NCBI RefSeq assembly: GCF_001886715.1
Contig: NZ_CP018082.1
Location: 4,712,001-4,776,000 of the forward strand
Length of the DNA: 64,000 nucleotides
Direction of reading: 5' to 3'
DNA from: Nocardia mangyaensis
Lineage (GTDB): Bacteria; Actinomycetota; Actinomycetes; Mycobacteriales; Mycobacteriaceae
Of the stretch, positions 1-64,000 are shown in pieces; positions within the stretch are counted from its first letter, which is position 1, and every line of letters starts with the position of its first letter. The notes beneath the pieces are model-generated. The model saw nothing but the letters and a program-made list of their open reading frames with translations, did no database searches and was not told the origin of the DNA. The position numbers were made by a program, and so were the translations under genes.

Positions 1-339
1 GGGTCGCCGGTGCCGCGGGAGCGGCCGGTGCCGGGGGGGTCGCGGCCGCGGCGGGAGCCGCCGGAGCCGGACGCGGGCCCGGACGGGGACCGCCGGGGGT
101 GGGCTTGGCGCCCGGACGGGCCGCCGGGGACGGTCCGGGACGGGCTGCCGACTTCGCATCGGCCGCCGGGGCGGACTTCGACGCGAGCGATTCACGCAGA
201 CGACGGGCGACGGGTGCTTCCACCGTCGAGGACGCCGACTTCACGAACTCGCCTTGCTCCTTGAGCTTCGCGAGTAGTTCCTTGCTTGTGACACCGAGCT
301 CTTTAGCCAACTCGTGCACGCGGGCCTTGCCTGCCACTG
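1..339 (-). CDS. infB: Translation initiation factor IF-2, N-terminal part (partial)
   Basis: This is the first 113 codons of IF-2, the GTPase that delivers initiator fMet-tRNA to the 30S ribosome. The gene is cut by the window edge, so the G domain is not visible. The N-terminus begins [15 protein letters not shown], the usual IF2_N helical motif of actinobacterial IF-2, and then becomes an Ala/Pro/Gly-rich linker, typical of the long disordered region in this phylum. The start is a GTG with GAGGAG just upstream. It is the last visible gene of rimP-nusA-ylxR-infB, the classical order. Confidence 0.93.
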
Positions 340-445
340 CTCTCCTCACTGAGAGGTCGAGCAGTGACACCGCCTAGGGAAGGCGGGCCCGCACGACCTC
401 GGGTTATCTCCGATGGACGTTCATCGTTGGTGCTTCACGGTGTGC

Positions 446-781
446 TCATGAGTGCTCGTGCCTGTTCTCGAGGTACTGCTCCAGGGCTGAGATATCCAGA
501 TTTCCGGACACTCGTAGGGCTCTGCCGAATGCTCGGCGCCGCTCTGCGGAACGCAGACAAGCTGAAACGGGGTGCAACCAAGCACCCCGTCCGGGAAGTC
601 TGCGCCGCGGGTCGGGGACTATCGCAACAGCCGGGGTTCCGACACTGTCACCGTCGGCGCCTCGATGCTGCGCCACGATCCGCAACAGGTCGGCAGACGG
701 CTCGCGCAGACGGCATCCGATACAGGTTCGAACGGATTGCGCGGGCCGATCCTTCACCCACTCTACCGGTGACCCGGTCAT
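446..781 (-). CDS. ylxR: YlxR family RNA-binding protein (DUF448)
   Basis: Small protein of the YlxR family, located as usual between nusA and infB. The hallmark RTCIGCR motif and a later GRGAWLHP motif (the family's GRGAY-type signature) are both present. I chose the ATG at 781 (111 residues) because GGGGAGGGG lies about 9 bases upstream and the length fits the family. A TTG at 853 overlapping the nusA stop would add 24 residues that look unlike the family. The protein is known as a nucleoid/RNA-associated factor; its exact role in actinobacteria is not clear from sequence. Confidence 0.9.
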   Translation of the reverse strand: MTGSPVEWVKDRPAQSVRTCIGCRLREPSADLLRIVAQHRGADGDSVGTPAVAIVPDPRRRLPGRGAWLHPVSACLRSAERRRAFGRALRVSGNLDISALEQYLENRHEHS

Positions 782-849
782 AACGACGAACCCCTCCCCT
801 TCTGAAGTTACGAACATGTCATCCGAGGGTCGGGATTCCCGCGTCTTCG

Positions 850-1878
850 TCAACTACGGTGCGCCTCCGGGCGGACCGGATCGCCCGGTTCCGGAGCCGC
901 GTCGCTGCGGATATCGATACGCCAGCCGGTCAGACGAGCGGCCAGGCGGGCATTCTGGCCCTCCTTGCCGATCGCCAGTGACAGCTGGAAGTCCGGCACG
1001 ATCACCCGCGCCGCCCTGGCTTCCGGATCCACGACGGTGACCGAGACCACCTTCGAGGGCGAGAGGGCGTTGCCGACGAAGGTCGCCGGATCCTCGGCGT
1101 AATCGATGATATCGATCTTCTCGCCCGCCAGTTCGCTCATCACGTTGCGCACGCGCTGACCCATCGGGCCGATGCACGCGCCCTTGGCGTTGACGCCGGG
1201 CACGGTGGAGCGCACGGCGATCTTGGAGCGGTGCCCGGACTCGCGCGCCACCGCGACGATCTCCACCGACCCGTCGGCGATCTCGGGGACCTCGAGCGAG
1301 AAGAGTCGGCGCACCAGATTCGGATGGGTGCGCGAGAGCTGGATCTGCGGGCCACGCGGGCCACGGGAGACCCCGTAGACGTAGCACTTGATCCGGTCAC
1401 CGTGTTCGTAGGTCTCGCCGGGCACCTGCTCGGCGGGCGGGATCAGGCCCTCGGCGCCATTGGCCTCGCTGCCGATGCGCACCACCACGATGCCGCGGGC
1501 ATTGGCCCTGGCGTCGCGCTGGACCACACCGCCGACGATGTCGCCTTCGTGGGTGGCGAACTCACCGAAGGACTTCTCGTTCTCGGCATCACGGAGCCGC
1601 TGCAGCACCACCTGGCGCGCGGTGGTCGCCGCGATCCGGCCGAAGCCCTCGGGGGTGTCGTCCCATTCGGAGACGAGGTTGCCGTCGGCGTCGAGTTCGC
1701 GCGCCATCACCCGGACCACGCCGGTCTTCTGGTTGATGTCGATGCGCGCGTTGGGCTGGTGACCCTCGGTGTGCCGGTAGGCGGTGAGCAGCGCCGACTC
1801 GATCGCCGAGATCACGGTCTCGATCGAGATGCCCTTGTCGGCGACGATCGCCCGCAAGGCTTCGATTTCAATGTTCAT
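850..1878 (-). CDS. nusA: Transcription termination/antitermination protein NusA
   Basis: 342-residue NusA, which binds RNA polymerase and modulates pausing, termination and antitermination. The layout is an N-terminal RNAP-binding domain (about 1-105), an S1 domain (about 110-180, with EGDIVGGVV), and two KH domains (about 200-325, including [11 protein letters not shown] and [16 protein letters not shown]). It lacks the acidic C-terminal repeats of the E. coli protein, as in other Gram-positive bacteria. Its ATG overlaps the rimP stop as ATGA, so the two genes are probably translationally coupled. Confidence 0.97.
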
Positions 1879-2504
1879 TCCGCAACCCCTTCGGTGGGAG
1901 AGTCACTGTGTAGGCCACTGGCGGCGAGGTCTGCGGGTTCGTCACCCGGGACGGGTCGGCCCGCGGCGATACCGCCCGCGAGCTCGAGTTCGGCGGCGCC
2001 GGGTGCGTTGAATTCCACCTGGACGACCGCGGAGGCGATGTCGGCCAGCGGCACGTGCACCCGGTGCGGCTTGCTGCGGCCGCCGAGCACGAGTGCGATC
2101 GTGCCGTCGTCGGCGAGGTGCCCCGCGCGAGCCTCGAAGCGCTTCTTGCCCTCGACCTGGTCGGCGGCCTCGGCCAGGACCACCTTCACCTTGCGTCCCT
2201 GGGCGCGGCGCCAGTGCCGATCGGTGGTGAGCGGGCGGTCGACGCCCGGGGTCGTCACTTCGAGCAGGTAGGCGGAATCGCCGAAATCACCGGCCGCGTC
2301 GAGCAGCTCCGACGTCTCGCGGCTGAGCTCGGCGATCGCGTCGAGGTCGACCGGGCCGTCGCTGTCCACGATGACCTTCAACCGAACCGGCGCCAGCTCG
2401 TCTTTGCCCGCAGCCGCGATCGCAACGCCCTCGAGGTCGAATCCCCGGCGTGCAACGAGCTCAGCGACTAGCTGGCTCACCCTTTCCTCGGTGGGCATCG
2501 GCAT
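1875..2504 (-). CDS. rimP: Ribosome maturation factor RimP
   Basis: 209-residue RimP, needed for assembly of the 30S subunit. The N-terminal domain carries the family's [10 protein letters not shown] motif (about residues 86-95), followed by the SH3-like C-terminal domain. The tail after about residue 165 is Ala/Pro/Gly-rich and likely disordered, making it longer than E. coli RimP (150). The ATG at 2504 is preceded by AGGAG. It heads the operon into nusA, ylxR and infB; the promoter must lie in 2505-2677. Confidence 0.95.
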
Positions 2505-2677
2505 ATGGGCGGCTCCTGGTTCAGTTGTGACGCGATCGGAAATTTCTACGCCGAAGGTCTAGCGTAACGCGCTCCGAGAGTGTAAAGGACCAGCAGCCGG
2601 GCGTCGCGCACCGGTCCGCTCCGGCGTGCCCTACCAGGTCACGGCGTGCGCGAGCGCCGCCGGACGGATCTGGCACG
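2505..2677. promoter_or_regulatory. Divergent promoter region between rimP operon and lipoprotein-like gene
   Basis: 173 bases between divergent genes. On the minus strand a TTACAC element followed by TACGCT/TAGACC lies about 60-75 bases upstream of rimP, and the ribosome binding site AGGAG sits just before its ATG. I cannot define exact promoter elements, and no operator palindrome stands out. Confidence 0.3.
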
Positions 2678-3598
2678 ATGGTGGTCGTGCCCTTCCGCCA
2701 TACCGCCCCGTCGAGCGCCGGGCGACCTTCCGGCATGCGTTCCGACCGGCACGAATCCCGCCCGACGACGCTCGCGGCGCCGTACCCGGTCAGCGTCGCC
2801 CCCGCCGGACCGACACCGCCTGCCGACGCCACGGCAAGCACGTATCCCGCACACGCACAACAGCTTCCAGCTCCACTGACTCAACCCCGCCCGCCCCGCC
2901 ACTCCCTCGAGGCCACCGCCGTCCGCGCGGCCCGGACCGCCACCGCGCCTGCCGGCGTCATCCGTGTCAGCGCCGCGCTCGTCGCTTCCGCGGATGCCGC
3001 GACAGACGCCGTCGCGACACACACCGATGGCACAGCGGCGCACACCGCCACGACGCCCGCCGAGGCACGGACCTGGCGCAGGCGGACATTGCTGCGGCTG
3101 GTCGGCGCGGGCGCGCTCGGGGCGCCCGCGGTAGCCGTGCTGGCCGCCTGTGCCGAGGACGACACCGTCCACGCACCCGATCCGCTTGCCGCCCAAGAGG
3201 TTCTGGCCCGCGCCGATGCCGTCGCGGCGACCGCGGCCATCGCGCTGGCGCCGCAGTCGCAGGCCGCGTTGAGCACCATCGCGACCGAGCGCACCGCGCA
3301 TGCCGATGCGTTGCGTGCCGAGATCGACCGGGTGCTCGGCGTGTACGGCGACGGCACCACACCGGTGCGACGCACGGGCGAGGTCGTCGTGCCCGGGCCC
3401 GACGGATCGACGGTGCCCGCCTCGGTCGTCGAGACCCATGCCGCGCAGCCGCTCGACCTCGCGCAGCTGCGCGATCAGCTGGCGCGCTCCCAGCAGGCCG
3501 CCGCCCGCGCGGCCAGTACCGAATCCGGTTATCGCGCAGGCTTGCTGGCCTCGATCAGCGCGTCCTGCGCCACCCAGGCGGGAGTCCTGCTGACATGA
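2678..3598 (+). CDS. Alanine-rich membrane/lipoprotein-like protein (Rv2843-like position)
   Basis: 306-residue Ala-rich protein of unknown function in the position of M. tuberculosis Rv2843, next to rimP. Residues about 131-157 form an Arg-rich start (WRRRTLLR) followed by a hydrophobic segment ending VLAAC, which looks like a signal or anchor with a lipobox (Cys158). The C-terminal half is helical and polar, with a THAAQPLDLAQLRDQL stretch. The first 130 residues are Ala/Thr/Pro-rich and disordered-looking, which is odd ahead of a signal sequence. In this frame I see no good start after the ATGs at 2678 and 2735. It overlaps the next gene by ATGA, so they are probably co-translated. Confidence 0.7.
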   Translation: MVVVPFRHTAPSSAGRPSGMRSDRHESRPTTLAAPYPVSVAPAGPTPPADATASTYPAHAQQLPAPLTQPRPPRHSLEATAVRAARTATAPAGVIRVSAALVASADAATDAVATHTDGTAAHTATTPAEARTWRRRTLLRLVGAGALGAPAVAVLAACAEDDTVHAPDPLAAQEVLARADAVAATAAIALAPQSQAALSTIATERTAHADALRAEIDRVLGVYGDGTTPVRRTGEVVVPGPDGSTVPASVVETHAAQPLDLAQLRDQLARSQQAAARAASTESGYRAGLLASISASCATQAGVLLT

Positions 3599-4026
3599 CC
3601 GACCAACGACAGGCACTGCAGGCCGCGCTCGACAGCGAGCACGCCGCCGTCTATTCCTACGGCGTGATCGCCGCCTACGCCAACAACGACCGGGCCCGCC
3701 TGGTCGCCGAGTTCAGCGCGGCCCACCGGGCCCGCCGCGACGCCACCATCGAACTTCTCGAAGCCGACGGCACCGCCCCGGAAGCACCCGACGCCGCCTA
3801 CAACCCGCCGTTCCCGGTCGACAACCCGATCCCCGCGGCCCAGCTGGCTGTCGCGGTCGAATCCGACTGCGCCGCAGCGTGGTTGGCCGCGGTCGAACGA
3901 GCCACCGAGCCCGCCGTGCGCGTGACGGCCACCCAGGCGCTCACCGAGGCGGCCGTACGCCGCGCCCGCTGGCAGGTCATCCTGGGCGCCGATCCGGTCA
4001 CCGTCAGCTTCCCAGGCAAGGCATAG
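3595..4026 (+). CDS. DUF4439 ferritin-like protein (Rv2844-like)
   Basis: 143-residue helical protein resembling the DUF4439 ferritin-like family, in the position of M. tuberculosis Rv2844. The start MTDQRQALQAALDSEHAAVYSY has the Glu/His-containing first helix seen in this family, and a second acidic helix follows (AELFSAAH-like region, then ELLEADGT). No signal peptide is visible. The ATG overlaps the stop of the upstream gene. The function is unknown; the fold suggests a four-helix bundle that may or may not bind metal. Confidence 0.85.
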   Translation: MTDQRQALQAALDSEHAAVYSYGVIAAYANNDRARLVAEFSAAHRARRDATIELLEADGTAPEAPDAAYNPPFPVDNPIPAAQLAVAVESDCAAAWLAAVERATEPAVRVTATQALTEAAVRRARWQVILGADPVTVSFPGKA

Positions 4027-4058
4027 ACGCACCCCGCCGGCCATGACCTGGAGTAGGA

Positions 4059-4128
4059 CCGTTGATCACCATGCTCCCAGGTGAGCATCGCCGGAGAAGC
4101 GACGCCACCAGGGCGTGGTGATCAACGG
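4059..4128. repeat. Long imperfect inverted repeat between convergent genes
   Basis: The 13-base arm CCGTTGATCACCA (4059-4071) is matched perfectly by TGGTGATCAACGG (4116-4128). Five more pairs, including two G-U wobbles, extend it inward, and GGTG/CACC (4080-4083/4106-4109) can form an inner stem. It lies between the convergent DUF4439 and acyl-CoA dehydrogenase genes and could act as a bidirectional terminator, but there is no T tract. A small dispersed repeat is the alternative. Confidence 0.5.
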
Positions 4129-4144
4129 CCCAGATCTGTCGCGA

Positions 4145-5896
4145 CTAGGGGCGCATCGCGTAGGCCCCGTCGTAGGACTCGACCTGCTGCCATACGCGGT
4201 CGAAGCGCTCGGCGTCGGCGACGGGGCTGCGCAGGGCGCCGATCGCCCATGCCCGCTGGGCCTCGGTGACCGAGGGCTTGCCGAGCAGGGCCGTGGCCTG
4301 GGTGTTGAAGTCGCGGATCTGGAAGTCGAAGATCTGGTCGAGCACGTCGCGGTCGAGGCCAGTGAGTTCGGCCTGCTCGAGGATCAGCTGGCCGTAGACC
4401 ACCGTGGAGAACAGGTGGCCGATGGTCAGCATGAAGTCCAGGTCCTTCTGCTGGCCGGCATCGGGGGCGGCGGTGAGCAGCAGGGTGCGCAGCGCCTGGG
4501 CCTGCTCGTAGAAGCGGCCGACATTGGGGACCTCGGCGGCCTGCTCGTAGGCGGGGGCCCAGTCGGCGAACTGCACCTTGCCCGCGCCGCGCGCCGGGCC
4601 CTGCTTCCAGAAGAACTCCTGGTCACCGGGGGCGAGATCGGTGCCGATCACCGGGTATTCCTTCGGGTTGAGCAGGTAGTTCGGCATGAACTTCAGAATC
4701 TGGCCCACGTTCACGTGCACCGTGCCCTCGAGCCGGGGCAGGTGGTTGATGTAGCGCGAGGCCTGCGCGAAGTAGGTGGCCTTCTCGAATCCCTTGGCCG
4801 CCAGCACATCCAGCAGCAGGGTCATCGCGACCTCGCCCTCGGAGGTGACTTTGGACTTGGTCATCGGGTTGAACAGCAGGTAGCGACGATCCTCGAGCGA
4901 GGCGCTGCGGAAGTAGTCCACGGCGCGGTCGCTGAACAGCTTCATCGCGATCAGCCGGGCGTAGGCGTCGACGAAGTTGCCTCGCACGTGGCCGAAGTCG
5001 GTGACCGGGTTGCCGTAGAGGATGCGGTTGTTGGCGTGGCTGATGGCCTCGAAGAAGGAGTGCTCGACCATGCCGATGCTGCCGTGGCAGAGGTTGAACT
5101 TGCCCACGTTGACGGTGTTGAGCGCGGCCGAGAAGCCCTCGGGGCCTTCGTGCAGCACATCGGCGGCGGTGACCGGGTAGTTCTCCAGCCGGAAGTGGCT
5201 GACGTACATCTGCCCGTGGATGACACTCTCGACCAGGTGGTAGTTGGCGTGCCTGCTGTCGGCCGCGAACCAGATGTAGCCCTCGGGCCCCTCGACATCG
5301 CCGCGCCGGGAGAACACCGACACCATCGAAGCGACGTTGCCGTTGCCGATGTAGTACTTCTCGCCGCTGGCGCGGAACAGGATGCCCGCCTCGGCGTCGG
5401 CGCTGCCCGGCGCGCTCGGGGTGAGGATCAGGTCGGTGTTGTAGATGTCGGCGCCGTGGTCGCGCTCGGACAGCGCGAACGCCATCACCTGACCCTCGTC
5501 GAGGTCGGCGGCGGCCTTGCGCTTGGCGATCTCGTTGTCGCTCTGCCAGATCGGGCCCAGCCCCAGGATGGTGACCTGCTCGGCGTACCAGTACGCCAGC
5601 CCGTAGAAGCCGAAGATCTCGGCGAGGGCGGCATTGCGCGCGGCGTCCCAGCGCTTGTTCGGATCACCGTCGGCGTAGGCGGCCGGGGTCAGGAAGGTGG
5701 CGAACAGCTTCTCCTCACCCACGAACTCGAGGAACTCCTCGGTCCACACCGCGTCGCGATCCTCGGCCAGCAGCTGCGCCTTGCCCCTGGACTCGAACCA
5801 CTCGATGGTGGCCCGCAACAGCCGCCGCGTCTCGGCATCGAAATGCTGGGGGTCGTAGGTGGCGGGGTTGAACAGCAGGCTGGGCGAACTCGTCAT
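4145..5896 (-). CDS. Acyl-CoA dehydrogenase family flavoprotein
   Basis: 583-residue member of the acyl-CoA dehydrogenase superfamily (FAD-dependent alpha,beta-dehydrogenation of an acyl thioester). The FAD/substrate-binding middle-domain motif FALSERDHGADIYNTD (about 140-155) and a beta-barrel section with YIGNGNVA (about 183-190) precede the helical C-terminal domain. The protein is longer than the usual ~390 residues, like the large ACAD subfamily in mycobacteria. The substrate cannot be read from sequence. It is a monocistronic gene facing the DUF4439 gene, and proS lies upstream on the same strand behind a terminator. Confidence 0.88.
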   Translation of the reverse strand: MTSSPSLLFNPATYDPQHFDAETRRLLRATIEWFESRGKAQLLAEDRDAVWTEEFLEFVGEEKLFATFLTPAAYADGDPNKRWDAARNAALAEIFGFYGLAYWYAEQVTILGLGPIWQSDNEIAKRKAAADLDEGQVMAFALSERDHGADIYNTDLILTPSAPGSADAEAGILFRASGEKYYIGNGNVASMVSVFSRRGDVEGPEGYIWFAADSRHANYHLVESVIHGQMYVSHFRLENYPVTAADVLHEGPEGFSAALNTVNVGKFNLCHGSIGMVEHSFFEAISHANNRILYGNPVTDFGHVRGNFVDAYARLIAMKLFSDRAVDYFRSASLEDRRYLLFNPMTKSKVTSEGEVAMTLLLDVLAAKGFEKATYFAQASRYINHLPRLEGTVHVNVGQILKFMPNYLLNPKEYPVIGTDLAPGDQEFFWKQGPARGAGKVQFADWAPAYEQAAEVPNVGRFYEQAQALRTLLLTAAPDAGQQKDLDFMLTIGHLFSTVVYGQLILEQAELTGLDRDVLDQIFDFQIRDFNTQATALLGKPSVTEAQRAWAIGALRSPVADAERFDRVWQQVESYDGAYAMRP

Positions 5897-6017
5897 GCGG
5901 TCAACTTATCAGCGCCGTACCCCGCTGCGAGCCGTCTACCTGCCGGTTTCCCCTACGTAGGCGTAGGTTCGGCCGCCACCGGCCGGCCCGCCGGTCGCCG
6001 GTGCGCCGGAAGGCGAA

Positions 6018-6050
6018 CGCGCCGCCCCGCACAGTGTGCGGAGCGGCGCG
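6018..6050 (-). terminator. Strong hairpin terminator after proS
   Basis: CGCGCCGC (6018-6025) pairs with GCGGCGCG (6043-6050), and CCGCACA (6027-6033) with TGTGCGG (6035-6041), with one C-A mismatch between. The stem is about 14 bp and starts 18 bases past the proS stop. There is no U tract, as is common in actinobacteria. Confidence 0.75.
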
Positions 6051-6067
6051 ATGTGACGAAACAGAAC

Positions 6068-7816
6068 TCAGCCGCGGATCTTGGCGGTCACGGCGGCGAC
6101 CGCGTCTTCGGCCGGGATCTCCTCGGCCGCACCGGTCGCGCGATTGCGCAGTTCGACCTTGCCGTCGGCCCAACCGCGGCCGATCACCAGGATCCAGGGC
6201 ATGCCGAGCAGTTCGGCGTCCTTGAACTTCACGCCGGGCGAGGCGGTGCGGTCGTCGAAGAGGACCTCGAGGCCCTGGGAGTCCAAGCCCGCGACAACTT
6301 GTTCGGCGCCCTCGCGAGCGGCGGCGTCCTTGTTGGCGATCACCACGTGCACGTCGAAGGGGGCGATCTCGGCGGGCCAGCGCAGGCCCTTGTCGTCGTG
6401 CTGCTGTTCGGCGATCACCGCGACCATGCGGGACACGCCGATGCCGTAGGAACCCATGGTGAGGCGGACCGGCTTGCCGTTCTCGCCGAGCACGTCGACG
6501 TCGAAGGCGTCGGTGTACTTGCGGCCGAGCTGGAAGATGTGACCGATCTCGATGCCGCGCGCCGACACCAGCGGACCGGCGCCGTCGGGCGAGGGATCGC
6601 CGTCGCGGACCTCGGCGGCTTCGATGGTGCCGTCGGGGGTGAAGTCACGACCAGCGACGAGCCCGACGACGTGCTTGCCCGCCACATCGGCGCCGGTGAT
6701 CCAGGCGGTGCCCTCGACCACGCGCGGATCGACCAGGTAGCGAATGCCGTTGGCCTGCAGGCTCTTCGGACCGATGTAGCCCTTCACCAGGAAGGGGTTG
6801 GCGGCGAAGTCGGCCTCGGTGAGCAGTTCCACCTCGGCGGGCTCGACGGCGGCTTCGAGGCGTTTGTCGTCGACCTCGCGGTCACCGGGGATGCCGATGC
6901 CGAGGATCTCGGTCTTGCCGTCGGGATGACGCAGCTTGACCATCACGTTCTTGAGTGTGTCGGCGGCGGTCACCGCGCGGTCGAGAGCCTTCGCCTCGTT
7001 GGCCCAGTCGACCAGGGTGGCGATGGTGGGCGTGTTCGGGGTGTCGTGCTCGACGGCCGCGGGCCTGCCCTCGATCGGCAGCGGCGCGGGCGCGGGCGTG
7101 ACCACGGCCTCCACATTGGCCGCGTAGCCGGACTCGACACAGCGCACGTAGGTGTCCTCGCCCACCGGGCTCTCGGCGAGGAATTCCTCCGACGCGCTGC
7201 CACCCATGGCGCCGGACGTGGCGGCCACGATCACGTACCGCACGCCGAGGCGATCGAAGATGCGCTGGTAGGCGGCGCGATGGGTGGCATAGCTGGCGGC
7301 CAGGCCCGCGTCGTCGAGGTCGAAGGAGTAGGAGTCCTTCATGACGAACTCGCGTCCGCGCAGGATGCCGGCCCGCGGGCGCTCCTCGTCGCGGTACTTG
7401 GTCTGGATCTGGTAGAGCGTGACCGGCAGATCCTTGTAGGAGTTGTACTCACCCTTGACGGTGAGCGCGAACAGCTCCTCATGGGTGGGGCCGAGCAGGT
7501 AGTCGCCGCCCTTGCGGTCCTGCAGGCGGAACAGGGCGTCGCCGTATTCGGTCCAGCGGTTGGTGGTCTCGTACGGCTCGCGCGGCAGCAGCGCGGGCAG
7601 GGCGATCTCCTGGGCACCGGTGGCGTCCATCTCCTGGCGCACCACGTCCTCGATGCGGCGCAGTGTACGCAGGCCCAGCGGCAGCCATGAGTACACGCCG
7701 GGGGCGACGCGGCGGACGTATCCGGCGCGAACGAGCAGTTTGTGGCTGGGCACCTCGGCGTCGGCGGGATCGTCTCGCAGGGTGCGCAGGAACAGGCGGG
7801 AGAGGCGGGTGATCAC
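6068..7816 (-). CDS. proS: Proline--tRNA ligase
   Basis: 582-residue bacterial-type (long) prolyl-tRNA synthetase, charging tRNA-Pro. Class II motifs are clear: motif 2 around [10 protein letters not shown] (about 140-149), the TYSF-like DSYSFD segment, and motif 3 [10 protein letters not shown] (about 447-456). Between motifs 2 and 3 is the editing insertion (about 225-390) that removes mis-charged Ala, containing DTLKNVMVK and GDREVD. The C-terminal anticodon-binding domain ends AVTAKIRG. The position between the Rv2844-like gene and the EfpA/CysG genes matches mycobacterial order apart from inserted blocks. Confidence 0.97.
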
Positions 7817-8081
7817 GGGTGCACAGCGTAGCCCCTGGTCCCCCGGCCCTCACAGCGGATTACCACGTGGGCGCCGCCCGCGCGCCCGGACAACTGATTC
7901 GCGCGAGAAAGTACTGAAGGTTACCCAATGATGCCCGACACCAATCAGCGGATAACAAAACAATAACGGATGATGAGTGAACTATTCTGTTCCCTCTAGG
8001 TTCTACGTGCGTCCAATTTGTAATTACAACAGAAAACGGTAGCTGCCGAATTCGCGCACGCTACCCTTTCGGGAGGCCGAT
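7817..8081. promoter_or_regulatory. Divergent intergenic region, AT-rich toward ehuB
   Basis: 265 bases between proS and ehuB. The ehuB-proximal half (about 7915-8040) is far richer in A+T than the rest of the window, with runs such as TAACAAAACAATAA and TTTGTAATTACAACA, as expected for a regulated promoter. A GGGAGG ribosome binding site (8070-8075) precedes the ehuB ATG. I see no riboswitch or small gene. Confidence 0.4.
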
Positions 8082-8969
8082 ATGACCGACAAGAAATCGC
8101 TGCCCAAGCGCTGCGCGGCGGTGCTGAGCGGCGCCGCGCTGGTCGCGGCCGCACTGGCCGGCTGCACGAAGACCGAGACCGCCGAGAGCGGTCAGCTGCT
8201 GGAGTCGCTGCGCGACAAGGGCACGATCACCGTGGGTTTCGCGGGCGAGGCGCCGTACTCGTTCAACGAGAACAGCCAGCTCACCGGCGCGACGGTGGCC
8301 CTGCACCGGGAGATCTTCGGCAATCTCGGCATCGAGACCGTCGACGGCGTACAGACCGACTTCGGCGCCCTGATCCCCGGCCTGCAGGCAAATCGATTCG
8401 ATGCCGTGAGCGCGGGGATGTCGATCTTGCCGCAACGCTGTGAACAGGCCGCTTTCAGCGAACCGGAATTCATGTACACCACCGCGCTGATGGTGAAATC
8501 CGGCAACCCACTGAACCTGACGGACATGCAATCGATCAAGGACAGCGGTGCCAAGATGACCGCGATGACCGGCGCCATCGAATCCGACTACGCCAGCGCG
8601 CTCGGCATCGACGCGGCCCAGGTCGCCACCCCGCAGGACGGCATGGACGCGGTCACCTCCGGCCGGGCCGACGTGTTCGCACTCACCGCGATCTCGCTGA
8701 ACTGGCTCAAGAACCACACCCCCGGCGCCGACGTCGACGTGACGCCGTCGTTCGTGGCGGTGATCGACGGCAAGCCGCAGGTCGGCGCGGGTGGCACGGT
8801 CTTCCGGACCAGCGATCCCGACCTGCTGGCCGCCTACAACGCCGAGCTGGCCAAGATCACCTCCGACAAGGACAAGTACCTCTCGATCGTCGGCGAGTTC
8901 GGCTTCACCGAACGCGAGCTGCCCGATCCGCAGTACACGACAGCCAAGCTGTGCGAGGGCGAAATCTGA
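8082..8969 (+). CDS. ehuB: ABC transporter substrate-binding lipoprotein, family 3 (EhuB-like)
   Basis: 295-residue extracytoplasmic solute receptor. A short basic N-terminus and hydrophobic stretch end in the lipobox LAGC (Cys28), so it is a lipoprotein. The mature part has the family 3 (polar amino acid) fold start GTITVGFAGEAPYSF and the FDAVSAGMSILPQRC segment typical of ectoine/hydroxyectoine receptors. It is first in a four-gene operon with two permeases and an ATPase in the order ehuB-C-D-A. Ectoine specificity is inferred from this order and the general look; another compatible solute or amino acid is possible. Confidence 0.75.
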   Translation: MTDKKSLPKRCAAVLSGAALVAAALAGCTKTETAESGQLLESLRDKGTITVGFAGEAPYSFNENSQLTGATVALHREIFGNLGIETVDGVQTDFGALIPGLQANRFDAVSAGMSILPQRCEQAAFSEPEFMYTTALMVKSGNPLNLTDMQSIKDSGAKMTAMTGAIESDYASALGIDAAQVATPQDGMDAVTSGRADVFALTAISLNWLKNHTPGADVDVTPSFVAVIDGKPQVGAGGTVFRTSDPDLLAAYNAELAKITSDKDKYLSIVGEFGFTERELPDPQYTTAKLCEGEI

Positions 8970-8976
8970 TTCACGC

Positions 8977-9699
8977 ATGAGCAATCTCGACGCGTTACGC
9001 GATGCCCTCCCCTCGCTGGGGGAGGGCATCGTGGTGACGCTGGAGCTGACCATCGGCGGCGCGCTGCTCGCGTTCGTCCTCGCCCTCGCGCTCGGTACCT
9101 TGGCGCGCGTCCGCAATCTCGCGGCGCGCGGGAGTGCCCGAGTCCTGATCGAATTCTTCCGCGGCACGTCATTGCTGGTACAGATCTTCTGGCTGTTCTA
9201 TGTGCTGCCGCTGCTGGGCTACAAGCTGGATCCGGTGTTCTGCGGGATCCTGGCACTGGGCCTGAACTACGGCGCGTACGGCGCCGAGGTGGTGCGCGGT
9301 GCCCTCAACGCGGTGCCCCGCGGGCAGTTCGAAGCCGCGGTCGCGCTGAACTTCAGTCCGTGGCAGCGGTTGCGGCGCGTGTTGTTCCCGCAGGCGTGGG
9401 CGCTGATGCTGCCCTCGATGACCAACCTGCTGGTCCACCTGCTCAAGGGCACCGCGGTGGCGTCCTACATCACCCTGCAGGACCTCACCTTCGAGATCGG
9501 CAACCTGCGCAAGGACACCGGTGACACGCTGTTCGCGTTCGGGGTCGGCCTTGCCATCTACTTCGTGCTCGCCTACCTGCTCACCCTCGGAATGAACCTG
9601 CTCGAGACCCGCGCCAAGACCAAGCTGGGCCGGGGCGCCTCACTCAAGGAAGTCCTCAGCCTGGCGCCCGACGACGCGCACGCGAAGGTGGGCTCATGA
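8977..9699 (+). CDS. ehuC: ABC transporter permease, HisM/GlnP type (EhuC-like)
   Basis: 240-residue inner-membrane permease with about five transmembrane segments. It has the N-terminal family signature (LPSLGEGIVVTLELT), the EFFRGTSLLVQIFWLFY segment, and the cytoplasmic EAA-like loop around EAAVALNFSPWQRLRRVLFPQA (about 125-145) that docks on the ATPase. The ATG at 8977 starts 7 bases after the ehuB stop. It is partner of the next permease, with which it overlaps by ATGA. Confidence 0.8.
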   Translation: MSNLDALRDALPSLGEGIVVTLELTIGGALLAFVLALALGTLARVRNLAARGSARVLIEFFRGTSLLVQIFWLFYVLPLLGYKLDPVFCGILALGLNYGAYGAEVVRGALNAVPRGQFEAAVALNFSPWQRLRRVLFPQAWALMLPSMTNLLVHLLKGTAVASYITLQDLTFEIGNLRKDTGDTLFAFGVGLAIYFVLAYLLTLGMNLLETRAKTKLGRGASLKEVLSLAPDDAHAKVGS

Positions 9700-10343
9700 C
9701 CGCGGAATGGAGCTGGCAGCGCGCTCGTGAAGCGCTGCCCGTGCTGTGGGACGGCTTCCAGATCACGCTGCTGGCCACCGTGCTCGGCTTTGCGCTGGCG
9801 GCGGTGCTCGGCCTGGTGATCGCGATGATCCGGCAGTCGGCGCCACGCTGGATCGCCGCGCCGGTGCACGCGGTCAGCGAGTTCGTCCGGCTCACGCCGC
9901 TGATCGTGCAGTTGCTGTTCGCCTACACCCTGCTGACGCAGTTCTCGGCGTTGCAGATCGGCATCACGGTGCTCGGTATCCACTATTCGAGCTACCTGGC
10001 CGAGGTGTACCGGGCCGGGATCGAGGCGGTGCCCAAGGGGCAGTGGGAAGCGGCGCGCGCACTGTCGCTGCCGCCGGGCCGGACCTGGCGTGCGGTGGTG
10101 CTGCCGCAGGCGATCCGGTCGAGCCTGCCCGCGCTGGGCACCAACGCGGTGTCGATGTTCAAGGACACCCCGTTCCTGTTCGCCATCTCGGTCGTCGAAT
10201 TGGTGACCGCCGCACAGCAATTCGGGGCGCGACACTTCGCGTACCTGGAGGCGATCACCCTCGCTGGGGTGTTCTTCCTCGTCGCCAGCTACCCGACGTC
10301 CGTGCTGATCAGAAGACTGGAGAAGCGACTTGCCTACTACTGA
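9696..10343 (+). CDS. ehuD: ABC transporter permease, HisM/GlnP type (EhuD-like)
   Basis: 215-residue second permease of the importer. It carries the LWDGFQITLLATVLGFALA first membrane segment, the EFVRLTPLIVQLLF motif, and the EAA loop EAARALSLPPGRTWRAVVLPQA (about 110-131). Its start overlaps the ehuC stop (ATGA), and its end overlaps the likely TTG start of the ATPase gene, so all four genes form one tightly coupled operon. Confidence 0.8.
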   Translation: MTAEWSWQRAREALPVLWDGFQITLLATVLGFALAAVLGLVIAMIRQSAPRWIAAPVHAVSEFVRLTPLIVQLLFAYTLLTQFSALQIGITVLGIHYSSYLAEVYRAGIEAVPKGQWEAARALSLPPGRTWRAVVLPQAIRSSLPALGTNAVSMFKDTPFLFAISVVELVTAAQQFGARHFAYLEAITLAGVFFLVASYPTSVLIRRLEKRLAYY

Positions 10344-11103
10344 CGAGATGATCCGATTCGATCAGGTGGTCAAACGCTTCGGCGACAACGTCGTGCTCGA
10401 CCACCTCGATTTCAGTGTCAGCCGTGGGGAGAAGGTGACCTTGATCGGGCCGTCGGGCTCTGGCAAGACCACCATCCTGCGGCTGCTGATGACCCTCGAG
10501 AAGATCAGCGACGGCGTGATCTGGGTCGACGGCACCCCGCTCACTCACACCGAGCGGGGCGGAAAGCTGGTGCCCGCCAAGGAGAAACACCTGCGCGCTG
10601 TGCGCACCAAGATCGGCATGGTGTTCCAGCAGTTCAATCTGTTCCCGAACATGACGGTGCTGGAGAACATCACCGAGGCCCCCATCCACGTGCTCGGCAA
10701 GTCCAAGGACGAAGCGCGAGAACGGGCCAGGCATCTGCTGGAAGTGGTCGGGCTGGCCGACAAGGCCGACGAGCACCCCTCGCGACTGTCGGGCGGCCAG
10801 CAGCAGCGGGTGGCGATCGCGCGCTGCTGCGCGATGGACCCGAAGGTGATGCTGCTCGACGAGGTGACCTCGGCGTTGGACCCGGAACTGGTCGGTGACG
10901 TCCTCGACGTCCTGCGCACGATCGCCGAGACCACCGACATCACCATGCTGATCGTGACCCACGAGATGCGATTCGCGCGCGAGGTGTCGGATCGGGTGCT
11001 GATGTTCGACGGCGGCCGGATCATCGAACAGGGTCCGCCGGAGCAGATCTTCGAGGACCCGACCAACGAGCGCACCCGCAAGTTCCTCGAAGCCGTGCGC
11101 TGA
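10330..11103 (+). CDS. ehuA: ABC transporter ATP-binding protein (EhuA-like)
   Basis: ATPase of the four-gene importer. It has Walker A GPSGSGKT, the Q-loop VFQQFNLFP, signature LSGGQQQRVAIAR, Walker B MLLDEVTSAL and the switch His in IVTHEMRF. The LVPAKEKHLRAVRTKIG stretch resembles EhuA/polar amino-acid ATPases. I placed the start at a TTG (10330), because GGAGAAG lies 5 bases before it. An ATG at 10348, giving the conventional MIRFDQ start, is the alternative but lacks a ribosome binding site. Confidence 0.82.
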   Translation: MPTTDEMIRFDQVVKRFGDNVVLDHLDFSVSRGEKVTLIGPSGSGKTTILRLLMTLEKISDGVIWVDGTPLTHTERGGKLVPAKEKHLRAVRTKIGMVFQQFNLFPNMTVLENITEAPIHVLGKSKDEARERARHLLEVVGLADKADEHPSRLSGGQQQRVAIARCCAMDPKVMLLDEVTSALDPELVGDVLDVLRTIAETTDITMLIVTHEMRFAREVSDRVLMFDGGRIIEQGPPEQIFEDPTNERTRKFLEAVR

Positions 11104-11147
11104 CCCGGAGTCCGGCGGCGGCGCCGACACGATTACCGTTGACGATC

Positions 11148-11891
11148 GTGCTGGTGCTGCTGCCTCCCTCCGAGACCAAGTCCGACGGCGGATCGGGCGC
11201 GCCGCTCGACCTCGCCGATCTGGCGATGCCGCAGCTCACGGCGGTGCGCGACAAGCTGATCACCGAGGTGGTCGGTCTGGCGGCCGACCCGGTCGCCTCG
11301 GCCACCGTGCTCGGGCTCGGCAAGGGCGCCGACGCCGACATCGCCCGCAATGCGAGCCTGCGCACCTCGGCCACCCGGCCCGCGCTGCAGCGCTACACCG
11401 GCGTCCTCTACGACGCCCTGGCCGCCACCTCGTTCACCAAGGTCCAGCGCGCCAAGGCCCACGCCCGCCTCGGCATCGGTTCGGCCCTGTTCGGCGCCGT
11501 CCGCGCGTCCGACCCGATCCCCGCCTACCGTCTCTCCGGCGGCACCAAACTCCCCGGCCTGCCGACTCTCTCGGCCCTGTGGCGCGAAGTCCTGCCCGAC
11601 GCCCTCCACGCCGAAGCCGCCGACGAACTCGTCATCGACCTGCGCTCGGGCACCTACCAGCAACTCGGCCGCGTTCCGGGCGCCATCACCGCCAACGTCC
11701 TCACCGAGCACCCAGACGGCTCACGCACCGTGGTCTCGCACTTCAACAAGCATCACAAGGGGCTGCTGGCCCGGGCCCTGGTCCTCACCCGCGCCGAGCC
11801 CGACGACATCCGCGCGGTCGCCCGGGTCGCGACCAAGGCGGGCTTGCGCGCCGAGATCGCCTCCCCCACCGAACTGCTCATCATCACCTAG
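11148..11891 (+). CDS. yaaA: YaaA family peroxide stress protein (DUF328)
   Basis: About 247 residues, beginning with the family's near-invariant LVLLPPSETK. YaaA in E. coli lowers free intracellular iron under peroxide stress. Further family features are the SALFGAVRASDPIPAYRL-type core, VIDLRSGTY and VSHFNKHHKG. The GTG at 11148 gives the canonical N-terminus; a TTG three codons upstream is possible. The gene ends overlap by 4 bases with the convergent VOC gene. Confidence 0.88.
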   Translation: MLVLLPPSETKSDGGSGAPLDLADLAMPQLTAVRDKLITEVVGLAADPVASATVLGLGKGADADIARNASLRTSATRPALQRYTGVLYDALAATSFTKVQRAKAHARLGIGSALFGAVRASDPIPAYRLSGGTKLPGLPTLSALWREVLPDALHAEAADELVIDLRSGTYQQLGRVPGAITANVLTEHPDGSRTVVSHFNKHHKGLLARALVLTRAEPDDIRAVARVATKAGLRAEIASPTELLIIT

Positions 11892-12283
11892 GCGCCGACC
11901 GGCGAGACGAGCTGGACGAGGTTGCCGCAGGTGTCGTCGAAGACCGCGGTGACGACCGGGCCCATGGCCAGGGGCGCCTGAGTGAACTCCACGCCGCGGT
12001 CGGTGAGGCGGCGGTGTTCTGTTTCGACGTTGTCGACGGTGAAGGCCATGACCGGGATCCCGTCAGCGCTCAGGGCCGTCTTGTACGCCTTGGCGGCGGG
12101 GTGTTCGTCGGGTTCGAGCGAGAGTTGGGTGCCGTCGGGGTCGGCGCCGGAGACGACGGTCAGCCAGCTGTGGGCACCGAGGGGGACCTTGTCCTTGAGC
12201 TGGAAGCCGAGGACGTCGGTGTAGAAGGCCTGGGCCTTGTCCTGGTCGTCGACGAAAATACTGGTCACGCCGATGCGAATCAT
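11888..12283 (-). CDS. VOC family (glyoxalase/dioxygenase-fold) protein
   Basis: 131-residue single-domain VOC protein (paired beta-alpha-beta-beta-beta modules). It starts MIRIGVTSIFVDDQDKA, followed by FYTDVLGFQ and a C-terminal DTCGNLVQLVSP metal-ligand strand. The substrate is unknown; the fold includes glyoxalases, antibiotic-binding proteins and dioxygenases. Its ATG overlaps the stop of the upstream ArsR-like regulator gene and AGGAGA precedes it, so the pair is one operon, probably self-controlled. Confidence 0.85.
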   Translation of the reverse strand: MIRIGVTSIFVDDQDKAQAFYTDVLGFQLKDKVPLGAHSWLTVVSGADPDGTQLSLEPDEHPAAKAYKTALSADGIPVMAFTVDNVETEHRRLTDRGVEFTQAPLAMGPVVTAVFDDTCGNLVQLVSPVGA

Positions 12284-12561
12284 GGGTTCTCCTGGGGAAT
12301 CGGCCATCGCCCCGACACCGCGCGCAGTGGCGCGAAATCGGCGTGATGGAACTTGTATCGACCATCTCGGCGGGTGTGGACGAGGCCGACCGCCTCGAGC
12401 ACCCCCAGGTGCTGGGTGATCGCCTGCCGGGACGAGCTGATCTGATGTTTCATGGCCAGTCGGCCGCACAGCTCGAACAGGGTCTGCCCGTCCCGATCGG
12501 CGAGTTCGTCGAGCAGCGCCCGCCTCGTGGGGTCGGCGAGAGCGGTGAAGATGTCGGTCAC
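12280..12561 (-). CDS. ArsR-type winged-helix transcriptional regulator
   Basis: 93-residue helix-turn-helix regulator with the ArsR start (DIFTALADPTRRALLDEL) and recognition region SSSRQAITQHLGVLEAVGLV. It lacks the CxC-type metal site, so it is more like the family that pairs with VOC or START-domain genes than a metal sensor. The GTG start has GGAGG upstream. It is co-transcribed with the VOC gene (ATGA overlap). Confidence 0.88.
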   Translation of the reverse strand: MTDIFTALADPTRRALLDELADRDGQTLFELCGRLAMKHQISSSRQAITQHLGVLEAVGLVHTRRDGRYKFHHADFAPLRAVSGRWPIPQENP

Positions 12562-12720
12562 GGCACGTCCTCCCGTCTCTTCGAGACCATAGGCAAGTGT
12601 TCACTTGCCTGTCAAGGACGACGTGGCCGAACTTGTGGTCCGCGCCACAGCGGTCGTACCCTCGCAAGGCGAACCCCGCTGGTTCCACTTCCGACCGAAC
12701 CCCGACGATCAGGACATTCG

Positions 12721-13581
12721 ATGAAGAGCTGGCTCCGCGTGATCGCGACGACATCGATGATCGCGGCGGCCGCGATCGTGCCCGCCGGCGCGCAGGCCGA
12801 ACCGGCGCCCGCCGCCGGAGCTCGGTACGTCGCGCTCGGCGATTCCGGCGCGGCGACCACCGGGGTCGCCGAACTCGATGTGACCGCGCCGCTGCGGTGC
12901 GTGCGATCCACGGTGAACGCGCCCAAGCTCGTCGCCGAGCGCCTCGACCTCGCCGTGGACGACCGGACCTGCAGTTCGGCCGAGATCCCCGACCTGTACA
13001 CCTCGCAGGGACCCGGGATCGCGCCGCAGCTGGACGCGCTCGGACCCGCCACCGAGATCGTCACCCTGCACATCGGCGCCAACGACGCCGACATGACCGA
13101 GTTCATCCTCGGCCAGTGCCACGCGGGTGCCGCCACGGGCGGCTGCGCGGCGGCGGCAGACCCGGAATGGGACCGCCGGATCGACGCGATCGCCCCCGCC
13201 TACGCGGCCGCACTCGACGAGATCGCCCGGCGCGCACCGCGGGCCACCGTCTTCGTCGACGGCTGGCCCACCTATCTCACCGACACCAGCTGCCCGGCGA
13301 TGCTCGGGCTGCTCGACGCCGACGCCGCCTACATCCAGTCGAAGTTCGATCGCCTCAACACCGTCGTCGCCGGCGAAGCCGCCGCCCACGGCGCCGTCTA
13401 CCTCGACACCGTCACCGCTTCCCGAGAGTTCGGCATGTGCGCCGACCCGGCGCTGCGCTGGTTCGACCCGATCCTGGCCGATCAGACCCTGCTCCCCTAT
13501 CACCCGACCCTGGCCGGTCAGCGTGGTGTCGCGGCGCTGATCGTCGACGCCGTCGCCGCGAGCGGTGTCCTGAACCGTTGA
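12721..13581 (+). CDS. Secreted SGNH/GDSL-type esterase
   Basis: 286-residue secreted hydrolase. A signal peptide (about 1-26, ending AGAQA) precedes the SGNH core: block I GDSGAATTG with the nucleophile Ser (about residue 42), block III IGANDAD, and a C-terminal LLPYHPT segment that can supply the catalytic His. Six cysteines (such as APLRCV, DDRTCS, GQCHAG/GGCAA, TSCPA and FGMCAD) suggest disulfides, as in secreted actinobacterial lipases and esterases. The substrate is probably a carboxyl ester; sequence cannot say which. Confidence 0.85.
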   Translation: MKSWLRVIATTSMIAAAAIVPAGAQAEPAPAAGARYVALGDSGAATTGVAELDVTAPLRCVRSTVNAPKLVAERLDLAVDDRTCSSAEIPDLYTSQGPGIAPQLDALGPATEIVTLHIGANDADMTEFILGQCHAGAATGGCAAAADPEWDRRIDAIAPAYAAALDEIARRAPRATVFVDGWPTYLTDTSCPAMLGLLDADAAYIQSKFDRLNTVVAGEAAAHGAVYLDTVTASREFGMCADPALRWFDPILADQTLLPYHPTLAGQRGVAALIVDAVAASGVLNR

Positions 13582-13624
13582 CCGCGAAGTGGTCGCGTCG
13601 ATCGGCCGGCGAGGACGAACCGTC

Positions 13625-13646
13625 CCGACCGACGCCGACGGGTCGG
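13625..13646. terminator. Possible weak hairpin between convergent genes
   Basis: CCGACC (13625-13630) pairs with GGTCGG (13641-13646) around a 10-base loop, between the esterase and the convergent phosphohydrolase gene. The stem is short, so the call is tentative. Confidence 0.3.
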
Positions 13647-13647
13647 C

Positions 13648-14280
13648 TCAGGGCGCGACACCGGTGAGGTCGGCGAGCTCGGCGGCAAGGTTGGCGCGAG
13701 CGCGTTCCTCATAGCGGTGATGGGCGAGCTCGGTGCGGAACAGGCGGGGCTGAGTGGCCAGCTTGCGCAGGACCGAGGCGCGCCCGGTACGGAACAGGTC
13801 ATCGGGGACAGCGGCGTATTCGGCGCGCACGGCGGCGGCGTAATCGGCGTATTCCCGCGATGTTCCGGCCAGTACCACGAGGTCGGCATCGCAGAGCACC
13901 GCCCCGTTGGCGTCACCGGCTTCGGGATCGTGGCCGCGAGTGAGCACCACCAGGCGGGTCACCTCGGTCACCAGTTCCGGTGCGGCACCGAGGGATTCGA
14001 GAACATCACGACCCAGCTCGGCACTGCGTTCCTCGTTGTCGGCGCGGGCCACGGCATAGATCGCGTCGTGGAAGAACGCCGCGTAGCGGACAGCGCCGAC
14101 ATCTGCCGCGGCCGCGGACAATTCGTCGATCGCCGCGAGCATCACGGCCAGGTGGGCCTCGGTGTGGTAGCGCCGATGCGGTTCGGCGTAGCGGCCGATG
14201 ACCCCGGCGCCGATCTCGGCGGACCCGGCGCCCGCCAACGCGATCCATCGTTCCAGCAGACTTTCCGACAACGCGCTCAT
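13648..14280 (-). CDS. HD-superfamily metal-dependent phosphohydrolase-like protein
   Basis: 210-residue protein similar to the predicted HD-type phosphohydrolases of the COG4339 kind. Metal ligands can be traced in RRYHTEAHL (about 36-44), AAFFHDAIY (HD pair, about 67-75) and CDADLVVL (about 128-135). The substrate is unknown; family members act on nucleotides or signalling phosphodiesters. It is a single gene between convergent and same-strand neighbours. Confidence 0.8.
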   Translation of the reverse strand: MSALSESLLERWIALAGAGSAEIGAGVIGRYAEPHRRYHTEAHLAVMLAAIDELSAAAADVGAVRYAAFFHDAIYAVARADNEERSAELGRDVLESLGAAPELVTEVTRLVVLTRGHDPEAGDANGAVLCDADLVVLAGTSREYADYAAAVRAEYAAVPDDLFRTGRASVLRKLATQPRLFRTELAHHRYEERARANLAAELADLTGVAP

Positions 14281-14417
14281 TCACCAATTCTGTTCGTACC
14301 CAACGACACAGGCAATCCCGCGAGGCACGCCTTCGGCGGATCTCGCTCCTTCGACCGCACGGGGCGTCGGCCCGCGGGCACCGATGAGCCGGTCTCGACG
14401 TTCGGGTTCGGCTCGGA

Positions 14418-16157
14418 TCAGAGTTCGTCGCTGCCGGCGGTGAGATCGCGCACGAGGAGCGCGGCGTGGAGCGAGGTGCGGGATTCGCCGTCATCGAGGT
14501 CCACCGCGAGGATGCGTTCGATGCGGGCCAAGCGGTCGTAGAGGGTGGGGCGGCTGATGGTGAGCGACTTGGCGAGTTCGGTCTTGTTGCCTGCCAGGTC
14601 GAGGAAGCTGCGCAGGGTGCCGGTGAGATCGGTGTCGTGACGGATGTCGTAGCGCAGCAGGGCGCCGAGTTCGGTTTCGGCGAAACTCTGCACGGCGGGT
14701 TCGTCGCGGATCGAGGAGAGCAGCCCGCGCAACCGGATGTCGGCGCTGCGGAAGAACAGGCGCGAGAAAGCTCCGGTCATCGACCGCGCCACGGCGGCGA
14801 CATCGGCCGCGTGGGCCAACTGCGAGGCGGTGTCGAGGAGCGAATCGGCGTCGGCCCCGACACCGATCGCGGCACCCCGGACCCCCTCCGCCCGTCGCAC
14901 CTCGGTCAGCATCGCCGCGCACACCACACGGAGGTGATCGTCGACCGACGTCCCGGCGGGCACCGCCAGGATCATCGCCACCCGTTCCCCGGCGACCCCG
15001 GCAGAGTCACCCCTCTCGACTCGCTCGTCAACACTGTGCTCCCCCGCGAACCGCCGCCCTGTGCCGGGCAACTCGGTGGCGCTGCGGCCACCGCCCGTCC
15101 GACGGCCCGCTGCTCGCCGTGCCGCCGGTCGGTGTTCGGCCGCGCTGAGGGCGGAAGCACCGGTGCGGCCGAGACCGTGGGTGACCGCCTCGACCACGGC
15201 TGCGCTGCGCCGCTGCCCGGCGACCGGATCGGACTCGGCGACGGTCTCGATCTCGATGACCAGCGGTACATAGCGGGCCCGGCGGGTCAGGCCCAGTGCC
15301 GCCGCCCTCGCGATGGCGTCGCGCTCGTCGATCACCCTGCCCCCGATCAGATCGGCGATCAACCCGGTCTGGGCCTGCTGGTGCAGGCCGAAGCGGTCGC
15401 GGTCGATCATCCGGTGCAGGGTGAGGGTCTGGGCTGCGCGTTCGAGCACCATGGTGGCGCGTGGGGTCGGCACCCCGTCCGAGCGCAGGATGAGCCTGCC
15501 CCAGCGCTCGGTGTGTGGGCCGACCGCGACGACACCGGGGCCCTCCGGCAGCAGCCGCGAGACCGACTCCCAATTGTCCAGCAGGGCAGCCGAACTGGTG
15601 TTGTGCGCGGTCGCGGCCAACACCCGGCGGGCCAGGTCTTCCAGCACCACCGACGCGTCGAGCATGCCCGCCGCGGTCTTGACGATCTCGGTGAGCGCGG
15701 CCCGGCGCACGCTCAGCTCGGTGAAGGTCTCGTGCACGGTGCGCGCGAATTCGAGCTCGGCGTACTGGTCGGCCACGATCACCCGGTGCACCACCTCGGT
15801 GATCTCGACGAAGCGGGTCACCCGGTGCAGCGCGATCACCGGCAGCCCGAGTTCGGCGGCGGTGGCCGCGACGACCGGCCCCAGCTCGCTGACATAGCTG
15901 CCCAGCTCGACGACGAGCCCCGCCACGCCCGCGGCGGCCAGCGAGCGCAGGTAGGTGATCCGCGCGGATTCCGGCGCGGCGAGCGCCTGCCCGGTGGTCA
16001 GGATCAACTCGGCCCCGACCAGCACATGGGCGATCTCGGCCTGGTCGCTGACGTGCACCCAGCGCACCGGCCGGTCCAGATTCGCGGCGCAGACGACCTC
16101 CGGTTGCCCGGCCTGCACCACCGGCGTCGCGAGCACGTCGGCCACAGTCAACAACAC
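14418..16157 (-). CDS. PucR family transcriptional regulator
   Basis: 579-residue regulator with the N-terminal PucR sensing domain (about 8-125, starting VADVLATPVVQAG), a middle CdaR/GGDEF-like region, and a C-terminal PucR-type HTH (about 520-575, with LFLDLAGNKTELAKSL-like and ISRPTLYDRLARIE). An Arg/Gly-rich, low-complexity stretch at about 325-390 interrupts the middle domain. It is divergent from mmsA and the aminotransferase across 109 bases, so it most likely controls that catabolic pair. Confidence 0.88.
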   Translation of the reverse strand: MLLTVADVLATPVVQAGQPEVVCAANLDRPVRWVHVSDQAEIAHVLVGAELILTTGQALAAPESARITYLRSLAAAGVAGLVVELGSYVSELGPVVAATAAELGLPVIALHRVTRFVEITEVVHRVIVADQYAELEFARTVHETFTELSVRRAALTEIVKTAAGMLDASVVLEDLARRVLAATAHNTSSAALLDNWESVSRLLPEGPGVVAVGPHTERWGRLILRSDGVPTPRATMVLERAAQTLTLHRMIDRDRFGLHQQAQTGLIADLIGGRVIDERDAIARAAALGLTRRARYVPLVIEIETVAESDPVAGQRRSAAVVEAVTHGLGRTGASALSAAEHRPAARRAAGRRTGGGRSATELPGTGRRFAGEHSVDERVERGDSAGVAGERVAMILAVPAGTSVDDHLRVVCAAMLTEVRRAEGVRGAAIGVGADADSLLDTASQLAHAADVAAVARSMTGAFSRLFFRSADIRLRGLLSSIRDEPAVQSFAETELGALLRYDIRHDTDLTGTLRSFLDLAGNKTELAKSLTISRPTLYDRLARIERILAVDLDDGESRTSLHAALLVRDLTAGSDEL

Positions 16158-16266
16158 CGACGAATCGTAATATGAAGTCCGAAAGCACGTACAGATCGTC
16201 GGCCTGCATCACCGCCGCCATCAGCCAGGGTGGAGACACCACCGTTCCCGGCGAAACGAGGAATCC

Positions 16267-17757
16267 ATGCAGTCCATCGGCCATTGGATCGACGGCAAAT
16301 CGGTCTCCGGCACCAGCGAGACCACCGCGCCGGTGACCAATCCCGCCACCGGCGCCGTCACCGGCGAACTGGCGCTGGCGAACGTGGCCGACACCCGCGC
16401 GGCGATCGACGCGGCGACGCTGGCCTTCGCGACCTGGCGCGACACCTCGCTCACCCGCCGCACCCAGGTACTGTTCCGCTTCCGTGAGCTGCTCAACGAG
16501 CGCAAGGAGGAGCTGGCCGCGGTGATCACCGCCGAACACGGCAAGGTGGCCGCCGACGCGCTCGGCGAGGTGACCCGCGGCCTCGAGGTGGTCGAATTCG
16601 CCTGCGGCATACCGCATCTGCTCAAGGGCGGGTTCACCGAGAACGCCTCCACCGATGTCGACATCCAGTCGGTGCGCCAGCCGCTGGGCCCGGTGGCGAT
16701 CATCGCGCCGTTCAACTTCCCGGCCATGGTGCCGATGTGGTTCTTCCCGCTGGCCATCGGCTCGGGCAACACGGTGGTGCTCAAGCCGAGCGAGAAGGAC
16801 CCGTCGGCGGCGCTGTGGCTGGCGCGGCTGTTCCAGGAGGCCGGGCTGCCCGACGGGGTGTTCAATGTCGTGCAGGGCGACAAGGTCGCCGTCGACGAAC
16901 TGCTGGACAACCCGGGGATCAAGGCGGTCTCCTTCGTCGGCTCGACCCCGATCGCCAAGTATGTCTTTCAGCGCGGCACCGCGGCGGGCAAGCGGGTCCA
17001 GGCCCTCGGCGGGGCCAAGAACCACATGGTGGTGCTGCCCGACGCCGATCTGGATCTGGCCGCCGATGCCGCGGTGAACGCCGGGTTCGGCTCGGCGGGT
17101 GAGCGGTGCATGGCGATCAGCGTGGTCGTCGCCGTGGGCGGGGTCGCCGACGAGTTGGTCGGCAAGATCGCCGAGCGGGCCGCGAGCATCGTCACCGGCG
17201 AGGGGTCCTCCGGGGCCGACATGGGGCCGCTGATCACTCGTGCCCACCGCGATCGCGTCGCCGAGTACATCGACGCGGGCGAGAACGCCGGTGCCGAGGT
17301 GGTGCTCGACGGCCGCGCGCTCACCGTCGAGGGCGCGCCGGACGGATTCTGGTTGGGTCCGACCATCCTGGACGGCGTGAGACCCACGATGAGCGTCTAC
17401 ACCGACGAGATCTTCGGTCCCGTGCTCTCGGTCGTGCGGGTCGGCACCTACGAGGAGGCGGTGGCGTTGATCAACGCCAACCGCTACGGCAACGGCACCG
17501 CCATCTTCACCAACGACGGCGGCGCGGCGCGACGGTTCCACCACGAGGTGGAGGTCGGCATGGTCGGCGTCAACGTCCCGATCCCGGTGCCCATGGCCTA
17601 CTACAGTTTCGGGGGCTGGAAGAACTCGCTGTTCGGCGACTCACACGCCCACGGCACCGACGGCGTGCACTTCTTCACCAGGACCAAGGCGATCACCACC
17701 CGCTGGCTCGACCCGAGCCACGGCGGACTGGAACTCGGCTTCCCGCAGAACAACTGA
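16267..17757 (+). CDS. mmsA: CoA-acylating methylmalonate-semialdehyde dehydrogenase
   Basis: 496-residue aldehyde dehydrogenase of the MmsA/IolA type, converting methylmalonate (or malonate) semialdehyde with CoA and NAD+ to propionyl-CoA (or acetyl-CoA) plus CO2. Diagnostic features are the N-terminal IGHWIDGK, FNFPAMVPMWFFP, KNHMVVLPDAD and the catalytic Cys281 in SAGERCMA. The end has the family's GGWKNSLFGD and FFTRTKAIT. It lies upstream of a class III aminotransferase, consistent with valine or beta-alanine catabolism under PucR control. Confidence 0.93.
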   Translation: MQSIGHWIDGKSVSGTSETTAPVTNPATGAVTGELALANVADTRAAIDAATLAFATWRDTSLTRRTQVLFRFRELLNERKEELAAVITAEHGKVAADALGEVTRGLEVVEFACGIPHLLKGGFTENASTDVDIQSVRQPLGPVAIIAPFNFPAMVPMWFFPLAIGSGNTVVLKPSEKDPSAALWLARLFQEAGLPDGVFNVVQGDKVAVDELLDNPGIKAVSFVGSTPIAKYVFQRGTAAGKRVQALGGAKNHMVVLPDADLDLAADAAVNAGFGSAGERCMAISVVVAVGGVADELVGKIAERAASIVTGEGSSGADMGPLITRAHRDRVAEYIDAGENAGAEVVLDGRALTVEGAPDGFWLGPTILDGVRPTMSVYTDEIFGPVLSVVRVGTYEEAVALINANRYGNGTAIFTNDGGAARRFHHEVEVGMVGVNVPIPVPMAYYSFGGWKNSLFGDSHAHGTDGVHFFTRTKAITTRWLDPSHGGLELGFPQNN

Positions 17758-17889
17758 CAACGTTCTCGGCCCGCCCCCGGCTCTGGACTGACCGAAGGGT
17801 GCGACGAAGGAGTGCCCGCCGGGAGGGAAGAGTCGGGGTTACAGGGCCGAGAACAGCGGCGCCAGCCGCCACAATAGAGGAGATCGCCG

Positions 17890-19236
17890 ATGACGCTTTC
17901 CGACGATGCGGCCCGCACCTATGAACTCGACCGCCGCCACGTCTTCCATTCCTGGTCCGCGCAGGCACATCTCACGCCGACGGTGCTCACCGCGGCCGAG
18001 GGCTGCTATGTCTGGGACGGCGAGGGCAACCGGCTGCTGGACTTCTCGTCGATGATGGTGAACACCAACATCGGCCACCAGCATCCGAAGGTGGTCGCCG
18101 CGATCCAGGCGCAGGCCGCGACAATGTGTACCGTCGCACCGCATTTCGCCAATGACGCGCGATCGGAGGCGGCGCGGCTGATCAGCGAGCGCACCCCCGG
18201 CGAGCTGGACACGATCTTCTTCACCAACGGCGGCGCCGACGCGGTCGAGCACGCGGTGCGGATGGCGCGGCTGCACACCGGCCGCTACAAGGTACTCACC
18301 CGCTACCGCTCCTATCACGGCGGCACCGAGACCGCGGTGAACCTCACCGGTGACCCGCGCCGCTGGCCCAACGATCACGGCAACGCGGGCGTGGTGCACT
18401 TCTTCGGCCCGTTCCTGTACCGCTCGGAGTTCCACGCGCACGACGAGGCGCAGGAGACCGAGCGCGCGCTCAGCCACCTGGCCCGCACCATCGAGATGGA
18501 GGGTCCGGCCACCATCGCGGCGATCGTGCTGGAATCGGTGCCGGGCACCGCGGGCATCATGGTGCCCACGCCGGAGTACCTGCGCGGCGTGCGGGAGCTG
18601 TGCGACCGGTACGGCATCGTGTTCATCGCCGACGAGGTGATGTCGGGCTTCGGCCGGACCGGAAAATGGTTCGCCATCCAGCATTTCGATGTCGTGCCCG
18701 ATCTGCTCACCTTCGCCAAGGGTGTGAACTCCGGGTATGTGCCGCTGGGTGGGGTGGCGATCAGCCCCGCGATCGCGGCGAGCTTCGCGCAGCGGCCGTA
18801 TCCGGGCGGGCTCACCTATTCGGGTCATCCGCTGGCCGCTGCGGCCGCCGTCGCGACGATCACCGCGATGCACGAGGAGGGCATCGTCGACAACGCCTTC
18901 GACATCGGCGCGCGGGTGCTCGGCCCCGGGCTGCGGGACCTCGCGGCGCGGCATCCGAGCATCGGCGAGGTGCGCGGAATCGGCGTCTTCTGGGCGATCG
19001 AGCTCGTCCGTGACCGGGTGACGCGAGAACCGCTGGCGCCCTACGGCGGAACGAGCCCGGCGATGACCGAGCTGGTGGCGGCCTGTCGGGCGGGCGGCGT
19101 GCTGCCGTTCGTCAATTTCAACCGGCTGCACGTGGTGCCGCCCTGCGTGATCAGCGAGGCCGAGGCCAAGGAAGGCCTGGCGATCCTGGACCAGGCGCTG
19201 AACGTGGCCGACGCGCACACCGTCGACGCGCGCTGA
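17890..19236 (+). CDS. Class III PLP-dependent omega-aminotransferase
   Basis: 448-residue fold type I aminotransferase (omega-amino acid:pyruvate type). PLP site residues include FFTNGGADAVEHAVRMAR (about 111-128), YHGGTE (about 143-148), IFIADEVMSGFGRTG-like (about 241-255) and the Schiff-base Lys277 in FAKGVNSGY. Because it sits behind mmsA, beta-alanine or a related omega-amino acid yielding malonate semialdehyde is the likely substrate. GAGGAGA precedes the ATG, 132 bases after mmsA. Confidence 0.88.
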   Translation: MTLSDDAARTYELDRRHVFHSWSAQAHLTPTVLTAAEGCYVWDGEGNRLLDFSSMMVNTNIGHQHPKVVAAIQAQAATMCTVAPHFANDARSEAARLISERTPGELDTIFFTNGGADAVEHAVRMARLHTGRYKVLTRYRSYHGGTETAVNLTGDPRRWPNDHGNAGVVHFFGPFLYRSEFHAHDEAQETERALSHLARTIEMEGPATIAAIVLESVPGTAGIMVPTPEYLRGVRELCDRYGIVFIADEVMSGFGRTGKWFAIQHFDVVPDLLTFAKGVNSGYVPLGGVAISPAIAASFAQRPYPGGLTYSGHPLAAAAAVATITAMHEEGIVDNAFDIGARVLGPGLRDLAARHPSIGEVRGIGVFWAIELVRDRVTREPLAPYGGTSPAMTELVAACRAGGVLPFVNFNRLHVVPPCVISEAEAKEGLAILDQALNVADAHTVDAR

Positions 19237-19287
19237 CCGACGCGCGGCGGACGGAATGCGCCCGCCGCGTCCGGTGTTGCCCCGAAC

Positions 19288-19704
19288 GTGACTACTGACA
19301 CCGCAGTGCTTTCCGATGAATTGAAGAAGTATCTGGACGAGGGGAAGGTGTACGCCACTGTCGCCACCGTCGGGGCGACCGGACACCCACACCTGACCGT
19401 GGTGTGGCTCAAACGCGAGGGCGAGGACCTGCTGTTCTCCACCACGGTCGATCGTCAGCAGGCCAAGAACCTCCTGCGCGATCCACGGATCACCGTCATG
19501 GTGAACCCGCCCGAGCGGCCCGACGTGTACGCCGCGATTCGTGGCACCGCCACCACCGTGCCCGATCCGGAACGGGCGCTGCCCGATGAGCTGTCGCTCG
19601 AGTACACCGGCAAGACCTACGCCGACTACAACCCCGAGTCGGTGAACGACGGTGACCGGATCACGGTCCGAGTCACCCCGCAGCGCGTCGTGGGCGGCCT
19701 CTGA
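19288..19704 (+). CDS. PPOX-class (split beta-barrel) F420/FMN-dependent protein
   Basis: 138-residue protein of the pyridoxamine 5'-phosphate oxidase-like fold. It has the N-terminal strand pattern YATVATVGATGHPHLTVVWL and VDRQQAKNLLRDPR, seen in actinobacterial F420-binding PPOX proteins. The cofactor (F420, FMN or haem) and the reaction cannot be fixed from sequence. GTG start. It ends just before a strong bidirectional terminator. Confidence 0.82.
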   Translation: MTTDTAVLSDELKKYLDEGKVYATVATVGATGHPHLTVVWLKREGEDLLFSTTVDRQQAKNLLRDPRITVMVNPPERPDVYAAIRGTATTVPDPERALPDELSLEYTGKTYADYNPESVNDGDRITVRVTPQRVVGGL

Positions 19705-19713
19705 TCGTTGCGC

Positions 19714-19741
19714 TGCCCGGCGGAGTCGGCTCCGCCGGGCA
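19714..19741. terminator. Bidirectional hairpin terminator
   Basis: A perfect 11-bp stem, TGCCCGGCGGA (19714-19724) with TCCGCCGGGCA (19731-19741), encloses a 6-base loop. It lies between the convergent PPOX and MFS genes. Confidence 0.8.
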
Positions 19742-19767
19742 CAGGCCGCAGCCGGGCACCGACGCAC

Positions 19768-21252
19768 TCAGACGCGCTGGGCCTCTTCCTGGGCGTGCTG
19801 GGCCTGCGCCAGCTGCTGCGGGCTGAACCGCAGGGTCAGCGCGATCACCGCGGCGAGGAGCGCCAATCCGGAACAGACCAGCAGGACGAGGGTGTACCCG
19901 CTGTTGAGCGCCTCGATCTCGATCGGCCCCATGCCCTGGGCCGCCCCGTCGGGGCCGCCCAGCGACAGGGTGCGCGAGGCTGCGATCGGACTGAGCACGC
20001 CGATCGCGATCGGTGTCGCCAGGTTCATGAACATCTGGCCGACCGCCGAGAGCGGACCGATATCGGCCGGCGGCACGTCCACCAGCACGCACAGCGGCGC
20101 CAGCACCATCGCGACGCCCACACCGACACCGATCACCAGCAGCAGCGGCAGCAGCGTCGACAGGTACTGCACGTGCCGGTCCAGCGTCGAGCCGAACAGC
20201 AGCCCCGCCGACAGCACCATCGCGGCCCCGGCCAGCAGCCAGCGCGGCGCGATCAACAGCGCCGCCTTGGAGGCGAAGGCCCCACCGACACCGATGCCGA
20301 TGGTGAACGGGATCGAGGCGACACCGGCCTGCAGCGGGCTGTAGCCGAGCACGTTCTGCAGCAACTGGGCGACGAAGAACGTGCTCGCGCCGAGGACCGC
20401 GCCGGCCAGGAAGATCAGCCCGAAGGTGGCGACCCGGTCCCGGCTGTCGAACAGCGACCACGGCAGCAGCGGGTCGGCCGCACGACGCTCGGCCAGCACG
20501 AACACCGCCAGCAGCGCGAACCCGCCGATCAGCGTCGCGAGGATCACCGGACTGGTCCAGCCCATCGCCGGGCCCTCGGTGGCGCCGAACACGATTGTCG
20601 CGCAGGCCAGCGTGCCCAGGATCGCGCCCTTGATGTCGAGCGGGGTGCGCTGGTGGGTGGTGTCGGCGAGCTTGTAGACCGCGCCGAGCACGATGAGCGC
20701 GCCGATCGGCACGTTGATCAGGAAGATCCACCGCCACGACAGCTCGGTGAGCGCACCGCCGAGAACCAGGCCACCGACCGAACCGATACCCACCATCGAA
20801 CCGACGATCGCGATCGCCTGGTTGCGCGCGGGTCCGGGGGCGAAGGTGGTGGCGACCAGCGCGAACGCGGTCGGTGCCGCGATCGCCGCACCGGCGCCCT
20901 GGACGGCGCGCGAGATCAGCAGCATGGCCTCGCTGTTGGCCAGACCGCAGGCCAGCGACGCCGCCGTGAACACCCCGACACCGATGATCAGCATCCGTTT
21001 GCGACCGAACGCGTCCCCGAGTCTGCCGCCGAGCAGCATCAATCCGGCGAAGGTGAGGCCATAGGCCGTGACGGTCCACGCGCTGCCCGAACTGGACAGT
21101 CCCAGCTCCTGCTGCAGCCGCGGCAGGGCGAAGATCACGACGGTGCCGTCGAGCACGACCATGAACTGCAGGCCGCTCAGGACGAGAATGGCCAGGCCGA
21201 AGGCCCGCGTCTTCACCGGGTACTGCATCGCCGCAGCGGGTTTATCGAGCAC
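19768..21252 (-). CDS. DHA2-family (14-TM) MFS drug exporter, EfpA position
   Basis: 494-residue major facilitator with about 14 membrane segments. The motif-A loop GGRLGDAFGRKRM (about 76-88) and antiporter motif C-like stretch (GGLVLGGALTELSWRW, about 142-157) mark the EmrB/QacA drug:H+ antiporter group. Its place between proS and cysG corresponds to efpA (Rv2846c) in M. tuberculosis, so orthology is plausible but not proven. The GTG at 21252 gives the longest form; an ATG at 21228 is the alternative. Neither has a clear ribosome binding site. Confidence 0.85.
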   Translation of the reverse strand: MLDKPAAAMQYPVKTRAFGLAILVLSGLQFMVVLDGTVVIFALPRLQQELGLSSSGSAWTVTAYGLTFAGLMLLGGRLGDAFGRKRMLIIGVGVFTAASLACGLANSEAMLLISRAVQGAGAAIAAPTAFALVATTFAPGPARNQAIAIVGSMVGIGSVGGLVLGGALTELSWRWIFLINVPIGALIVLGAVYKLADTTHQRTPLDIKGAILGTLACATIVFGATEGPAMGWTSPVILATLIGGFALLAVFVLAERRAADPLLPWSLFDSRDRVATFGLIFLAGAVLGASTFFVAQLLQNVLGYSPLQAGVASIPFTIGIGVGGAFASKAALLIAPRWLLAGAAMVLSAGLLFGSTLDRHVQYLSTLLPLLLVIGVGVGVAMVLAPLCVLVDVPPADIGPLSAVGQMFMNLATPIAIGVLSPIAASRTLSLGGPDGAAQGMGPIEIEALNSGYTLVLLVCSGLALLAAVIALTLRFSPQQLAQAQHAQEEAQRV

Positions 21253-21306
21253 AACGAGGCAGTGTAATTGGCGCCACGACAGCGCTCGGGCGCGCGGCCC
21301 GCGAAC

Positions 21307-22548
21307 CTAGTCGAGACCGAAGCCCGCCGTCGGACCGATGACGACGATCGCGGGCGGGCGGATGCCCTCGGACTTGACCCGCTCGGCCACCGTCGCCAGA
21401 TCGGCGCGCAGCACGCGCTGGGTGCGCAGCGTGCCCTCCTGGATGACCGCGGCCGGGGTGTCGCTCGGTCGGCCGCCGGCCAACAGAGCATCGGCGAACT
21501 TGTCGATCCGCTCGACCGCCATCATCAGCACGAGGGTGCCACGCAGCTTGGCCAGGGCGGGCCAGTCGACGAGCGAATCGGGATGATCGGGGGCCACGTG
21601 GCCGCTGACGACGACGAACTCGTGGGTCACCCCGCGATGGGTCACCGGGATGCCCGCGGCGCCGGGCACCGAGATCGGGCTGGTGACGCCGGGTACCACC
21701 GTCACCGGAACGCCCGCTGCCACACAGGCTTCCAGTTCCTCGTAGCCGCGGCCGAACACATACGGGTCACCGCCCTTGAGCCGGACGACGAACTTGCCCG
21801 CCTTGACGCCTTCGACGAGGGCGAGGTTGATCGCCTCCTGCGCCATCGACCGGCCGTAGGGAATCTTCGCAGCGTCGATCACCTCCACGTGCGGGCCGAG
21901 TTCGGCGAGCAGTTCCGGCGGCGCGAGCCGATCGGCGACGACCAGTTCGGCACGGGCGAGCAGCCTGCGGCCACGCACGGTGATCAGGTCCGGGTCGCCG
22001 GGCCCGCCGCCGACGAGCGCGACGCCCGGCGTGACCGGTTCCGAATCATCGGTCACCACACCGGATTGCAGCGCTTCGAGCAGTCCGTTGCGCACCGCCG
22101 CCGAACGCCGGTGCGCGCCACCGGCCAGCACGCCGAGGCTGAGACCGTCGTAGCGGGCGGTGGCCGGGGTGACGGCGGTGCCGTCGCGGGCGATGTCGGC
22201 GCGCACGCAGAAGATCCGCCGGGTGGTGGCTTCGGCGACCACGGCGGCATTGGTCTCGGGTTCGTCGGTGCAGGCCATCGCGTACCAGGCGCCGTCGAGG
22301 TCGCCGGCGGCGTAGTCGCGTAGGGTGAGGGTGAGTTGCCCCGCGGTCGCCATCGCTTCGACCGCCGGGGTGGCCGCGCGGCTGATCACCTGAACATCGG
22401 CCCCGGCGGCGACGAGCAGGCCGAGCCTGCGCTGGGCGACGGTTCCGCCGCCGACCACGACGACCCTTCGCTCCCGCAGATCGAGCCCGACCAGGTAGTT
22501 CGGGTCCCCGGCGGGCTGGTTCGATGCGGCATCAGCGGTGTTCGGCAC
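21307..22548 (-). CDS. cysG: Siroheme synthase / uroporphyrinogen-III C-methyltransferase (Met8-CobA fusion)
   Basis: 413-residue fusion. The N-terminal NAD-binding precorrin-2 dehydrogenase/ferrochelatase domain (about 1-150) starts NYLVGLDLRERRVVVVGGGTVA-like. The C-terminal SAM-dependent uroporphyrinogen-III methyltransferase (about 165-410) carries LVGGGPGDPDLITVRG, RLKGGDPYVFGRG and VTHRGVTHEF. It feeds siroheme (sulfite/nitrite reductases), and its precorrin-2 can enter cobalamin synthesis, fitting the nearby cob genes. I chose the GTG at 22548 because the upstream in-frame extension has no family resemblance. Confidence 0.93.
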   Translation of the reverse strand: MPNTADAASNQPAGDPNYLVGLDLRERRVVVVGGGTVAQRRLGLLVAAGADVQVISRAATPAVEAMATAGQLTLTLRDYAAGDLDGAWYAMACTDEPETNAAVVAEATTRRIFCVRADIARDGTAVTPATARYDGLSLGVLAGGAHRRSAAVRNGLLEALQSGVVTDDSEPVTPGVALVGGGPGDPDLITVRGRRLLARAELVVADRLAPPELLAELGPHVEVIDAAKIPYGRSMAQEAINLALVEGVKAGKFVVRLKGGDPYVFGRGYEELEACVAAGVPVTVVPGVTSPISVPGAAGIPVTHRGVTHEFVVVSGHVAPDHPDSLVDWPALAKLRGTLVLMMAVERIDKFADALLAGGRPSDTPAAVIQEGTLRTQRVLRADLATVAERVKSEGIRPPAIVVIGPTAGFGLD

Positions 22549-22686
22549 AGTGTCCGAGCCTAGAGCCTGGCGCGGAACCGGCCGAACGCACCCGCCGACA
22601 TTCGCGGCGAGCATCCACGATCGGTCCGGCGTGGTGTCACACGATCTGGTGTTGCCGACCGGTTCGCCCGCGCGGAAGGTGGAACC

Positions 22687-23151
22687 ATGACCGAGCCGAA
22701 CGCACTCCTCGAGGTCGCCTACGACGAAGCCCTGCGCGGGCTGGCCGAGGGCGGTGTGCCGATCGGCGCCGCCCTGTTCGACGCCGACGGCACCCTGCTC
22801 GGGCGCGGCCGCAACCGCCGGGTACAGAACGACGATCCGAGCGCACACGCCGAGACCGACGCCTTCCGCGCGGCAGGCCGTCGCCGCGACTACCGACCGA
22901 CGATCATGGTGACGACGCTGTCCCCGTGCTGGTATTGCAGCGGCCTGGTGCGCCAGTTCGGCATCGGGACGGTGATCATCGGCGAGGCGCGGACCTTCCA
23001 TGGCGGCCACGACTGGCTCGCCGAGCACGGGGTGCGGGTGCGGATCCTCGACGATCCGCGCTGCGTGACGCTGATGACCGACTTCATCGCCGCGCGACCG
23101 GACCTGTGGTTCGAGGACATCGGGGCCGCCGGTCCGGCCCGTGATCGCTGA
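22687..23151 (+). CDS. Fcy1-like cytosine/nucleoside deaminase
   Basis: 154-residue zinc deaminase with the catalytic HAE (in SAHAETDAF, about 54-62) and zinc-binding PCWYC (about 79-83). The C-terminus, RPDLWFEDIGA, and the GEARTF segment resemble yeast cytosine deaminase Fcy1 more than TadA, suggesting free cytosine (or a similar base) as substrate in pyrimidine salvage. GGAA lies shortly before the ATG. It is divergent from cysG and convergent with the DoxX-type gene. Confidence 0.85.
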   Translation: MTEPNALLEVAYDEALRGLAEGGVPIGAALFDADGTLLGRGRNRRVQNDDPSAHAETDAFRAAGRRRDYRPTIMVTTLSPCWYCSGLVRQFGIGTVIIGEARTFHGGHDWLAEHGVRVRILDDPRCVTLMTDFIAARPDLWFEDIGAAGPARDR

Positions 23152-23154
23152 ACC

Positions 23155-24510
23155 TCAGCCGGTGAAGAAGTACGCCTCGTTCTGCACCCAGCGAAAGCCC
23201 GTCGCGCGCAGCGGGAACTGCTCGTGATCGAAGCGGGTCAGGGTGAGCGCGCTCGGTGTGCCGTCGATTTCGCCGCGCAGGATCAGCTGGTCGGCGGAGG
23301 GCTTTTCCACGGTGAAGGTGGCGTACGGCGCCGAATCCGGTGCTCGCGCGGCCAGCGTCACCGCCAGGGTGCCCGCTGCCGGGTCGACGGCGGCGCCCGC
23401 GAGCGCGAACTTGTCGTTCATGTGCTGGACGGCCGACAGGTCCGAGTCGACGACCAGTCGCTGCCAGCGGACCTCGTCGGTGCGCAGCGGCGGGAGCGGC
23501 TCGCCGTCGACGGCGAACTCGGTGACGTCCCAGATACCGTACAGCTCGGGTTTCGGTGCGCCACCGCCATATTCGTTCCAGCTCTGGACACCGGTATAGA
23601 CGCACCCGGCGACGACCCACAGACCCGCGGCGACCTGCACCACGGTGGCCCACCGATTCCCGCGCGGCGACCGGAACAACTCCGGCTGCGTCATCGGCCC
23701 CGAATCACGTTCCAGCACGAGCACATTCGCCAACCTGCGCGCCTGCGGGACCAGCAGGACCAGGCTCATCAGCAGCAGGTGTCCGGACAGCATCTTCACC
23801 GGCACGTCGAAGGTCATGTTCAGCAGGAACACCTGGGCCATGCTGATCACGCTGATCATGGCGCCCACCGTCGCGGTGCGCGGCCAGAACAGCAGCAGCC
23901 CGCCGAGCACCTCGGCGGCGCCGAGCGCGATCTCGTAGGCGGGCGAGGAACCCACCTGGGTCCACAACATCGCCATCGGGCTCAGATCGCCCACCCGGGT
24001 GAGCAGCGCGATCAATCCCGGCTCCGCCATCTGGGTGGGAATCAGCTTCGCGAAGCCGTAGAACAGCATCTGTCCGCCGACCGCGAGCCGCAGGCCGGTC
24101 AGCGCCCAGCTCGCCAGTCGCGGATAGGCCCGCCGACGCCGATCGAGCACCGACCAGACCACGGTGACCACCAACGCGGTCACCAGCACCAGTCCGCACT
24201 GGATCCACAGCGCGGCCATGTCGCCGCTGCCGTTGAGCACCACTTCGGCTTCCACCCCGAACACGTGCTCGCCGATCCAGCTGCTCACCGGGGCCAGTGC
24301 GAGAATCTGCCAGGCGATCGCGTCATCGGGCAGCAGTTCGAACAGCACACCGACGAAAACGAAGGTGATCTGCGCCATCCACAGACAGAACAGCCCGAGA
24401 TAGGCCACCGTGAAGCGGAATGCGAGTCGCGTGGTCGGACGCCAGGTCGGCGCCGGTGGCGGTGGGCCCGCGAGATCGTCGTGCGCGTGCTCCATGGTCG
24501 CGGTTGTCAC
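23155..24510 (-). CDS. DoxX-family membrane protein with lipocalin-like C-terminal domain
   Basis: About 451 residues. After a short His/Asp/Pro-rich cytoplasmic start, about six or seven membrane segments follow (residues 25-280), including a DoxX-like section (LRLAVGGQMLFYGFAKLIP, ALGAAEVLGGLLLFWPR). The last about 140 residues form a soluble beta-rich region after a further membrane segment (VAAGLWVVAGCVYTGVQ), with IWDVTEFAVDGEPLPP and LTRFDHEQFPL. The function is unknown. I chose the GTG at 24510, which has GGGGAGG upstream; 105 more bases are open in frame. Confidence 0.8.
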   Translation of the reverse strand: MTTATMEHAHDDLAGPPPPAPTWRPTTRLAFRFTVAYLGLFCLWMAQITFVFVGVLFELLPDDAIAWQILALAPVSSWIGEHVFGVEAEVVLNGSGDMAALWIQCGLVLVTALVVTVVWSVLDRRRRAYPRLASWALTGLRLAVGGQMLFYGFAKLIPTQMAEPGLIALLTRVGDLSPMAMLWTQVGSSPAYEIALGAAEVLGGLLLFWPRTATVGAMISVISMAQVFLLNMTFDVPVKMLSGHLLLMSLVLLVPQARRLANVLVLERDSGPMTQPELFRSPRGNRWATVVQVAAGLWVVAGCVYTGVQSWNEYGGGAPKPELYGIWDVTEFAVDGEPLPPLRTDEVRWQRLVVDSDLSAVQHMNDKFALAGAAVDPAAGTLAVTLAARAPDSAPYATFTVEKPSADQLILRGEIDGTPSALTLTRFDHEQFPLRATGFRWVQNEAYFFTG

Positions 24511-24701
24511 CGGCACCTCCCCGTCGAGATCGATTGTTACCGAAGCTAATCGAAGGCAGTCCAGGTGCGCGTCCGGGAAAACCCCCATCTTTTGGGTGTC
24601 AACCCTGAATCTCACTCACCGACGCCCGGCTTACAATCCGGTCGACCGTCCGGTAGGCCAGTATCGGAACGCGTTACAACTTGCGACAGGGGTACTCACA
24701 T

Positions 24702-25832
24702 ATGTCCGACGATCCGGACCTGACCGCGCAACAGTCGCTCACCGTCACCGAGCGTGACCTCGACGAACTCGCCGAGCAGTTGTCGCAGTGGCTGTCCGGC
24801 CAGGTCGGCGCCGACGCGCCACCGAAGATCACCGACCTGAGCAAGCCGTCCACCGGCGGCATGTCGAGTACGACCATCCTGTTCGACGCCGCGTGGACGG
24901 CGAACGGGGTCGCCGACGGCGGATCGTTCGTCGCGCGGATGGCACCCGAGGACGCCTCGTTCCCGGTGTTCCAGTCCTACGATCTGGCGCTGCAGCACCA
25001 GGTGATGGCCGGGGTCGCCGAGGCCTCCCAGGTCGCCGTGCCCCCGCTGCGCTGGCTCGAACTCGACGAATCCTTCTTCGGCACCCCGTTCTTCGTGATG
25101 GAGAAGGTCGAAGGCCGGGTACCGGCCGACAATCCGCCGTATGTGTTCTTCGGCTGGGTCTTCGACGCGACGGTCGAGGAGCGCGCGCAGATCGCCGACG
25201 CGACCGTCGAGGTGATCGCCCAGGTGCACGCGATCGACGACATCAGCCGCCGCTTCCCCGCCCTCGACGGCGAGGGTTCGGCGCTGCGCAGGCATTTCGA
25301 GGCCCAGCGCGCCTGGTACAACTGGGCGCTGACCGACGACGGGGTCGAGATCCCGCTGATCGAGCGGACTTTCGCGTGGCTGGAAGCCCACTGGCCCGCC
25401 GAGACCGGTCCCGAGGTGCTCAACTGGGGCGACGCGCGCCCCGGCAACATCCTCTTCAACGGATTCACTCCAGCCGCGGTCCTGGACTGGGAGATGGCCA
25501 CTTTCGGCCCGCGCGAGCTGGATCTGGGCTGGGTGATCTTCATCCACCGCTTCTTCCAGGACATCGCCACCCGCTTCGATCAGCCGGGTCTGTCCGATTT
25601 CCTGCGCCGCGACGCGGTGGTGGCGAAATATGAGGAGCTGACCGGACATTCGGTGCAGAACCTGGACTTCTACATCATCTACGCGGCGCTGCGGCACGCG
25701 ATCGTGATGGCCAGGATCAAGCGCAGGATGATCCACTTCGGCGAGGACACCGTGCCCGCCGAGCTCGACGACTACGTGATGCACCGACTCAGCCTCGAGG
25801 CTCTGCTCGACGGCACCTACGAGTGGGACTGA
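24702..25832 (+). CDS. Aminoglycoside phosphotransferase-fold (APH) family protein
   Basis: 376-residue kinase-like protein. It has a nucleotide-binding start (STGGMSSTTILF, about 50-61), the Brenner-type catalytic motif LNWGDARPGNILFNG (about 243-257; D is the likely base in place of HxD), and the metal-binding Asp in AAVLDWEMATFGPRELDLGW (about 263-282). Such proteins in actinobacteria often belong to fatty-acid or sterol loci and resemble the ACAD10/11 kinase domain. It shares a 12-base gap with the downstream lipocalin-like gene, so they form an operon. Confidence 0.85.
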   Translation: MSDDPDLTAQQSLTVTERDLDELAEQLSQWLSGQVGADAPPKITDLSKPSTGGMSSTTILFDAAWTANGVADGGSFVARMAPEDASFPVFQSYDLALQHQVMAGVAEASQVAVPPLRWLELDESFFGTPFFVMEKVEGRVPADNPPYVFFGWVFDATVEERAQIADATVEVIAQVHAIDDISRRFPALDGEGSALRRHFEAQRAWYNWALTDDGVEIPLIERTFAWLEAHWPAETGPEVLNWGDARPGNILFNGFTPAAVLDWEMATFGPRELDLGWVIFIHRFFQDIATRFDQPGLSDFLRRDAVVAKYEELTGHSVQNLDFYIIYAALRHAIVMARIKRRMIHFGEDTVPAELDDYVMHRLSLEALLDGTYEWD

Positions 25833-25844
25833 GGAGCTTCGACG

Positions 25845-26948
25845 ATGGCGATCATGCCGGTACCCCTGGACGAATACCCCGTCCATCAGACCCCGCTCTC
25901 GCTGGCCCGGGCGGCCACCAGCGACCGCAACTTCTACGACCGCTACTACTTCAACGCCTTCGATCCCGGCGGCGACACCATGCTGATCACCGGGTTCGGC
26001 GTGTACCCGAACCTCGGGGTGCTCGACGCGTTCGCGACGGTGCGCCACGGCGAGCGCCAGCGCAGCGTGCGGTTCTCCGACGCGCTCACCTCGCGTGATC
26101 TGAACACCAGCGTCGGTGGCTACCGGGTCGAGGTGCTCGAGCCGCTGCAGAAGCTGCGGGTGGTGTGCGACCACGACGACCTGAGCTTCGACCTCACCTG
26201 GACCGGCGCGCAGCCCGCCGTGCAGGAACAGCCGCATCTGATCCTGTCGGGCACCCGGCCGATCATCGAGGCCTCCCGGTTCGCGCAGCTGGGCTCGTGG
26301 GCGGGCACGCTGGCCGTCGACGGGCGCGACTACTCCGTTGACCCGGCGGTGTGGACCGGCAGCCGCGACCGCTCCTGGGGCATCCGTCCCTCCGGTGAGC
26401 CCGAACCCGCGGGTCGGCCCGCCGACGGGATGGGCGGTTTCTGGTGGCTGTACACGCCGCTGCGCTTCCAGGACTTCGCGATCGTGGTGATCGTGCAGGA
26501 GGAGCCCGACGGCACCCGCACGCTCAACAACGCGGTGCGGATCTGGAACGACGGCCGCAAGGAACAGCTCGGCTGGCCACGGATGCACTGGACCTACAAG
26601 TCCGGCACCCGGCACCCGGAGTCGCTGCGCCTGGACATGACCACCCCCGACGGCAAGCCCCTGGAAGTCGAGATCGAATCCCGCCCCGGCATCGCCCTGC
26701 ACGTCGGCTGCGGCTACGGGCCCGACCCCGACTGGACACACGGTCGCTGGATGGGCGAGAACTGGTCGCTGTCGAGCTCCTACGACCTGACCGACCCCGC
26801 GATCATCGGCCGCACCCCCTACGGCGTGATCGACCACATCGGCTACGCCCGCTGCGGCGATGCCGAAGGCTGGGGCCTGTTCGAGCACGCCTCGATGGGT
26901 CGCCACGACCCCACCGGTTTCGCCGATTGGTCCTCTGTCGCCCCCTGA
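25845..26948 (+). CDS. Hypothetical AttH/DUF7064-like beta-rich protein
   Basis: 367-residue soluble protein rich in Trp, Arg and Gly. It has a lipocalin-type, two-lobed look similar to hydroxyneurosporene-dehydrogenase/AttH-like and DUF7064/7065 proteins. Notable segments are NFYDRYYFNAFD (about 26-37), GSRDRSWGIRP (about 170-180), FWWLYTPLRFQDFA (about 197-210) and GEGYG-like HVGCGYGPDPDW near 290. No signal peptide or catalytic motif is recognised. It is probably co-expressed with the upstream phosphotransferase. The function is unknown. Confidence 0.72.
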   Translation: MAIMPVPLDEYPVHQTPLSLARAATSDRNFYDRYYFNAFDPGGDTMLITGFGVYPNLGVLDAFATVRHGERQRSVRFSDALTSRDLNTSVGGYRVEVLEPLQKLRVVCDHDDLSFDLTWTGAQPAVQEQPHLILSGTRPIIEASRFAQLGSWAGTLAVDGRDYSVDPAVWTGSRDRSWGIRPSGEPEPAGRPADGMGGFWWLYTPLRFQDFAIVVIVQEEPDGTRTLNNAVRIWNDGRKEQLGWPRMHWTYKSGTRHPESLRLDMTTPDGKPLEVEIESRPGIALHVGCGYGPDPDWTHGRWMGENWSLSSSYDLTDPAIIGRTPYGVIDHIGYARCGDAEGWGLFEHASMGRHDPTGFADWSSVAP

Positions 26949-26980
26949 CGACCGAGCACCCCTCGTGCGAGAGGAAAGGC

Positions 26981-27008
26981 GCCGCCGCGACAACGAGGTC
27001 GCGGCGGC
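26981..27008. terminator. Bidirectional hairpin terminator
   Basis: A perfect 11-bp stem, GCCGCCGCGAC (26981-26991) with GTCGCGGCGGC (26998-27008), has a 6-base loop. It lies between convergent genes and serves both the phosphotransferase operon and the cobalamin operon. Confidence 0.78.
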
Positions 27009-27081
27009 TCCGATTTCCTCAGCGGCCATGGCGGAGTCGGCCGGCCAGAGACGTTTCAGCCCACGACCCTTGCCGAGTGAA

Positions 27082-27600
27082 TCAGTTCGGACCTTCCTCG
27101 CGCCGGATCATCGCGGCAGTGGCGACGACAATTCCTTCGACAATTGTTCTCCCACAGATCAGTTCGCCACCGCCTGCGAGCAGCGCCGCCGCTTCGGCAA
27201 CGCTGGGCGCGCCGACGGCGGCCGATGTACGCTCCGAGCTGTGCCGCACGTCCACCTGGGCCAGCTGCTCGGCGGTGAACCCGATCAGCGGGACGCCGAG
27301 CGTGGCAGCGGCACCGCGGACCCCGTCCTCGGCTGCTCGCCGATCGATCGTCGCCAGACAGACAACGGCGGTCTGCCCGACCACCGCGTCTACCGCGCGA
27401 ACGATGCGCGCCGACTCGGTCCCCGGCCGCACACCGATCCCGATCGCCACGGCGATGCGGCCGGACGCAGGCCGCGGTGCCGCACCACCGCTCGATCGCG
27501 GCACGTCGGCCTGTGGCGTTCGTGGACCACGGTGATCGCGCCCGCTCGACAGCAGTGCACTGCCAGTGCTCGTCACCTCAACATTCCGATGCACGGTCAC
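27082..27600 (-). CDS. CobE/CbiG C-terminal-like cobalamin biosynthesis protein
   Basis: 172-residue protein with the small CobE/CbiG-C fold (about 50-165): a GIGVRPGTE start, VCLATIDRRAAEDGV, FTAEQLAQV and SVAEAAALLAGGGEL, all typical of the family. CbiG-type proteins open the delta-lactone ring of cobalt-precorrin-5A, and CobE takes part near the same stage of the aerobic route. Its GTG start overlaps the cobB stop as GTGA, so it is co-translated. The first about 45 residues are not conserved and may be partly spurious. Confidence 0.78.
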   Translation of the reverse strand: MTVHRNVEVTSTGSALLSSGRDHRGPRTPQADVPRSSGGAAPRPASGRIAVAIGIGVRPGTESARIVRAVDAVVGQTAVVCLATIDRRAAEDGVRGAAATLGVPLIGFTAEQLAQVDVRHSSERTSAAVGAPSVAEAAALLAGGGELICGRTIVEGIVVATAAMIRREEGPN

Positions 27601-29012
27601 TGCCCGAATCGTCGTGCAGCGACGACGAATCGGGCGATGGCCTCCGGATTTCCGGCCGGATGGGTGTGCAGATAGGAAGCATGCACCTGGCGCACCACGG
27701 CGCCCTCGGCAACGGAACCTGTTGTGCGCCAACCCCAAGCGGCGTTCTCGCGGCCGGTACGAGTCACCCGCGTGCGGTGGAACTCGTGACCGCGCACCCT
27801 GGCACCGGCCCGCCAGAGGGCGGAGTCGTGCAGGGCGACGGCGTCGCGGTAGCCGAGGGTCAGGCGCGGGCCGAATTCGGCGTCGGCGTCGATCACCCCG
27901 GCCATCGGGTGGCCGTCGAGGGAGCGGGTCAGGTAGAGCAGGCCCGCGCATTCGGCGTGGATCGGCAGGCCGCGGGCTGCGCCCTCGGCGACCGCGGTGC
28001 GGAGCCGCTCGTTGGCGGAGAGTTGTCCGGCATGCTCCTCGGGGAATCCACCCGGCAGAACCAATCCCGTTGTTCCCGAGGGTAACTCGTCGTACAGCGG
28101 GTCGAAGACCGCCACCTGGGCTCCGGCGGCGATCAGCAGTTCACGGTGCTCGGCGTACCCGAAGGTGAAGGCGGGCCCGCCCGCCATCGCGATCAACGGC
28201 GCCGATCCCGAGCTGGACCTGCCACCCGAAACATCGGCAGCGCCGGACTCCGAGACCTGCCCGGTGGCGGCGAGTTCGGTGGCCGGGTCCCAGGCCGGGC
28301 CGGGCACGGATCCGCCGGCGAGGGCGACGATGGCTCGCAGGTCAACGTGGGCCGCGACGAGTTCGGTCATCGCGTCGACCGCGACGGTGGCGGCGGTGCC
28401 GTGTTCGACGGCGGGGATGAGGCCGAGGTGACGAGACGGCACTTCGAGTTCGGCCATCCGGGGCAGGGCGCCGAGGACGGGAATGCCGACGCGGTCGCAG
28501 GCGGCGCGCAGAACCTGTTCGTGGCGTTCACTGCCGACGCGGTTGAGGATCACCCCACCCAGGCGCACCGAGGAGTCGAAGGTGGCGAAGCCGTGCAGCA
28601 GAGCGGCCAGACTCTGGGAGTGCCCCCGCGCGTCCACCACCAGCACCACCGGCGCTCCGAGCAGACTCGCCACCTGCGCGGTGGACCCCTCGGCCACGGC
28701 CTCGGTGCGATGCTCGTCGATCCGCCCGTCGAACAAGCCCATCACGCCCTCGACCACGGCGATGTCGCACCCCTGCGTACCGTGCCGATACAGCGGAACC
28801 ACCCGCTGCTCCCCCACCAGCACCGGATCGAGATTGCGGCCGGGGCGGCCCGCCGCGAGCCCGTGATAGCCGGGATCGATGTAGTCGGGCCCCACCTTGA
28901 ACGGCGCCACCTGATGCCCGGCGCCCCGCAGCGCGCCGATCAGCCCGGTGGCCAGCGTCGTCTTCCCACTGCCCGAGGCCGGTGCGGCGATCACCACCGC
29001 CGGTGCGCTCAC
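27597..29012 (-). CDS. cobB: Cobyrinic/hydrogenobyrinic acid a,c-diamide synthase
   Basis: About 471 residues. An N-terminal ATP-binding DTBS-like domain (P-loop PASGSGKTT, residues about 9-17; KVGPDYIDPGYH, about 38-49) is followed by a class I glutamine amidotransferase domain (about 265-450) with the Cys nucleophile in HAECAGLLYL. It amidates the a and c side chains of the corrin ring using glutamine and ATP. The GTG at 29012 has GAGAGGTG before it. cobO lies upstream on the same strand. Confidence 0.92.
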   Translation of the reverse strand: MSAPAVVIAAPASGSGKTTLATGLIGALRGAGHQVAPFKVGPDYIDPGYHGLAAGRPGRNLDPVLVGEQRVVPLYRHGTQGCDIAVVEGVMGLFDGRIDEHRTEAVAEGSTAQVASLLGAPVVLVVDARGHSQSLAALLHGFATFDSSVRLGGVILNRVGSERHEQVLRAACDRVGIPVLGALPRMAELEVPSRHLGLIPAVEHGTAATVAVDAMTELVAAHVDLRAIVALAGGSVPGPAWDPATELAATGQVSESGAADVSGGRSSSGSAPLIAMAGGPAFTFGYAEHRELLIAAGAQVAVFDPLYDELPSGTTGLVLPGGFPEEHAGQLSANERLRTAVAEGAARGLPIHAECAGLLYLTRSLDGHPMAGVIDADAEFGPRLTLGYRDAVALHDSALWRAGARVRGHEFHRTRVTRTGRENAAWGWRTTGSVAEGAVVRQVHASYLHTHPAGNPEAIARFVVAARRFGQ

Positions 29013-29100
29013 CGAACACCTCTCGAGCCACCGGTGGCGCATACCTGAGTGGCCTCACCTCGGGCTTCGCGACGGCGCAGACGAGAAGATCCGTCCCCAC

Positions 29101-29715
29101 TCACCATTCGATGCCGCGCTGGCCCTTGCGGCCCGCGTCCATGGGGTGCTTCACCTTGGTCATCTCGGTGACCAGGTCAGCGGCCTCGATCAGGGCCGGG
29201 GGTGCGTCGCGGCCGGTGATGACGACGTGCTGGTTGCCGGGGCGGTTCACCAGAGTCTCGACGACGTCGTCGAGGTCGACCCAGCCCCACTTGAGCGGGT
29301 AGGTGAATTCGTCGAGGACGTAGAAGCGGTGCTGTTCGGCGGCGAGACGGCGGGCGATCTCCTGCCAGCCCGACAGAGCGGCGGCCGCGTGGTCTTCCTC
29401 GGTACCGTGTTTGCGGGTCCAGGACCAGCCCTCGCCCATCTTGTGCCACTCGACCGCGCCGCCGGCTCCGGTCTCGTCGTGGAGCGTGCCGAGCGTGCGG
29501 AAGGCGGCTTCCTCGCCCACCTTCCACTTGGCGCTCTTGACGAACTGGAACACGGCCACATCGAACCCTTGATTCCACGCCCGCAACGCCATCCCGAAGG
29601 CAGCGGTCGACTTCCCCTTGCCCGGCCCCGTGTGCACGGCGAGCACCGGCTGATTGCGCCGCTGCCGCGTGGTCAGCCCGTCCTCGGGAACGACCTCCGG
29701 GACACCTTTTGGCAC
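29101..29715 (-). CDS. cobO: Corrinoid adenosyltransferase CobO
   Basis: 204-residue CobA/CobO-type ATP:cob(I)alamin/cobyrinic acid a,c-diamide adenosyltransferase. It has the modified P-loop GPGKGKSTAAFG (about 30-41), the FVKSAKWKVGE segment, and DEFTYPLKWGWVD and VITGRDAP, all conserved in CobO. It attaches the upper adenosyl ligand. It precedes cobB by 88 bases, with the Mg-chelatase-like gene further upstream, as in M. tuberculosis Rv2848c-Rv2850c. Confidence 0.94.
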   Translation of the reverse strand: MPKGVPEVVPEDGLTTRQRRNQPVLAVHTGPGKGKSTAAFGMALRAWNQGFDVAVFQFVKSAKWKVGEEAAFRTLGTLHDETGAGGAVEWHKMGEGWSWTRKHGTEEDHAAAALSGWQEIARRLAAEQHRFYVLDEFTYPLKWGWVDLDDVVETLVNRPGNQHVVITGRDAPPALIEAADLVTEMTKVKHPMDAGRKGQRGIEW

Positions 29716-29889
29716 AGGAACTCCTCTTCTCGGCGCACTACTGTCCAGAACCCAGGGGCCGCCGACACAGATCCGCCAGGGTCACCGACCCTGCCGGGTT
29801 CGCCCTTCTTTCTATCAGGCACCGACCGAAGCCCACCGAAGCCCTCGGCATCGCGCCCTTGCTCGCCGCCATGCTTCGCCGAGGTTTCG

Positions 29890-32046
29890 CTACGCGGCGC
29901 GGACGGACGGACCGCGGGAGGAACCCCGGACCACGTCGGCGACCGTGTCACCGGTGAGTTCGTCGAGGCGCAGGTAGCGGGCGCGCAGGTCGCGGGCGAG
30001 GTCGGCGGCCAGGCCGAGGCGGATCATGCCGCGTTCGCAGTCGATGACCATGGCGGTGTGACCTTCACCGGCCAGCAGACGCGCGGCGGTGCGGGCGCGG
30101 GGCAGCGGGTCGATGCCGCCGGTGGCGCGGCCGTCGGTGAGCAGGACCAGCATCGGACGGCGGCGGGGGTCGCGGACGTGTTCACGGGCGATCACCTCGC
30201 GGGCCTTGCGCAGACCGGCCGCGAGGGGGGTCTTGCCGCCGGTGCGCAGTCCGGCCAGGCGGCGGACGGCGATGTCGACCGAGGAGGTGGGGGGCAGCAC
30301 GAGTTCGGCTTCGCTGCCGCGCACGCTGATCACCGCCACCTTGTCGCGGCGCTGGTAGGCGTCGCGCAGCAGGGTGACGATGGCGCCGGTGACGGCGGTG
30401 AGGCGGTCGCGGGCGGCCATCGAGCCGGAGGCGTCGACCACGAAGACGACCAGGTTCCCTTCGCGCCCTTCGCGATACGCGCCACGCAGATCCTCGGCGG
30501 CCAGGGCGAGCGGGCCACCGAAGCGGCCACGCTCGAATTGCCGTGGGGCGGCGGCGAAGATGGTGCCGAGCAGGTGCAGTCCGGTGGCGGTGTCGGTATC
30601 GGGGCGGACCATGCGACCGGTGCGGGTCTGCGCGCGCGAGCGTCGACCGGGCGCGCCCTCGCCGAGACCGGGGACCTCCCAGCGCGGGGCGGGCTTGTTC
30701 GCTGCACCCGGTGTGCCCGAAAGACTTTCCGCGCCCGGGCGAGAACCCGAGCCGGGACCACCCTCGGGCGGACCGCCGGGACCGTCGCCGGGACCACCGC
30801 CATCGGGGCCGTCGCCGTCCGGGCCACCGTCATCGGGGCCATCGTCGTCGGGAATACCGTCCTGCGGACCATCGGCGGGTTGGCCGTCGATCGGGCCGGC
30901 GCCACCGCCGTCCGGCCCGTTCACACCGTCCTGACCGCCCGAGTCCTCGACCTCGTCTCGACCCTGCCCGCGATCACTTCGGTCCGGCTCCCCGTCCGCG
31001 TCAGCGGCGACCGACGACTCGTCGAAATCCTGGGCCGCAGCGGCCTTCTCGACCTCGTCGGCCGCCGCCCGCATCGCCTCGTCGAGCTGTTCCTCACTGA
31101 TGCCGGGCTCGTCGAACGGATCACGCCTGCGCCGGTGCGGCAGCGCCAGTTCGGCCGCGATGCGCACGTCGTCCTCGGTCACCCGATCGCGCCCGCGCCA
31201 CGCCGCGTGCGCGGTGGCGGTCCGGGCGACAACCAGATCCGCGCGCATCCCGTCGACGTCGAACGCCGCGCACAGCGCCGCGATCCGGCGCAGTTCCCCG
31301 TTGTCCAGGGCCACCGCGGGCAGCCGGTCGCGCGCGGTCAGAATCCGTTCGGCGACCATCTGATCGGCATCGGCGTAGCGCGCGGCGAATCCGTCGGGGT
31401 CGGCTTCGTAGTCCAGGCGCCTGCGCACCACGGCCATGCGGGTGTCCACCTGGCGGGAGGCGGCCACGTCGACGGTGAGCCCGAACCGGTCGAGCAGCTG
31501 CGGGCGCAGCTCCCCTTCCTCGGGGTTCATGGTGCCGACCAGGACGAAGCGCGCCGGGTGCGAATGCGACACGCCGTCACGTTCGACGTGCACCCGCCCC
31601 ATCGCCGCGGCATCGAGCAGCACGTCGACCAGGTGGTCGTGCAGCAGGTTCACCTCGTCGACGTAGAGCACGCCGTGGTGGGCCGCGGCCAGCAGACCGG
31701 GCCGGAACGCCTGCTCTCCGTCGCGCAGCACACGCTCGAGATCCAGCGAGCCGACCACGCGATCCTCGGTGGCACCCACCGGCAACTCCACCAGCCGCGC
31801 GGGCCGGGCGCCGGTCTCGTCCACCACCGGCGGCAGCAGCTGGGCCAGCGCGCGCACCACGGTCGACTTCGCGGTGCCCTTCTCGCCCCGCACCAGCACA
31901 CCACCGATTCCGGGATGCACCGCCGACAAGATCAGGGCCAGTTGCAGCCGCTCCTGCCCGACGACAGCCGAGAACGGGAAACCCGCCTCCCCCACCGAGC
32001 GGGCGGGAGCGTGCGGACCAGCGGCGACATCAGCAGAACCAGGCAC
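29890..32046 (-). CDS. Magnesium/cobalt-chelatase-like protein, ChlI AAA+ and ChlD VWA fusion
   Basis: 718-residue fusion. Residues about 25-330 form the AAA+ ATPase of the ChlI/BchI type (Walker [11 protein letters not shown], Walker [11 protein letters not shown], sensor [20 protein letters not shown]). Residues about 335-470 are an acidic, Gly/Pro/Asp-rich linker. Residues about 525-700 are a von Willebrand A domain with the MIDAS start [10 protein letters not shown]. In the cobalamin context it probably partners a CobN-type cobaltochelatase, which is not in this window. The location matches Rv2850c. Confidence 0.88.
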
Positions 32047-32099
32047 GGCTCAACTCTAGGCGCGCCCGGGTCGTCACCCGCAGCCGGGCAGGTGCGTCG

Positions 32100-32549
32100 C
32101 TACCCGCGACGCATCGGCACGTGCAGGATCCCGTCGTCGTCGTACTCGGGGCCATCCACCACGAAACCGAACTTCGCGTACATCTCGACCAGAGGCGACT
32201 GGGCATCCAACCGCACTGTGGCCGTACCGGTTTCGGCGAGCGCCGCCCGCATCAGACGAGCGGTGTAGCCGCGGCCACGCGCGAACCGGGCGACACACAC
32301 CCGGCCGATGCGAAACGCGCGCACCCCGTCGACCTGCTCCTCGAGCAGGCGCAGGGTGGCGAGAACCGCACCATCGCCGTCGAGCCACAGATGCCTGGTC
32401 CCGGGCTCCAGATCACGCCCGTCCAGCTCGGGATAGGCGCATTCCTGCTCGACGACGAACACCTCGACGCGTAGCCGCAACAGCCGGTACAGGGTGGCCG
32501 CGTCGAGATCGGCCGACCATGCCCGCTTCAGCGCGACCGTCGACATCAT
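32100..32549 (-). CDS. GNAT acetyltransferase, ElaA-like
   Basis: 149-residue GNAT with ElaA-like features: LYRLLRLRVEVFVVEQ near the N-terminus (about 19-34), the acetyl-CoA loop VCVARFARGRGYTARLM (about 83-99) and a C-terminal YAKFGFVVDGPEYDDDGI. The substrate is unknown. It starts 2 bases after the mqo stop, so it is co-transcribed, and it matches the Rv2851c position. Confidence 0.88.
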   Translation of the reverse strand: MMSTVALKRAWSADLDAATLYRLLRLRVEVFVVEQECAYPELDGRDLEPGTRHLWLDGDGAVLATLRLLEEQVDGVRAFRIGRVCVARFARGRGYTARLMRAALAETGTATVRLDAQSPLVEMYAKFGFVVDGPEYDDDGILHVPMRRG

Positions 32550-32551
32550 GG

Positions 32552-34084
32552 TCACACCTGCGCGAGACTCTCGACTCCCGGACGCGCGGCCGCGTTGCTC
32601 GACTCGTCGAGCTTGAGCGACTTGTTGGTCCAGTCCCAGACCTCCTGGAAGAGGGCCTGGTTCTCCGAGAGCTTCTTGCCCAGCGAGGGGATCAGCTCCT
32701 CGAGCTGCGGGGTCCACTCGGCGTACTCGCGGGGGAAGCAGCGCTGCATGACGTCGAGCATGGCGGTCACACAGGTCGAGGCGCCCGGGGAGGCGCCGAG
32801 CAGACCGGCGATGGAACCGTCCTCGGCGGAGATGACCGCGGTGCCGAACTCGAGCACGCCACCGGCGCCCTTGCGGCGGATGACCTGCACGCGCTGACCG
32901 GCCGTGATCAGCTCCCAGTCGCGGCCCTGGGCACGCGGCAGGAACTCCTCGAGCACGCCGATCTTGCCGTTCTGGGACTTGAGCAGCTCTTCGACCAGGT
33001 ATTTGGTCAGGCCCATCTCGGTGAGGCCGACACCGACCAGCGAGGCGATGTTGTTCGCCTTGATCGACTTGAACAGGTCCGCGTTGGAGCCGTCCTTGAG
33101 GAACTTGGGGGTCCAGCCCGCGTAGGGGCCGAACAGCAGGCCCTTGCGGCCGTTGATGACGCGGGTGTCCAGATGCGGCACCGACATGGGCGGCGCGCCG
33201 ACGGCGGCCTTGCCGTACACCTTGGCCTCGTGCGCGGCGATCAGCTCGGGGTTGGTCGAGCGCAGGAACTGGCCGCTGATCGGGAACCCACCGAAGCCCT
33301 TGGCCTCGGCGATGCCGGATTTCTGCAGCAGCGGCAGCGCGCCGCCACCGGCGCCGACGAAGACGAACTTCGCGTTGAGGGTGCGTGACCGGTAGGTGCG
33401 CAGGTTGCGCACGGTGACGTTCCAGCTGCCGTCGGACTGCTTGTCGAGGTCGCGGACCTCGGTGCCGAAGGCTATCTCGCCGCCGGAGCGGCCGAGATAG
33501 GCCAGCAGCTGCTTGGTGAGCGCCCCGAAGTCGATGTCGGTGCCGCCGTCGGTCCAGTTCAGCGCGATCGGGTCGGCGAAGTCGCGACCCTTGGCCATCA
33601 GCGGCAGGCGCGCGGCGAACTCGTCGGGGCTGTCGATGTACTCCATGCCGCGGAACAGCGGGTGCGGGGCGAGTGCCTCGTAGCGCTTGCGCAGGTAGTC
33701 GACGTTGTCGGCGCCGTGGACGAAGCTGACGTGCGGAATGGGGTTGATGAACCCGGCCGGGTCGTCGAGAACGCCGGTGTCGACCGCGGCGGCCCAGAAC
33801 TGGCGCGAGACCTGGAAGCGCTCGTTGATGTCGACGGCCTTGCCGATGTCGACCGAGCCGTCGGCATTCTGCGGGCTGTAGTTGAGCTCACACAGGGCCG
33901 AGTGGCCGGTACCCGCGTTGTTCCACGGATCGCTGCTCTCCGCGGCGGCGGCGTCGAGCCGCTCGAACACCGAGATCGTCCAGTCCGGCTGCAGCTGCCG
34001 CAGCAGCGTGCCCAGCGTGGCACTCATGATGCCTGCACCGATCAGAACTACATCGGTCTTTTCCATCTTCGCAGCGTTCGGCAC
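32552..34084 (-). CDS. mqo: Malate:quinone oxidoreductase
   Basis: 510-residue FAD enzyme oxidising L-malate to oxaloacetate and reducing membrane quinone, a TCA-cycle step at the inner membrane. It has the FAD-binding start [17 protein letters not shown] (about 12-28), the conserved [16 protein letters not shown] (about 54-69), and [15 protein letters not shown] and [10 protein letters not shown]. The GTG at 34084 is chosen because GGAAG precedes it; an ATG 18 bases downstream lacks a ribosome binding site. It is divergent from the hydrolase gene. Confidence 0.96.
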
Positions 34085-34303
34085 GGGTAGATCGACTTCC
34101 TTGTCCTTCTCAGCTACCCACCGGCAGGTGAGTCGCTTGGGCGCGGGCGCTTTGGGGTCGTGAGGCGACTCGCGGTGATCGCCGGGAGGTAGGTTACCCG
34201 TCGTTCACCTGTTGCCAATTGTGCACCTCAACCGTCCGGACTTCTGCAACCGACCTACCGAATGTGATGTAAACCAACACTGCACGTCGCTACGACCGCG
34301 CGA

Positions 34304-34309
34304 TAGATT
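34304..34309 (+). promoter_or_regulatory. -10 element for a probably leaderless hydrolase mRNA
   Basis: TAGATT fits the actinobacterial -10 consensus TANNNT and ends 7 bases before the GTG start of the hydrolase, leaving no room for a ribosome binding site. Transcription would begin at or next to the start codon. Confidence 0.45.
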
Positions 34310-34316
34310 GAGCGGT

Positions 34317-35345
34317 GTGACGAACGAAACCATCGGTACCACCGACCGGACCGACGAGCAGTGGCGATCCGATGTCCTCGGCACCGGCTATCAGCAGCGG
34401 ACGCTGCCGCTGGGCACCGACCCCGACGGTGAGGGCGAGGTGGTGGCCACGCTCGTGCGCTACCTGCCCGAGTCCGCCGCGCCGGCGGCCGAGCCCACCG
34501 TGCTGTATCTGCACGGCTTCACCGACTACTTCTTCCAGGAGCACCTGGCCGAGCACTTCGCGGCGCGCGGGCACCGCTTCTACGCCCTCGACCTGCGCAA
34601 GTGCGGGCGATCGCGGCGCGAGGGGCAGAGCGCGCACTACGTCAGCGATTTGGCGCTCTACGACGCGGAGCTCAACGAGGCGCTGCGGATCGCGCGGGCC
34701 GAGACCGGCAACGACGTGCTGATCGTCGCGCATTCGACCGGCGGGCTGATCGCGGCGCTGTGGCTGGACCGGCTGGAGGCCACGGGCGGTGCCGCGGCGG
34801 CGGGCGTGGCCGGTGTCGTCCTCAACAGCCCCTGGTTCGATCTGCAGGGTCCGGCGTACTACCGCACCGTCGGTACGCCGGTGATCAACGCGGTCGGCCG
34901 GTTCCGCGCGTTCGCCCAGCTGCCCGGCGGGGTCAGCACCGCCTACGGCGACAGCCTGCACCACACCCGCCGCGGCGAGTGGGACTACAACCTGGACTGG
35001 AAGCCGCTGGCCGGCGAACCGGTGCGGCTGGGCTGGCTGCGCGCCATCCGGCAGGGCCAGGCCCGGCTACACCAGGGTCTGGCGATCGGGGTGCCCGCGC
35101 TGATCCTGCGTTCGCGCCTGACCAAGTTCGCCCGCGAGCACAGCCCGGCCGTCGACGTGGCCGATGCCGTGCTCGATGTGAGGCAGATCCAGCGCTGGGC
35201 CGGTTGCCTGGGCGAGCGCACCACGATTGTCCCGATCGACGGCGCCCGCCACGACGTGTTCCTGTCCTCGGAAGCGGTGCGCGCCAACGCCTTCACCGAA
35301 ACCGACAGCTGGCTGGACTGGTTGGCCACCTACCGGAAGGGTTAG
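34317..35345 (+). CDS. Serine aminopeptidase/monoacylglycerol lipase-like alpha/beta hydrolase
   Basis: 342-residue alpha/beta hydrolase. The oxyanion-region motif is LYLHGFTDYFF (about 62-72), the nucleophile elbow AHSTGG (about 139-144, Ser141), and the catalytic His in DGARHDVFLS (about 306-315). It matches the Rv2854 position next to mqo. The substrate is probably a lipid ester; this is inference. The GTG start fits a leaderless transcript, since no Shine-Dalgarno is present and a -10-like TAGATT lies just upstream. Confidence 0.85.
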   Translation: MTNETIGTTDRTDEQWRSDVLGTGYQQRTLPLGTDPDGEGEVVATLVRYLPESAAPAAEPTVLYLHGFTDYFFQEHLAEHFAARGHRFYALDLRKCGRSRREGQSAHYVSDLALYDAELNEALRIARAETGNDVLIVAHSTGGLIAALWLDRLEATGGAAAAGVAGVVLNSPWFDLQGPAYYRTVGTPVINAVGRFRAFAQLPGGVSTAYGDSLHHTRRGEWDYNLDWKPLAGEPVRLGWLRAIRQGQARLHQGLAIGVPALILRSRLTKFAREHSPAVDVADAVLDVRQIQRWAGCLGERTTIVPIDGARHDVFLSSEAVRANAFTETDSWLDWLATYRKG

Positions 35346-35360
35346 TTCGAGGCCGTCAGG

Positions 35361-35376
35361 GCCGCGGACTCGCGGC
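35361..35376. terminator. Short hairpin between convergent genes
   Basis: GCCGCG (35361-35366) pairs with CGCGGC (35371-35376) around GACT, between the two convergent hydrolase-like genes. The stem is short but GC-only. Confidence 0.4.
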
Positions 35377-35396
35377 ACCAGCCGCCGTGGACACAG

Positions 35397-35960
35397 TCAC
35401 CACAAGCTGGTGCGGAGCACGATCTCGGTGGCCAGCTCGTGGCCCGCTTCGGTGGCGATGTTGTCGACCTCGAGCGGCACCACCCGGAACTCGCCGTACA
35501 CGTAGCGACCGGAGGCATCGGCGACCGCGCGAGGCAGGCTCTTGGTGACCAGCATGGTGACGGGCAGCTCCAGCGGCGGACAGGCGGCATCGGGGGCATT
35601 GCCCTCGGCATCGGGGACGGCGGGGTGGCCGTGGTCGGCGACGACCAGGCTCATGAACCTGCCGAACCGCCCCGCGCACACCCGCCAGGCCAGCGCTCCA
35701 CCGGCGCCGCGCCCCGCCACATTGACGTAGGGCAGTTCGAGTGCGTCGAGGATGGTGTGGACGGCCGCCGGGTCGAGTCCGTCGACGGACTCCACGACGA
35801 CGGTCTGCAGATCCGATTCGTGCAGTCGGGCGCACACCTGGTCGAAGACATCGGCAGGGTCGTCCGCATCGGGAAGCAGCAGCACATTGTGCCGCGATGA
35901 GGGACCGTCGACCCGCACTGTCCAGGCCCGGTCACCGACCGTGATCTGCCGAGATTTCAT
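35397..35960 (-). CDS. Alpha/beta hydrolase-fold-like protein, degenerate
   Basis: 187-residue protein whose layout resembles an alpha/beta hydrolase (NVLLLPDADDPADVFDQV, then VNVAGRGAGGALAWRVCA at the position of the nucleophile elbow). The elbow reads AGRGAGG, so the usual Ser is missing and catalysis by a standard triad is doubtful. The function is unknown. Two palindromes lie immediately upstream of the ATG, suggesting tight regulation. Confidence 0.65.
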   Translation of the reverse strand: MKSRQITVGDRAWTVRVDGPSSRHNVLLLPDADDPADVFDQVCARLHESDLQTVVVESVDGLDPAAVHTILDALELPYVNVAGRGAGGALAWRVCAGRFGRFMSLVVADHGHPAVPDAEGNAPDAACPPLELPVTMLVTKSLPRAVADASGRYVYGEFRVVPLEVDNIATEAGHELATEIVLRTSLW

Positions 35961-35964
35961 GCCG

Positions 35965-35977
35965 GTGTACGGTACAC
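35965..35977. promoter_or_regulatory. Perfect 13-base palindrome at the start of the hydrolase-like gene
   Basis: GTGTAC-G-GTACAC is a perfect inverted repeat ending 4 bases from the ATG at 35960. On the minus strand it contains TACCGT, a TANNNT-type -10 placed for a near-leaderless transcript, so a repressor bound here would block the promoter. Confidence 0.45.
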
Positions 35978-35985
35978 GGCGCGGC

Positions 35986-36005
35986 GGAACACGGCAGCGT
36001 GTTCC
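35986..36005. promoter_or_regulatory. Second inverted repeat upstream of the hydrolase-like gene
   Basis: GGAACAC (35986-35992) and GTGTTCC (35999-36005) are perfect 7-base arms around GGCAGC. It lies about 26 bases upstream of the ATG, near the expected -35 position, and may be an operator. Confidence 0.4.
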
Positions 36006-36146
36006 GGTCCGTCCGGCCCGTCGGTTTTCAGCCGTGTCCTGCGGTTTCCCAGCGCGGACGGCCCGAATTGACGGACCTGTCACAACGGGCGGCGCGGGCG
36101 GCCCGCGGAGATCGGCCGCACATCGGATCGCGCGGCGAGCGCCGAG

Positions 36147-37067
36147 TCACTCGGCGGCGTCGGTTGTGGGCTGCTGCACGGTGAGCAGGTCGCGCACCGG
36201 CGAGACCGTATGTGGCAGCCACAGCGCCTGGGTGGGCGCCAGTGGCGGGTCGGCGAGTTCGACCACGCGGACCAGACCGCCGACCGCAGGGCCGGCGGGC
36301 GCGGTCACGAACGCGACGCAGTCGTTGTCGGCGACGGCGGTGACCGGGGGTGTCCCCTGGATACGGTTGACGACGAAGCGCGGTTCGAAACCGGCGCGAC
36401 GGCAGGTGCTGAGCAGGAAGTCGGTGTAGAACGAGTGGCCGGGCGGGGCCCACACCATGACCGACTCCGTGCGCAGGTCGTCGATCCGCACGATGTCGCG
36501 ATCCGCCAGGCGGTGAGTGCGGGCGACGGCGAGGCGGACCGGGTCATAGGCGATGATCGCCGAGGCCAGGTGGGCGGGCATCGCCACGCCGCGGCGCAGG
36601 GCGAGGTCGATCTGTCCGTCGTAGAGCGCGTGGACCAGGGCGTCGGGGAACATCTGTCGCGCGGTCACCGAGACGGTGGGCAGTCGCGCCCGGACCGAGG
36701 CCAGCAGCAGGTACACCTCCTCGGCGGTGATGGCCGGGGTGTGCCCGATGACGAACGGTCGCGGCGACTCGGTGCCCGCCTCGTAGGTCTGCTCGGCCAG
36801 GGTCGCCGCGGCCGCGAGCAGGGCACGGGCACCGTCGCGCAGCACCTCGCCCGCCGCCGTCGGGCGCAGGCGTCGGCCGGTGCGGTCGAACAGGGTCACG
36901 CCGAGTTGGCGTTCCAGCTGTCGGATGGCGGTACTCAGCGCCTGCTGGGTGAGATGTAATTGCGCTGCGGCACTGGTGAATCCGGCGTTCTCGGCGACGG
37001 CGAGGAACTGCTGGAGTCGATGCAGATCCAGCGGCCTGTCCGCCCGCGGCACCCGGTGGCCATCCAT
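36147..37067 (-). CDS. LysR-family transcriptional regulator
   Basis: 306-residue LTTR. The N-terminal winged helix (LHRLQQFLAVAENAGFTSA, then AAQLHLTQQALSTAIRQLE, about 15-50) is followed by a two-lobed effector domain (about 95-290). I chose the ATG at 37067, because the longer form from 37091 would start inside a palindrome that looks like its operator, and TAGGGTGG precedes this ATG. It is divergent from the SDR gene, the usual arrangement for an LTTR and its target. Confidence 0.88.
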   Translation of the reverse strand: MDGHRVPRADRPLDLHRLQQFLAVAENAGFTSAAAQLHLTQQALSTAIRQLERQLGVTLFDRTGRRLRPTAAGEVLRDGARALLAAAATLAEQTYEAGTESPRPFVIGHTPAITAEEVYLLLASVRARLPTVSVTARQMFPDALVHALYDGQIDLALRRGVAMPAHLASAIIAYDPVRLAVARTHRLADRDIVRIDDLRTESVMVWAPPGHSFYTDFLLSTCRRAGFEPRFVVNRIQGTPPVTAVADNDCVAFVTAPAGPAVGGLVRVVELADPPLAPTQALWLPHTVSPVRDLLTVQQPTTDAAE

Positions 37068-37086
37068 GACCACCACCCTAGCGATG

Positions 37087-37103
37087 CACAAATAGTTTTT
37101 GTG
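37087..37103. promoter_or_regulatory. LysR-type operator candidate
   Basis: CACAAA-TAGTT-TTTGTG is a perfect inverted repeat with 6-base arms in the LysR/SDR divergent region, matching the T-N11-A style of LTTR boxes. Confidence 0.5.
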
Positions 37104-37194
37104 AAACGGTCAGAAAGTACTGTTTCCTATTTGTTCCACGGCTGCCTAGCGTTGAAGGAGTAGGAGCAAGCGACACCGACGAGAGGACAGATCG

Positions 37195-37947
37195 ATGGCA
37201 GGCATCTTGACCGGGAATTCCGCCGTGGTCGCCGCGGGAGCGAAGAATCTGGGCGGGCTGATCAGCACCACCCTCGCCGAGGACGGCGCCAACGTACTGG
37301 TCCACTACAACAGCGACGCGAGCGAAGCCGACGCCGACAAGACCGTCGCCGCGGCGCGGGCCGCCGGCGTGCGGGCGGTGAAGTTCCAGGCCGACCTGAC
37401 CGTGCCCGCCAATGTGGTTCGCCTGTTCGACACCGCGGTCGCGGAGTTCGGCGGCGTCGACATCGCTGTGAACACTGTCGGCAAGGTGCTGCGCAAGCCC
37501 ATCCTCGACACCACCGAGGCCGACTACGACGCGATGTTCGACATCAATGCCAAGGCCGCCTACTTCTTCCTCCAGGAAGCGGGCAAGCGACTCAACGACG
37601 GCGGGCGCGTGGTCACGATCGTCACCTCCCTGCTGGCCGCCTTCACCGATGGCTACTCCACCTACGCGGGCGCCAAGAGTCCCGTCGAGCACTTCACCCG
37701 GGCCGCCGCCAAGGAGTTCGCCGAGCGCGGCATCACGGTCAACAACGTCGCCCCCGGCCCCATGGACACCCCGTTCTTCTATCCGCAGGAAACCCCGGAC
37801 CGCGTGGAGTTCCACAAGTCCCAAGCTCTCGGCGGCCGCCTGACCCGCATCGAGGACATCGCTCCCCTGGTGGAATTCCTCGTCACCGAGGGCGGCTGGG
37901 TCACCGGCCAGACCATCTTCGCCAACGGCGGCTACACCACCCGCTGA
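37195..37947 (+). CDS. Short-chain dehydrogenase/reductase (SDR)
   Basis: 250-residue classical SDR. The nucleotide-binding region is at the N-terminus (GNSAVVAAGAKNLGGLI, a variant of TGxxxGxG in which the first Gly is replaced), with NTVG (about 87-90), the catalytic Ser in VTSLLAA and YSTYAGAKS with Tyr-x3-Lys (about 156-164). The C-terminal GQTIFANGGYT is typical of the family. The substrate is unknown. It is probably induced through the divergent LysR. Confidence 0.88.
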   Translation: MAGILTGNSAVVAAGAKNLGGLISTTLAEDGANVLVHYNSDASEADADKTVAAARAAGVRAVKFQADLTVPANVVRLFDTAVAEFGGVDIAVNTVGKVLRKPILDTTEADYDAMFDINAKAAYFFLQEAGKRLNDGGRVVTIVTSLLAAFTDGYSTYAGAKSPVEHFTRAAAKEFAERGITVNNVAPGPMDTPFFYPQETPDRVEFHKSQALGGRLTRIEDIAPLVEFLVTEGGWVTGQTIFANGGYTTR

Positions 37948-37959
37948 GCAGGCGCCAGG

Positions 37960-39024
37960 TCAGCGCAGCGCGACGAGCTCGTGCAGGGTGGTGCCGGACT
38001 GCCGGTCCACGGCGCCGTCGCGGTGGATCGTCAGTTCGAACGACGACCGGAACCGGAAGTAGGCCGGATGCCCGATCACCTTGTGCAGCAACGGACGGAG
38101 CACCCGCGATCGAACCACCGGGACATCGTCGAGCAAATCGTGGGCGTGGATGACCGATTCCACGGTCAGGCGCAATTCCAGCTGATCGGGCACCCGCAGG
38201 TCGATCCATTCCGGGAACTCCCGGCCCGCGATCGAGTCGTAGCGCTTCGGCCCCTCGGTGAGGACGGTCTCCCCGGTCGACAAGACCACCTCCGCACCGC
38301 GGGCGAGCATGAGCGGGGCGATCGCGTGCCCGCCGCGCTGCGGCTGGGTCAGCACATTCGCGTACAGCAGCGAGTATTCGTCGGTGTAGAGGCGGCCCCA
38401 GTGCCAGCGGTCGATGATCCGCTTCATGTCGCCGACGCCCCAATTGTGGTCGGCGTAGCCGCGTCCGGTGACCGCGAGTTGCTCGCCGTCGATCTCCAGG
38501 GTGCCGTGGACGCGCGCGCGTGGTGCCCCGACCACCCAGCCGAAGGTCTCGCCGTCGCCGAAGCGGGTCTCACCCTTGCCCGGCATCCAGCTGGGCGTCT
38601 CGTTGTCGAAGGTCAATTCGAAGGCCACTCCGTCGCACGCCAGCCGCACGTGATGTCTGGGCAGCCCAGCTGCCGGATACTCCGACCAGGCGCGGTTGTC
38701 GCCGATCCGCACGTCGCAGGTGTCGGCCGAAAAGCTGGTCGCCGCATGCGGATAACGCTGGGCGGCCTGCCTGCGGCCACCGTCGGGGGTGTACACGATC
38801 AGTTCCACCCACGGCCTAGCCCAGGGCAGGTCCTCCGGGCGGCGTTTGGTCAGGAATCCGACCACCACGTGCCCGCTGTCGAGCTGGGCGTCGAAGTACC
38901 AGTGTTCGAAGGCCGCCCGGCTCGGCGAGGGGTGCAGGCCGTTGTGGCGTGGAAGCACGGTGGTCAGGTCGCCGTCGCGGCGGCCCGGCCCGTTCCACAC
39001 CTCGGTGATCGCGGTACTCGGCAC
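37960..39024 (-). CDS. CrtC/AttH-like lipocalin-family protein
   Basis: 354-residue beta-rich protein similar to the hydroxyneurosporene synthase (CrtC)/AttH family. It has HWYFDAQLDSGHVVVGFLTKRRP near the N-terminus, GRGYADHNWGVGDM (about 188-201) and WHWGRLYTDEYSLLYANV (about 208-225), where the conserved His/Asp/Trp residues line the lipocalin cavity. It may isomerise, hydrate or bind a terpenoid or lipid; the substrate is not predictable. The GTG start is 20 bases after the MpaB-type oxygenase gene, so they are one operon. Confidence 0.82.
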   Translation of the reverse strand: MPSTAITEVWNGPGRRDGDLTTVLPRHNGLHPSPSRAAFEHWYFDAQLDSGHVVVGFLTKRRPEDLPWARPWVELIVYTPDGGRRQAAQRYPHAATSFSADTCDVRIGDNRAWSEYPAAGLPRHHVRLACDGVAFELTFDNETPSWMPGKGETRFGDGETFGWVVGAPRARVHGTLEIDGEQLAVTGRGYADHNWGVGDMKRIIDRWHWGRLYTDEYSLLYANVLTQPQRGGHAIAPLMLARGAEVVLSTGETVLTEGPKRYDSIAGREFPEWIDLRVPDQLELRLTVESVIHAHDLLDDVPVVRSRVLRPLLHKVIGHPAYFRFRSSFELTIHRDGAVDRQSGTTLHELVALR

Positions 39025-39044
39025 AGCTGTTCGTCCTCGCTCTG

Positions 39045-40334
39045 TCAGCGCCGCAGCGCACCGGTGGCCTCGAATTGGGCTTCCCGACCGGCCATTTGGG
39101 CGCGGTACCAGTTCTCTCGATGGCGGCACATGACCCGTTCGTGCAGCCGGGCCAGCGGTGGGCACACGCGGCGGGTCACCTCCATCGCGGTGATGAGCGG
39201 AAACCGCGCGATGGGAAGCAGAATCCACGGGAACGCCGCGGGCATCCGATAACCCCGACGGGTGCCGGGCGCCATGTACATGGCCGAATACACCGCGTTG
39301 ATCCGGAAGTTGTACGCCGCGCGCACCCGAGCCCACCCGCGCTGGTCCGCGCGCGGGGCGAAGGCCGCCGGATAGGACTCGATCAGTTCCGCGCCGTGCT
39401 GTCCGGCATCGTAGGAGCGCGAGATCAGCGTCATCGCCAGCACGCGCAGCGAATCGGCGACCGTCTCCGGGTACCAGCGCACCCGGACCCCGAGCAGATG
39501 TCCCAGATATCGCTGGAAGTGCAGCAGCGCACGGATTTCCGAGGGCGTGGTCTGGTAGCCGAGCAACCACAGTCCCATTCCCGGTGTGATACTGCCGCCC
39601 AGCAGGGTCAGCAGCTGATAGGTCTGGCTGATCGGCAGCCCCCAGCGCTCGGTGTCCCATTCCGGATGGTCGGCGACCCGCGCCCGCACCGAGACATGCA
39701 TGACCCGCACCTTCATGGCGGTGGCCCGGCCCGCCGATCCCGGCGTCAGCAACGCACCCGGCTGCGAGACATCGATCCAGAACCGGCAGGTCTCGAGAAA
39801 CCGCCGCAGCGCGCTGTTCCCGGCGTAACCTCCGGCGAGCGAGAGCGGGGTGGCGACCGCGGCCTCGGTGTACATCTCCAGGGTCTCGGCACCGGCGAAG
39901 CTGAAAAGCATGGTGCCCCAGCGTCGCCAGATGGCCGCGCCCTGTTCCACCAGTTCCGGCCGCAGCCAGTCGGGCTGGGTCTCGAACTCGGCGAACAGCT
40001 CTCGCATGGCGGCCGGCGAGTCCGCGACGGCATCCACGCCTGAGGTGAGGGCGGTCTCCAGCATCTCGCGGCCCCGGGTCGCACCGATCGCGCCGTGCAT
40101 CACCTCGGCGACGAACCGTTCGGCCACCGGATCGCCGGTGAACAGGTCCGCGCACAAGGCTTTCGCCTGCTCGTCGGTGGGGAACGGTCCGGCACCTGTG
40201 AGCGCGGTGACGAGGCGTTCGAAGCGCTGGACGCCCGGCCTGTCGCGGCCCTCCCAGTAGCGGAAGGCGCTGGGGCAGCGGGCCTGCCGCGGAATCAGCG
40301 CTCCGGCGGGTTCCGACGGCACATCCACTGACAT
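39045..40334 (-). CDS. Oxygenase MpaB family protein (DUF2236)
   Basis: 429-residue MpaB/latex-clearing-protein (Lcp)-like DUF2236 protein. This haem-b fold includes the oxygenase that cleaves terpenoid side chains in fungal mycophenolic acid biosynthesis and the Lcp rubber oxygenases. Conserved-looking segments are AEVMHGAIG (about 75-83), GAETLEMY (about 149-156), VRVMHVSVRA (about 208-217, His as possible haem ligand) and GYQTTPSEIRALL. I chose the ATG at 40334 because GGAAGGA precedes it. Its partners are the CrtC-like gene downstream and a divergent TetR. Confidence 0.85.
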   Translation of the reverse strand: MSVDVPSEPAGALIPRQARCPSAFRYWEGRDRPGVQRFERLVTALTGAGPFPTDEQAKALCADLFTGDPVAERFVAEVMHGAIGATRGREMLETALTSGVDAVADSPAAMRELFAEFETQPDWLRPELVEQGAAIWRRWGTMLFSFAGAETLEMYTEAAVATPLSLAGGYAGNSALRRFLETCRFWIDVSQPGALLTPGSAGRATAMKVRVMHVSVRARVADHPEWDTERWGLPISQTYQLLTLLGGSITPGMGLWLLGYQTTPSEIRALLHFQRYLGHLLGVRVRWYPETVADSLRVLAMTLISRSYDAGQHGAELIESYPAAFAPRADQRGWARVRAAYNFRINAVYSAMYMAPGTRRGYRMPAAFPWILLPIARFPLITAMEVTRRVCPPLARLHERVMCRHRENWYRAQMAGREAQFEATGALRR

Positions 40335-40466
40335 GGGCGGTCCTTCCAGTCGAATCCCGTGATCACGGATCCAGGGCAACGACCTCACCATACGCTGAAG
40401 TATCTACAACGGTACTCGAAAGTATGGAAATGGATTCGGGCATCCGCGCCTCCGATCGCGCCTCCA

Positions 40467-40483
40467 TACGGTGGGGTACCGTA
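40467..40483. promoter_or_regulatory. TetR operator candidate
   Basis: TACGGT-GGGGT-ACCGTA is an inverted repeat with 6-base arms in the region between the MpaB operon and the divergent TetR gene. A second, looser pair, CCATAC ... GTATGG, lies at about 40389-40424. Confidence 0.45.
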
Positions 40484-40606
40484 GCCCGTACTTCTGGGAT
40501 GGTCGAGTAAATCGCGATCTCGCCCGGCGCAGCCGATCGGGCGACGTCACGCCGGGCCCGCCTTCTACGATCGAGGTGTGCAGATGACCGACAGCCCCCG
40601 GACCCG

Positions 40607-41254
40607 ATGACCACCGAACCCGCGCGCCCCGCCGCGCCGCGGCGGTCCAAGAAGGCCGAGGCGCAACAGCGCGGTGCGCGTTCCGGTGCCCAGCAGTCGG
40701 GCCGGAGCCGCAGCCCACGCCTGTCCTACGACGATTGGGTCGACGGCGCACTGGCCCTGCTCGCCAGGGAAGGCGCGGCCGCCGTACGCATTCCCCGGCT
40801 CTGCGAAGCACTCGGTGTCACCAAGGGCAGCTTCTACTGGCATTTCGACGACATCGGCCGGCTCGAGGAAGCCATGGCCGATCGATGGAGCACGACCCAG
40901 GCCCAGGTCATCGCGGAACTCGCCGCCGTCGATTCGATGCCGATCGAACAGCGCATCGAAGCGATGGCCACCATGCTCGTCGATCGGAACTGGCTGGTCG
41001 AAGCCACCGTGCGCGAGTGGAGCCGCACCCGCCCGCAAGTGCAGAACGCTGTCCAGGAACTGGATCGAAAGATCTTCGACACCATCCGGGCGGCGCTGGC
41101 CGAACTCGGATTCGACGCCGAGACGGCCAGGCTGCGGGCCGGTGCCATGGTCTACCTCGGCATCGGTTTCATCCACGGTCGCGCGAGCTTGCCGATTCCC
41201 ACCCACCAAGAGGTGAACGCCGTCATCACACTGCTCACCCGGCCGGCACCATGA
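40607..41254 (+). CDS. TetR-family transcriptional regulator
   Basis: 215-residue regulator. After a basic Ala/Arg-rich leader, the TetR HTH lies at about residues 40-85 (ALALLAREGAAAVRIPRLCEALGVTKGSFYWHF), followed by an all-helical ligand domain. It is divergent from the MpaB/CrtC-like operon and has candidate operators between, so it is most likely the local repressor. An in-frame ATG is not obvious upstream; a different-frame ATG at 40584 is not used. Confidence 0.88.
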   Translation: MTTEPARPAAPRRSKKAEAQQRGARSGAQQSGRSRSPRLSYDDWVDGALALLAREGAAAVRIPRLCEALGVTKGSFYWHFDDIGRLEEAMADRWSTTQAQVIAELAAVDSMPIEQRIEAMATMLVDRNWLVEATVREWSRTRPQVQNAVQELDRKIFDTIRAALAELGFDAETARLRAGAMVYLGIGFIHGRASLPIPTHQEVNAVITLLTRPAP

Positions 41255-41276
41255 TCGACCCAGCACCCCGGCTGCG

Positions 41277-42836
41277 CTACAGCCCAGCCGACCCGATCGT
41301 TCCGGTGCGGATGACGGGGAGATCATCGGGTGCGCCGACGCGGATCAGTCGGTCCAGCGCGGCGAGGTCGAGGTGCTGTTCGACGAGGTCGGCGAGCAGG
41401 TCGAGTTGTGCCGTGCGGATGGCGGCGACCGAGGTGTCGGGTGCCACGGTGAAGCCGGTGCGCCCGGCACGGGCGGCGACCTCGGTGAGCCAAGCGCGGC
41501 GGAACTCGTCGGATTCGAGGAGTCCGTGGACGTGTGTGCCCCAGATCGCCTCGCGCGCACTACCTTCGGAAGCGGCGTCGATGGTGAGCCAGGCGGGGTC
41601 GGTGGTGCGGCGGACGCGACCATGGTGGATTTCGTAGCCGTGCACGGGGATCCCGGCCGCGCTGCCGGTGACCTGGCGGGCGATCTTGGGGTCGGCGAAT
41701 TCGATGTCGAGGTCCAACAGGCCGAGACCGCTGGCCACCCAGGGTTCGGGAGTCGCGAGGTATTCGATTCCGTCGATGATGCGATGGCCGAGCATCTGGT
41801 AACCCCCGCAGATACCGAGGATGGGTCGCCCGTCGGCGGCACGGGACCGTAGTGCGCCGTCGATTCCCTTGGCGCGCAACCATTCCAGATCGGAGACGGT
41901 GGCTTTGGAGCCGGGCAGGACGACGAGGTCGGCGGTGGCGAGTTGGTCGGGGGCGTCGGCCCAGCGCACGGCCACACCGGGTTCGCAGGCCAAGGCTTCG
42001 ATGTCGGTGGAGTTGGAGATGCGTGGGAGGCGGATGGCGGCGACGGTGAGCCATTCGGTGCCGTGTGGCGAGCCGGGGCGACCGACCGGGGTGCCCGCGA
42101 CGGTGCCGAGGGAGTCCTCGGCATCGAGCCACAGGTCCTCGGCGAAAGGCAGCACACCCAGCGTCGGGCGGCCGGTCAGGGTGGTCAGCTGGTCGAGTCC
42201 CGGTTGCAGCAGGGAGACGTCGCCCCGGAATTTGTTGATGATGAAGCCCGAGATGAGTTGCTGGTCCGCGGGTTCCAGGACGGCGACCGTGCCGAACAGG
42301 TGAGCCAACACCCCGCCGCGATCGATGTCACCGACGACCAGCACGGGGAGGTCGGCGGCACGCGCCAGCCCCATGTTCGCCAGATCCGTCGCGCGCAGGT
42401 TGATTTCAGCGGGTGAACCCGCACCTTCGCAGATCACCACATCGAATTCCGCACGCAGCGAGTCGAGTTCGGCGGCCACCACCGCACGCAACTGCTGACG
42501 ACGGGTGAAGTAGTCCCGCGCCCCGACGGTTCCGATCGCCTGACCGCGCACCACCAGCTGCGATCGCCGATCGCTGCCGGGCTTGAGCAACACCGGGTTG
42601 AACCGCACGCTCGGCGCCAATCCACACGCCCGAGCCTGCAGCGCCTGCGCCCGCCCGATCTCCCCGCCGTCGAGGGTCACGACGGAGTTGTTCGACATGT
42701 TCTGCGCCTTGAACGGCGCCACCCGCACCCCGCGCCGTGCCAGCATCCGGCAGATCCCGGCCACCACCACGCTTTTGCCCGCATCGGAGGTGGTACCCGC
42801 GATCAAGACAGCGCCGCGCAGATCACCCTCGCTCAC
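41277..42836 (-). CDS. cobQ: Cobyric acid synthase
   Basis: 519-residue cobyric acid synthase, amidating the b, d, e and g side chains of adenosylcobyrinic acid a,c-diamide. The N-terminal DTBS-like ATP domain has [20 protein letters not shown] (about 13-32) and [10 protein letters not shown] (about 42-51). The C-terminal glutamine amidotransferase has the nucleophile Cys in [10 protein letters not shown] and a partner His in GTHVHGL. GTG start. It is separated by about 9 kb from the other cob genes. Confidence 0.95.
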
Positions 42837-42903
42837 CGCGCAGCCCGATCGAGCGTGACCCTCGATCCGGACGCCCCCACCCCGTCTCGATGACCACCCG
42901 ACA

Positions 42904-42936
42904 CCGTGAGCGCCGTCCCCGGCGGAAGCCTCACGG
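42904..42936 (-). terminator. Hairpin at the map stop codon
   Basis: CCGTGAG (42904-42910) pairs with CTCACGG (42930-42936), with an inner CGCCG/CGGCG stem (42911-42915/42920-42924) and a 5-base bulge. It begins at the last codons of map and may end its transcript before cobQ. Confidence 0.4.
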
Positions 42937-43794
42937 CAGGGTCAGGATTTCCGCGCCTGCCTCGGTGACCACGAGTGTGTGCTCGAACTGGGCGGTCCAT
43001 TTGCGGTCCTTGGTGACCACGGTCCAGCCGTCGTCCCAGATGTCGTAGTCGATGCCGCCGAGGTTGATCATCGGCTCGATGGTGAAGGTCATGCCCGGTT
43101 CGATGACCGATTCGATGGAGGGCTGGTCGTAGTGCAGGATGACCAGTCCGCTGTGGAAGGTGGGGCCGACGCCGTGGCCGGTGAAGTCGCGGACGACGCC
43201 GTAGCCGAAGCGGTTGGCGTAGGCCTCGATGACGCGGCCGACGACATTGAGCGCGCGGCCCGGCTTGACCGCCTTGATCGCCCGATTGGTCGCCTCCTCG
43301 GTGCGCTCCACCAGCAGGCGCACCTCCTCGTCGACGTTCCCGGCGAGGAAGGTGCGGTTGGTGTCGCCATGCACGCCGTGGATGTAGGCGGTGACGTCGA
43401 TGTTGACGATGTCACCGTCTTCGATCACGGTCGAGTCGGGGATGCCGTGGCAGATGACCTCGTTCAGCGAGGTGCAGCAGGACTTGGGGAAGCCCTTGTA
43501 CCCCAGCGTGGAGGGGTAGGCGCCGTGATCGCACATGTACTCGTGCGCGATGCGGTCCAGTTCGTCGGTGGTGACACCGGGGGCGACCGCCTTGCCCGCC
43601 TCGTCGAGCGCCTGCGCGGCGATCTTGCCCGCGATCCGCATCTTCTCGATGGTCTCGGCCGTCTGCACCCAGGGCTCGTTGCCCTCGTTGGCGGTCTTCT
43701 TCCACACGTATTCGGGGCGCTCGATGGAACGCGGGACGTCCCGGATCGGCGACTGGGTGCCGGGAACGAGTGGCTGACGGGTGCGCACGGACAT
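42931..43794 (-). CDS. map: Type I methionine aminopeptidase (MapB-type)
   Basis: 287-residue methionine aminopeptidase removing N-terminal Met. The metal ligands are in [18 protein letters not shown] (two Asp, about 132-149), [12 protein letters not shown] (His, about 201-212), TIEPM (Glu, about 236-240) and FEHTL (Glu, about 269-273). The N-terminal about 40-residue Pro-rich extension with an SH3-type motif is typical of mycobacterial MapB. The ATG at 43794 lies in the spacing after the YdeP-like gene. Confidence 0.95.
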
Positions 43795-43817
43795 AGAGGA
43801 GAGTGTATCCAGAGCGG

Positions 43818-46123
<2,306 letters not shown>

Positions 46124-46163
46124 TGTTCCAGCCGACCTCGGGATGCGATACCGTCGCCGCCGC

Positions 46164-47597
46164 TCAGCGCACGGCGACCTGGTCGGTTGCCGCCGCGGGC
46201 GCGGCGGGTGCGCCGGGTCTGCGCAGCACCGTGACGCTGATGGCCAGCGCCGCCGCGAGGAGCCCGGCGGCCACCGTGAACGCCAGCCGGTAGCCGCTGG
46301 TCAGCGCGTCCGCCTCGGACGCGCCGACCGCGAGCTCGGCGCCCGTGCGGGCGGCGGCGAGGGTGGACAGAACCGCGACACCGATCGCCATGCCGACCTG
46401 CTGTGTGGTGTTGAACAGACCCGATGCCAGTCCAGCGTCGTCGGCCTCGGCACCCGACATCGCCAAGGCGGTGAGCGTCGGCAGCACCAGACCACCACCG
46501 GCGATCAGCACCATCATCGGCAGCAGGTCGGTGACATAGACGGCTTCGGTGGGCAACCGCATCAGCCACGACATCCCGATCAGCAGCAGCACCAGACCGG
46601 AGAGGAGCACGGCCCGTTCGCCGAAGCGGGTGACCAATCGCGCGGAGGCGAACAGCGAGACCGTGCCGATGGCCAGCGCGGCGGGCAGCATGGCAAGGCC
46701 GGTCTGCAGTGCGTTGTAGCCGAGCACCTTCTGCAGGTAGAGCGCGACGATGATCTGGAAGGCGAACATGGCGGCCAGCGCGAGCATCTGCACGACATTG
46801 GCGCCGGAGACGTTGCGGGAGCGGAAGATCCGCAGCGGCAGCAGCGGCGTGCGGGCAGTCGCCTGACGCGCGGCGAAGGCGGCGAGCAGGGCGGTGGCCA
46901 GTGCGCCGAGGCCCAGCGTGCGCGTCGAGACCCAGCCGTATGTTTCGACCTCGACGACGGTGTAGATGCCGAGCATCAGCCCGGCGGTCACCAGGATCGC
47001 CCCGAACACATCGGCACCGGCGGCCAGCCCGAGTCCGCGGTCGGCGGGCAGTGCCGCGAGCGCGACCGCGATGGTCAGTACCCCGATCGGCACATTGATC
47101 AGGAAAATCCAGTGCCAGTTCAGTGCGTCGGTGAGCACACCGCCCAGGACCTGACCGATGGAGGCGCCCGCGGCGCCGGTGAAGCTGAAAACGCCGATGG
47201 CCGTGGCTCGTTCGCGCGCTCCGGTGAAGATCGTCACCAGGATGCCGAGCACCACCGAGGCGGAGATCGCGCTGCCGACACCCTGGAGGAAGCGGGCACC
47301 GACGAGCATCTCAGGGCTCGTGGCCGCACCGGCCAGCAGCGAGGCCACGGTGAAAACGCCGGTGCCGGTGAGGAACATCGTCTTGCGACCGATCAGGTCA
47401 CCGAGGCGCCCGGCCAGCAGGAGCAGACCGCCGAAAGCGATCAGATAGGCGTTCACGGTCCAGCTCAGACCGGCGGGCGAGAAGCCGAGATCGTCCTGGA
47501 TCGCGGGCATGGCGACGGTGACGATGCTGCCGTCGAGGATGGTCATCAGCATCGCGGCCGAGAGCACAGCGAGCGCGACGCGCTGAGATTTGGTCAT
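46164..47597 (-). CDS. DHA2-family (14-TM) MFS drug exporter
   Basis: 477-residue exporter of the EmrB/QacA group with 14 predicted membrane segments, motif A in GGRLGDLIGRKTMF-like (about 60-75) and motif C around GQVLGGVLTDALNW (about 145-158). It lies 46 bases downstream of a MarR gene on the same strand, with a shared operator-like sequence, so it is likely a MarR-repressed multidrug pump. Confidence 0.9.
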   Translation of the reverse strand: MTKSQRVALAVLSAAMLMTILDGSIVTVAMPAIQDDLGFSPAGLSWTVNAYLIAFGGLLLLAGRLGDLIGRKTMFLTGTGVFTVASLLAGAATSPEMLVGARFLQGVGSAISASVVLGILVTIFTGARERATAIGVFSFTGAAGASIGQVLGGVLTDALNWHWIFLINVPIGVLTIAVALAALPADRGLGLAAGADVFGAILVTAGLMLGIYTVVEVETYGWVSTRTLGLGALATALLAAFAARQATARTPLLPLRIFRSRNVSGANVVQMLALAAMFAFQIIVALYLQKVLGYNALQTGLAMLPAALAIGTVSLFASARLVTRFGERAVLLSGLVLLLIGMSWLMRLPTEAVYVTDLLPMMVLIAGGGLVLPTLTALAMSGAEADDAGLASGLFNTTQQVGMAIGVAVLSTLAAARTGAELAVGASEADALTSGYRLAFTVAAGLLAAALAISVTVLRRPGAPAAPAAATDQVAVR

Positions 47598-47610
47598 AAA
47601 AGGACCGTAC

Positions 47611-47630
47611 TAGATAGTTTCGTAGCAGAC
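47611..47630. promoter_or_regulatory. MarR operator candidate between marR and MFS genes
   Basis: TAGATAGT (47611-47618) runs into ATAGTTTCGT (47614-47623) and then AGCAGAC. The same words recur at 48131-48150 before the MarR gene, suggesting two sites for one regulator. Confidence 0.45.
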
Positions 47631-47643
47631 AATCCGTTACGGA

Positions 47644-48132
47644 CTATTGCCGAGCGCGGCGCGCACAGGTCGCTTCCACCGCGGTCGACAACTCTCCCTC
47701 CACCAGGCGATTCAGCGCGCGCAGCAGCACGTCCCGGTCCCCTTTCGGCAGCGAGCCGAGGACCGCCTCGTGGACTCCGTCGGCGATCTCGACACTGCGC
47801 GCTGCCAATTCAGCACCCGCGGGCGTCACCGAGATGATGCGAGCCCGCCGGTCGGCACTCGACGGCTTGCGCTCGGCCAGGCCGGCCTTCTCCAGCGCGT
47901 CGACAGTGACGACCATCGTCGTCTTGTCCATGTCGCCGAGGTCGGCGAGCTGAGCCTGGGTGCGCTCGCCTTCGAGCGCGTGCACCAGCACGCAGTGCAT
48001 GCGAGCCGTCAGCCCGATCTCCCCGAGCGCGGACGCCATCCGCGTACGCAGGACGTGACTGGTGCGGTCGAGCAGATAGGACAGGTCGGGTGCGGTACGA
48101 GCGTTCGCCGGGGCCGTCATGCGGTCCATCAT
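47644..48132 (-). CDS. MarR-family transcriptional regulator
   Basis: 162-residue MarR protein. The winged helix is at about 55-105, with TQAQLADLGDMDKTTMVVTVDALEKAGL and the wing RKPSSADRRARIISVT. It is upstream of an MFS exporter in the same direction and divergent from the LLM oxidoreductase gene, so it may control both. The ATG at 48132 overlaps an operator-like repeat; an ATG at 48120 is a possible alternative start. Confidence 0.9.
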   Translation of the reverse strand: MMDRMTAPANARTAPDLSYLLDRTSHVLRTRMASALGEIGLTARMHCVLVHALEGERTQAQLADLGDMDKTTMVVTVDALEKAGLAERKPSSADRRARIISVTPAGAELAARSVEIADGVHEAVLGSLPKGDRDVLLRALNRLVEGELSTAVEATCARRARQ

Positions 48133-48150
48133 AGTTTCGTCGTAGATAGT
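48131..48150. promoter_or_regulatory. MarR operator candidate in the marR/LLM divergent region
   Basis: ATAGTTTCGT (48131-48140) is followed by TAGATAGT (48143-48150), the same two words as at 47611-47623, and then CTGCTAC. It covers the start region of the MarR gene, fitting autorepression. Confidence 0.45.
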
Positions 48151-48240
48151 CTGCTACCAGCCACAATGACACGGGGAATCATTTCGGACCACGGTCCGTT
48201 TATGCGGTGGAGTAGACCGACTCCCAGAAACGAGGTTCAC

Positions 48241-49251
48241 ATGGAACTGGGGCTGACCACCTTCGCCGAGCTGTACCCGACCGGCGATCGGCCCGCGCCG
48301 ACCGCCGCCCAACGCCTGCGCCAGGTGGTCGCCGAGGCCGTCGCGACCGAGGCGGCGGGATTGGACGTCTACGGCGTCGGCGAACACCATCGCGAGGATT
48401 TCGCCGCGTCCTCCCCCGCTGTCGTCTTGGCCGCCGCCGCGGCCCGGACCGAACGCATCCAGTTGACCAGCGCGGTCACCGTGCTCAGCTCCGACGATCC
48501 AGTTCGGGTCTTTCAGGACTTCGCCACGCTGGACGGGCTGTCGAACGGTCGCGCCGAGCTGATGGCCGGTCGCGGGTCGTTCACCGAGTCGTTCCCGCTG
48601 TTCGGCTACGACCTGGCCGACTACGACGCGCTGTTCGAGGAGAAGCTGGCCCTGCTGCTGCACTTGCGCGGCGATGATCCGGTGACCTGGTCGGGCCGGT
48701 TCCGTGCACCGCTGCGCGATGTCACAGTCTATCCGCGCACCGACGACCGGCCGTTGCCGGTGTGGATCGCGGTCGGCGGGAGCCCGGAATCGGTGATCCG
48801 CGCGGGCCTGCTCGGCCTGCCGTTGGCCATCGCGATCATCGGCGGCCAGCCCGCCCGGTTCAAGCCGCTGGTCGAGCTGTATCACCGCGCGCTGGCCGAG
48901 GGCGGTCACGACAAGCAGCCGGTGGCAGTGCACGCGCACGGGTATGTTGCCGATTCCGACGAGCAGGCCGTGGCCGATTTCTTCGCGCCCTACGCGCTGG
49001 CCATGTCGGTCATCGGGCGCGAACGCGGCTGGGGTCCGATGACCCACGCGCAGTTCGACGCCCTGCGCTCGCCGGGGGGTTCGCTGTTCGTCGGCACGCC
49101 CGACCACGTAGCGGGCAAGATCGCCGAGGTGCGCGACGATCTCGGGCTCGACCGCTTCATGCTGCACACCAGCGTCGGCACGCTGCCGCCGGAACAGGTG
49201 CTGCACAGCATCGACCTGCTGGGTACGAAGGTGGCCCCGCAGGTGAGGTGA
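48241..49251 (+). CDS. LLM-class (luciferase-like) flavin-dependent oxidoreductase
   Basis: 336-residue luciferase-like monooxygenase (FMN/F420 TIM barrel). It has VYGVGEHHREDFAASSPAVVLAAAA (about 42-66), RAELMAGRGSFTESFPLFGYD (about 105-125, the GRG phosphate site) and PVWIAVGGSPESV (about 173-185). The substrate is unknown. It is divergent from marR across about 110 bases. The start ATG follows an AACGAGG ribosome binding site. Confidence 0.9.
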   Translation: MELGLTTFAELYPTGDRPAPTAAQRLRQVVAEAVATEAAGLDVYGVGEHHREDFAASSPAVVLAAAAARTERIQLTSAVTVLSSDDPVRVFQDFATLDGLSNGRAELMAGRGSFTESFPLFGYDLADYDALFEEKLALLLHLRGDDPVTWSGRFRAPLRDVTVYPRTDDRPLPVWIAVGGSPESVIRAGLLGLPLAIAIIGGQPARFKPLVELYHRALAEGGHDKQPVAVHAHGYVADSDEQAVADFFAPYALAMSVIGRERGWGPMTHAQFDALRSPGGSLFVGTPDHVAGKIAEVRDDLGLDRFMLHTSVGTLPPEQVLHSIDLLGTKVAPQVR

Positions 49252-49263
49252 TGGGTGATGGCG

Positions 49264-49294
49264 CCTCGCACGGCTGATCTTTCGCCGTGCGAGG
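49264..49294. terminator. Bidirectional hairpin terminator
   Basis: CCTCGCACGGC (49264-49274) pairs perfectly with GCCGTGCGAGG (49284-49294) around a 9-base loop, between the convergent LLM and DUF4126 genes. Confidence 0.8.
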
Positions 49295-49322
49295 GCGCGA
49301 CCGAACCTCGGGTTCGCGCGGC

Positions 49323-49931
49323 CTATTCCAGTGCCGGGTCTCGGCCGGCACGGTGGGCGGCGCGGCGCTCACTTCTCCGGCGGCGGTAGCGGCGAATTCT
49401 GTTGGCACACAGGTAGACCACCCACAGTCCGATCGCCAACGCGATCGCGGCGATCACGGCCGCCAAGATCGGGAAGAACACGGCCAGGGTGATGACGCCG
49501 GCGACACCGAGGTCCTCCACCGTGCTCAGCGCGATGTTGGTGACCGGCTCCGGCGAGGTGTTGACCGCCATCCTGGTGCCCGCCTTGACGACATGGCTGA
49601 GCAGCGCTGTGGTGCCGCCGACCGCCGCGGCGAACAAGGTCGGCAGCGAATCGTCCTGCCCCGCGATCAATGCCGACACCACCGCACCCGAGGCGGGCCG
49701 GACCACCGTGTGCATCGCATCCCAGAACGAGTCCAGATAGGGGATCTTGTCGGCGACCGCCTCGATGAGGAACAGCACCCCCGCCGCGACCAGCACATCG
49801 GTGCGTTCGAGACCGGCGGGCACATCATCGGCCCACCCGATCCGTCCGAACACCCCGAGCAGGAACACCACCGCATACGCGTTGATCCCGCTGGCCCAGC
49901 CCGCGGTGAAGATCAGAGGCAGCACCGACAC
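49323..49931 (-). CDS. DUF4126 membrane protein
   Basis: 202-residue DUF4126 protein with about five membrane segments: N-terminal IFTAGWASGINAYAVVFLLG, an amphipathic DKIPYLDSFWDAMHTVVRPASGA stretch (about 62-84) that is the family signature, then three hydrophobic spans. It ends with a very basic tail (RIRRYRRRRSERR). The function is unknown. Confidence 0.9.
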   Translation of the reverse strand: MSVLPLIFTAGWASGINAYAVVFLLGVFGRIGWADDVPAGLERTDVLVAAGVLFLIEAVADKIPYLDSFWDAMHTVVRPASGAVVSALIAGQDDSLPTLFAAAVGGTTALLSHVVKAGTRMAVNTSPEPVTNIALSTVEDLGVAGVITLAVFFPILAAVIAAIALAIGLWVVYLCANRIRRYRRRRSERRAAHRAGRDPALE

Positions 49932-50219
49932 GCGCCCAGCCTAAGCCGTCCACCGACGCGCCGCGCTCGCGCGCCAACCTCGACATGCACCTGCACGCCA
50001 GTATCCGAGGCGACCGAGCCTGACCGTGGGAGCCGAAATGCTCGATGGCAAATCGCTGTTCGAACCTCCCAACGGCACCACAGGACAGCACATAGATCGA
50101 ATGAACAGCCTGTTCAGAGCCCTGTCCAGGCGGATGTGAATCCGCCGCCACGAGTGGCCTGAGTAACATTCTCGATCTCCTGGCGATCTTTCAGACAACA
50201 CCGATTCAGGAGGTTCGAC

Positions 50220-50537
50220 ATGCTTTCTGCGAAGAGACTCGCCGCCAGCGCCGCTGTTGCCGCCGCCACCGCTTCCGCCGTGATCGCCGGCGGCGGCGTA
50301 GCCCAGGCCGACGTACCGGTGTGGGAGGCCAACTGTCACGTGTACAACATCTTCAACACCGGTGGGATGTCCACCTGCGAGCGGCCGACCTGGCACCAGG
50401 TGAAGCTCACCTGCGTCGCCTGGCCTGTCCCGTTCGTCTACTGGAAGTATGGCCCCGCGCAGTACGGCCAGGGCCAGTCCTGGGCCAGTTGCGATTCCCT
50501 CAACGCGCTGGTGGGCATCGAGGTCATCCAGGCGTAG
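50220..50537 (+). CDS. Small secreted Cys-containing protein
   Basis: 105 residues. A signal peptide (about 1-29, ending AQA before DVPVWEAN) leaves a roughly 75-residue mature protein with four cysteines (about 39, 53, 65 and 91), probably two disulfides. It resembles the small secreted proteins that Nocardia and Rhodococcus have in many copies. The AGGAGG Shine-Dalgarno is optimal, and TAACAT at 50164-50169 is a plausible -10. The function is unknown. Confidence 0.85.
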   Translation: MLSAKRLAASAAVAAATASAVIAGGGVAQADVPVWEANCHVYNIFNTGGMSTCERPTWHQVKLTCVAWPVPFVYWKYGPAQYGQGQSWASCDSLNALVGIEVIQA

Positions 50538-50554
50538 TTCGGTTCGGCGTGGCC

Positions 50555-50580
50555 CCCGCTGTCCGGCTCCGGACAGCGGG
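50555..50580. terminator. Bidirectional hairpin terminator at arsenic island edge
   Basis: CCCGCTGTCCGG (50555-50566) and CCGGACAGCGGG (50569-50580) are perfect 12-base arms separated by CT. It ends both the small secreted gene and the convergent arsA operon. Confidence 0.82.
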
Positions 50581-50597
50581 ATGGTGCGCCCCAGCGG

Positions 50598-52373
50598 TCA
50601 ATCGGCTGGCGACACGGCGACCTCGCCGGACAGCAGCGCCAGTCGATCCGCGCCGGTCGGCTCGGTACTCGCCATCGCAACGATCGCGTATCGGCTGCTG
50701 TATCGCGATGCCACAGCCTCGATATGGGCCACTTCGGTCGCCGCACGGGCGCGCAGCAACGCGTTGGTGGGGTGCGCTGCGGCGAGGGAGTTGTTGAGGA
50801 CCCAGGCCCACGGGGTGATGGCGGCACGTTCCAGGTCCGCGCAGAGTTCGACGGATTCGACGATCGGCGTCGACTCCGGTGCGGTGACGATGAGGATCTT
50901 GGTGTGCGCGGGGTCCTGAAGCCGCATGAGCGGGGTGGTGAAACCGCCGTCGGCGCCGAGGTTGCGGCTGATCTCGCGGTGGTAGGCACCGGTGGCGTCG
51001 AGCAGCAGCAGGGTGTGCCCGGTCGGGGCGGTGTCGACGACGACGAAACGGCGTCGGGATTCGTGGACCAGGCGTGAAAACGCTTGGAACACCGCGACTT
51101 CCTCGGTGCAGGGCGAGCGGAGGTCTTCCGCGAGGGCGGCCCGCCCCTGCGCGTCGAGGTCGGCGCCGCGGGAGCGCAGGATCCGCTGCCGGTACTGCTC
51201 GGTCGCCTCGACGGGGTCGATGCGCGAGAGCCGCATGGTGGCGGGGCCTTCGCCGAGGGTGTCGGCCAGGTGCGCGGCGGGATCGGTGGTGCTCAGATGT
51301 ACCTCGTGGCCGCGGGTGGCCAAGGCGGTCGCGATCGCGGCGGCGATGGTGGTTTTGCCGACGCCGCCTTTGCCCATGCACATGATCAGACCGTGGCCGT
51401 CGAGAGCCAGCTCATCGATCAGAGCCGACAAGGGGGCTGGTTCGATGTGCGCGTCACCCGCGTCGGATACCTCGGAAAGTGTTGTGCTGGAGTCGAATAG
51501 CGCGCTCAGGGCCGTCACCCCGACCATCTCGACAGACTTGAGCGGGATCCGGTCGCACGGCAACTCGGCCAGCGACCTGGGCATCGACGCGATCGCAGCA
51601 TTCTCGCGGCGGGTGATCGCCACCGCGAGCGCGTCTGTATCCGACTGTGACAGCACGGCATTGATGATCAGGTGCCCGGCTGTGACACCGATGTCGGCGA
51701 GCTCGTCGTAGGTTCTGGCCACCTCGCGCAGCGCCGCGTCCTGAGCGCGAGCCACCAGGACCAGGCGGGTGAGCTTGGGGTCGGTCAAGGTGCGCACCGC
51801 CGCCGCATAGGTTTCCCGTTGCGCGTCCAGTCCGGACAGCGGCCCCAGACAGGAGGCGTCGCCGCTGCCCTGCAAATACTCGGTCCACGCTCCCGGCAGT
51901 TGCAGCAACCGGATCGTGTGGCCGGTGGGCGCGGTGTCGAAGACGATGTGGTCGAACTCCGCCAGGTGGGTGGCCGCCGGGTCGAGCAGCGCGGTGAACT
52001 CGTTGAACGAGGCGATCTCGGTGGTGCACGAGCCGGACAGCTGCTCGGTGATCGTGTCGATCTCGGCGGCGGGCAGCAGCCCGCGTACCGGTCCGATGAT
52101 CCGTTCGCGGTAGGCGGCGGCCACCTGGTGCGGGTCGATCTCGAGTGCCGACAGGCCGGTCACCGCGGGAATCGCGGTGACCGACGCGCCGATGGTCGTG
52201 TCGAAGACATGGCCGATGTTGGAGGCCGGATCGGTGCTGACCAGCAGCACCCTGGCACCGCCACGCGCGAGCGCGATCGCCGATGCGCAGGCGACCGAGG
52301 TCTTGCCGACTCCACCCTTTCCGGTGAAGAACACACAGCGCGGGGCATCGGTCAGGAAGGCGGGAGTGTCCAC
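50598..52373 (-). CDS. arsA: Arsenical pump-driving ATPase ArsA
   Basis: 591-residue pseudodimeric ATPase. The first P-loop is GKGGVGKTS (residues about 18-26) and the second GKGGVGKTT (about 330). Each half has the signature DTAPTGHT (about 135 and about 450). It energises arsenite efflux, usually with ArsB or Acr3. The C-x-x-x metal-site cysteines lie in the linker and halves (for example GSCTTE and SPCTEE). I chose the GTG at 52373, 5 bases after the arsD stop. It is last in arsR-acr3-arsC-arsC-arsC-arsD-arsA. Confidence 0.93.
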   Translation of the reverse strand: MDTPAFLTDAPRCVFFTGKGGVGKTSVACASAIALARGGARVLLVSTDPASNIGHVFDTTIGASVTAIPAVTGLSALEIDPHQVAAAYRERIIGPVRGLLPAAEIDTITEQLSGSCTTEIASFNEFTALLDPAATHLAEFDHIVFDTAPTGHTIRLLQLPGAWTEYLQGSGDASCLGPLSGLDAQRETYAAAVRTLTDPKLTRLVLVARAQDAALREVARTYDELADIGVTAGHLIINAVLSQSDTDALAVAITRRENAAIASMPRSLAELPCDRIPLKSVEMVGVTALSALFDSSTTLSEVSDAGDAHIEPAPLSALIDELALDGHGLIMCMGKGGVGKTTIAAAIATALATRGHEVHLSTTDPAAHLADTLGEGPATMRLSRIDPVEATEQYRQRILRSRGADLDAQGRAALAEDLRSPCTEEVAVFQAFSRLVHESRRRFVVVDTAPTGHTLLLLDATGAYHREISRNLGADGGFTTPLMRLQDPAHTKILIVTAPESTPIVESVELCADLERAAITPWAWVLNNSLAAAHPTNALLRARAATEVAHIEAVASRYSSRYAIVAMASTEPTGADRLALLSGEVAVSPAD

Positions 52374-52378
52374 GGTGA

Positions 52379-52765
52379 TCAGCAGCAGCCGGGTCCGCTG
52401 CAGCTGTCTTTGCCGGTGTCGAGCAACGTCATGCTCTTCGCCGCCGGGCTCACCGCAGGGGTGCGCGACCACAGGGTGATCTCGTCGCGGGTCGGATAGC
52501 GACCGGTCAGTGTGGTGACCCCGTCGACCAGGATCAGCGGAAGCCCTTGTGAGCCTGCGACTTCGAGAAAGCTACGGACGGTGTCGTTGCCCGCGAAAGC
52601 GAGGGGTTCCGAGGCCATGTTGAACCGGGTGATGTCACCGCCCTGGCCGCGCAGCCAGTCCAGATCGGCGGAGAAACTCACCAGGGCTTGGTCGACGTCG
52701 GGTCCGCACACACCGGTGTTGCAGCACAGCGCGGGCTCGTAGACTTCGATCTTGCTCATCAACAT
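52379..52765 (-). CDS. arsD: Arsenite chaperone ArsD
   Basis: 128-residue ArsD, which carries As(III) to ArsA. The conserved metal-binding triad is in ALCCNTGVCG (Cys pair about 14-15 and Cys20), and a second Cys pair ends the protein (GPGCC). The middle follows the family (DITRFNMASEPLAF, LPLILVDG). The start at 52765 may be internal, with an ATG two codons later as alternative. It is directly upstream of arsA. Confidence 0.93.
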   Translation of the reverse strand: MLMSKIEVYEPALCCNTGVCGPDVDQALVSFSADLDWLRGQGGDITRFNMASEPLAFAGNDTVRSFLEVAGSQGLPLILVDGVTTLTGRYPTRDEITLWSRTPAVSPAAKSMTLLDTGKDSCSGPGCC

Positions 52766-52792
52766 GTCGCTTTCTCGAGTTGGGGCGGGTTG

Positions 52793-53203
52793 TCAGGTGC
52801 GGGCGGGGAGTAGTTCGGCGATCAGTTCCTCGATGCGCTTTCTGATCTCGTCGCGGATCGGGCGCACCGATTCCACGCCTTTGCCCGCCGGGTCTTCGAG
52901 CTTCCAGTCGCGGTAGTCCACGCCGGGGAAGTACGGGCAGGCGTCGCCGCATCCCATGGTGATCACCACCGAGGAGGTCTCCACGGCGTCGGTGGTGAGG
53001 ATCTTGGGTGACTGGGCGGTGATGTCGATGCCGAGTTCGGCCATCGCCTCGACCGCGGCCGGATTCAGGGCATTGCCGGGTGCGCTGCCCGCGGAGCGGA
53101 CCTCGATGTCCTCGCCCGCGAGGTGGGTCAGGAAGCCTTGGGCCATCTGGGAGCGTCCGGCGTTGTGGACACAGACGAAGAGCACGCTGGGCTTGGTCGT
53201 CAT
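52793..53203 (-). CDS. arsC: Arsenate reductase, LMW-PTP fold, paralogue 3
   Basis: 136-residue arsenate reductase of the low-molecular-weight phosphatase fold. The P-loop CVHNAGRSQMA (Cys about 11) has the CX5R form, and MGCGDACPYFPG provides the thiol pair region (about 83-94) used in thioredoxin- or mycothiol-coupled recycling. It reduces As(V) to As(III) for export by Acr3. It has GGGAGG before the ATG. Which reductant it uses is inference. Confidence 0.9.
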   Translation of the reverse strand: MTTKPSVLFVCVHNAGRSQMAQGFLTHLAGEDIEVRSAGSAPGNALNPAAVEAMAELGIDITAQSPKILTTDAVETSSVVITMGCGDACPYFPGVDYRDWKLEDPAGKGVESVRPIRDEIRKRIEELIAELLPART

Positions 53204-53229
53204 GGGAGGCAAGGCCTTTCGGTGGTGGG

Positions 53230-53901
53230 TCAGCTGGTGGGGATGTCGAGTTCGGCGAGCAGGTGCCGGACCCGGGTTTCGATGTCGTCGCGGATCGGGC
53301 GCACAGCGGCAACATCGTGGCCGGCGGGGTCGTCGAGTTGCCATTCCTCGTAGCGGTGGCCCGGGTACAGCGGGCAGGCGTCACCGCAGCCCATGGTGAT
53401 GATGACGTCGGCGGCTTGGAGGATCTCTTCGGTCCATGGCTTGGGGAATTCCCCGGTGATGTCGATGCCGACCTCGGCCATCGCGGCGACCGCGGCGGGG
53501 TTGATCTCGTCGCCGGGTTCGGAACCACCCGACCAGGCCACCGCGTTGTCACCGGCCAGGTGAGTGAAGTAGCCGAGCGCCATCTGCGAGCGCCCGGCGT
53601 TGTGGGTGCACAGGAACAGCACGGTCGGTTTGCCGGTGTTGGCTTTGCCTTCGACGCGGGCCAAGGCGACCAGGCGCTGGCGGGCGAACCGTTCGGCCAG
53701 CAGCGGCAGGTAGTTCACCACGGTGGCGCGACCGGCGAACTGGTCATAAGAGGAATACAGGAACCGTTCGATCGTCTCGACGCCGAACGCCGTCTCGAAC
53801 TCGCGTTGTAGCCGGGTCGCGGCAGTCTTGAGAGCGTGCTTCTGATCGAGGGTGAGGGTGCTGCGCACAGCGTGTGCGTGGTCTACCGGGCTGTCGGTCA
53901 T
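53230..53901 (-). CDS. arsC: Arsenate reductase with N-terminal three-helix domain, paralogue 2
   Basis: 223 residues. The first about 90 form an N-terminal helical bundle (LYSSYDQFAGRATVVNYLPLLAERFARQRL is its best-conserved part), typical of actinobacterial two-domain ArsC proteins. The C-terminal LMW-PTP fold carries CTHNAGRSQMA (about 98-108) and MGCGDACPLYPG. The helical domain probably mediates dimerisation. Its ATG overlaps the upstream arsC stop (ATGA). It shares the terminal DWxxLDDPAG-like region with paralogue 3. Confidence 0.9.
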   Translation of the reverse strand: MTDSPVDHAHAVRSTLTLDQKHALKTAATRLQREFETAFGVETIERFLYSSYDQFAGRATVVNYLPLLAERFARQRLVALARVEGKANTGKPTVLFLCTHNAGRSQMALGYFTHLAGDNAVAWSGGSEPGDEINPAAVAAMAEVGIDITGEFPKPWTEEILQAADVIITMGCGDACPLYPGHRYEEWQLDDPAGHDVAAVRPIRDDIETRVRHLLAELDIPTS

Positions 53902-54344
53902 TGACGATGTCCCTTTGTCGGGTCCGATGGTTCTGAGGTGGTGAGTTCGGTCAGCAGGTGTCGCACGTGATCGTGGATGTCGTCGCGTACCAGGCGCATG
54001 CGTTCGATGCCGTCGATTCCGCGTTCGGAGGGTTCGTCGGTGTCCCAGTTGATGATTCGGACACCGGGGACGGGTTCGACCCGAGCTTCGCGCCCCAGGG
54101 TGACCACCACGTCGATGGTGGGGAGCAGGTCGGGATCGATGGGTTTGGGCTTTTCGTCAGCGAGGTCGATGCCCAGTTCGTCGAGCGAGGCCACCGACAG
54201 CTCGTTCAACGCGGTGCCGGGGCGGGTACCCGCGGAGTGCACCTGGACTCGGTCACCGGCGAGATGGCGCATCAGTCCGGCGGCCATCTGCGACTTTCCG
54301 CCGTTCTTCACGCAGACGAACAGCACCGAGGGCTTGTCGCTCAC
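53898..54344 (-). CDS. arsC: Arsenate reductase/LMW phosphatase-like, paralogue 1
   Basis: 148-residue LMW-PTP-fold protein at the start of the arsC trio, similar to actinobacterial mycothiol-linked arsenate reductases. Its P-loop reads CVKNGGKSQMA, so the usual Arg of CX5R is Lys, and the second Cys motif (MGCGDAC) of the other two is absent (VVTLGREARVE instead). It may use mycothiol rather than an internal thiol relay. GTG start overlaps the acr3 stop (GTGA). Confidence 0.85.
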   Translation of the reverse strand: MSDKPSVLFVCVKNGGKSQMAAGLMRHLAGDRVQVHSAGTRPGTALNELSVASLDELGIDLADEKPKPIDPDLLPTIDVVVTLGREARVEPVPGVRIINWDTDEPSERGIDGIERMRLVRDDIHDHVRHLLTELTTSEPSDPTKGHRQ

Positions 54345-55456
54345 CGGGCGTCCTCCGCGGTCGTGACAGCCGGGCTCGGTGCCGAAACGACGGCACTGTG
54401 GAAACGTTTGCGCAGCGCGAGTGATACGTACACCAAGCCGACCAGCACCGGAACCTCGATCAGCGGACCGACGACACCCGCCAAGGCTTCACCGGAGGTC
54501 GCACCGTAGGTGGCGATCGCGACAGCGATCGCGAGCTCGAAGTTGTTGCCCGCTGCCGTGAACGCCAGCGTCGTGGTCCGCGCGTAGCCCAGGCCCATGA
54601 CAGCGCCGAGGGCGTAGCCACCGCCCCACATGACGGCGAAGTACACCAGCAGCGGTAGGGCGATCCGGGCGACGTCGAGGGGGTGGGAGGTGATCTGGTC
54701 ACCTTGCAGGGCGAACAGGACCACGATCGTGAACAACAGCCCATACAGCGCCCACGGGCCGATGATGGGAAGGAATTTCTCCTCGTACCACTGGCGACCT
54801 TTGGCGCGTTCGCCGAAGCGGCGGGTGAGGTAACCGGCCAGCAGCGGGATGCCCAAGAAGATCAGGACCGATTTCGCGATCTGCCAGGGAGAGACATCGA
54901 TCGTGGTCTGTTCCAGGCCCAGCCAGCCGGGCAGTACCGAGAGGTAGAACCAGCCGAGCACGGCGAACATGAACACCTGGAATACCGAGTTCAGCGCGAC
55001 CAGCACTGCGGCGGCGTCGCGGTCACCGCAGGCCAGGTCGTTCCAGATGATGACCATCGCGATGCAGCGCGCCAGACCGACGATGATCAGACCGGTGCGG
55101 TACTCGGGCAGGTCGGGCAGGAAGATCCAGGCCAGCGCGAACATCAGCGCCGGGCCGAGCACCCAGTTCAGGACCAGCGAACCGATCAGGAGCTTGCGGT
55201 CGCCGGTGACGGAGTCGAGGCGGTCGTAGCGGACCTTGGCCAGCACCGGGTACATCATGATCAACAGACCGAGCGCGATCGGCAGGGAGATGCCGTCGAG
55301 CTCGATCGTGCCGAGGGCGTCACCGAGGCCGGGGATCATGCGCCCCAACAGGATTCCGGCCAGCATCGCCACGCCGATCCATACCGGGAGGAAGCGGTCG
55401 AGGGTCGACAGTTTGCCGACGACGGGCGGGTGCTCGGTCGTGGTGGTCGCGCTCAT
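54341..55456 (-). CDS. acr3: Arsenite efflux permease Acr3
   Basis: 371-residue Acr3-family As(III)/H+ antiporter with about ten membrane segments. Family landmarks include the conserved Cys in GLARCIAMVIIWNDLACGD (about 140-158), NSVFQVF, and AGNNFELAIAVAIATYGATSGEALAGVVGPLIEVP-like C-terminal segments (about 298-332). It exports As(III) produced by the downstream reductases, helped by ArsA/ArsD. It overlaps arsR (ATGA) and the first arsC (GTGA). Confidence 0.95.
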   Translation of the reverse strand: MSATTTTEHPPVVGKLSTLDRFLPVWIGVAMLAGILLGRMIPGLGDALGTIELDGISLPIALGLLIMMYPVLAKVRYDRLDSVTGDRKLLIGSLVLNWVLGPALMFALAWIFLPDLPEYRTGLIIVGLARCIAMVIIWNDLACGDRDAAAVLVALNSVFQVFMFAVLGWFYLSVLPGWLGLEQTTIDVSPWQIAKSVLIFLGIPLLAGYLTRRFGERAKGRQWYEEKFLPIIGPWALYGLLFTIVVLFALQGDQITSHPLDVARIALPLLVYFAVMWGGGYALGAVMGLGYARTTTLAFTAAGNNFELAIAVAIATYGATSGEALAGVVGPLIEVPVLVGLVYVSLALRKRFHSAVVSAPSPAVTTAEDAR

Positions 55457-55815
55457 GCGTGCACGCTCTCGGTGATCAGCGCACTGGACACGCGGGCGAA
55501 TGCTTCGGGCACGACGCGGTAGTACACCCACGATGCGCGGCGCTCGCTGGTGAGCAGGCCTGCTTCGCGCAGCACTTTGAGGTGGTGCGAGATGGTCGGC
55601 TGGCTGACCTCGACACCGTCGGAGATGTCGCACACGCACGCTTCCCCACCGGCTCGGCTCGCGACCAGCGAGAACAGTCGCAGGCGCACCGGATCCGCCA
55701 GCGCCTTGAACACGGCGGCGAGTTCCACGGCTTCCGTGGGGGTCAGCGGGTCACGGACGACCGGGTCGGCGGCGCAGGCCGCGACCGGTGTCAGGTTCAG
55801 CTCCGACTTCGACAT
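55453..55815 (-). CDS. arsR: ArsR-type As(III)-responsive repressor
   Basis: 120-residue ArsR/SmtB regulator. The metal-binding site is in EACVCDI (two Cys, about 57-59) near the DNA-binding helix, and further cysteines occur near the N-terminus (VAACAAD). The recognition region is VSQPTISHHLKVLREAGLL. It heads the ars operon and probably binds the operator-like repeat at 55824-55839 immediately upstream. AGGA precedes the ATG. Confidence 0.92.
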   Translation of the reverse strand: MSKSELNLTPVAACAADPVVRDPLTPTEAVELAAVFKALADPVRLRLFSLVASRAGGEACVCDISDGVEVSQPTISHHLKVLREAGLLTSERRASWVYYRVVPEAFARVSSALITESVHA

Positions 55816-55823
55816 TCCTCGAT

Positions 55824-55839
55824 ATTGACGTATGTCGAA
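55824..55839. promoter_or_regulatory. Ars operator candidate O1, upstream of arsR
   Basis: ATTGACGTATGTCGAA fits ATYGA-N5-GTCGAW, shared with two sites at 56839-56854 and 56872-56887. A looser ATTGA ... TCAAT repeat overlaps at 55824-55844. Placement just upstream of arsR fits autoregulation. Confidence 0.55.
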
Positions 55840-55933
55840 TCAATGCGCAAGCAAACGTACGGTGAACGGCCGGGAACCACGATCGTGCGGCGTCACGATA
55901 TACGGCCACGCCCCCACCGCCGCCCCGGCAGCG

Positions 55934-56800
55934 TCAGGAATTCGCGCCGCGTCGTTCGAGCAAGACGGTGTCACGCCAGACGCCGTCCAGCCGCGCGATG
56001 CGCTCGCGGACTCCCACGGTCCGAAACCCCGCCGAGTGGTGCAGGGCGATGCTGGGGCGATTCTCCGGGAAGATCGCGCACTGCAGCGTCCACAGGCCCG
56101 CCTCATCGGCGGCCACGACCTGGGTTCGCAGCAGCGACTTCCCCACGCCTCGCCCACGCATGCCGTCACCGACATAGACAGAGTTCTCGACGACACCGGC
56201 GTAGCAGTCACGGCCGGAAACCGAACTCAGCGTCGCCCAGCCGACCACAACGCCGCCGATCTCGGCGACCCAGCGATGATCAGGCAACCATTGCGCGCCC
56301 AGGGTCGCCCGACCGGGAACCTCGGTATCGAAGGTCGCCGAGCCGGTGGCGATGCCCTCGCCGTAGATCCGCAGGACCGCGTCCCAGTCGTCGTCGCGCA
56401 TCGCCCGCACAGTGACATCGACGGGGAGGTCGGTCGGACAGCAGGGCCGGGGCGCGAGCACGCCCATGACCGCGTCGGCAGCATGCGGAAGGCCGGTACA
56501 GCAGGACGGGTTGATCGCGACGACCGTGGAGGTCCCGCGCTTGTGGGTGGTCACGAACCCGACTTCGGCGAGCTTGCGGACGTGGTGCGACACCGTCGGC
56601 TGCGCGATCTCGAGCGCGGAGGTCAGTTCGCGCACCGTGATCCCGCCCGGACGGGTGGCCACCAGGTGCAGCAGCTGGATGCGAGTCGGGTCGGCCAGGC
56701 AGGCGAACCATTCGGCGTAGGTCGTGGCGTCACCGACGGCCAGGGCGTCGACGCGCGCAGCGGTCGCGTCGCGAACCACGGGCATATCCAGGGACGTCAT
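55934..56800 (-). CDS. ArsR-ArsN-like fusion: winged-helix regulator with GNAT acetyltransferase
   Basis: 288-residue two-domain protein. Residues about 20-115 are an ArsR/SmtB winged helix (AEWFACLADPTRIQLLHLV, AQPTVSHHVRKLAEVGFV) with candidate As(III) cysteines in SCCTG and RPCCPT at the domain junction. Residues about 125-285 are a GNAT like ArsN/phosphinothricin acetyltransferase (VYVGDGMRGRGVGKSLL acetyl-CoA loop, NRPSIALHHSAGFR). ArsN acetylates arsinothricin or phosphinothricin. I chose the ATG at 56800: the -10 TACAAT lies 7 bases upstream, so the mRNA is likely leaderless. It is divergent from the flavoprotein gene. Confidence 0.85.
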   Translation of the reverse strand: MTSLDMPVVRDATAARVDALAVGDATTYAEWFACLADPTRIQLLHLVATRPGGITVRELTSALEIAQPTVSHHVRKLAEVGFVTTHKRGTSTVVAINPSCCTGLPHAADAVMGVLAPRPCCPTDLPVDVTVRAMRDDDWDAVLRIYGEGIATGSATFDTEVPGRATLGAQWLPDHRWVAEIGGVVVGWATLSSVSGRDCYAGVVENSVYVGDGMRGRGVGKSLLRTQVVAADEAGLWTLQCAIFPENRPSIALHHSAGFRTVGVRERIARLDGVWRDTVLLERRGANS

Positions 56801-56807
56801 GAGCGCC

Positions 56808-56813
56808 ATTGTA
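56808..56813 (-). promoter_or_regulatory. -10 element for the ArsR-ArsN fusion
   Basis: On the minus strand this reads TACAAT, a close -10 match, 7 bases before the ATG at 56800, with no room for a ribosome binding site. A partial operator, ATCGACGACAATCAAT, overlaps at 56813-56828. Confidence 0.5.
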
Positions 56814-56838
56814 TCGACGACAATCAATGGTTGCATTC

Positions 56839-56854
56839 ATCGACGACTGTCGAT
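56839..56854. promoter_or_regulatory. Ars operator candidate O2
   Basis: ATCGACGACTGTCGAT is a 16-base site with perfect 6-base arms (ATCGAC/GTCGAT) and fits ATYGA-N5-GTCGAW. Its end abuts a TAGATT -10-like element (56854-56859) for the flavoprotein operon. Confidence 0.58.
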
Positions 56855-56871
56855 AGATTCATCTCCATTAG

Positions 56872-56887
56872 ATCGATGCACGTCGAT
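56872..56887. promoter_or_regulatory. Ars operator candidate O3
   Basis: ATCGATGCACGTCGAT fits the same ATYGA-N5-GTCGAW pattern as O1 and O2. It lies in the leader of the flavoprotein operon, 15 bases before its ATG. Confidence 0.55.
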
Positions 56888-56902
56888 GAATGGAGCTGTG
56901 CA

Positions 56903-58234
56903 ATGACCGAATTGCCCGTCGTTGTCGTAGGAGCCGGTCCCGTGGGACTGGCCGCCGCCGCTGAACTGCGCGAGCGCGGCGTGGATGTCCTGGTGTTCGA
57001 ACGTGGCCCCCGGGCGGGCGCCGCGGTCGCGGAGTGGAATCACGTGCGGTTGTTCTCACGGTGGGCCGAACTGATCGCCCCCGCCGCGCGCCGCGTGCTC
57101 GACAGAACCGGGTGGACCGCCCCCGCGGATGACGGCTACCCGACCGGACAGGACTGGGTGCGCGACTACCTGACCCCGCTGGCCGCCGCGCTGGGCGATT
57201 CCGTGCGCTACGACACCGAGGTCGTCGGACTCGCCCGCCGAGGGCGTGACCGCCTGGTCGACGCCGGACGCGACAGCGAACCGCTGTCGGTGCACGTGCA
57301 ACGTACCGACGGTAGCGAGGATCGGATCCTGGCGCGCGCGGTGATCGATGCCTCAGGCACCTGGGGCGGGCCGAATCCGTTGGGTGGAGAAGGACTCCCC
57401 GCACTCGGTGAACGCGGCTGTGCCGCAGTGACCTATCGGGTACCCGATGTCGACTCCGCTGAGCAGGCAGCGCGATTCGGCGCAGCGCACACGGTGATCG
57501 CGGGTGGCGGCCACTCCGCCCTCGGCGCGATCGTGGCCCTGGCCCAGTTGGCCCAGCGGCAGCCGGGCGCCCGACTGACCTGGGTCCTGCGGCGAGGATC
57601 CGCCGATTCGACCTTCGGTGGCGGCGACGCCGATGAACTGCCCGCGCGCGGCGCGCTCGGACTGCGCGCCAAGCAGGTCGTCGACGACGGGCTCCTGGAG
57701 GTGGTGACGGGATTCCGCACCGCCGCAATCGAATCGGGCGCCAGCGGGCGCGTCACCCTCGTGGCCGACGACGGGCGACGCATCGACGATGTCGACAACG
57801 TGGTGGCTCTCACCGGATTCCGGCCCGAGCTCGGATGGTTGTCGGAGGTGCGGCTGGAACTGGACCCGGTCCTGCAGGCCCCGGTCCGCTTGGCCCCGCT
57901 GATCGACCCGAATGTGCACTCGTGTGGCACTGTCTACCCGCACGGTGTCGCCGAGTTGACCCACCCCGAACCCGGCGTCTACCTCGTCGGCATGAAGAGC
58001 TATGGCCGCGCGCCGACGTTCCTGGCGATGACCGGCTACGAACAGGTTCGTTCCATCGCCGCCGAACTCGTCGGCGACCACGAGTCCGCCGCTCGCGTCG
58101 AACTCACCTTGCCCGAGACCGGAGTATGTGGTGGCGCGGGCGTTTTCGATGATCCGGACAGCGAGAGCTCAGGTGGTTGTTGCGGTCCAGCACCCGAAGT
58201 GCTGACCTTGACGGCGCCCGCGGTCGGCCGCTGA
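56903..58234 (+). CDS. FAD-dependent monooxygenase-like flavoprotein with Cys-rich tail (ars island)
   Basis: 443-residue flavoprotein of the FMO/thioredoxin-reductase-like group. The first dinucleotide site is VVVVGAGPVGLAAAAEL (about 6-22) and a second is HTVIAGGGHSALGA (about 197-210). The ATG motif near the end (DNVVALTGFRPELGWL) is typical of FMO-like enzymes. The last about 40 residues contain the Cys cluster VCGGAGVFDDPDSES then GGCCGPA, resembling As(III)-binding sites. It is first in an operon with an MFS permease and ArsO, divergent from ArsR-ArsN. A role in organoarsenical oxidation is inference. Confidence 0.8.
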   Translation: MTELPVVVVGAGPVGLAAAAELRERGVDVLVFERGPRAGAAVAEWNHVRLFSRWAELIAPAARRVLDRTGWTAPADDGYPTGQDWVRDYLTPLAAALGDSVRYDTEVVGLARRGRDRLVDAGRDSEPLSVHVQRTDGSEDRILARAVIDASGTWGGPNPLGGEGLPALGERGCAAVTYRVPDVDSAEQAARFGAAHTVIAGGGHSALGAIVALAQLAQRQPGARLTWVLRRGSADSTFGGGDADELPARGALGLRAKQVVDDGLLEVVTGFRTAAIESGASGRVTLVADDGRRIDDVDNVVALTGFRPELGWLSEVRLELDPVLQAPVRLAPLIDPNVHSCGTVYPHGVAELTHPEPGVYLVGMKSYGRAPTFLAMTGYEQVRSIAAELVGDHESAARVELTLPETGVCGGAGVFDDPDSESSGGCCGPAPEVLTLTAPAVGR

Positions 58235-58237
58235 GAA

Positions 58238-59461
58238 GTGTCGACCGCCACCCTCGTGGCGCAGGCCGGGTCCACCGAGCCCGGCCTGCGCCGGCGGGTA
58301 CTGATCACGCTGTGCCTGACCGAGATCACCAGCTGGGGAATTCTGTACTACGCCTTTCCCGTTCTCTCGGTGTCGATCTCGGCCGACACCGGATGGTCGC
58401 TGCCGATGATCACCGCCGCGTTCTCGCTCAGCCAACTGGCCGCCGCGCTCACCGGTATCCCGATCGGTCGTGTCATCGACCGCGTCGGTCCACGGTCAGT
58501 CATGACAGCGGGCTCGGTGCTGGCGGTGCCCGCGCTGGTGGCGGTCGCGCTCGCGCCCAACCCGGCAGTGTTCTTCGCAGGTTGGGTGGCCGCGGGTGTG
58601 GCGATGGGCGCGGTGCTGTATCCACCGGCGTTCGCGGCACTCACCCGCTGGTTCGGTACCGACCACGTCAAGGCGCTGATGATCCTCACCCTCTCGGGCG
58701 GATTCGCCAGCACCGTGTTCGCCCCACTCACCGCCGCGCTGGTCCAGCACACCGACTGGCGCGCCACCTATCTCACGCTCACCGTGGTGCTGGCGGTCGT
58801 GACGATCCCGGCGCACCTGTTCGGATTGTCCGGCCCGTGGCCGAATCCGCCGATCGCCGCGTCCCCCGCCGACGACGATCACAGCGCGGTGTCGCGCAGT
58901 CGCGCGTTCTTGATGCTCGTGCTCGCCTCGAGCCTGGGCGCGTTCGCTGCCTTCGCCGCGATCTTCAATCTGGTACCACTGCTGATCGAACGCGGTTTCT
59001 CCCCCTCGCTGGCCGCACTCACTCTCGGGTTGGGCGGCGCCGGACAGGTCCTCGGCCGGATCGGCTACCTCCCGCTGATGACCCGAACCACCGCCCGCGG
59101 CCGCATTGTCGGAACCTTCGCCTTGACCGCTGTCGCGACAGCGCTGACAGGCTGGGCGACGGCGGTCTTCGCGCTCATCGCGATCTCGATCGGCGCCGGA
59201 GTCGTCCGAGGCATCATGACCCTCGTCAAGGCGACCGCTGTCACCGACCGCTGGGGCGCCACCCACTACGGCCGCCTCAACGGACTCCTGTCGGCCCCCG
59301 TGGTCATCGTGATGGCGCTGGCGCCATGGGCCGGAACCGTGCTGATGACCTGGACCGGCAGCTACGCCCGCGCCTACTTCGTCCTCGCCGCCATCGCGGC
59401 ACTGGCGGCGCTTGCGGCCACCGCGAGCATGCCCCGTTCATCGAAACTCCGCGTCCCGTAG
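58238..59461 (+). CDS. MFS permease of the ars island
   Basis: 407-residue MFS transporter with about 12 membrane segments. It has the N-terminal start TSWGILYYAFPVLSVSI, a motif A-like loop GRVIDRVGPRS (about 76-86), and the conserved RGIMTLVKATAVTDRWG segment (about 323-339). The family resembles the ars-linked permeases that export organic arsenicals, but the substrate is not shown. GTG start, 3 bases after the flavoprotein stop, so they are co-translated. Confidence 0.82.
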   Translation: MSTATLVAQAGSTEPGLRRRVLITLCLTEITSWGILYYAFPVLSVSISADTGWSLPMITAAFSLSQLAAALTGIPIGRVIDRVGPRSVMTAGSVLAVPALVAVALAPNPAVFFAGWVAAGVAMGAVLYPPAFAALTRWFGTDHVKALMILTLSGGFASTVFAPLTAALVQHTDWRATYLTLTVVLAVVTIPAHLFGLSGPWPNPPIAASPADDDHSAVSRSRAFLMLVLASSLGAFAAFAAIFNLVPLLIERGFSPSLAALTLGLGGAGQVLGRIGYLPLMTRTTARGRIVGTFALTAVATALTGWATAVFALIAISIGAGVVRGIMTLVKATAVTDRWGATHYGRLNGLLSAPVVIVMALAPWAGTVLMTWTGSYARAYFVLAAIAALAALAATASMPRSSKLRVP

Positions 59462-59472
59462 AGGAGATCCTC

Positions 59473-60522
59473 GTGCATTCGAGTCATGACGCCGTCATCG
59501 TCGGCGCAGGTCAATCCGGCCTGGCAGCCGCACACCACCTGCGCAGGCGCGGCCTGAGCGCCGTTGTCGTGGAATCCGGGTCCGAGCCGGTGGGCTCCTG
59601 GCCCCACTACTACGACAGCCTGACGCTGTTCTCACCCGCGCGATACAGCGCCCTGCCCGGTCTTCGGTTCCCCGGAGATCCCGACCACTACCCGCATCGT
59701 GACGAAGTGGTCGACTACCTTCGCCGGTACGCCGCGACCCTCGACACCGACATCCAGACATCGCAACGCGTCACCGACGTCGACTACGACGGGCAACTGT
59801 TCACCGCCCACACCGCGACCGGAAAGGTCTACACCGCGCCACGGTTGGTCGCCGCGACCGGCGGATTCGGCACGCCGAACATTCCGTCGCTACCCGGCCA
59901 GACCGACTTCACCGGAGACATAGTGCACGCCAGCAGGTATCGCTCACCCTCCGCGTTCGCCGGTCAGCGGGTGATCGTGGTCGGCGCAGGAAACTCCGCG
60001 GTCCAGATCGCGACCGAACTCGCCGAAACCGCATCGGTCACAGTGGCCAGTCGCACCCCGGTCACATTCGTACCCCAACGCCCATTCGGCCGCGACGTTC
60101 ATTTCTGGTTCACCATCAGCGGCCTGGACGCACTGCCGATCGGCCACCTGATCCGCGAACCGCCCACGGTGCCGACCGTCGACACCGGCCGGTACCGGGC
60201 CGCGCTCACCGCGCAACGGCCGGTGGCGCGGGCGATGTTCACCCGGCTCGAGGCCGACGCGGCGGTATGGCCGGACGCGACCCGCAGCACGGTCGACACG
60301 ATCATTCTCGCCACCGGGTACCGTCCCGACCTGACCTACCTCCACAGCCTCGGCGCCCTCGACGACACCGGCAGACCCCTGCACCGCAAGGGGGTCTCGA
60401 CCACGCACCCTGGCCTGGGATACCTCGGCCTGGAATGGCAACGCACCCTGTCCTCGGCATCCCTGCGCGGCGTGGGCCGCGATGCCCGTCGACTCATCGC
60501 ACACCTGGATCCGGTGGTGTGA
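59473..60522 (+). CDS. arsO: ArsO-like NAD(P)H-dependent flavin monooxygenase
   Basis: 349-residue FMO-type flavoprotein resembling ArsO, an arsenic-operon monooxygenase. The FAD site is AVIVGAGQSGLAAAHHL (about 9-25), followed by GSWPHYYDSLTLFSPARYSALPG (about 42-64), a NADP site VIVVGAGNSAVQIA (about 172-185) and the ATG motif IILATGYRPDLTYL. GTG start with GAGGAG upstream, 11 bases after the MFS stop. It ends the ars island. The physiological substrate is not known from sequence. Confidence 0.85.
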   Translation: MHSSHDAVIVGAGQSGLAAAHHLRRRGLSAVVVESGSEPVGSWPHYYDSLTLFSPARYSALPGLRFPGDPDHYPHRDEVVDYLRRYAATLDTDIQTSQRVTDVDYDGQLFTAHTATGKVYTAPRLVAATGGFGTPNIPSLPGQTDFTGDIVHASRYRSPSAFAGQRVIVVGAGNSAVQIATELAETASVTVASRTPVTFVPQRPFGRDVHFWFTISGLDALPIGHLIREPPTVPTVDTGRYRAALTAQRPVARAMFTRLEADAAVWPDATRSTVDTIILATGYRPDLTYLHSLGALDDTGRPLHRKGVSTTHPGLGYLGLEWQRTLSSASLRGVGRDARRLIAHLDPVV

Positions 60523-60561
60523 CGAGATCTGCTGGCAGACAACGATATTCGGTAGGCACGG

Positions 60562-60575
60562 GGCTCGGTCGAGCC
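60562..60575. terminator. Weak hairpin between arsO and ABC permease
   Basis: GGCTC (60562-60566) pairs with GAGCC (60571-60575) around GGTC, between convergent genes. The stem is only 5 bp, so the call is tentative. Confidence 0.3.
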
Positions 60576-60587
60576 TGGCCGAGTTCG

Positions 60588-61384
60588 TCAGCGCAGCGCG
60601 GCACGTCCGTTGAGCCGCCCCAGTAGCACCAGCACGATCAGGGTCACCGCGACCAGCACCGTGGTCCCCGCGGCGGCGTCGAAGGCCTCCCCTCGGTCGG
60701 TCTGGGCGAAAATGCCGACCGGCAGGGTCTTCCAGGTGGCGGGATAGACCATGATCGTCGCGCCGAGTTCGCCCATGGACAGGGCGACGGCCAGACCGGC
60801 GGCGGCGCCCATCGCGGGCAGGAGCAGGGGCAGGGTGATCTGGCAGAGCACGCGGACGGGGCCGGCGCCGAGGGATTCGGCGGCTTGCCGGTAGGCGGGG
60901 TCGAGGCGGTCGAGGGCGGCGGAGACCGCGCTGAAGGCGTAGGCCAGGACCAGCACGGCGTGGGCGAGGATGACGATCCATTTCGTGCCGCCGAGCAGGA
61001 TCGGGCGCTCGTTGAACGCGATGAGCACGCCGAGGCCGATGGCCACCGAGGGCACGGCGACCGGGAGGTGAACACCGCGTCGGTGATTCGACGCAGCCAG
61101 CCGGGTGCTTCCCGGGCGGCCAAGGCCGCCCAGGTGCCGAGGATCAGCGAGAGCGCCCCGGCCAGCAGGGCGGTCTGCAGGCTCACCGACAGGCTGGCGG
61201 CCTGCTCGCCGCTGAGCGCGTGGCCGAGATTGGCGAAGCCGAGGTCCGAGGGCAGGGGGCCGGTCCAGCTGCCCGCCAGCGCGGCGGCGACCACGGTGGC
61301 GAGGGGGGCGAGGAAGACCACCGTGACCACGAGCGCGAAAACGCCGAGGACCAGTGCCTTTCCCCGCGGTGTCCAGACGAGCAC
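60588..61384 (-). pseudogene. ABC transporter permease (PhnV-like), interrupted by a -1 frameshift
   Basis: About 265 residues if continuous. The N-terminal part (from GTG 61384: WTPRGKALVLGVFALVVTVVFLAP) and C-terminal part (from about 61070: VAIGLGVLIAFN, EAA-like AESLGAGPVRVLCQITLPLLLPA) are in different frames. At about 61065-61068 the plus strand reads GGGAGG where GGGAGGG would restore TLPVAVPSVAIGLG. A missing G in a G run suggests sequencing error, though real decay is possible. It is the second permease of a PhnSTUV-like importer and its gene starts within 3 bases of the first permease's stop. Confidence 0.85.
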
Positions 61385-61386
61385 AG

Positions 61387-62286
61387 TCAATCCCCCTTCG
61401 GGCGGGTGCGGGTGAACCGGCCGAAGACGAACCGGTAGGTGAGGTAGAGGGTGAGCGAGAGCAGCACCTGCACCGAGGCGAGCACGGCGGCGCCGGGCAG
61501 GTCGAAGGTGACGATGCCGCGGGTGTAGATGAGCGCGGGCAGGGTGATCACGCCCTTGGCACCGGTGAACAGCACGATGCCGAACTCGTTGAGCGTCAGC
61601 AGCAGGACGAGACTGCCACCGGCGGCGAGCGCGGGCCAGGCCTCGGGCAGCACCACCTGCCGCAACACCCGCCACGGTGAGGCGCCGAGACTCGCTGCCA
61701 CATCGAGTTGTTCGCGGGGCATCTGCGCGAACGCGGCCAGGACGGGCCGCACCACGAACGGAGTGAAGAAGGTGATCTCGGCCAGGATCACCCCCAGTGG
61801 GGTGGTGAGAAAGTCGATGACCGGTGTGGTGGCGCCGGTCAATTCGGCGATCAGCGCGTTCACCGCGCCCGCCGTGCCGTAGAGGAAGGTGAAGGCGAGG
61901 GTGATCAGGAACGACGGCAAGGTCAGAATCGTGTCGATGAGCCGCCCGACCAGACCCGAGCCGGGGAACGGGACGAACGCGAGCACGATGGCCAGGAACG
62001 TGCCGAGTACCACACAGCCCATCGTCGAGCAGACAGCGATGGACACCGTGCGCCACAGCGCCTCCCGGAAGGCGGTCGAGCCGAGCACCGAGGTCCACAC
62101 CTCGGTGCCGCGCCCGGTCGGGGTCTGGGTCGACTCGGTGAGCACCCGCACGATCGGGTAACCCGCGATGCCGAGCACCACGAGTACCGGCGGCAGGGTC
62201 CACAGAATCGGCAGCCATTGCCGTCGTGGTGCGGGGGCTTTCACCGGCGGCACCCCGTCGGTGCGGTCGATGACAATCGCACTCAT
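61387..62286 (-). CDS. ABC transporter permease (PhnU/thiamine-iron type)
   Basis: 299-residue permease with six predicted membrane segments. It carries the binding-protein-dependent loop AASLGASPWRVLRQVVLPEAWPA (about 204-226). The layout of substrate-binding protein, ATPase and two CysU/PhnU-type permeases matches PhnSTUV 2-aminoethylphosphonate or Fe3+/thiamine importers. The exact substrate is inference. Confidence 0.82.
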   Translation of the reverse strand: MSAIVIDRTDGVPPVKAPAPRRQWLPILWTLPPVLVVLGIAGYPIVRVLTESTQTPTGRGTEVWTSVLGSTAFREALWRTVSIAVCSTMGCVVLGTFLAIVLAFVPFPGSGLVGRLIDTILTLPSFLITLAFTFLYGTAGAVNALIAELTGATTPVIDFLTTPLGVILAEITFFTPFVVRPVLAAFAQMPREQLDVAASLGASPWRVLRQVVLPEAWPALAAGGSLVLLLTLNEFGIVLFTGAKGVITLPALIYTRGIVTFDLPGAAVLASVQVLLSLTLYLTYRFVFGRFTRTRPKGD

Positions 62287-62398
62287 CGCCGGGACCCCCT
62301 GCCGTCGTCAGGTCGTACACCGCTGGGCGCCGTCGGGCTCGTCGCCGCGAGCCGACGCTGCCCACCGCGGGCCGATTCGCGCGACAACGCCCTCGCAC

Positions 62399-63616
62399 TC
62401 ACGACGCACTCTCCGTGCTCGAACCTTCGGCCCCGCCGGAACTCGCCCCGACAGCACGGGGAATCAGCACACCGGCCGGGTCGGGCAATCGCACGCCGAC
62501 CACCGCACCGACCCCGGCACTGAAATGCCCGGGTACGTCGGCGGCGAGCTCGCCGGGGAGACCGTCGACCGTCAGCTCGAGGCGGGTCGACGCGCCCCGC
62601 CAGACCGCGGTCGACACGGTGGCGCACAAGGCATCTCGGTCGGTCGTCGCGCCGACAGTCACAGTGTGTGGCCGGATACACAGCAGCGCATCGTCATCGG
62701 GCGCCCACTCCGCGGCCCCGACTCCGGGACGGGGCGCCTCGGCCCGCAGGGTGTGGGTGCCCGCGGTCACCGACGCGGCGGTCCCGGCGACATGATTCAC
62801 CGTGCACGGCACCAGATTCGCGCCGCCGAGGAACGCGGCGGTGAAGTCGGTGGGCGGCCGTTGCCAGAGATTCTCGGCGCTGTCGATGTCGACGAGCCGG
62901 GCCTCGCGCATCACCGCGATGCGGTCGGCCAGCGCCAGCGCTTCGGCCTGATCGTGGGTGACATACAGCATCGCGGTGTCGGGCAGGGCTTTTCGCAGCT
63001 GCTGCAGCTCACCGAGCATCGAGTGCCGCAGTTGCGCGTCGAGCGCGGCCAGTGGCTCGTCGAGCAGCAGGACGCGGGGCCGGATGGCCAGCGCGCGGGC
63101 GATCGCCACGCGCTGCTGCTGGCCACCGGACAACTCGCGCGGTAGCCGCTGGGCGTAGCCGCCCATGCCGACCATCTCCAGCGCCTCGGTGACCCGCGCG
63201 CCGAGCTCGGCGCGCGGCACCCGGTGCGAGCGCAGCCCGAACGCCACATTGCTGTGCACGTTCATGTGCGGGAACAGCGCGTAGGACTGCACGACGACAC
63301 CGATCCCGCGCTTGGCGGGCGAGAGATCGGTGACCTCACGCCCAGCCAGCCGCACCGCACCCGCGGTGGGCCGGACGAATCCGGCCAGCGCCTTGAGCGC
63401 GGTCGACTTGCCCGATCCACTCGGGCCGAGCAGCGCGACGGTCTCGCCGACGGCGACGCGCAGGGTGAAATCGGCCAGCGCGACGGCGGCCTTGCGGCCC
63501 CTGCCGTATCTGACCCCGACCCGGTCGAACACGATCGCCGGTTCGTCCGTCGTCGCCGTCCCGAGCGGGGCGGCGGTAGCGAACGTCGTGCGGAGGTCAC
63601 CGTCGGACATCGTCAA
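62399..63616 (-). CDS. ABC transporter ATP-binding protein (PhnT/FbpC-like)
   Basis: 405-residue ATPase. It has Walker A GPSGSGKST (about 64-72), Q-loop VQSYALFPHM, signature LSGGQQQRVAIAR (about 164-176), Walker B LLLDEPLAAL and the switch His in YVTHDQAEA. The C-terminal about 120 residues form a TOBE-type domain (IRPHTVTVG, GELAADVPG). The ATG at 63616 or the one two codons later may be used. It belongs with the upstream solute-binding gene and downstream permeases; the substrate may be 2-aminoethylphosphonate. Confidence 0.85.
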   Translation of the reverse strand: MTMSDGDLRTTFATAAPLGTATTDEPAIVFDRVGVRYGRGRKAAVALADFTLRVAVGETVALLGPSGSGKSTALKALAGFVRPTAGAVRLAGREVTDLSPAKRGIGVVVQSYALFPHMNVHSNVAFGLRSHRVPRAELGARVTEALEMVGMGGYAQRLPRELSGGQQQRVAIARALAIRPRVLLLDEPLAALDAQLRHSMLGELQQLRKALPDTAMLYVTHDQAEALALADRIAVMREARLVDIDSAENLWQRPPTDFTAAFLGGANLVPCTVNHVAGTAASVTAGTHTLRAEAPRPGVGAAEWAPDDDALLCIRPHTVTVGATTDRDALCATVSTAVWRGASTRLELTVDGLPGELAADVPGHFSAGVGAVVGVRLPDPAGVLIPRAVGASSGGAEGSSTESAS

Positions 63617-63638
63617 CTCCTCTACAGCGCGGCCGGAT

Positions 63639-64000
63639 TCAGCTGCCGGTGGCCTGCTGGTACGCCGCGAGATCGGCGTCCAGGTCGGTCAGAACCGCGT
63701 CCCAGTCGATCGGGAGCACCTCGACACCTGCCAGCACCTCGGCCGGAGCACTGGGTTCGGTCAGGTCGGTGCGGGGCGAGACGGCGAATGCCTCGGGGGC
63801 CAGCTTGGACTGGGCGTCGGGGGCGAGCAGGAAGGTCATCAGCTCGATGGCGTCGTCTTTGTGCGGGGCGCCCTTGGCCAGGCCCATCACGTAGGGCACC
63901 GGCACCGTCGTGCGCTTGCCGTCGGCGACGGGGAAGAACACGTCGAACGTCGAGCCCTTCTCCTTGACCGTGGTCAGGTTCATCTGCACGTCACCGTTGG
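63639..64000 (-). CDS. ABC transporter substrate-binding protein, C-terminal part (partial)
   Basis: The C-terminal about 120 residues of a periplasmic-type solute-binding protein (family 1/Fe3+-type, PhnS-like); the rest lies beyond the window edge. The visible part has FDVFFPVADGKRTTVPVPYVMGLAKGAPHKDDAIELMTFLL-like sequence, the usual region just before the last helices. It is the first gene of the operon with the PhnT-like ATPase and two permeases. Confidence 0.75.
   Translation of the reverse strand, partial: NGDVQMNLTTVKEKGSTFDVFFPVADGKRTTVPVPYVMGLAKGAPHKDDAIELMTFLLAPDAQSKLAPEAFAVSPRTDLTEPSAPAEVLAGVEVLPIDWDAVLTDLDADLAAYQQATGS

Follow-up and report, generated by a model that had tools for sequence, protein, structure and literature searches.

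The 64,000-nucleotide stretch of DNA analyzed here (the window), from the soil bacterium Nocardia mangyaensis, encodes a protein in which an ArsR/SmtB winged helix and a GNAT acetyltransferase are fused (55934..56800, minus strand). This protein is probably an arsenical-responsive, self-regulating repressor of the ArsR type that carries its own ArsN1a-like acetyltransferase. The single-frame fusion proposed by the sequence-only reading was borne out, as the minus-strand frame is open over 300 codons (55934-56836) with no internal stops and the domain search that it suggested placed both halves above curated cut-offs. The ArsR half passes those of PF01022 (44.5 bits against 22) and NF033788 (65.5 against 55), and the GNAT half passes that of the acetyltransferase family PF00583 (45.5 bits against 20.7). 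The winged-helix domain (residues 34-123; 56468..56737, minus strand) was delimited with Pfam/NCBIfam and AlphaFold2, which models its helices and wing with block pLDDT values of 81-98 for residues 31-120 and 68 for residues 121-130. Sequence profiles, PDB sequence matches and predicted secondary structure identified the ArsR half, and VIA-align was used on the GNAT half. The GNAT domain (residues 142-295; 55952..56413, minus strand) has the motif R227-G-R-G-x-G and a candidate catalytic base, E217. The order in the chain, ArsR first and enzyme second, is that of bifunctional ArsR-enzyme fusions of the ArsRM kind.

The frame is open from Met1 at 56836, and the probable start is Met13, at the position (56800) where the sequence-only reading had ended the gene. 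Column 13 of the alignment is Met in 116 of 121 sequences, whereas about 86 to 116 of them have gaps at residues 1-12. Furthermore, a TACAAT box at 56808-56813 would place the transcription start near the ATG of Met13, which makes a leaderless fusion of 288 aa likely.

We found a match to the fusion (E up to 1e-60) in 49 of the 394 genomes sampled from the class (a sample that includes the fusion's own genome), representing 17 of 137 genera. Hence, other such fusions, suspected earlier, do exist in databases and are common in actinomycetes. Relatives in many genera exclude a fusion unique to one genome, and the open frame here and in those relatives rules out two separate proteins or a frameshift artefact; the fusion is not a product of chance or assembly error. 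Both the HTH and GNAT Pfam domains are present in 120 of 120 relatives among the matches listed (table read by eye). One of the names that NCBI gives to relatives is 'helix-turn-helix domain-containing GNAT family N-acetyltransferase', which means that databases already record the architecture. No study of an ArsR-GNAT fusion was found in the open-licence PMC literature, although one may have been published elsewhere. Among named contigs, the best matches come from Nocardia (for example, 88-89% for the Nocardia ignorata fusion, L002). A contig scan yielded 275 fusion-encoding stretches, the best 80 of which were used for locus counts.

The gene order in the window is arsA, arsD, three arsC, acr3, small arsR and fusion, with a divergent flavoprotein, an ArsK-like MFS transporter and an ArsO-like monooxygenase. 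On the minus strand, arsD and arsA (50598..52765) were assigned by profile matches. The first two of the three arsenate-reductase-like genes (52793..54344) score over the Pfam cut-off and below the NCBIfam arsC cut-offs, and the third was assigned from the ORF reading and tblastn to relatives. The ACR3 arsenite efflux pump (54341..55456, start inferred) scores 452.3 bits against a cut-off of 282.8, and upstream of it is a separate small ArsR of 120 aa (55453..55815). On the plus strand, the 443-aa flavoprotein, an FAD-dependent oxidoreductase (56903..58234), is followed 3 bases past its stop by the MFS transporter (58238..59461; 158.7 bits, cut-off 400) and then by the flavin monooxygenase (59473..60522, start inferred), which scores 250.9 bits on 59503-60522 against a cut-off of 425. 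Two ABC-permease-like frames occupy 60588-62286; the piece at 60588-61055 appears to continue a permease that begins upstream in a different frame, so a frameshift may interrupt that gene.

Among the best 80 of the 275 loci, a divergent flavoprotein adjoins the fusion in 71 (the other 9 have none adjacent) and is followed by an MFS gene (adjacency rule) in 52. C341 and C409 are invariant in 71 flavoproteins (window plus 70 loci), and C426 and C427 are conserved in 68 and 67 of them. From this conservation, the substrate may be one that binds thiols, for example a trivalent arsenical. The window flavoprotein fits no NCBIfam family well (best ArsO, 48 bits against a cut-off of 425) and is possibly an unrecognized arsenical-processing enzyme. 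Core ars genes, defined as ACR3, ArsC, ArsD, ArsA or small ArsR matches above 60 bits, were identified in the flanks (up to 6 kb, less on some shorter contigs) of 48 of the 80 loci (ACR3 in 26 and ArsC in 43); the flanks of the other 32 had no core ars match.

The three copies of the inverted repeat ATYGA-N6-TCRAT found in the window are all in the 102-base intergenic region between the fusion and the flavoprotein (56801-56902), whereas 100 shuffles had a mean of 0.20 copies and none reached 3. Repeat 3 (ATCGACGACAATCAAT; 56813..56828) lies in the spacer of the predicted fusion promoter (TGCAAC - 16 - TACAAT; 56808..56835, minus strand) and repeat 2 (ATCGACGACTGTCGAT; 56839..56854) in that of the predicted flavoprotein promoter (TTGCAT - 17 - TAGATT; 56831..56859, plus strand), each overlapping the -10 by one base. 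Repeat 1 (ATCGATGCACGTCGAT; 56872..56887) is 3' of the flavoprotein -10. We also examined 72 divergent promoter regions (71 loci and the window), which are mutually related and therefore non-independent. The form ATCGA-N6-TCGAT has at least one copy in 63 of the 72 and three copies in 43, for a total of 163 copies versus a base-shuffle mean of 0.03; the remaining 864,372 bases of the same loci hold 17 copies. Half-site spacings of 5 or 7 were found in none of the regions and spacings of 0, 2, 8, 10, 11 and 12 in 1 to 17. Several of the nine regions without a matching repeat are incomplete at the fusion side or carry near variants. In the whole genome (7,310,115 bases, one contig), the strict form occurs in nine places, and two occur together only in this intergenic region.

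Of the 72 regions, 59 contain a box common to both promoters, which reads GTTGC on one strand and GCAAC on the other; GTTGC-19-TAnnnT occurs in 58 of these and GCAAC-16-TAnnnT in 32 (some regions being incomplete). The box and the TAnnnT spacings place repeats 2 and 3 between the predicted -35 and -10 elements of back-to-back promoters. Inverted repeats at their own promoter are a hallmark of ArsR/SmtB proteins, and the three repeats conserved in this sequence test support a role for the fusion as a repressor at its own promoter.

The same repeats make it improbable that the protein is a plain detoxification enzyme whose ArsR part only tethers or dimerizes the GNAT while the small ArsR regulates. 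Such a division of labor is consistent with the complete small ArsR encoded next door and with the retention of the GNAT in lineages that lost the winged helix. However, two loci (L004 and L012) have three repeats each and no small-ArsR relative in their 6-kb flanks by tblastn (other ArsR kinds are possible), and the recognition helix shows good conservation, with every position from 79 to 90 identical in at least 96 of 121 aligned sequences. The small ArsR could bind the same DNA as the fusion. Upstream of its start, at 55824-55840, is an imperfect repeat (ATTGACGTATGTCGAAT) that resembles a degenerate fusion repeat, and cross-regulation between the fusion and the small arsR through it is possible.

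The cysteine pairs that the sequence-only reading had pointed out at the domain junction are present in residues 111-115 (SCCTG) and 130-135 (RPCCPT). Pair 1 (C112 and C113; 56498..56503, minus strand) starts the last ArsR helix and pair 2 (C132 and C133; 56438..56443, minus strand) is in the linker, the two flanking that helix. Counts were made on the 124 fusions of alignment A1 (132 rows, with 5 ArsR and 3 GNAT rows excluded): pair 1 is intact in 120, pair 2 in 114, both pairs in 114, and C46 is kept in 113. The spacing CC-x18-CC is exact in 181 of 193 collected proteins of 265-320 aa. The helix that begins with pair 1 (residues 109-123) is the most conserved of four stretches, with a mean of 0.90 compared to 0.79 for the winged helix and 0.81 for both the linker and the GNAT. 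By ungapped counting, C112 is at position 106 of SmtB, one of the zinc ligands that its alpha-5 helices share between the two subunits. A site spanning two chains would thus be plausible, with C112/C113 contributed by one subunit and C132/C133 by its partner.

Other winged-helix repressors use cysteine thiolates for trivalent arsenicals, at positions given as Cys32-34-37 in R773 ArsR, Cys95-Cys96-Cys102 around the end of the C-terminal helix in AfArsR (type 2), N-terminal Cys15-Cys16 plus Cys55 in CgArsR (type 3), and Cys41 plus Cys80 and Cys82 of the wing sheet in ArArsR (PMC11868830). The window protein has no cysteine in residues 47-111, and C46 is the only one before C112. This excludes the R773 triad, the CgArsR site and the ArArsR site, the predicted wing (residues 95-108) being devoid of cysteines, and leaves that of AfArsR alone. 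The AfArsR alignment is ambiguous, as an ungapped extension puts C132 beside Cys102 and a gapped alignment (one of four equal) puts C112/C113 on Cys95/96. Judged by sequence, the pairs do not clearly match any of the four published sites. In addition, RpArsR1 and RpArsR2 of Rhodopseudomonas palustris are described with Cys91-92, Cys99 and Cys109-110, and thus with two pairs 18 residues apart versus 20 in the fusion (PMC13236881). They differ from the fusion in being standalone and in having the extra Cys99, and the likeness is one of cysteine spacing. With pairs spaced so similarly, the pair-helix-pair layout may not be restricted to the fusion, and any case for its uniqueness is weakened.

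Variants without a fusion also inform the role of the cysteines. The GNAT is kept without a preceding winged helix in L122, L123 and L131, where the linker pair is absent or reduced to one cysteine and no flavoprotein A match is nearby. The loss of an intact linker pair where the winged helix is gone and the GNAT remains ties the pair to sensing rather than catalysis, although only two or three lineages are involved. Four GNAT-only proteins (P0193, P0194, P0197 and P0223) resemble the L122 group (93% for P0197 versus L122).

The resemblance of the GNAT to arsinothricin/phosphinothricin acetyltransferases, also noted from sequence alone, held in part. The best curated match is ArsN1 family A, but its 134.2 bits are below the cut-off of 170; the scores for ArsN1 family B (57.2 bits, cut-off 210) and phosphinothricin acetyltransferase (PAT; 47.1 bits, NCBIfam cut-off 300) also fall short, and the enzyme half cannot be filed as ArsN1 or PAT. 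Even the best of the 127 matching A1 members (E 3.5e-44, ~150 bits by scaling) is below the ArsN1a cut-off, which was reached in none of 197 genomes and in 1 of 14 control genomes. A PHROGs search gave only two matches, both to generic acetyltransferases. The acetyl-CoA binding feature on which the fusion claim had been made to depend is there, as a GNAT fold whose CoA-binding motif is conserved. Of the 124 fusions, 121 have E217, 123 have R227, and all have G230 and G232.

ArsN1 of Pseudomonas putida (PpArsN1) shares the GNAT fold and has Arg77, Tyr80, an acidic residue at 85 and Tyr89, which correspond to R209, Y212, E217 and Y221 when mapped by spacing from the conserved tyrosines using the published numbers (PMC6465285). 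Of the two arginines that gate its substrate, Arg75 and Arg77, the fusion matches the latter (R209, in 115 of 124 fusions) and not the former, which maps by the same spacing to S207 (123 Ser, 1 Ala). PpArsN1 is standalone and has Arg75, whereas the fusion has Ser207 and scores below the ArsN1 cut-offs. Ser also occupies this position in two standalone relatives (L095 and L111), which are likewise below the ArsN1a cut-off, so the residue seems a trait of this GNAT branch and not of the fusion.

These features bear on an alternative that we consider possible, though not favored, in which the ArsR half does repress in response to arsenicals but the GNAT has a substrate with no link to arsenic (a phosphinate, a different amino acid, a protein lysine or possibly the repressor itself). 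The missed ArsN1 and PAT cut-offs and the Ser at the Arg75 position in 123 of 124 fusions are consistent with it, as are the 32 of the best 80 of 275 loci with no core ars match in their flanks and the standalone sister GNATs L124-L127 and L130, which have no ars match within ~6.5 kb. However, ArsN1a is the best curated match (134 bits, with the next acetyltransferase family at 57), and other standalone relatives are within ars clusters, L128, L129 and L132 near acr3/arsC genes and L134 and L135 adjoining arsC and near an arsR. Transcription factors in which enzyme domains have become effector domains are known. By this precedent, a dead or moonlighting GNAT could serve the repressor as an acetyl-CoA-sensing effector domain. 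We regard this as very improbable, since between 120 and 124 of the 124 fusions retain the CoA motif and the Glu that is the candidate base, and since GNAT-only derivatives persist.

In the reading that we favor, an arsenical repressor with an ArsN1a-like enzyme, the winged-helix dimer would sit on the three ATCGA-N6-TCGAT repeats when arsenicals are absent and shut both back-to-back promoters, the leaderless one of the fusion and that of the divergent flavoprotein-MFS-ArsO-like operon. A trivalent arsenical binding to C112/C113 and C132/C133, perhaps across the dimer, would then release the DNA. Once free, the fusion would also N-acetylate a toxin with an amine group, for which an amino acid arsenical similar to arsinothricin is the most plausible candidate, and oxidation or export of the arsenical would fall to the flavoprotein and MFS transporter. 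Evidence against this reading includes the GNAT score (134.2 versus 170 bits) and the Ser at the Arg75 position, the second cysteine pair broken in 10 of 124 fusions, the neighboring small ArsR as a possible binder of the same DNA, the 9 of 72 regions without a matching repeat, and, among the best 80 of 275 loci, the 9 without an adjacent divergent flavoprotein and the 32 that, like five sister GNATs, have no ars match nearby. A more ambitious account, a one-protein sensor-enzyme for an organoarsenical antibiotic in which the cysteine pairs sense, the flavoprotein and MFS genes are derepressed, and the same chain acetylates in a coupled manner, is doubtful. The paired cysteines of similar spacing reported for RpArsR1 and RpArsR2 lower its odds further, and the coupling of arsenical binding to acetylation is speculation.

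ArsR-enzyme fusions are already a known kind, with ArsR-ArsM and ArsR-ArsC published, and the ArsR-GNAT protein is a further variant. Among tested proteins, ArsRM of Brevundimonas sp. M20 comes closest; it likewise has an N-terminal ArsR and a C-terminal arsenic-transforming enzyme and is reported to bind its own promoter and methylate As(III) (PMC10190100). It differs from the fusion in its enzyme (a SAM methyltransferase), operator (CTTTATATAAAG) and link to a met operon (PMC10190100). ArsR-ArsC and ArsC-ACR3 proteins of Actinobacteria also combine ars components in one polypeptide, in the same bacterial group, but carry an arsenate reductase or pump where the fusion carries a GNAT; the main text of that source gave no hit for 'acetyltransferase' (PMC6514093). 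If both activities were confirmed, the fusion would add a further kind of ArsR-enzyme fusion after the methyltransferase and the reductase. It is widespread and, as far as the open-licence literature shows, unstudied, and it brings a candidate operator that could be used directly and a partner operon that varies little. The fusion thus offers a handle on the true substrate of the ArsN1a branch of acetyltransferases and on whether soils contain organoarsenical antibiotics often enough to favor dedicated sensors. If the sensor-enzyme account were true, it would represent a widespread actinomycete defense against arsenic-containing antibiotics.

We also identified related GNATs in other arrangements. 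The standalone GNATs of L124-L127 are 190-codon frames 53-56% identical to the GNAT half of the fusion and are possibly a non-arsenic branch. In an actinomycete (L133:2039-3542), three consecutive genes separately encode an unfused ArsR related to the fusion's half (48% identical), an ArsM-like protein (translation read by eye) and a related GNAT. In a genome of the same genus (L131:3021-3617), a GNAT-only version lies between a small arsR and an ArsO-like gene.
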